From the NCBI GenBank assembly GCA_021809365.1, contig JAKBAC010000059.1, positions 1-17,832 of the forward strand: a DNA stretch of 17,832 nucleotides, given 5' to 3'. Made by a program: the position numbers and the translations under genes. This document shows, piece by piece, positions 1-17,832 of this stretch. The DNA comes from Planctomycetota bacterium. GTDB taxonomy: Bacteria; Planctomycetota; Phycisphaerae; WQYP01. Under the pieces are notes generated by a model, which worked only from the letters and a program-made list of their open reading frames with translations, was not told where the DNA came from and made no database searches. The number at the start of each line of letters is the position of its first letter. Within the stretch, counting starts at the first letter, position 1.

Positions 1-559
1 ACACGTACAGGGGTAGAAAGCAGTATTCATCGTAATATCCATGGAAGAACCGTCCTTCCTGTTGTCCATGGATGGGGTCGTTGGTGGCGTCAAAATCCAG
101 AACCAGTTCCTTGGGCGCTTCCCGATGGGATTCGATGAACTGTTCCACCATCAGCGACGCCATCTTCAAGCACGCCTTTCGGCTCACGCGGTTCTCCAGT
201 CGGCACAGCGTCGGCGGCGAGGCCAAGGGCTTCTCGTCATCCACACCCCGGTTGGTCACAATCTGCCAGAGCGGATCCTTACGCAGGGTCTGGTGGTCGT
301 TGAGGTCTTCCCAGCCGCAGGCAATGCTCATCACACGCTGGGCGATCATGGTGCGCTGTTGATGCTCAATACAATCTGGATCGCGCGGATCGGGGATGCA
401 GGCGGATATACGCTTCACCAGATTCAGCCGCCGATCCACTTCCCGCAATAATAGTGCCCCGGCATCCGAGGTGATCTTGCCGCCATCGAATTCCAGCACT
501 AATTTCTGTCGCCGAAGCGACGACAATGAGATGGATTTGGTGGTACAGTCTGTAGACAT
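1..559 (-). CDS. IS1380-family transposase, N-terminal part (runs off window)
   Basis: Reading the minus strand from the ATG at 559 gives 186 codons with no stop before the window edge, so this is the 5' part of a longer gene. The translation begins MSTDCTTKSISLSSL and contains KLVLEFDGGKITSDAGALLL, an N-terminal signature of IS1380-type DDE transposases. Near the edge it has LVLDFDATNDPIHGQQEG then FFHGYYDEYCFLPLYV, the conserved block around the first catalytic aspartate. A good ribosome-binding site (GGGAGG, 7 bases before the ATG) supports the start. The enzyme would cut and join the ends of its own element. The visible part has no frameshift, so the gene may be intact; the catalytic C-terminal half is not in the window. 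Family assignment is by recognition of these motifs and is quite secure. Confidence 0.9.
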   Translation of the reverse strand, partial: MSTDCTTKSISLSSLRRQKLVLEFDGGKITSDAGALLLREVDRRLNLVKRISACIPDPRDPDCIEHQQRTMIAQRVMSIACGWEDLNDHQTLRKDPLWQIVTNRGVDDEKPLASPPTLCRLENRVSRKACLKMASLMVEQFIESHREAPKELVLDFDATNDPIHGQQEGRFFHGYYDEYCFLPLYV

Positions 560-667
560 GACTTTGCCTCCCTGCAAATTGAAAAAGTGCTACCACGACA
601 TTGATTTTACTAAGTGTAACGCCTGCGGCCAAGCCGCCGCCAGCTAAAACTGATGAAATATCCGGGT

Positions 668-711
668 TAGTGCCCTGTTCCATCCGTAATTACGGGTGGA
701 ACAGGGCACTA
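668..711. repeat. 44-bp near-perfect palindrome upstream of the transposase gene
   Basis: The arms begin TAGTGCCCTGTTCCA and end with its exact complement, TGGAACAGGGCACTA. The centre CCGTAATTACGG is also self-complementary, and only one symmetric pair is mismatched. It lies about 110 bases upstream of the IS1380 transposase start, where the element's end would be expected, so it could be or contain an IS terminus, a small non-autonomous element, or a strong hairpin. The right half (687-711) recurs at 17290-17314 with 21 of 25 bases identical. Its role is not known. Confidence 0.75.
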
Positions 712-789
712 GACGGGTTTACAGCAAAGGGATCGGAACCAGGAGACGTGGCCGGGGCGAATGTTAACAACCGACGAGCAACGTTGACG

Positions 790-951
790 AACCGCAAAGA
801 CACAAAGAGTTTCTGAACCACGAGGAAACAGAGGATGACGAAGACGGATTTACCATAAAACGATGACGCAGAGGTTTTCGAACCACGAGGTAAGGGAGGT
901 AAACGGAGGTCGACGACAACGGAGTTACCACAAAGACACCAAGGCACAAAG
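790..951. repeat. CCGCAAAG/ACCACAAAG repeat block, left flank of GxxExxY gene 1
   Basis: Several degenerate copies of an ACC(G/A)CAAAGACACAAAG-like unit run in the purine-rich orientation on the plus strand, with variants such as ACCACGAGGAAACAGAGG between them. The same words occur in the complementary orientation on the other side of the GxxExxY gene (1379-1651), so the gene sits between inverted repeat blocks. The innermost copy (927-951) ends 8 bases from the stop codon. Confidence 0.7.
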
Positions 952-958
952 TTTGCGT

Positions 959-1354
959 TTATAGTACCACGCGGCGGATGCCGTCTTTCAATAAGGCCTC
1001 GTTAAAATTAATCAGAAATCCAAGGCGGGTACCGGTTAGCTTGAGGTAGGTCATGAGTTGTGCCGTATGTACGGGCAGCAACCCAGCGACGGATTTAATT
1101 TCAACAATTACCACTCCGGCCACAAGTAAATCCAGTCGTAGCCCAGCATCCAAGGTATTTCCCTTGTATTGCACAGGTAGAACAACCTGGGTTTGAAACT
1201 CAATTCCCTGTTGCCTGAGTTCCTCGCAAAGACAAGCCTCGTAAATACTCTCAAGCAATCCAGGCCCCAACTCCCGGTGAACAACAAACGCCGCATTGAG
1301 AACACGCGACGCCACCAACTCCGTAGGCCTCGGTATTTCAACGGGTGTTTTCAT
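959..1354 (-). CDS. GxxExxY protein (PD-(D/E)XK nuclease-like), copy 1
   Basis: A 131-residue protein from the ATG at 1354. An in-frame GTG at 1369 would add five residues, but the ATG gives an N-terminus matching copy 2 in length. The family signature GPGLLESIYEACL carries the GxxExxY motif, followed by a PD-(D/E)XK-like core, LRLDLLVAGVVIVEIKSV, with aspartate and the E-I-K triad. The ending LGFLINFNEALLKDGIRRVV is typical of the family. The fold suggests nuclease ancestry, but the biological role is unestablished. It lies between blocks of CCGCAAAG-type repeats in opposite orientations. It is clearly related to, but diverged from, copy 2 at 4425-4820, so the two are not a recent duplication. 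Family assignment is strong; function is open. Confidence 0.92.
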   Translation of the reverse strand: MKTPVEIPRPTELVASRVLNAAFVVHRELGPGLLESIYEACLCEELRQQGIEFQTQVVLPVQYKGNTLDAGLRLDLLVAGVVIVEIKSVAGLLPVHTAQLMTYLKLTGTRLGFLINFNEALLKDGIRRVVL

Positions 1355-1378
1355 ACATTGATTATCCACTCAATCGCT

Positions 1379-1651
1379 CTTTGTGTCATCGTGTGGTGAG
1401 TATTCTCGCCGTCGTAACGCTGCTTCGTCGTGCCTTTGTGTTTTGATGTCTTTGTGGTGAATATCGTCGTATCGTCCCCCCTTTGCGTTCTTTCGCTGCT
1501 TTGCGGTTGATCTTGTTAGTGTCGTCGCACCTTTGTGTCTTGGTGGTGAATCTCCTCGTCGTCGCGTCGTGCCTTTGTGTCTTGGTGTCTTCGTGTTTAA
1601 TATCGTCGTCCCGTCTTTGCGTTCTTTCGCCGCTTTGCGGTTAAGCCGATC
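1379..1651. repeat. Repeat block right of GxxExxY gene 1, with an 87-bp direct repeat
   Basis: The pyrimidine-rich complement of the left-flank words is repeated here: CTTTGTGTC, TCTTTGTGGTGAAT and CTTTGCGTTCTTTCGC followed by (T/C)GCTTTGCGGTT. Two copies of about 87 bases, 1426-1512 and 1565-1651, match along their length, each opening CGTCGTGCCTTTGTGT and closing with the TTTGCGGTT word. The material before each copy is also similar (about 1379-1425 and 1530-1564), so the block looks like an imperfect tandem duplication of roughly 140-150 bases. It fills the gap between the GxxExxY gene and the end of the glycosyltransferase gene. No gene is supported in it. Confidence 0.75.
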
Positions 1652-1694
1652 GTCTCCCCGCAACTTCGTATTTGTCCTTCGTTTCCCGGTGAAG

Positions 1695-2915
1695 TTAATG
1701 GGCAGCTCCGGCGCGCACCCATTCCCATGTTTTAATCTGCGGAGCCGGGCGTCCGAGGCGCTGCGCAATCCCCGCAGTCCAGGAAGCGGCAAAATTTTCT
1801 GGGGAAAGATATTCACGGAGCCGCGCCGTCTTGGGGCTTGGCACAAATGAACCGCTCTGTTCCAACGCTCTGGTGATGTCATCGGCAAATGTTGTCAGAT
1901 TGTCAATGTCGGTCAGGGCACCGAGTCCGAATTCGGGCACCATGATATCCGACCAGCCAAAGCGGCTGGCCAATACGGGGCGGCCAATTACAGCCGCCTT
2001 GTTGATGATGCCGGACGGGGCACGGTGAGAGGCCCGATAAGTGGCCGCCACGACATCCGAGGCGCAGATCACCCAATTCAATTCTTCGTCGCTAAGGTAC
2101 CGATCCAGCAGGACTATTTTTCCCTTCCGCACCATTTCAGTGGGCTGCCGATTCAATAACTCCGCGATTTCCGGTCCGGCCTTTCCCCCGAGAAGCAATT
2201 TGTCATCTGGCCGTAGATTTGCTTGCGCAAAAGCCTGAATTACCAGATCGACTCCCTTTCGGGGATCAAGTACGCCTGCACACGCGATGTATCGACCCTC
2301 GACGGGAATGCCCAGACGCCGCCGCGCCTCCGCTTTTCCGATGGGGGTCACATCATCCAAAGGTTCGGGGAGCAGCGATATCCTGCCCGCCAGCGTGCTG
2401 CCCCGACGCCGAATATTTTCATACGCGATCGGATCAATGAGCGAGATTGTAGCCTTGGGCACCGCGGCAATGCTCCGCTCTTTGGCCCAGAACCAGGCGC
2501 GTTGTTTCACATTGACCGCCGGATAGGCAAAATCCGCTCGAACAAGGGTAAACGCGCAGGTTACGCCCGAAGGGATTCCCGCACGGCCCAGGGCACTGTA
2601 AAGGCCCAGCAACGCCAGCAGCGGTTCGGCGTTCGGAACCAGCAGGTGCGCTGGCCGGGCGCGCGTCAATGCCAAGGCAAGTTGGCCAATACGGTGCCCA
2701 CGGCTTTCCTTTCCAAGCCCCGTCGTAACCTCGGTGTCAGCCTGGAAAAGATGGCCAAGGGGAGCCAGATGCGTGCGGAATTCCTCCGAAGCAAACCCCT
2801 GCCGCGTAATCGCGAGGGTTATATCACAGCCCAACGCATGAAGCGCGGGAATCAGCAGCTTGAGAAAAACAAAATTGTGGCCCTTTTCGTCGGGATTAAA
2901 AATCAGAACGCGCAT
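1695..2915 (-). CDS. Glycosyltransferase, GT4/GT-B-like, atypical active-site motif
   Basis: A 406-residue protein, the usual length for a GT-B enzyme. The ATG at 2915 has a clear ribosome-binding site (AGGAG, 8 bases upstream). The N-terminal domain starts MRVLIFNPDEKGHNFVFLKL. The C-terminal domain has GVLDPRKGVDLVIQAF (about 215-230), LLLGGKAGPEI, then SDVVAATYRASHRAPSGIIN and AAVIGRPVLASRFGW. Such enzymes transfer a sugar from a nucleotide donor to a growing glycan on the cytoplasmic membrane face. In typical GT4 members two glutamates (E-x7-E) lie in the EPFGxxxxEAMA region. Here that region reads APSGIINKAAV, so both are replaced, which suggests a divergent subgroup. Divergent from the next glycosyltransferase gene. 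Donor and acceptor cannot be read from the sequence. Confidence 0.85.
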   Translation of the reverse strand: MRVLIFNPDEKGHNFVFLKLLIPALHALGCDITLAITRQGFASEEFRTHLAPLGHLFQADTEVTTGLGKESRGHRIGQLALALTRARPAHLLVPNAEPLLALLGLYSALGRAGIPSGVTCAFTLVRADFAYPAVNVKQRAWFWAKERSIAAVPKATISLIDPIAYENIRRRGSTLAGRISLLPEPLDDVTPIGKAEARRRLGIPVEGRYIACAGVLDPRKGVDLVIQAFAQANLRPDDKLLLGGKAGPEIAELLNRQPTEMVRKGKIVLLDRYLSDEELNWVICASDVVAATYRASHRAPSGIINKAAVIGRPVLASRFGWSDIMVPEFGLGALTDIDNLTTFADDITRALEQSGSFVPSPKTARLREYLSPENFAASWTAGIAQRLGRPAPQIKTWEWVRAGAAH

Positions 2916-3181
2916 GGACGGTACTCCTGGTCCTACAACGCTACTGGGTTTTCCGGCGTGCCGCGGAATGTCACTGCTCCCGTACCAATTCCCTCGCTTT
3001 TTCCAGATCAGTTTCGCACCGGCAATAACGGGCGGGATGAAAATATCTTAGTGTGCCCCGGAAATAGTCGCAAGCCGCAGGTGACGCCCGCCGAACAGGA
3101 ACGGACAGGCGCTTGCCGCCATTTGCGCCAGCGGCTAACATCCAGACAATTCAAAGGATTCCAAACAACGGTGTTTATCTT

Positions 3182-4378
3182 ATGGCGGCAGGCGACAACA
3201 ACGGTACCCGGATCGCGTGGCTCATCGCCGGTGACGAGATTGCCGGCGTGGCGCAGGCGGTGCGCGGGCTAACGGAAGCAGTGCGGCCATTGGGTATCGA
3301 GCCAATAATAATAGCATTTCACGAAGGCTCTTTTTGTGACACCATGCGATCGCTGGGGTTTGCCATTCATGTTATGAATGTCGAACCGTTGCCGGCCCTC
3401 TTTGGGGGGCTGTCCAACAGGGTTCGTCTCCAATTACGCATTCATCGCTCCAGCGCGGCTATCAGGCCCCGTCTGGCTGCCACGTTGCGCCGCCTTGATG
3501 TGAAGGGCGTTCACGCCGTTTGGCGCAACCTCATGCCGCTGGCGGCCATGGCGGCGTGGGATGCCGGTATCGTCTGTTTCTGGGAAATGTCCAACATCAT
3601 GGGCCACTACCCGTTCGCCATCAACCGGCGAATGACACAACACACGCTCCAAAAATGGAATGTCACCGCCTTGGCCAACAGTAGTTACACCGCCGCGACG
3701 TTGGGAGATCGCCCCGTTAAACCCATCGTGATGTACCTGGGGGCCGATGAAAAGCGGTTTGATCCTAAGCGTGCGGACTTCGTTACGCGGGCGGACATCG
3801 GCATCCCGGCGGATGCCATAATTCTGGGTATTTTTGCGCGGATCAAGCCGCCGAAGGGGCAGGCCCAATTGCTTGAGGCCATGACCCAATTGCCCGCAGC
3901 CTATTGCAATACCCACCTGCTGCTGCTGGGCGGGCCGACCGAAGGCGGCTTTGCCGATGAGCTGCGAGCGCTGGCGGCACGGTTGCGCGCAGGTGATCGC
4001 CTGCATATCGTTGGCAGCGTGCCCGATCCGGAGCGGTATTACGGAATTGTTGATCTGGCGATAAACGCAAGAATTGATCCGGAGCCGTTTGGCCTTTCCG
4101 TGGTGGAAGCGATGATGATGGGCAAGCCGGTACTGGTTCACGCCCTGGGCGGCCCGGCGGAAACGGTGATTGACGGCGTAACCGGCTGGCATGTACATGA
4201 GCCGACGGTGGAAGGATTCAAGGCCGGGCTGCTGCGGGCTTTGGCAGACCGCGAGAAATGGCCGGCGATGGGTGCCGCGGCGCGGGCAAGAGCACTGGAA
4301 CATTTCAGTTTGTCGAGGCAGGCCAGGCAGTACGTGGAAATCGTGCGCAAACGCCTCAGCGGCGCTGCCACTCAATGA
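3182..4378 (+). CDS. Glycosyltransferase family 4
   Basis: A 398-residue GT-B enzyme. The frame is open from a TTG at 3113, but the fold starts at RIAWLIAGDEIAGVAQAV, so I prefer the ATG at 3182. Neither start has a convincing ribosome-binding site. The C-terminal domain shows the donor-binding features of GT4: ILGIFARIKPPKGQAQLLEA, LLLLGGPTEGG, then DPEPFGLSVVEAMMMGKPV with an intact E-x7-E, and GGPAETVIDGVTGWHV. It would add a sugar to a membrane-linked glycan in the cytoplasm. It is followed at 12 bases by the inverted-repeat cassette carrying GxxExxY copy 2, then two more glycosyltransferases on the same strand, so the cassette probably split an operon. Substrate unknown. Confidence 0.9.
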   Translation: MAAGDNNGTRIAWLIAGDEIAGVAQAVRGLTEAVRPLGIEPIIIAFHEGSFCDTMRSLGFAIHVMNVEPLPALFGGLSNRVRLQLRIHRSSAAIRPRLAATLRRLDVKGVHAVWRNLMPLAAMAAWDAGIVCFWEMSNIMGHYPFAINRRMTQHTLQKWNVTALANSSYTAATLGDRPVKPIVMYLGADEKRFDPKRADFVTRADIGIPADAIILGIFARIKPPKGQAQLLEAMTQLPAAYCNTHLLLLGGPTEGGFADELRALAARLRAGDRLHIVGSVPDPERYYGIVDLAINARIDPEPFGLSVVEAMMMGKPVLVHALGGPAETVIDGVTGWHVHEPTVEGFKAGLLRALADREKWPAMGAAARARALEHFSLSRQARQYVEIVRKRLSGAATQ

Positions 4379-4389
4379 GGCCATAGCAC

Positions 4390-4860
4390 GGGGTTAACCG
4401 CAAAGAAGCAAAGGACGCAAAGAAATGATTTTGGAGCCAAGCGCGGAAGCGAATCACCTGGCCAATCTGGTGATCGGTGCGGCCATTGAAGTGCATCGAC
4501 AACTTGGGCCCGGCTACTTAGAAAGTGTTTATGAAGAATGTCTCGGGATCGAACTGACGGAAAGAGGAATTAAGTTTCAGCGACAGCATCCGATTTCCGT
4601 GCGATATAAGGGGCACATTGCGGGTGAGTCGCGCCTGGATTTACTCGTCGGGAAGATTCTAATTGTCGAATTAAAGGCGGTGGATGCATTAGCCCCCATC
4701 CACACAGCGCAAGTCATTTCGTATTTGAAGGCAACAGAATTAAGGCTAGGCCTGCTGATAAATTTTAACACAGTGCTGCTACGGAATGGGATTGATCGCA
4801 TTGTGTTGGGAAATGTATAGCTCGCCCTTTGCGTTCTTTCGCTACTTTGCGGTTAACCCC
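4390..4860 (+). mobile_element. Candidate miniature cassette: GxxExxY gene between terminal inverted repeats
   Basis: Left end 4390-4422 and right end 4827-4860 are inverted copies. The outer 16 bases (GGGGTTAACCGCAAAG) match perfectly, and the inner part of about 17 bases (A/T-AGC-(G)AAAG-ACGCAAAG) matches with a few changes. Between them is just one gene, whose ATG is two bases after the left repeat and whose stop is six bases before the right repeat. No transposase is encoded and I see no clear target duplication (flanks AGCACG and CGCGTC). That this moves as a unit is inference from the architecture. Confidence 0.55.
4425..4820 (+). CDS. GxxExxY protein (PD-(D/E)XK nuclease-like), copy 2
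   Basis: A 131-residue protein. The family signature is GPGYLESVYEECL (about 28-40). The nuclease-like core is SRLDLLVGKILIVELKAVDA, with the aspartate and E-L-K residues of a PD-(D/E)XK site. Then come HTAQVISYLKATELRLGLLI and NFNTVLLRNGIDRIVL. The ATG follows directly after the repeat GGACGCAAAGAA, which may double as its ribosome-binding region (an AAAGGA lies further upstream). Biochemical function of the family is not established. The gene has no obvious part in polysaccharide synthesis and appears to be an insertion between two glycosyltransferase genes. It shares the whole architecture with copy 1 but differs at many positions. Confidence 0.93.
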   Translation: MILEPSAEANHLANLVIGAAIEVHRQLGPGYLESVYEECLGIELTERGIKFQRQHPISVRYKGHIAGESRLDLLVGKILIVELKAVDALAPIHTAQVISYLKATELRLGLLINFNTVLLRNGIDRIVLGNV

Positions 4861-4928
4861 CGCGTCCCCCCGTGTCTGCGCGCCTTTATTAAGTTGCTGG
4901 CGAACGTCGCCGGTCGGCGGTAGAATCA

Positions 4929-6269
4929 ATGGAAATTCTTTTTGGAGTGGTAGATACATTGGTTAGTGATTCCGCAGAGCCTAAGGATTTCCAAGCGCCG
5001 GCTGCGCCGCGCCCGCGTGTGATCTGGCTGCAAAATAGTGCTGACCATTATTTCGTTCAGATGCTTGATGCCCTCAACTCTCAGGGCAGTGACGTGGAAT
5101 ACTTTGGCGTATTTTTATGCCCGCCGCCGCAGGCCAATGCGTTATACCAGACCCCCAAACATTCACCCTACATTTTCCTTGGTAACCCGGCCACCCCTCC
5201 CGGCCCGGCCAACCATCGGCACCTGGGTAAAGAGGCCAGAGAATATATTAAAAAGCTGGATTTTTCCGCCGCCATTGTGGGAGGCTATGATTCACGTTTT
5301 AAGTTGTGGGTATTACGGCATTGCCAAACACGCGGCATTCCCACCGCACTGTTTGCCGACAGCAACATCCGCGCTGAGCGGGGGCGAAAACTCAAAAAGC
5401 GGCTATGGCGGTCAGCGAAACGCTACTTCCTGCACAGTGTAATCCAACGGCTAGATCGAATAATGCCGATGAACGGTAGCGGCGTAGCGTACTGGAGGTA
5501 CTACGATGCGTCGCCGGACAGGATTGTCTGTAGCACCAGCTTTTGTGCGGTGGATGTTCCGGCGGCGCAGGCGGTAAACCGCGAGGAACTTTTTGCCCGC
5601 TACCAACTGGATCCAAAATGCAAACTTATTTTTACCGCCGCCCGATTAGTCCCGGCCAAGGCCCTGCACCTGATGGTGGAAGCATTTACAAAATCCGGGC
5701 TGGCCGAAAAGGGCTGGGTGTGGGCGGTGGCCGGTGCCGGGCCGCTGCGGCAACAACTCGAACACCAGACGGAAAAACTTAATGGTAATGCGATCCGATT
5801 TCTCGGCGCGGTGGCCCCAGTGGATATTCCGAGCCTGATGGCCCAAAGTCAATTGTTTGTTTTGCCCTCCATCTATGAACCGCACGGAATTGTGGTTACG
5901 GAAGCCATGGCGGTTGGCACGCCGGTGATCACCGGTGATTGCTGCGGTGCGGCGCGGGATTTAGTGCGGTCAGGCCGCACGGGCTGGTTATTCAAGACCG
6001 GTGATGCGGCAAGCCTGCAAACGGTGTTGGCAACAGCCACCCGTGATGCCGGACAGTTGGCGGCTATGCGTGGGGCGTGCAGCGAAGCGTTTCGAAAGTG
6101 GTATGGCCAATATGGGCCGGTGCAGGTGGTGCCTAAACTGGCAGCCGATCTTATCGCCGGGAAAAAGGAGTTTCCGGCGCCCCGTGGCCGCGGAAACTGG
6201 CTGCCAATTTTTGTCGTGGTGGCATCGGCTATACTTGCGGTAATTGCCGCATTGCTCATGGACCAGTGA
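4929..6269 (+). CDS. Glycosyltransferase family 4 with C-terminal membrane anchor
   Basis: A 446-residue protein. After about 30 residues of leader the GT-B N-domain begins RVIWLQNSADHYFVQML. The C-domain has CKLIFTAARLVPAKALHLMV, VWAVAGAGPLRQQLE, then PSIYEPHGIVVTEAMAVGTP, in which the E-x7-E motif is intact, and DLVRSGRTGWLFKTGDA. The last 24 residues, NWLPIFVVVASAILAVIAAL followed by LMDQ, form a single hydrophobic helix, preceded by a basic stretch (GKKEFPAPRGRG). This predicts a tail-anchored enzyme with its catalytic part in the cytoplasm, an uncommon layout for GT4. The ATG at 4929 has no good ribosome-binding site; I kept it as the first ATG. It follows the GxxExxY cassette. Sugar specificity unknown. 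Confidence 0.88.
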   Translation: MEILFGVVDTLVSDSAEPKDFQAPAAPRPRVIWLQNSADHYFVQMLDALNSQGSDVEYFGVFLCPPPQANALYQTPKHSPYIFLGNPATPPGPANHRHLGKEAREYIKKLDFSAAIVGGYDSRFKLWVLRHCQTRGIPTALFADSNIRAERGRKLKKRLWRSAKRYFLHSVIQRLDRIMPMNGSGVAYWRYYDASPDRIVCSTSFCAVDVPAAQAVNREELFARYQLDPKCKLIFTAARLVPAKALHLMVEAFTKSGLAEKGWVWAVAGAGPLRQQLEHQTEKLNGNAIRFLGAVAPVDIPSLMAQSQLFVLPSIYEPHGIVVTEAMAVGTPVITGDCCGAARDLVRSGRTGWLFKTGDAASLQTVLATATRDAGQLAAMRGACSEAFRKWYGQYGPVQVVPKLAADLIAGKKEFPAPRGRGNWLPIFVVVASAILAVIAALLMDQ

Positions 6270-6396
6270 GTGAACAGGGGCACGGCCCGCGCATGGCTGG
6301 TTGTCCAGCCGCAGTCACTCCGGTAGTGTACGCCTTAGCCGGTGCGTTCGGTGCCTCCGAATTCCCGGCACCGTGGGGAGATTGCCGGAGGTCCGA

Positions 6397-6406
6397 AAAG
6401 GAGGTC
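6397..6406 (+). promoter_or_regulatory. Strong ribosome-binding site that sets a TTG start
   Basis: AAAAGGAGGT includes the full AAGGAGG complement of the 16S 3' end and leaves four to five bases before the TTG at 6411. It places the start of this glycosyltransferase 69 bases inside the longest open frame. Confidence 0.75.
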
Positions 6407-6410
6407 ATAT

Positions 6411-7583
6411 TTGTATCGGGAAACTCCCCTGCGAATAGGCCACATTATACAGTCCGGCTCCTTGGGCGTCGGTGGGCCGGTCACGGCGATGATTGCGATG
6501 TGCAGCGCCTTGGTGCGGGCGGGATGCGAATGCTCCGTCGCCTGCCATGGTGGCGACCTTCGTACCGCACCCGGCCTTGACGGACGGATCGCTGTTTCTG
6601 AAGTGGGCATCGGCCGCAACCCGCTCGGCAACGGGGACGGAATGAAAAACCTCAGTAACTTTATCCGGAATGTTGACGTGTTGCACCTCCACGGGCTTTG
6701 GGACCCATTGCCGGGAGCAGCGGCCCGCCTCGCGAGAAAATTGAGAACGCCATACGTGGTCTCCCTGCACGGGATGCTACTGGAACGCAGCATGGCGAAC
6801 CACCAGTTGAGGAAGCGGCTGTTCTTGGCCTTCAGTGGCGAAACAATCATGGGCCGCGCTTCCGCGCTCCACTTTACCACGCGGTTGGAGCAGCGCGAAT
6901 CACAGCCGTTTCTGCCCGAAGGCCTGGATCGGGTGGTGATCCCGCTCACCATTGACGGCGGCCTGCTTGAAAGGCTGCCGGGAAGGCAGGAGTGGCGGCG
7001 GTATTTTCCGCAACTGCCGGAAACATGGCCACGGCTGTTGTTTCTCTCCCGGATTCATCCGGTAAAAAACCTGCCTTCCCTGATCAGAGCCCTACCGGGC
7101 CTGGTAAAGGAATTTCGCGGATTGCACCTGGTGGTAGCCGGTGATGGCGAGGCAGAATATGTCCAAAAGATGCACCGGATTGCCTTAGATGCGGGCGTCT
7201 CGAAGGAGATTCTCTTTATAGGCTCGGTGACCGGCGAGGAAAAGGCCGCTCTGATAAGCTCCGCTACGGTGATGACCATACCCAGTTTCCATGAAAATTT
7301 TGGTATGGCTGTCGCGGAAGGGCTGGCTTGCGAGGTTCCCACGTTAGTAACGCCCGGCCTCGGAATCGGCGCGGAAATCCTCGCACATGGTGCCGGCGTC
7401 CCGTGCGGGGAGGATAGTGAATCGATCTCCACTGCGATCGCCGGTGCCCTGCGGAAACCTGAGGATCTCCGGATTGCCGGCGAAAATGGCCGACGCTGGG
7501 CGATTGAAACGCTGGCTCCCGGTGCCGTTGCCGCGCAGCTTCTGCGACTTTACGTAAAGGCGTCGGGGGGCGGTAGTACTTAG
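6411..7583 (+). CDS. Glycosyltransferase family 4
   Basis: A 390-residue GT-B enzyme. The frame is open from a GTG at 6342, but an excellent ribosome-binding site, AAAAGGAGGT, ends just before a TTG at 6411, giving LYRETPLRIGHIIQSGSLGV, the normal beginning of a GT4 N-domain. I therefore place the start at this TTG. The C-domain contains RLLFLSRIHPVKNLPSLIRA, LHLVVAGDGEAEYV, EILFIGSVTGEEKAALI, then PSFHENFGMAVAEGLACEVP with E-x7-E intact. It should act in the cytoplasm on a lipid-linked acceptor, presumably in the same pathway as the two upstream enzymes. It converges on the Wzy-like gene with 36 bases between stops and no obvious terminator. Confidence 0.9.
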   Translation: MYRETPLRIGHIIQSGSLGVGGPVTAMIAMCSALVRAGCECSVACHGGDLRTAPGLDGRIAVSEVGIGRNPLGNGDGMKNLSNFIRNVDVLHLHGLWDPLPGAAARLARKLRTPYVVSLHGMLLERSMANHQLRKRLFLAFSGETIMGRASALHFTTRLEQRESQPFLPEGLDRVVIPLTIDGGLLERLPGRQEWRRYFPQLPETWPRLLFLSRIHPVKNLPSLIRALPGLVKEFRGLHLVVAGDGEAEYVQKMHRIALDAGVSKEILFIGSVTGEEKAALISSATVMTIPSFHENFGMAVAEGLACEVPTLVTPGLGIGAEILAHGAGVPCGEDSESISTAIAGALRKPEDLRIAGENGRRWAIETLAPGAVAAQLLRLYVKASGGGST

Positions 7584-7619
7584 GACCCGCCAGCGGAATG
7601 CGGACGGGCACGGATTGGC

Positions 7620-9011
7620 CTACGTATCGCGTGCTGCGTACCCCTCAGGTGCCGCCAATCCGATGTGATCACCGACGGGATATTTCGCCACAACCATATC
7701 ATACGCCACCGAGGTAAAGGCCATAATCATGTATGCAAGAATGGCCTCAGTCGTGGCGATGGCCATCAGGTACGCATCAAAGAACATGCCGGCAACAAAT
7801 GAAATGGCTAGGGCGCAAACAAACTCGCAAAACTTTCTGGATTCCGCATCCAGTCGGCGACGGTGGCTGAAGATAAACAGGATATCCCGGCCCTGGTTAA
7901 AGGCCAGCATCACCAGCACCAACAAGCCTGGCAACCCCGTTGCCATGAGGACGGCAAGGAATGAATTCTCAACAAGCAGGTGGACACCGCCGATGCCGAG
8001 GAGTGGGTGGCTTTCAAACATGCGCAGCGAGTGCTCCCAGACAGCCGTCCGGTCGTTGACCGTTGACCCGAGGCGCATGGCGGCCTTCGTCGCGTGGTGG
8101 TAGAGGTGTGCGTAAATTTCCCAGGCCACAACCATCAGTGTCGCCGGAGCAATCCATCGCCGAGCCTTGGCCCCGTTGAGTATCAACAATCCGACGACAG
8201 TCATCCCCATGCCGGTGCGTGAGCCAGTCCAAATGAGGAAGGGCGTCATCACCAAGACACCGGCTATCCCCAGGATTTTCTGCCGCCGGGATGAGAAACC
8301 GGAGATTATCAGGAAATTGGCAATAATAAAAAGCGACGCGGCCTGTTCGCCAACACTCTGTGGATTTTGGCTCATCCCGCTGAATCGGTCGTTGAAGACA
8401 ACATTGCTGGTGCCCGCGAACATGATCTGAACAGCCGAAAGGGCAAAGAATGCCAGGCCGGCAGCAACGGTGGCTGATAATATTGCAGCGATGTCTTCGC
8501 CGCTGGTAATGGACCGCCGGAGGTATTGCATAACACCGAAGGATAAAAGCGCGAGCATAGCAAAGGCTCCGGCGGTCCGCTCGGGTGCCACGCTCAACTG
8601 GCGCAACCCGTAGACCACCATCAGCGCCGGTAGCGCCAAGGCGGCCCACCGCACGGTTGTCTCTCGAAGGCTCGGCCGTGAAATCGCGTAACGAATCGTC
8701 ATCAACACCAAGCCAATGACGAACATTGGCTTGCAGAGCCCGCGAAACGTCTCCAAGGGTGGGATCAGCGTGTTATTCCAGTAAATTGAATTGAGGTAGC
8801 CCACCATACCGGTAAGCGTTACCAAAAAAATCAGCAACTCACGTCCACGTCGGCCACGTAAGGCGTAAATTGCGACAGAGACTAACAGCACCAGCGCTAC
8901 CATACCGAAAGGCGTTTCGAGGAAACGAAATAGCGGATCGAGGTAATCAAGTACATTCCTCGCTGCACCGGGGGAAATTCCGTACGTCCGCGCTCGGGGG
9001 GTGGTCTGCAC
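7620..9011 (-). CDS. Wzy/WaaL-type O-antigen polymerase or ligase-like membrane protein
   Basis: A 463-residue, very hydrophobic protein with roughly ten to twelve membrane segments (first ones near 36-52, 58-74, 94-110). It matches the pattern of the Wzy_C/O-antigen ligase superfamily: DRFSGMSQNPQSVGEQAA (208-225), WTGSRTGMGMTVVGLLIL (261-278), then R321 and W325 before the large outer loop, HPLLGIGGVHLLVENSFL (335-352) and ATGLPGLL. In this family the loop residues act on undecaprenyl-linked glycan in the periplasm, either polymerising repeat units or joining them to an acceptor. The two activities cannot be told apart from sequence. The usual loop histidine-asparagine pair reads E-N here. 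The GTG start at 9011 has AGGAGG six bases upstream. It is last in the minus-strand group after flippase and lipoprotein genes. Confidence 0.85.
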   Translation of the reverse strand: MQTTPRARTYGISPGAARNVLDYLDPLFRFLETPFGMVALVLLVSVAIYALRGRRGRELLIFLVTLTGMVGYLNSIYWNNTLIPPLETFRGLCKPMFVIGLVLMTIRYAISRPSLRETTVRWAALALPALMVVYGLRQLSVAPERTAGAFAMLALLSFGVMQYLRRSITSGEDIAAILSATVAAGLAFFALSAVQIMFAGTSNVVFNDRFSGMSQNPQSVGEQAASLFIIANFLIISGFSSRRQKILGIAGVLVMTPFLIWTGSRTGMGMTVVGLLILNGAKARRWIAPATLMVVAWEIYAHLYHHATKAAMRLGSTVNDRTAVWEHSLRMFESHPLLGIGGVHLLVENSFLAVLMATGLPGLLVLVMLAFNQGRDILFIFSHRRRLDAESRKFCEFVCALAISFVAGMFFDAYLMAIATTEAILAYMIMAFTSVAYDMVVAKYPVGDHIGLAAPEGYAARDT

Positions 9012-9107
9012 GTTCGCCTCCTGAATGAAAAACGGAGCGGCACTCCGCCGCTGATACCTCGGCCGCCGAGGGCCACCGCCGACCCACCGGTGAAAGCTTA
9101 GGGTTTT

Positions 9108-9113
9108 ATTATA
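9108..9113 (-). promoter_or_regulatory. Possible -10 box ahead of the Wzy-like gene
   Basis: On the minus strand this reads TATAAT, about 100 bases before the GTG start at 9011. The corresponding -35 position holds only a poor match. It lies in the 189-base gap after the lipoprotein gene. It suggests the Wzy-like gene may have its own promoter rather than relying only on read-through. A plus-strand hairpin, CCGCT-ATAA-AGCGG, lies close by near 9127. Confidence 0.3.
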
Positions 9114-9200
9114 ACCACAGTTCCGCCGCTATAAAGCGGTTTCGGATTTTTCTGTCCGTGGGGCCGCGAGGTTGCGGCGGTGTGGATACCGCCGGGGCAA

Positions 9201-10646
9201 TCATTGAGAGGCACTATTTACAATACGGAACGTTTTACCGGCCCCGGCGAACAACCAAACTCCTGTCCTGGCGTTCATATTGATCAAACGGCCATTGGGG
9301 AGTTCCTCAACCTCCCGTACACCCGGCGGCACCGAAAGACGGTAGCGGATTTGTCCGTCGGTGCAATGCCGCCCAGCGACCAGCAGGCGGCTGTTCCAGT
9401 TGACCAAACGGGTTGTAACAGGTGCACCCGGATTGCTCCCCAGCCTGTTTTTAAGAACGGCCAGGAGATTGTTGAGGTATTGGTCGTCGCCAAAGGTCGC
9501 TCCATCCTTCTGGCGCGGGTTAAAATACAGGAAATGATTGACCCCACGCAGAACCGATTGGTAGATGAGTTCTTTGTAATACTCACCCATCTTCCCATAA
9601 TGTCGGTATGCCACCCATGGAACCACCGGAAGGGTGCTGGAATGCTCCACCCCCTGCAGGTACAACACTTCATAGCGCAGGACCGCGAACGGAGTTTGTC
9701 CATAGGGCCGTCCGCCGGGACTGGCATAGGCCAAGCCACCAATTTCTCCGTACAGTGCCGGACTCTGGCAATTCCCGACCACGCAGGCGCAGGGCTGGAA
9801 ATGGTCATTGAGGTCGGGCACGATGTACGGGGCGCGCATGTCAATGCCGTTAAAATTACTGCCTTCCACGGCCGGGAATACCATGCGGGCGGGCTGGAAG
9901 AATCCGGTATTCAAGGCTTTGGCGACGCGTTGGCCCATCTGCAGGTTCCATTGTCGGCGGTTGGGGCCGGCAAAAAAAATGGATGACAGGTACGAAAAGC
10001 CAAGCCGCGCGGTCAGCTCTGTGCAGCGCGGGTCGCGTTCAATAGCCTTGACCACCGGCAGAGTGAGTTCCCAGGACGTCAGGCCGGCTTCATAATCCAG
10101 CACTAAAAAATTCAATTTTCCACCCGCAGCCTTATACCGCCGGAAGAAAGTGGCCATCCGTTCCTGAATTTTCGCCGCGCCGACGGAGAGCCATGGGCTG
10201 GGAAATTTTGTCGGCTGATCTTCGGGCGTACGGCAGGTATCCTGCGGGCTGCTCAGCAGGTTTGGTGCCGCGTTCCAAAGAAAAATGGCGGCTCGTCCGC
10301 TGGGCAATTGTTGCGATGCCCGTGCCATGGCGGCGGGATGGCCGTAATCCCGGTTGCGGACGTAGAGGATGGGAAGGAGGTTGGTAAGTCTTTTATCGGG
10401 GGTGGCACCACACCAGGCCCAGATACCCCCAAACGCGTTGGATTTTTCCGGTGGCCGAATCACTGGCCGGACGGGTGTTGCATTTGCCTCAGGGGCACCC
10501 TGGGCGGGCACCGGGGCCGAAGTAAGGGGTGTCATAATTCCCCGCAGCGCGCAGCCGGCCAAGCCGATAATCAGGGTGGTGGCCAGCAAAAATGCGGCGT
10601 GACGGCGGCAGGAGTTTTCAGTTCCATGAGAAATTCTTATTGCCAT
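9201..10646 (-). CDS. Exported lipoprotein, unassigned; possible glycoside-hydrolase-like fold
   Basis: A 481-residue protein with a lipoprotein signal: basic start, hydrophobic FLLATTLIIGLAGC, and lipobox L-A-G-C with cysteine 32. A proline-rich linker (about 40-68) precedes a globular domain. I do not recognise the family. Within it, LNFLVLDYEAGLTSWEL (about 178-194) looks like a barrel strand ending in acidic residues, and several aromatic-rich stretches follow (VPWVAYRHYGKMGEYYKELI; GVNHFLYFNPRQKDG). The C-terminus, QIRYRLSVPPGVREVEELPN, resembles the small beta domain often found after a sugar-hydrolase barrel. It may process or bind the polysaccharide in the envelope; this is inference. 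It overlaps the end of a possible 46-codon gene by 10 bases. The start has no strong ribosome-binding site, consistent with coupling. Confidence 0.75.
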   Translation of the reverse strand: MAIRISHGTENSCRRHAAFLLATTLIIGLAGCALRGIMTPLTSAPVPAQGAPEANATPVRPVIRPPEKSNAFGGIWAWCGATPDKRLTNLLPILYVRNRDYGHPAAMARASQQLPSGRAAIFLWNAAPNLLSSPQDTCRTPEDQPTKFPSPWLSVGAAKIQERMATFFRRYKAAGGKLNFLVLDYEAGLTSWELTLPVVKAIERDPRCTELTARLGFSYLSSIFFAGPNRRQWNLQMGQRVAKALNTGFFQPARMVFPAVEGSNFNGIDMRAPYIVPDLNDHFQPCACVVGNCQSPALYGEIGGLAYASPGGRPYGQTPFAVLRYEVLYLQGVEHSSTLPVVPWVAYRHYGKMGEYYKELIYQSVLRGVNHFLYFNPRQKDGATFGDDQYLNNLLAVLKNRLGSNPGAPVTTRLVNWNSRLLVAGRHCTDGQIRYRLSVPPGVREVEELPNGRLINMNARTGVWLFAGAGKTFRIVNSASQ

Positions 10647-10777
10647 GAATCGCTATCCAGATAACTCATTTCATTATCACCCGGAATCGGGAATGTTACA
10701 ACACCGTCAACAACGTGGAATCCTCCTTCTTTAATAATCCGAAACCGATCTTTATGAAATTTCGAAACGGGAGTCAT
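10637..10777 (-). CDS. Possible small protein (46 aa) overlapping the lipoprotein gene
   Basis: A short frame from ATG 10777 to TAA 10637. The translation begins MTPVSKFHKDRFRIIKEGGF and ends PGDNEMSYLDSDSWQ. Its end overlaps the lipoprotein start as ATGGCAATAA, an arrangement common in translationally coupled genes. The next in-frame stop upstream is only seven codons before the ATG, so it cannot be longer. There is no clear ribosome-binding site, and I recognise no family. The stretch is less GC-rich than its surroundings, so it could equally be a chance frame in a 221-base gap, or a regulatory leader. Support is the overlap and the balanced composition. Confidence 0.35.
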   Translation of the reverse strand: MTPVSKFHKDRFRIIKEGGFHVVDGVVTFPIPGDNEMSYLDSDSWQ

Positions 10778-10867
10778 GGGCGCGGCACGGGCGTTTCACC
10801 GGGGGCCGCCGCGCCTCGGCATCGCCGACGGCAGCGGAACAGGCAGGCACGCGGATGGGCCCTGAAA

Positions 10868-12421
10868 TCATGGCGTTGGTGGCCGTTCGGTCGGAGCCGT
10901 ATTTGCCCTGCGTTGCAGTCGCATTCTCGCCGCAACCGCATACGACTTTGCCAGTGTAAATTCCGCCGGCGTAAACATCCTTGCAAGAATGGGATAAATT
11001 AATGCCATCACGGCCGCAGCGATCACACCCCAAATTACCAGGTGTTGCCCCAGCGCCGGCCACAGGAGATAAACCGCGCCCATTGCGGCAACCGCAGCCA
11101 AACTGCCGGCCAGCGGGCCGGCGTATATCCCGACAATCTGGCGCCAGGAAGTGCTGTCCCGCACACCAAGTTTAATATTAATTGGGCTGGTGACCAGCGT
11201 GAACAAAAGCCACGCCACCGCGGTACCTACCCCGCCGCCGCACCAGGCACCTGCGAATACCGCTGTGATAAAAAGTGGCGTCTGTATTGCTGTCCACCGG
11301 AACAGCAGCCCGAAACGGCCTTGAGATTGGATTGCGGCGGTGGCCGGGCTGCTGGGAATACTGATCGCCGCGGTAAGGGCCATAATCTCAAGCACCGGCA
11401 CCGCCGGCAGCCATTTGCTGCCATACACAACCACCACCAGCGGCTTGGCAGCCACGGCCAGCAGCAAACACAGCGGCGTACTGATGAACGCCAACATGCG
11501 TAACGCCCGCATAAGCGCCGCCGCATGTCGCGCCGAATTATCCTGCAGCTTGGCCAGAGCTGGCAGCAGCACCCCCCCAAGGTTTTGCGAAAGTAGCAGG
11601 GACACCTGGGCAGAGAGGTTCAGAGCAAAAAAGAACTGGCCGACCGCGGCCTTCGGATACAGCAACCCCAGCGCAAGATAGCCCGCCTGATACATCAACG
11701 AATTCAGGAAACCAGTGGCGATCATATACCCACTGTCTCCAACCAGAAATTTCCACCGACGGAATTGCGGTTTGATATTTATCCGCGGCTTGGCCAGCCG
11801 CCACAGCCAGAACGCCCGGATCGCCCCCGTTACCGGTATCGGAAGTATAAAACTGTAAGCACCAAAACCGCGCCATGCCAGAAATACACTCATGGCTGTC
11901 AACAGGAAGTTGCTGCCGATATTGACCGCCGCAATGGCCTTAAATCGCATGTCAATCATCAGCCGGGCGGTGGGGATCACCAGCCACGCGCTCAACGGGG
12001 CTGCGACAGCGCTGACCAGAATCAGGCCAATTAGAGCCTGGTTATGAAATACCAGCCCCGCAATTGGGCTGGCCGCAGCCAACAGCAGTGCAGTGGCCAT
12101 GCCGGCGGCTAATTCCAACCAGAAGGCGGGATTGGCCCAGCGGCGAAAGTTTTTATGGCGTTGCACAAGAATTTGCTGGATACCAGTCTGCCGGATTACG
12201 CTGGCAAAAGAAACGGCGATAATGGAAAGCGCCACCAGGCCAAAGTCGCGGGGCAGCAGTAATCGAGCCAGGATAATTTGACCCAACAGGCTTGTCACCT
12301 TGGAACCCAGCGTCTGGCCGACCGTCCAGAAAAATCCGCTTGTGGCCCGCGCGGTCAAGGATATCGCATCCTCACCAGTCTGCGGGGTGTCCACCGAAGT
12401 TTCGTCCAAGTCTTCAGGCAA
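10868..12421 (-). CDS. Wzx-type polysaccharide flippase (MOP superfamily)
   Basis: A 517-residue membrane protein with about twelve to fourteen hydrophobic segments and a hydrophilic N-terminus of about 25 residues. The family hallmark near the first helices reads ILARLLLPRDFGLVALSIIA (about 50-69), followed by RQTGIQQILVQR. The middle contains QFFFALNLSAQVSLLLSQNL, then LLPALAKLQDN, typical of the Polysacc_synt family. Such proteins move undecaprenyl-linked oligosaccharide from the cytoplasmic to the periplasmic face, which pairs naturally with the Wzy-like protein encoded downstream. The start is a TTG at 12421 with GAGG about eight bases upstream; there is no ATG before the first helix. 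It is the first gene of the minus-strand group running to 7620. The transported glycan is unknown. Confidence 0.9.
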   Translation of the reverse strand: MPEDLDETSVDTPQTGEDAISLTARATSGFFWTVGQTLGSKVTSLLGQIILARLLLPRDFGLVALSIIAVSFASVIRQTGIQQILVQRHKNFRRWANPAFWLELAAGMATALLLAAASPIAGLVFHNQALIGLILVSAVAAPLSAWLVIPTARLMIDMRFKAIAAVNIGSNFLLTAMSVFLAWRGFGAYSFILPIPVTGAIRAFWLWRLAKPRINIKPQFRRWKFLVGDSGYMIATGFLNSLMYQAGYLALGLLYPKAAVGQFFFALNLSAQVSLLLSQNLGGVLLPALAKLQDNSARHAAALMRALRMLAFISTPLCLLLAVAAKPLVVVVYGSKWLPAVPVLEIMALTAAISIPSSPATAAIQSQGRFGLLFRWTAIQTPLFITAVFAGAWCGGGVGTAVAWLLFTLVTSPINIKLGVRDSTSWRQIVGIYAGPLAGSLAAVAAMGAVYLLWPALGQHLVIWGVIAAAVMALIYPILARMFTPAEFTLAKSYAVAARMRLQRRANTAPTERPPTP

Positions 12422-12645
12422 GAAAAGAGCCTCATTATTAGAGATGGAGCCTTACACCCGGCACCGCATTTTGCCGCCGCGGGACTCCACGGAAAACCGA
12501 TGTTCTGAATATAGCGTGCGGTTTGGCAGTGACAAGCCTGTGGAACCCGGACGCCACGGGCAGAGATTTCCAACTCAGCCGCAGGTGCCCCAAGCCGAGG
12601 GGTTGCGGTCCGATATAGAATTTCCCCACAAAAGGAATATCGTTA

Positions 12646-12651
12646 TATAAT
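12646..12651 (+). promoter_or_regulatory. Candidate -10 box for the first FkbM gene
   Basis: A perfect TATAAT lies 38 bases before the ATG at 12689, in the 261-base divergent gap between the flippase (minus) and methyltransferase (plus) genes. The -35 position has only a weak match, TTCCCC, at 18-base spacing. The rest of this gap shows no recognisable gene. Confidence 0.45.
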
Positions 12652-12688
12652 CCAGACGTTAATGGCATGAAACTTCCGGAGTTTGCTG

Positions 12689-13513
12689 ATGAAAATTGGG
12701 AAAATGGCCAGGAGAACCTGGGACCTGTGGAAGGCGCGAGGATTCTACACCACAAAAACCGGCTTCCTGCTGGCATTTTGGGACAAGATTTTATCCACCA
12801 GCAAGTGGCCCCTTCCGGGAAGGGGTGGCGTTTACCACCTGCTGGTCACAGGCAATCCACGCCCCTTCGAGTTACGCAGAGGAACCACCGACCTTATCAT
12901 TTTGCTGGAACTGCTGGCCGGCGGCGAATATGCACCCGCTGTCACCCGCCTGTCGGGAAGGTGCCAAACGGTTGTTGACCTTGGAGCCAATGCCGGATTT
13001 AGTATCAGGCTTTGGGCCGATACATTCCCCGAATGTCGGATTTTCGCCGCGGAACTCGACTCCGAAAACGTCAGGGCATGCAGGGCCAATATCGAACTTG
13101 CGGGCATCGCGCAGCGTGTTGTGCTTGATGAGGTGTGTCTTGTGGGGCGAAAAAGGACCGTGTACATCGACCGATCAGGAGGCAAGTGCGGAATTCGTGC
13201 ATCGGATGCCGTCTCCGGTGGATCCCCAGTTGTTGGCACCACGATGGAGGAATTTCTTGGAAACAACGGCGTCCCGGAAAAAATTGATCTGCTGAAGTGC
13301 GACATCGAGGGAGGAGAAGGTGAAATATTCAAAAATTGCTCAGCTTGGATAAACCGTTGCAGGGTAATTGTCGTGGAGACGCACGCTCCTTACAACGCGG
13401 AGGAGCTTTTGGAGGATATTCGGAGCGCCGGCGGAATGATCAGTGAATTCAGGTGCTATGGCAAAAAAGGGTGTGGTTACGATCTGGTGGTGGTGGCTTT
13501 GAAGGAAACGTAG
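12689..13513 (+). CDS. FkbM-family SAM-dependent methyltransferase
   Basis: A 274-residue protein. The frame also opens at a TTG six bases earlier, but the ATG at 12689 has GGAG seven bases upstream. The SAM-binding motif I is TVVDLGANAGFSIRLWA (about 94-110), followed by an acidic strand end, FAAELDSENVRACRAN. A second family block reads KIDLLKCDIEGGEGEIF, equivalent to the LKxDxEGxE motif of Methyltransf_21. FkbM enzymes O-methylate hydroxyl groups on natural products and on sugars. In a glycan locus the likely job is methylating a sugar residue, which can cap chains or alter the surface; the acceptor is not readable from sequence. It is a single gene read from its own promoter region and converges with the second FkbM gene. 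Confidence 0.88.
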   Translation: MKIGKMARRTWDLWKARGFYTTKTGFLLAFWDKILSTSKWPLPGRGGVYHLLVTGNPRPFELRRGTTDLIILLELLAGGEYAPAVTRLSGRCQTVVDLGANAGFSIRLWADTFPECRIFAAELDSENVRACRANIELAGIAQRVVLDEVCLVGRKRTVYIDRSGGKCGIRASDAVSGGSPVVGTTMEEFLGNNGVPEKIDLLKCDIEGGEGEIFKNCSAWINRCRVIVVETHAPYNAEELLEDIRSAGGMISEFRCYGKKGCGYDLVVVALKET

Positions 13514-13645
13514 CGCGGACGACCGAAGACGCCGCGATTATCGATGGGAAACCGACCGAATTGACCGTGATAATTTCGCCCCCCAAGGCCGCCCCAGCTT
13601 TGTACGCTCCGGGCGTGAATTTTATTCTACAGGGGACGAGGACGA

Positions 13646-14428
13646 TCAACCGGCTGCCCGGCGGAGAAATATGGCGTCGGCATAAAGCGGACGCCCATTT
13701 TTGTCGGGAGCCTGCTCCAAATTGCCAGTGTACACAAAGCCCATGCCCGTGATCACCCGGTATAAGTCGTCAAACAGTGGTTGGCCCTCATAGAGTGTCT
13801 CGAAACCGACCTCCACGATGATTGCGGCGGCCCGGCTGGCTATGCCTTTCCCGCCCGCAAGCACCTGATCCTCATATCCCTGTACGTCCAATTTCAGCAG
13901 GATGGGCTCGGCCAACTCCATGGGGGCCATGATGCCGTCCAATGTTTCCACCGGAACCGTAACGGTCTGGTGCCCTACCGTCTGCGGGTAGTTCTCTATG
14001 TGCAGCTTGGCCATTTTGCGAAAGGACGATGAGGCGGACCAGGGAGAGCGGTTCATTTGCATTTCAGCCCGTGCCGCCCCCAGCCCGACGTTGAAAGCCC
14101 GAAATTTCCCGACCCCGGCCATGGTTTTCACAAGCTGCGCATAACAGTCCGGCAGTGGCTCAAAGGAATAGATGGCGGCGTCCGGTAAAATCGCGTGCGC
14201 CCCCGCTGCGAACTGCCCGACGTTCGCGCCGACGTCCAGCACAGTGCGAAAGTTCATGTCACGCAACCACTTCTTGCTCAGGGCGTCGTAACAATCAATT
14301 GGCATTCCGCGTCGGCGCAGCGTTCGCAGCGTGGGGTCGTTGATCTGGCGGGAAAGAAGTGTCAATTTTCGCGCCGCCCGATTGAGTATCGCCGTCACCA
14401 CGCGGCGGGGCGTTAACTTCCTTTTCAT
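13646..14428 (-). CDS. FkbM-family SAM-dependent methyltransferase
   Basis: A 260-residue protein with an N-terminal basic segment (MKRKLTPRRVVTAILNRAAR). Motif I is FRTVLDVGANVGQFAAGA (about 60-77), then IYSFEPLPDCYAQL (86-99), and the family block PILLKLDVQGYEDQVLAGG (175-193), giving a textbook Methyltransf_21 layout. It would transfer a methyl group from S-adenosylmethionine to a hydroxyl, presumably on a sugar of the local glycan. It differs widely from the FkbM protein encoded by the convergent gene at 12689-13513, so they probably act at different positions. AAGGCGGA lies upstream of the ATG at 14428 as ribosome-binding site. The fucosyltransferase gene lies 249 bases upstream on the same strand. 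Confidence 0.92.
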   Translation of the reverse strand: MKRKLTPRRVVTAILNRAARKLTLLSRQINDPTLRTLRRRGMPIDCYDALSKKWLRDMNFRTVLDVGANVGQFAAGAHAILPDAAIYSFEPLPDCYAQLVKTMAGVGKFRAFNVGLGAARAEMQMNRSPWSASSSFRKMAKLHIENYPQTVGHQTVTVPVETLDGIMAPMELAEPILLKLDVQGYEDQVLAGGKGIASRAAAIIVEVGFETLYEGQPLFDDLYRVITGMGFVYTGNLEQAPDKNGRPLYADAIFLRRAAG

Positions 14429-14620
14429 AGCGATTCCGCCTTAATAAAACAAGTGCAACTTTACAATCATAAATCGCGCCCGCACCCAGGGCAATCTCAT
14501 GCCGGGGTTCTGCCGAGACGGCGAAAGAAAACCCGACGGCGGTAAGAGACTGTGGAACCGGGTGTCCCCACCCGCTTTCGGGCCGTCGCCAGGCCATCAC
14601 CCACCGTTGCACAATTAAAT

Positions 14621-14632
14621 TTACCCGGGTAA
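14621..14632. promoter_or_regulatory. 12-bp palindrome between fucosyltransferase and FkbM genes
   Basis: TTACCCGGGTAA is a perfect palindrome in AT-rich surroundings (AATTAAAT before, TTAATG after), inside the 249-base gap between two minus-strand genes. It lies 45 bases past the stop of the upstream gene and about 190 bases ahead of the next start. It could be an operator or part of a terminator; nothing in the sequence decides this. Confidence 0.3.
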
Positions 14633-14677
14633 TTAATGCGCCCAGGGGGCCCGTACTCCCGTTGTCCCGGACGGCCG

Positions 14678-15631
14678 TCACACCCGCGTCCAGCTTTCCG
14701 CGATGGGCGTATGATCCTCATCACCGGAGTTATGCCAGCGACGGGGGGCGAGCACAATTTTTCCCGCGTTGCAGTTGAGCCACGCGCCCCACCAGCTAAA
14801 AGAGCTGTTTGCGATGATGTTATGTTTGCAGCAACTCATCAGGAACAACTCCTGACAATCGACACACCCCTCGACAAAAATGGCGCGGTCGCAGCTTAGA
14901 TTTGCCTTGGCCCATGCGATCTCGTCACTGAATACGAACACGGATATTTCCGGAATTTTGCGCTTCAGGAGTTCCAGCGCGCGGCGGTAATAATCCAGGT
15001 CGCAGACACCCTCGTACAGCTTTCGCGCCGCTGCGCTGCGCACATAATCACCCCTTCTGATGTGCAGGCTTACGGACATCGTTTCCTGTATCATTTTTTG
15101 ATACGCGCGGGCCTTTTCTGAAATCGGTGTGCGCAACGTGAAATCCCGCAGAATCGTGTCGCGATGGCGAGCGAAGTATTTTTCGTTCTGCCAATATCCG
15201 TTCAGATATAGCGGCGGCGGTTCCGCGAGGACCCTTTCGTCAAAGACAAACTCCTGCTTCTCACGGTACAGGTATTTTGAGTCGGGCGGCAGGCCCCGTC
15301 CCGGCTTGCTCACAATTCCCCGGGGCACGAGATTTTTTACCAGCAGGACGGCGCGTGTCGGGGCCTTGTCCGCCAAGCTTCTTAGAATGCTCTGAAAATC
15401 TTTTTTCGCGCTCGGCTTGAACACCGCAATTTCTTCGGCGGCGGCGATACGGGCATTGATGTCGAAAACACCCAGGGCATATTTTCGCGTGGTGTAATGG
15501 GAGTAGGCGCTGGTATCCAGAAATAACGGCACACCATATTGCAAGCTCAAGGCCCTCCCGACGGCGTACTGGAACATCTGGTTGCCCAGTCCCCCGTCCA
15601 ATTGCGTCATTATTACCGGCCTATCCGCCAT
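14678..15631 (-). CDS. Alpha-1,2-fucosyltransferase-like enzyme (GT11)
   Basis: A 317-residue protein, slightly longer than typical bacterial GT11 enzymes. The start is ATG 15631 or a GTG one codon earlier; GAAGGG lies upstream of both. All family blocks are present: QLDGGLGNQMFQYAVGRALS at the start, LNGYWQNEKYF (about 143-153), the donor-binding HIRRGDYV (190-197), VFSDEIAWAK, and ANSSFSWWGAWLNC (274-287). GT11 enzymes transfer fucose from GDP-fucose, usually in alpha-1,2 linkage to galactose. No GDP-fucose synthesis genes (gmd, fcl) are in the window, so the donor must be made elsewhere. Together with the FkbM genes this predicts a fucosylated, methylated glycan. Family is near certain; linkage is by family expectation. 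Confidence 0.93.
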   Translation of the reverse strand: MADRPVIMTQLDGGLGNQMFQYAVGRALSLQYGVPLFLDTSAYSHYTTRKYALGVFDINARIAAAEEIAVFKPSAKKDFQSILRSLADKAPTRAVLLVKNLVPRGIVSKPGRGLPPDSKYLYREKQEFVFDERVLAEPPPLYLNGYWQNEKYFARHRDTILRDFTLRTPISEKARAYQKMIQETMSVSLHIRRGDYVRSAAARKLYEGVCDLDYYRRALELLKRKIPEISVFVFSDEIAWAKANLSCDRAIFVEGCVDCQELFLMSCCKHNIIANSSFSWWGAWLNCNAGKIVLAPRRWHNSGDEDHTPIAESWTRV

Positions 15632-16038
15632 CACTCATGGCCCTTCAGCAAATCAAGGTGTCCGCGATTGTATCGCTGGTACACCATACGTTCCGCGATG
15701 AAAACACGCAAGCCATCGCACGGAAAGCGGGGCCAAATTCACGCCCATCCAGACGAATCCACGCGAGGCTTTTCCGGTCAAGGATTCCTTGGGTTGGATG
15801 TCGGCCATATATCCGTGTCTCAATTACTGCCAAGCGTTGGCATTGTAATGCCTGATGGGCGCGGTGGCCAATTTCAACGAACAACGGTGCACTGTCGCTG
15901 CCGCGACGACAACGGTGCCTACGTTTAGCGGGCGAGGCGGCCTCGCTGCGCTTTAGGGACCAACCGCGGAAATACCACGATGTTACGACGCAACCGGGAG
16001 CGGCAAGGATTCAAGTTTCAGTGTTCAGAAGCACTGAT
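15632..16038. other. Gene-free stretch between the glycan locus and the mntA-hepT module
   Basis: About 400 bases without a recognisable gene. Open frames of 70-80 codons exist on both strands (for example 15645-15884 minus), but their translations look like no family I know, they overlap each other, and they lack ribosome-binding sites. The right end carries TCAAGTTTCAGTGTTCAG (16011-16028), an inverted copy of a sequence at 17155-17173 on the other side of the toxin-antitoxin module. Confidence 0.55.
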
Positions 16039-16377
16039 TTATCGATCAATCAGGTTTTGTACCTCGGTTAGTAATTTTGGTAATGCGTGGATAATAACCT
16101 TCCAGACATGCGTATTGTCTATCAGCGAATAACCATGTGAAAGCACGTTACGGAATGCCACGATCCTATCCGCATCCGTGATCAACGCGGCGGTCGCCGG
16201 ATCAACCTTCCGAAGGTGATCCACGGCCTCGCCGATGATTTCAAAATTTCGCTCAACGGCGTGGCGGAGAAGCCGATTGCTTTCATAGCTTTCAAAAGTT
16301 GCGTCCTCTGTCTGCTCCAGGATAAATGATGCGGCATCCGCGACATCTTTTACGAGTTTGAGTGCCCTATCCTGCAT
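16039..16377 (-). CDS. hepT: HepT-like HEPN ribonuclease toxin
   Basis: A 112-residue all-helical protein of the HepT (former DUF86) family. The catalytic RX4HXY motif is complete, R76-NVLS-H81-G-Y83, in the context RIVAFRNVLSHGYSLID. The conserved mid-block NFEIIGEAVDHLRK is also present. Members of this family are RNases that inhibit growth when free. In characterised systems the partner MntA adds AMP to the tyrosine of this motif to silence it. The gene overlaps the end of mntA by 11 bases, antitoxin first, the standard order. All motif residues are present, so it should be functional. Confidence 0.93.
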   Translation of the reverse strand: MQDRALKLVKDVADAASFILEQTEDATFESYESNRLLRHAVERNFEIIGEAVDHLRKVDPATAALITDADRIVAFRNVLSHGYSLIDNTHVWKVIIHALPKLLTEVQNLIDR

Positions 16378-16681
16378 AGATCAATTCCCGTGATTGATCC
16401 ACCTGTTTCCAAAACAGATCGCTGGTAATCGCCCCCGCCATGACCAGATCCACAGGTTTATTCAGTGTCTGCCGCAATTCATCAAGGAGACTGAAATATT
16501 CCGCCAGCCAGGGGCCCAAATCGGCATCCGGTGGATATGTCACAAGAAAGTCAATGTCACTGCCGCGGTCATTAAACTTATCTCCCGACGCCGCTGATCC
16601 AAATATTTCCAGCCGCGCCACGCGGTGCCTGCGGCACGCGCTGTGAATGGCATCAATGCGATTGGCAACAAGCGGAATCAT
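16367..16681 (-). CDS. mntA: MntA-like minimal nucleotidyltransferase antitoxin
   Basis: A 104-residue nucleotidyltransferase. The active-site block is LEIFGSAASGDKFNDRGSDI followed by DF, giving the GS and D42-x-D44 residues. The spacing between GS and the first aspartate is 12, slightly longer than the common 10 or 11. The third carboxylate is in KPVDLVM (D78). In characterised pairs this enzyme transfers AMP from ATP to the HepT tyrosine, neutralising the toxin. It is the first gene of the two-gene unit and probably co-translated with hepT through the 11-base overlap. The ATG at 16681 is followed by a normal N-terminus. The module lies outside the glycan locus and is likely an independent acquisition. 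Confidence 0.92.
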   Translation of the reverse strand: MIPLVANRIDAIHSACRRHRVARLEIFGSAASGDKFNDRGSDIDFLVTYPPDADLGPWLAEYFSLLDELRQTLNKPVDLVMAGAITSDLFWKQVDQSRELIYAG

Positions 16682-16803
16682 CAGAGAACCTTTTTATCTA
16701 ACTGCGGCCGCGCTCGATCCGCGTTCGACCATAAAAATATCATAACCACCGTGGTGTTTCGCTTCAAGATGAAGTTACGACTTGCGGCGGGCGCGGCGAC
16801 GAT

Positions 16804-16940
16804 ATTCACCACAAAGACACGACGACACGAAGGGACGACGACGGGGTGACGATCGGCCACAGAAGGCGCAGGTGCCACGGAGTTGGGCCAAAAGCCACGT
16901 TAAATTTTTCTCTCTGTGTACTCCGTGATCTTGTGGCTCA
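16804..16940. repeat. CACAAAG-type inverted repeat pair without a gene inside
   Basis: The left part reads TTCACCACAAAGACACGACG followed by ACACGAAGG. The right part (about 16908-16940) reads TCTCTCTGTGTACTCCGTGA then TCTTGTGGCTC, roughly its complement. A second half-site, CCACGGAGTTGG, lies between. The wording matches the repeats around GxxExxY copy 1, but the interior of about 75 bases has no room for such a gene. Confidence 0.55.
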
Positions 16941-17034
16941 TCCTCGTCGCCGCAGCGACAGCTCAACTCTCTACTGTTCACCTGCTCCAGCCGCCGCAGC
17001 GGCTACCCCTCCGCTACCTCGTGGTTGTCAAGTC

Positions 17035-17209
17035 CCTGTCTCCTGTCTCCTGTCTCCTGCCTCCTGCCTCCTGTCTCCTGCCTCCTGTCTCCTGTCTCCT
17101 GCCTCCTGTCTCCTGCCTCCTGTCTCCTGCCTCCTGTCTCCTGCCTCCTGAAAACTGAACACTGAACACTTGACACTGTTGTTCGTTGCTCGTTACTCGT
17201 TGTTCGTTG
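17035..17209. repeat. 175-bp array of 25 heptamers in constant phase
   Basis: Sixteen units of CCTG(T/C)CT run from 17035 to 17146. The 7-base frame then continues without a break through CCTGAAA, ACTGAAC, ACTGAAC, ACTTGAC and ACTGTTG. It finishes as TTCGTTG, CTCGTTA, CTCGTTG, TTCGTTG. Within the first part, T and C at position 5 alternate irregularly. Heptamer arrays are known in cyanobacteria (STRR repeats); what this one does is unknown. It is not a CRISPR array, having no spacers. Confidence 0.9.
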
Positions 17210-17211
17210 AA

Positions 17212-17230
17212 ATTGGCCTCTGTGGCCAAT
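17212..17230. promoter_or_regulatory. GGCC hairpin upstream of the DUF104 gene
   Basis: ATTGGCC-TCTGT-GGCCAAT forms a perfect 7-base-pair stem, followed by CGCCC. A related word, GATTGGCCA then GGGCGAT, occurs at 17262-17283 next to the candidate promoter. It could be an operator for the toxin-antitoxin unit, since such units usually repress themselves, or simply a hairpin. Inference only. Confidence 0.35.
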
Positions 17231-17263
17231 CGCCCTCCCAGCCGGAAATTTATCGCTGGATGA

Positions 17264-17293
17264 TTGGCCATGCGTTGGGCGATCAGATATAAT
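17264..17293 (+). promoter_or_regulatory. Candidate promoter of the DUF104-PIN unit
   Basis: TTGGCC (17264-17269) and TATAAT (17288-17293) are separated by 18 bases. The -10 is perfect and the -35 matches four of six consensus bases. The predicted transcript would start near 17300, giving a leader of about 25 bases with AGGAG (17314-17318) seven bases before the ATG at 17326. The -35 overlaps an ATTGGCCA word that also forms the hairpin at 17212-17230, a natural place for repressor binding. Confidence 0.55.
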
Positions 17294-17314
17294 TATGGAT
17301 GGAATAGAGCACTA
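17290..17314 (+). repeat. Half-copy of the 668-711 palindrome in the DUF104 leader
   Basis: TAATTATGGATGGAATAGAG followed by CACTA matches the right half of the palindrome at 687-711 at 21 of 25 positions; all four differences are transitions. Here it lies between the -10 box and the ribosome-binding site of the antitoxin gene. Confidence 0.6.
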
Positions 17315-17325
17315 GGAGTAATTTT

Positions 17326-17556
17326 ATGGTCACGAAGGTCTACGCCATTTATCGCAATGGGGCATTCTTCCCTCAGCGATTACTACCGGTGCCTGAGGGG
17401 GCGGAGGTGGAATTGACGGTTGAGTCCGGCACATCCGCGGACACTTTGGCAGATGCTTTAGATAAAATAGCCGGCCTGCCCGCGCAAAGTTCGGCCGACG
17501 GATTCTCCGGTGTCGACCATGACCGTATTCTCTATCCGGAGCGAGCCGGTAGATGA
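17326..17556 (+). CDS. DUF104-family antitoxin
   Basis: A 76-residue protein. The N-terminal half, VYAIYRNGAFFPQRLLPVPE then GAEVELTVE, is the recognisable DUF104 (AF2212-like) antitoxin fold: a short beta-rich DNA-binding or toxin-binding module. The C-terminal half is polar and variable, as expected for the segment that wraps the toxin. The start is well supported by AGGAG seven bases upstream and by a good promoter. The stop overlaps the PIN toxin gene by 38 bases. In such pairs the antitoxin masks the PIN active site and represses the operon. Confidence is high for the family and good for the pairing. Confidence 0.9.
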   Translation: MVTKVYAIYRNGAFFPQRLLPVPEGAEVELTVESGTSADTLADALDKIAGLPAQSSADGFSGVDHDRILYPERAGR

Positions 17557-17832
17557 GCCCTTCATTGATACAGGCCCATGGTACGCCAGCGTTGTGCCGG
17601 ATGACCCTCGGCACATCGATGTCATGACGTGGCTTCGCAAAAGCAACTGTTCGCACGTTACCACGGATTATGTTGTCGACGAGACGCTTACGTTATTGCG
17701 GGCCCGTGGCGAGCGATCCCGCGCAATTGCCCTGGGCCGACACCTGATGGACTTGGCGGGTGTCACCATACACTTCATCAGCGAGGTGGAGATACGTCAG
17801 GCTTGGGCCATGTTTCGTGACAATCCGAACCG
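17519..17832 (+). CDS. PIN-domain (VapC-like) toxin, partial at window edge
   Basis: An open frame from the ATG at 17519 to the window edge, 104 codons without a stop. The core FIDTGPWYASVVPDDPRHID is a PIN-domain start, with catalytic D17. VTTDYVVDETLTLLRARG supplies the second acidic residue, E55, and the later text EIRQAWAMFRDNPN follows the family pattern; the last catalytic acids lie beyond the edge. PIN toxins of this type are Mg-dependent RNases. The start gives an unusual 14-residue extension (MTVFSIRSEPVDEP) before the core, and there is no other start codon between it and FIDTG. The 38-base overlap with the DUF104 gene supports co-expression. The window cuts it off, so integrity cannot be judged. 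Confidence 0.9.
   Translation, partial: MTVFSIRSEPVDEPFIDTGPWYASVVPDDPRHIDVMTWLRKSNCSHVTTDYVVDETLTLLRARGERSRAIALGRHLMDLAGVTIHFISEVEIRQAWAMFRDNPN

Follow-up and report, generated by a model that had tools for sequence, protein, structure and literature searches.

A small gene of the GxxExxY family and the inverted arrays of short tandem units that bound it evolve as one unit, and we consider the best explanation, with a probability of about 60%, to be a one-gene selfish element whose nuclease would act on its own arms and whose non-autonomous kin would be short gene-less palindromes. In our window (the whole stretch of DNA that was analysed, 17,832 nucleotides from a Planctomycetota bacterium) the cassette occupies positions 4390..4860. 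The left arm (4390..4422, + strand) holds three tandem units of 8-9 bp of the CCGCAAAG type, the gene (4425..4820, +) encodes 131 amino acids with a predicted PD-(D/E)XK nuclease fold, and the right arm (4827..4860, - strand) carries the same unit type facing inward; with a one-base indel the arms read as three units each, CCGCAAAG / AGCAAAGG or AGCGAAAG / ACGCAAAG. The inverted repeats of about 33 bases in the original prediction were confirmed in the letters, as were the ATG two bases past the left arm and the stop codon six bases before the right arm, and the outer 16 bases, described there as perfectly matched, are exact on both strands (4390-4405, +, and 4845-4860, -). A repeat search delimited 26 nt of inverted repeat, 88% complementary, at 4390-4415/4835-4860 with 419 nt between. 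The inner end of the left arm appears purine-rich and seems to be placed as a ribosome-binding site would be. The flanking co-oriented genes are, as had been proposed, glycosyltransferases, both group-1 by profile match: one at 3113..4378 (+), which ends 11 bp ahead of the left arm, and one at 4929..6269 (+), whose organism-named relatives are Phycisphaerae/Phycisphaerales and point to a probable origin of the window in the Phycisphaerae. The cassette has the terminal inverted repeats of classical IS elements and MITEs, and no direct repeat was found by eye at its outer ends.

When the 16-base end was searched for in the window with up to 3 mismatches, it matched four times against 0.23 expected, a count reached in none of 200 shuffles. 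A chance repeat in a low-complexity region therefore has practically no probability, being refuted by these shuffles and by the recurrence of the arrays across phyla. The paired ends at 4390..4860 were as originally described; that description had missed the matches at 714 and 1633, which lie around a second GxxExxY gene (959..1369, -; 136 amino acids) that shares 52% identity with the first. Past the stop codon of this gene several arrays, of CGCAAAG, CACGAGG and CACAAAG types by eye, occupy 790..951 (+), and on its start-codon side about six inward-facing arrays (counted by eye) occupy 1375..1648 (-), which we interpret as nested or amplified cassette ends. The window also contains a short gene-less palindrome of the same kind at 16857..16939 (GCCACAGAAGGCGCAGGTGCCACGGAG ... 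CTCTCTGTGTACTCCGTGATCTTGTGGC, recognised by eye and unscored). Other features of the window include an IS1380-like transposase fragment at 2-577, which runs off the window start and, at 164.5 bits, stayed below its cut-off of 180 (the Pfam match, DDE_Tnp_1_4, was above the one set for it), and a MNT/HepT-like pair (nucleotidyltransferase plus HepT-like) at 16039-16681, below the NCBIfam cut-offs and above those of Pfam. No Rfam match was found in the window at gathering thresholds.

The first window protein matched TIGR04256 (GxxExxY) with 147 bits (cut-off 35) and PF13366 (PDDEXK_3) with 147.1 bits (cut-off 22), and the second reached 145.2 and 144.1 bits, respectively. Pfam and NCBIfam gave only these two families on both copies, with no Y1 (HUH) transposase match, in agreement with the earlier reading that the cassette 4390..4860 encodes no transposase; since a known transposase is absent from the full-length element, it is not a classical IS. 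The first protein holds H24, E33, D72, E82, K84, Q96 and Y100, and 78 of 82 rows (the best 80 of 475 relatives plus the window copies) retain the catalytic set E33, D72, E82, K84, Q96 and Y100. The D..ExK..QxxxY residues together with the predicted fold correspond to the RecB/Cas4/lambda-exo-like pattern, and we predict that GxxExxY is a PD-(D/E)XK nuclease of the RecB/Cas4/lambda-exonuclease type whose active site is intact. Foldseek against solved structures gave a best match of only E 1.2e-3, and no solved-structure relative was found by sequence at E<=1. Matches to the first window protein were present in 8 of 72,556 plasmid records and to the second in 0 of 50,697 phage records; on these counts a plasmid or a phage was rejected as the vehicle.

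To describe the arms in other genomes we used the best 80 of 475 relatives of the window protein, from many phyla, 75 of which had 150 bp on both sides, and defined an array as two units of C[AG]CN[AG]AG (CRCNRAG) with a spacer of 0-3, inward-facing and at most 150 bp from the gene. Paired inverted arrays were present at 48 of these 75 testable loci, whereas 2970 positions drawn at random from them gave 3 and a mirrored-orientation control gave 4/75; by side, arrays were found upstream at 52 loci and downstream at 54. The pairing of arms and gene spans more than 10 phyla among these best 80 relatives. The strict motif missed 27 of the 75 loci, 13 of which have clear matched arms by eye (L013, L015, L032, L043, L046, L047, L048, L049, L065, L070, L073, L076 and L079), most of them built from variant units, CACAGATT and CAGGAAA being examples; at the remaining 14/75, clearly matched arms were not readable by eye. 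Of the 535 distances of 7-14 bp counted between unit starts, 505 were of 8 bp (212) or 9 bp (293). In a relaxed test, the similarity of a locus's own arms exceeded the 95th percentile of cross pairs at 41 of the 75 loci. A control comparing direct with inverted arm similarity, which is flawed because many loci carry arrays on both strands, gave 0/75 own scores above the 95th percentile (103).

The type of arm follows the protein. Two or more units on each side were present in 54 of 82 rows (the best 80 of 475 relatives and both window copies), and the left and right main unit types were the same in 49 of these, whereas 2000 shuffles gave a mean of 13.9 and a maximum of 24. When mapped on the protein tree, which is built on few columns and leaves many forks open, unit type changed 14 times, as against a mean of 28.9 and a least value of 23 in 300 shuffles of the labels; shuffling within phyla, with the six rows lacking a stated phylum pooled as one group, gave a mean of 25.6 changes and a least value of 20. 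Repeat divergence hence follows gene divergence. Additionally, the copies within one genome can have arms of unlike types, each matched internally by eye, as in several copies of G009 and G032. These observations bear on the view that the cassette is mobile but its ends are recognised by another enzyme, GxxExxY being a cargo such as a persistence nuclease or a defence gene. The match of arm type to the GxxExxY tree and the differing, internally matched arms within one genome argue against it, and so does the content of the neighbouring inward-facing pairs of 300-3000 bp at these 80 loci, all of which contain GxxExxY save a 1.6-kb pair with a sigma-factor-like ORF at L027 that looks like two separate elements; outside these loci, a 497-bp pair at L246 had no GxxExxY match and read by eye as clustered repeats only.

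The cargo view draws on genomes that have arrays and no detected GxxExxY gene. In 199 Planctomycetota genomes, GxxExxY was matched in 96 (95 above the cut-off), and the array pattern occurred 1901 times in these 96 carriers and 241 times in the 103 non-carriers, while a reversed-pattern control gave 86 and 61, respectively. At least 5 arrays were present in 54/96 carriers versus 6/103 non-carriers (Fisher p 1.3e-15, uncorrected for kinship), and 29 of the 96 carriers had at most one. The repeat is therefore associated with GxxExxY genomes and not spread without regard to the gene. The non-carriers with at least 9 arrays were G029, G059, G071, G093, G111 and G134 (several of the surveyed genomes are fragmented), among them G029 with 60, G071 with 64 and G059 with 17. 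G029, with 60 to 69 arrays depending on which of two patterns is used and no GxxExxY match, carries palindromes of about 100-130 bp whose ends reach further outward (CAGATGAACCGCC...) and which are apparently orphaned. We regard cargo as an unlikely role; of the two possibilities left side by side in the original prediction, an own nuclease and a passenger, the first is favoured, though not settled, by the way in which arms and protein vary together.

Besides full elements, the best 80 of 475 loci contain 59 inward-facing pairs less than 300 bp apart with no gene between (the identical L010 and L011 are both counted). Among the first 100 of 210 places listed in G205, neighbours within 2 kb were predominantly + - (30), followed by - + (6), - - (2) and + + (1). 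One palindrome, at L017, is an internal deletion of a full copy about 130 bp away and fuses 22 bp of the 5' side with 35 bp of the 3' side at an overlap of 4 bp, and at L062 two palindromes retain the gene end. Only 3 of 50 testable short elements (at 2 loci) matched the gene of their own locus at E<1e-3, a lenient limit that also gave 17 cross-locus hits, so that most short forms are without a recognisable gene remnant. At L031, 8 of 9 short elements lie inside two long open frames (2 and 6) in one common internal frame, yielding peptides such as NHKDTKAQRTEDSKESLCLRAFVV; one of these two palindrome-bearing ORFs (L031:3210-9604) is methylase-like, having EFPQVF...GFDVVLGN, which we take to be a methylase-like motif. 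At L010 (5421-5807), L071 (4368-5649) and L078 (4730-6243), palindromes are repeated in tandem together with the spacer DNA between them.

Occupied and empty sites were found in three lineages. A Pelosinus site is empty in L106 and L107, full in L035, L102, L103 and L104 and occupied by a gene-less short element in L105, and its full elements are of three unit subtypes, each matched across the arms by eye. The pyrB|pyrC site of Zetaproteobacteria (the family of G011; genes named by eye) reads TGA-GT-ATG with nothing between in L155, L157 and L160, is full in G011, G291 and G298 and short in G312 and G262, the remaining genomes having array-free spacers or only one side seen. A Thioalkalivibrio site is free of arrays in L087, L089 and L095 and carries a full element in L044 and L082 and a partial gene in L084, with arrays or longer spacers in others. 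The gene is thus not fixed at its place in all relatives in any of these groups; as the relatives compared are at about 67-87% DNA identity, loss instead of gain is possible at each single site. For the window site the nearest relatives offer no empty counterpart, as glycosyltransferase synteny is lost in them: the pieces examined around three relatives of glycosyltransferase GT_B at 66-68% identity (L178, L179 and L180) had no match to GT_A and no strict-motif array within 420 bp upstream, and a CACAAAG-type remnant was seen by eye upstream in L180. Together, the arm-gene pairing in more than ten phyla, the occupied and empty sites and the gene-less derivatives support the mobile inverted-repeat unit that had been proposed. 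GxxExxY elements were also seen at apparent trp operon junctions in several proteobacteria (L054, L057, L068; L056, L058; genes named by eye), and G011 has an apparent tandem duplication of pyrB-end / element / pyrC-start (L059:4749-5398) with one short and one full element and a partial pyrC start between them.

Elements are placed in a regular way with respect to their neighbours. With a simple ORF caller, both neighbours run in the direction of the element at 49 of 61 loci and both run against it at 3. The median distance is 12 bp from the preceding sense stop to the start of the left array (34 loci) and 20.5 bp from the end of the right array to the following sense start (32 loci; distances above 400 bp were excluded in both). 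A stop codon can also come from the element, through its tip consensus T(G/T)AACC. Since most elements lie between co-directional genes and the palindromes could form hairpins, we considered an ordinary, immobile gene with transcription-terminator or mRNA-stability hairpins, a very improbable account in view of the presence and absence at three loci in three lineages, the multicopy gene-less forms and the matched subtypes. The empty sites refute it unless all of them are losses. Furthermore, the protein tree (76 rows, 15 phyla) has 33 changes of phylum, compared with 52 for shuffled labels and 14 for one change per further phylum.

No target duplication was clearly found at the element ends, where duplications of 2-5 bp could escape. 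Direct repeats of at least 6 bp bounded 3/45 full elements (6.3% of cross pairs) and 6/57 short elements (5.6% of cross pairs), a slight excess confined to the short copies, some of which are tandem arrays; the mean longest direct repeat was 3.76 for full elements against 3.71 for cross pairs and 4.16 against 3.57 for short ones. Two copies at L039 do not differ in the first 331 bp counted from the left tip and are 81% identical over the 146 columns from there to the right tip, with unlike left flanks (16/48) and weakly similar right flanks (29/58), a pattern that we read as a recent copy with gene-conversion-like mosaicism. In G312, a piece of an older right arm is apparently kept beside the new short element. 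The mosaic, this older piece, the lack of a clear target duplication and the unlike subtypes at the one Pelosinus site in different species are also points in favour of a homing-type spread, which overlaps our best explanation: the nuclease would cut related palindromes or gene junctions and host recombination would copy the element by gene conversion, so that insertion would be repair and not transposition. It is possible though rather doubtful; against it, no recognisable unit was seen by eye at the empty TGA-GT-ATG sites of L155 and L157. In the selfish one-gene element that we prefer, the GxxExxY protein would recognise the units of its own arms or subtype and cut or nick there, and we infer that the nuclease may drive the movement. 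Repair or replication, and not a staggered cut-and-paste, would then bring a copy into gene junctions. The mosaic copies, the different subtypes at one site, the deletion with a 4-bp overlap and the absence of a clear target duplication agree with this. The short palindromes would be non-autonomous kin, moved in trans or produced by internal deletion.

As a control we examined genes of the S23 four-helix-bundle family (TIGR02436), taking 30 of 84 matches in 24 genomes where GxxExxY or many arrays occur. Paired CRCNRAG arrays were found at none of these 30 loci and a single array at 2. The S23 loci (L197-L226) were often bounded by other inverted arrays with tandem units of about 7 bp, for instance AGGCAATAGGCATT, GGCTGAAGGCTGAAG and GGGGTTTAGGGTGT, and in the relaxed test their arms exceeded the cross-pair 95th percentile at 18 of 25 loci. 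In our window, the tandem heptamers CCTGTCT/CCTGCCT and runs of GAACACT and TTGTTCG at 17035-17220 resemble the surroundings of S23 genes. S23 with its own unit arrays is possibly a second, parallel family of a small gene with matching arms, and such a gene with self-matching array arms may accordingly be a general design.

Several known systems are related to these elements in part. RAYTs are Y1 HUH proteins and the IS200/REP group is placed with the HuH endonucleases; the GxxExxY partner differs in its predicted PD-(D/E)XK fold, the arms here consist of tandem 8-9 bp units and the gene is inside the element. In REPIN/RAYT systems, short repeats form inverted doublets that are spread between genes, and copies of them also flank a partner gene (PMC3116915); the elements found here are alike in having such doublets and a linked gene with the repeat on both sides. 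REPs of SBW25 are mostly extragenic, while in one of our genomes (at L031) copies are in frame. Bacterial MITEs and Rickettsia palindromic elements are, like the GxxExxY palindromes, short inverted-repeat elements. MITEs usually show target duplications, and the GxxExxY palindromes differ in that such duplications were not clearly detected and in having a likely autonomous partner that can be named. Rickettsia palindromic elements insert in frame in genes (PMC10969869), a likeness to the 8 palindromes of L031. Free-standing and intron homing endonucleases resemble GxxExxY as small, possibly selfish nuclease genes with occupied and empty alleles. I-SspI is a PD-(D/E)XK homing endonuclease. GxxExxY elements differ from them by their terminal inverted arrays, gene-less copies and gene-junction sites, and no intron or intein was seen. 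Compared with RecB, Cas4 and lambda exonuclease, GxxExxY is only about 130 amino acids long, has no further domain and stands in a multicopy mobile context. The Rpn / YhgA-like nucleases (PF04754), a Pfam family other than the PF13366 of GxxExxY, also have the PD-(D/E)XK fold, and we know of none bounded by unit arrays. Rpn proteins take their family name from transposases and have been connected with horizontal transfer that is independent of RecA (PMC5350276); they are also reported as anti-phage toxin-antitoxin systems (PMC10327210). In open-licence PMC literature we found no description of such GxxExxY elements, and neither the PDDEXK_3 name nor six unit sequences occur there; GxxExxY is mentioned incidentally in two papers, PF13366/TIGR04256 occurs in one, and the one paper that combines MITEs with PDDEXK looks unrelated.

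Lastly, we tentatively put forward, at somewhat less than even odds, that these elements are a new class of prokaryotic mobile element, in which a RecB/Cas4-like nuclease would read self-carried arms of tandem units, insert without target duplication after operon stop codons in sense and drive families of palindromes, some of them in frame, with the S23 arrays as a parallel and perhaps the whole as a general design. GxxExxY is an abundant family (at least 7999 candidates) with no function assigned in our sources, and its link to its own arms and palindromes offers a testable job for it. If this is true, many repeats in little-studied phyla would be explained, a class of nucleases would join the enzymes that move minimal elements, and odd peptide stretches in predicted proteins (for instance NHKGTETQR...LWLRAFVV) would be read-through palindromes.
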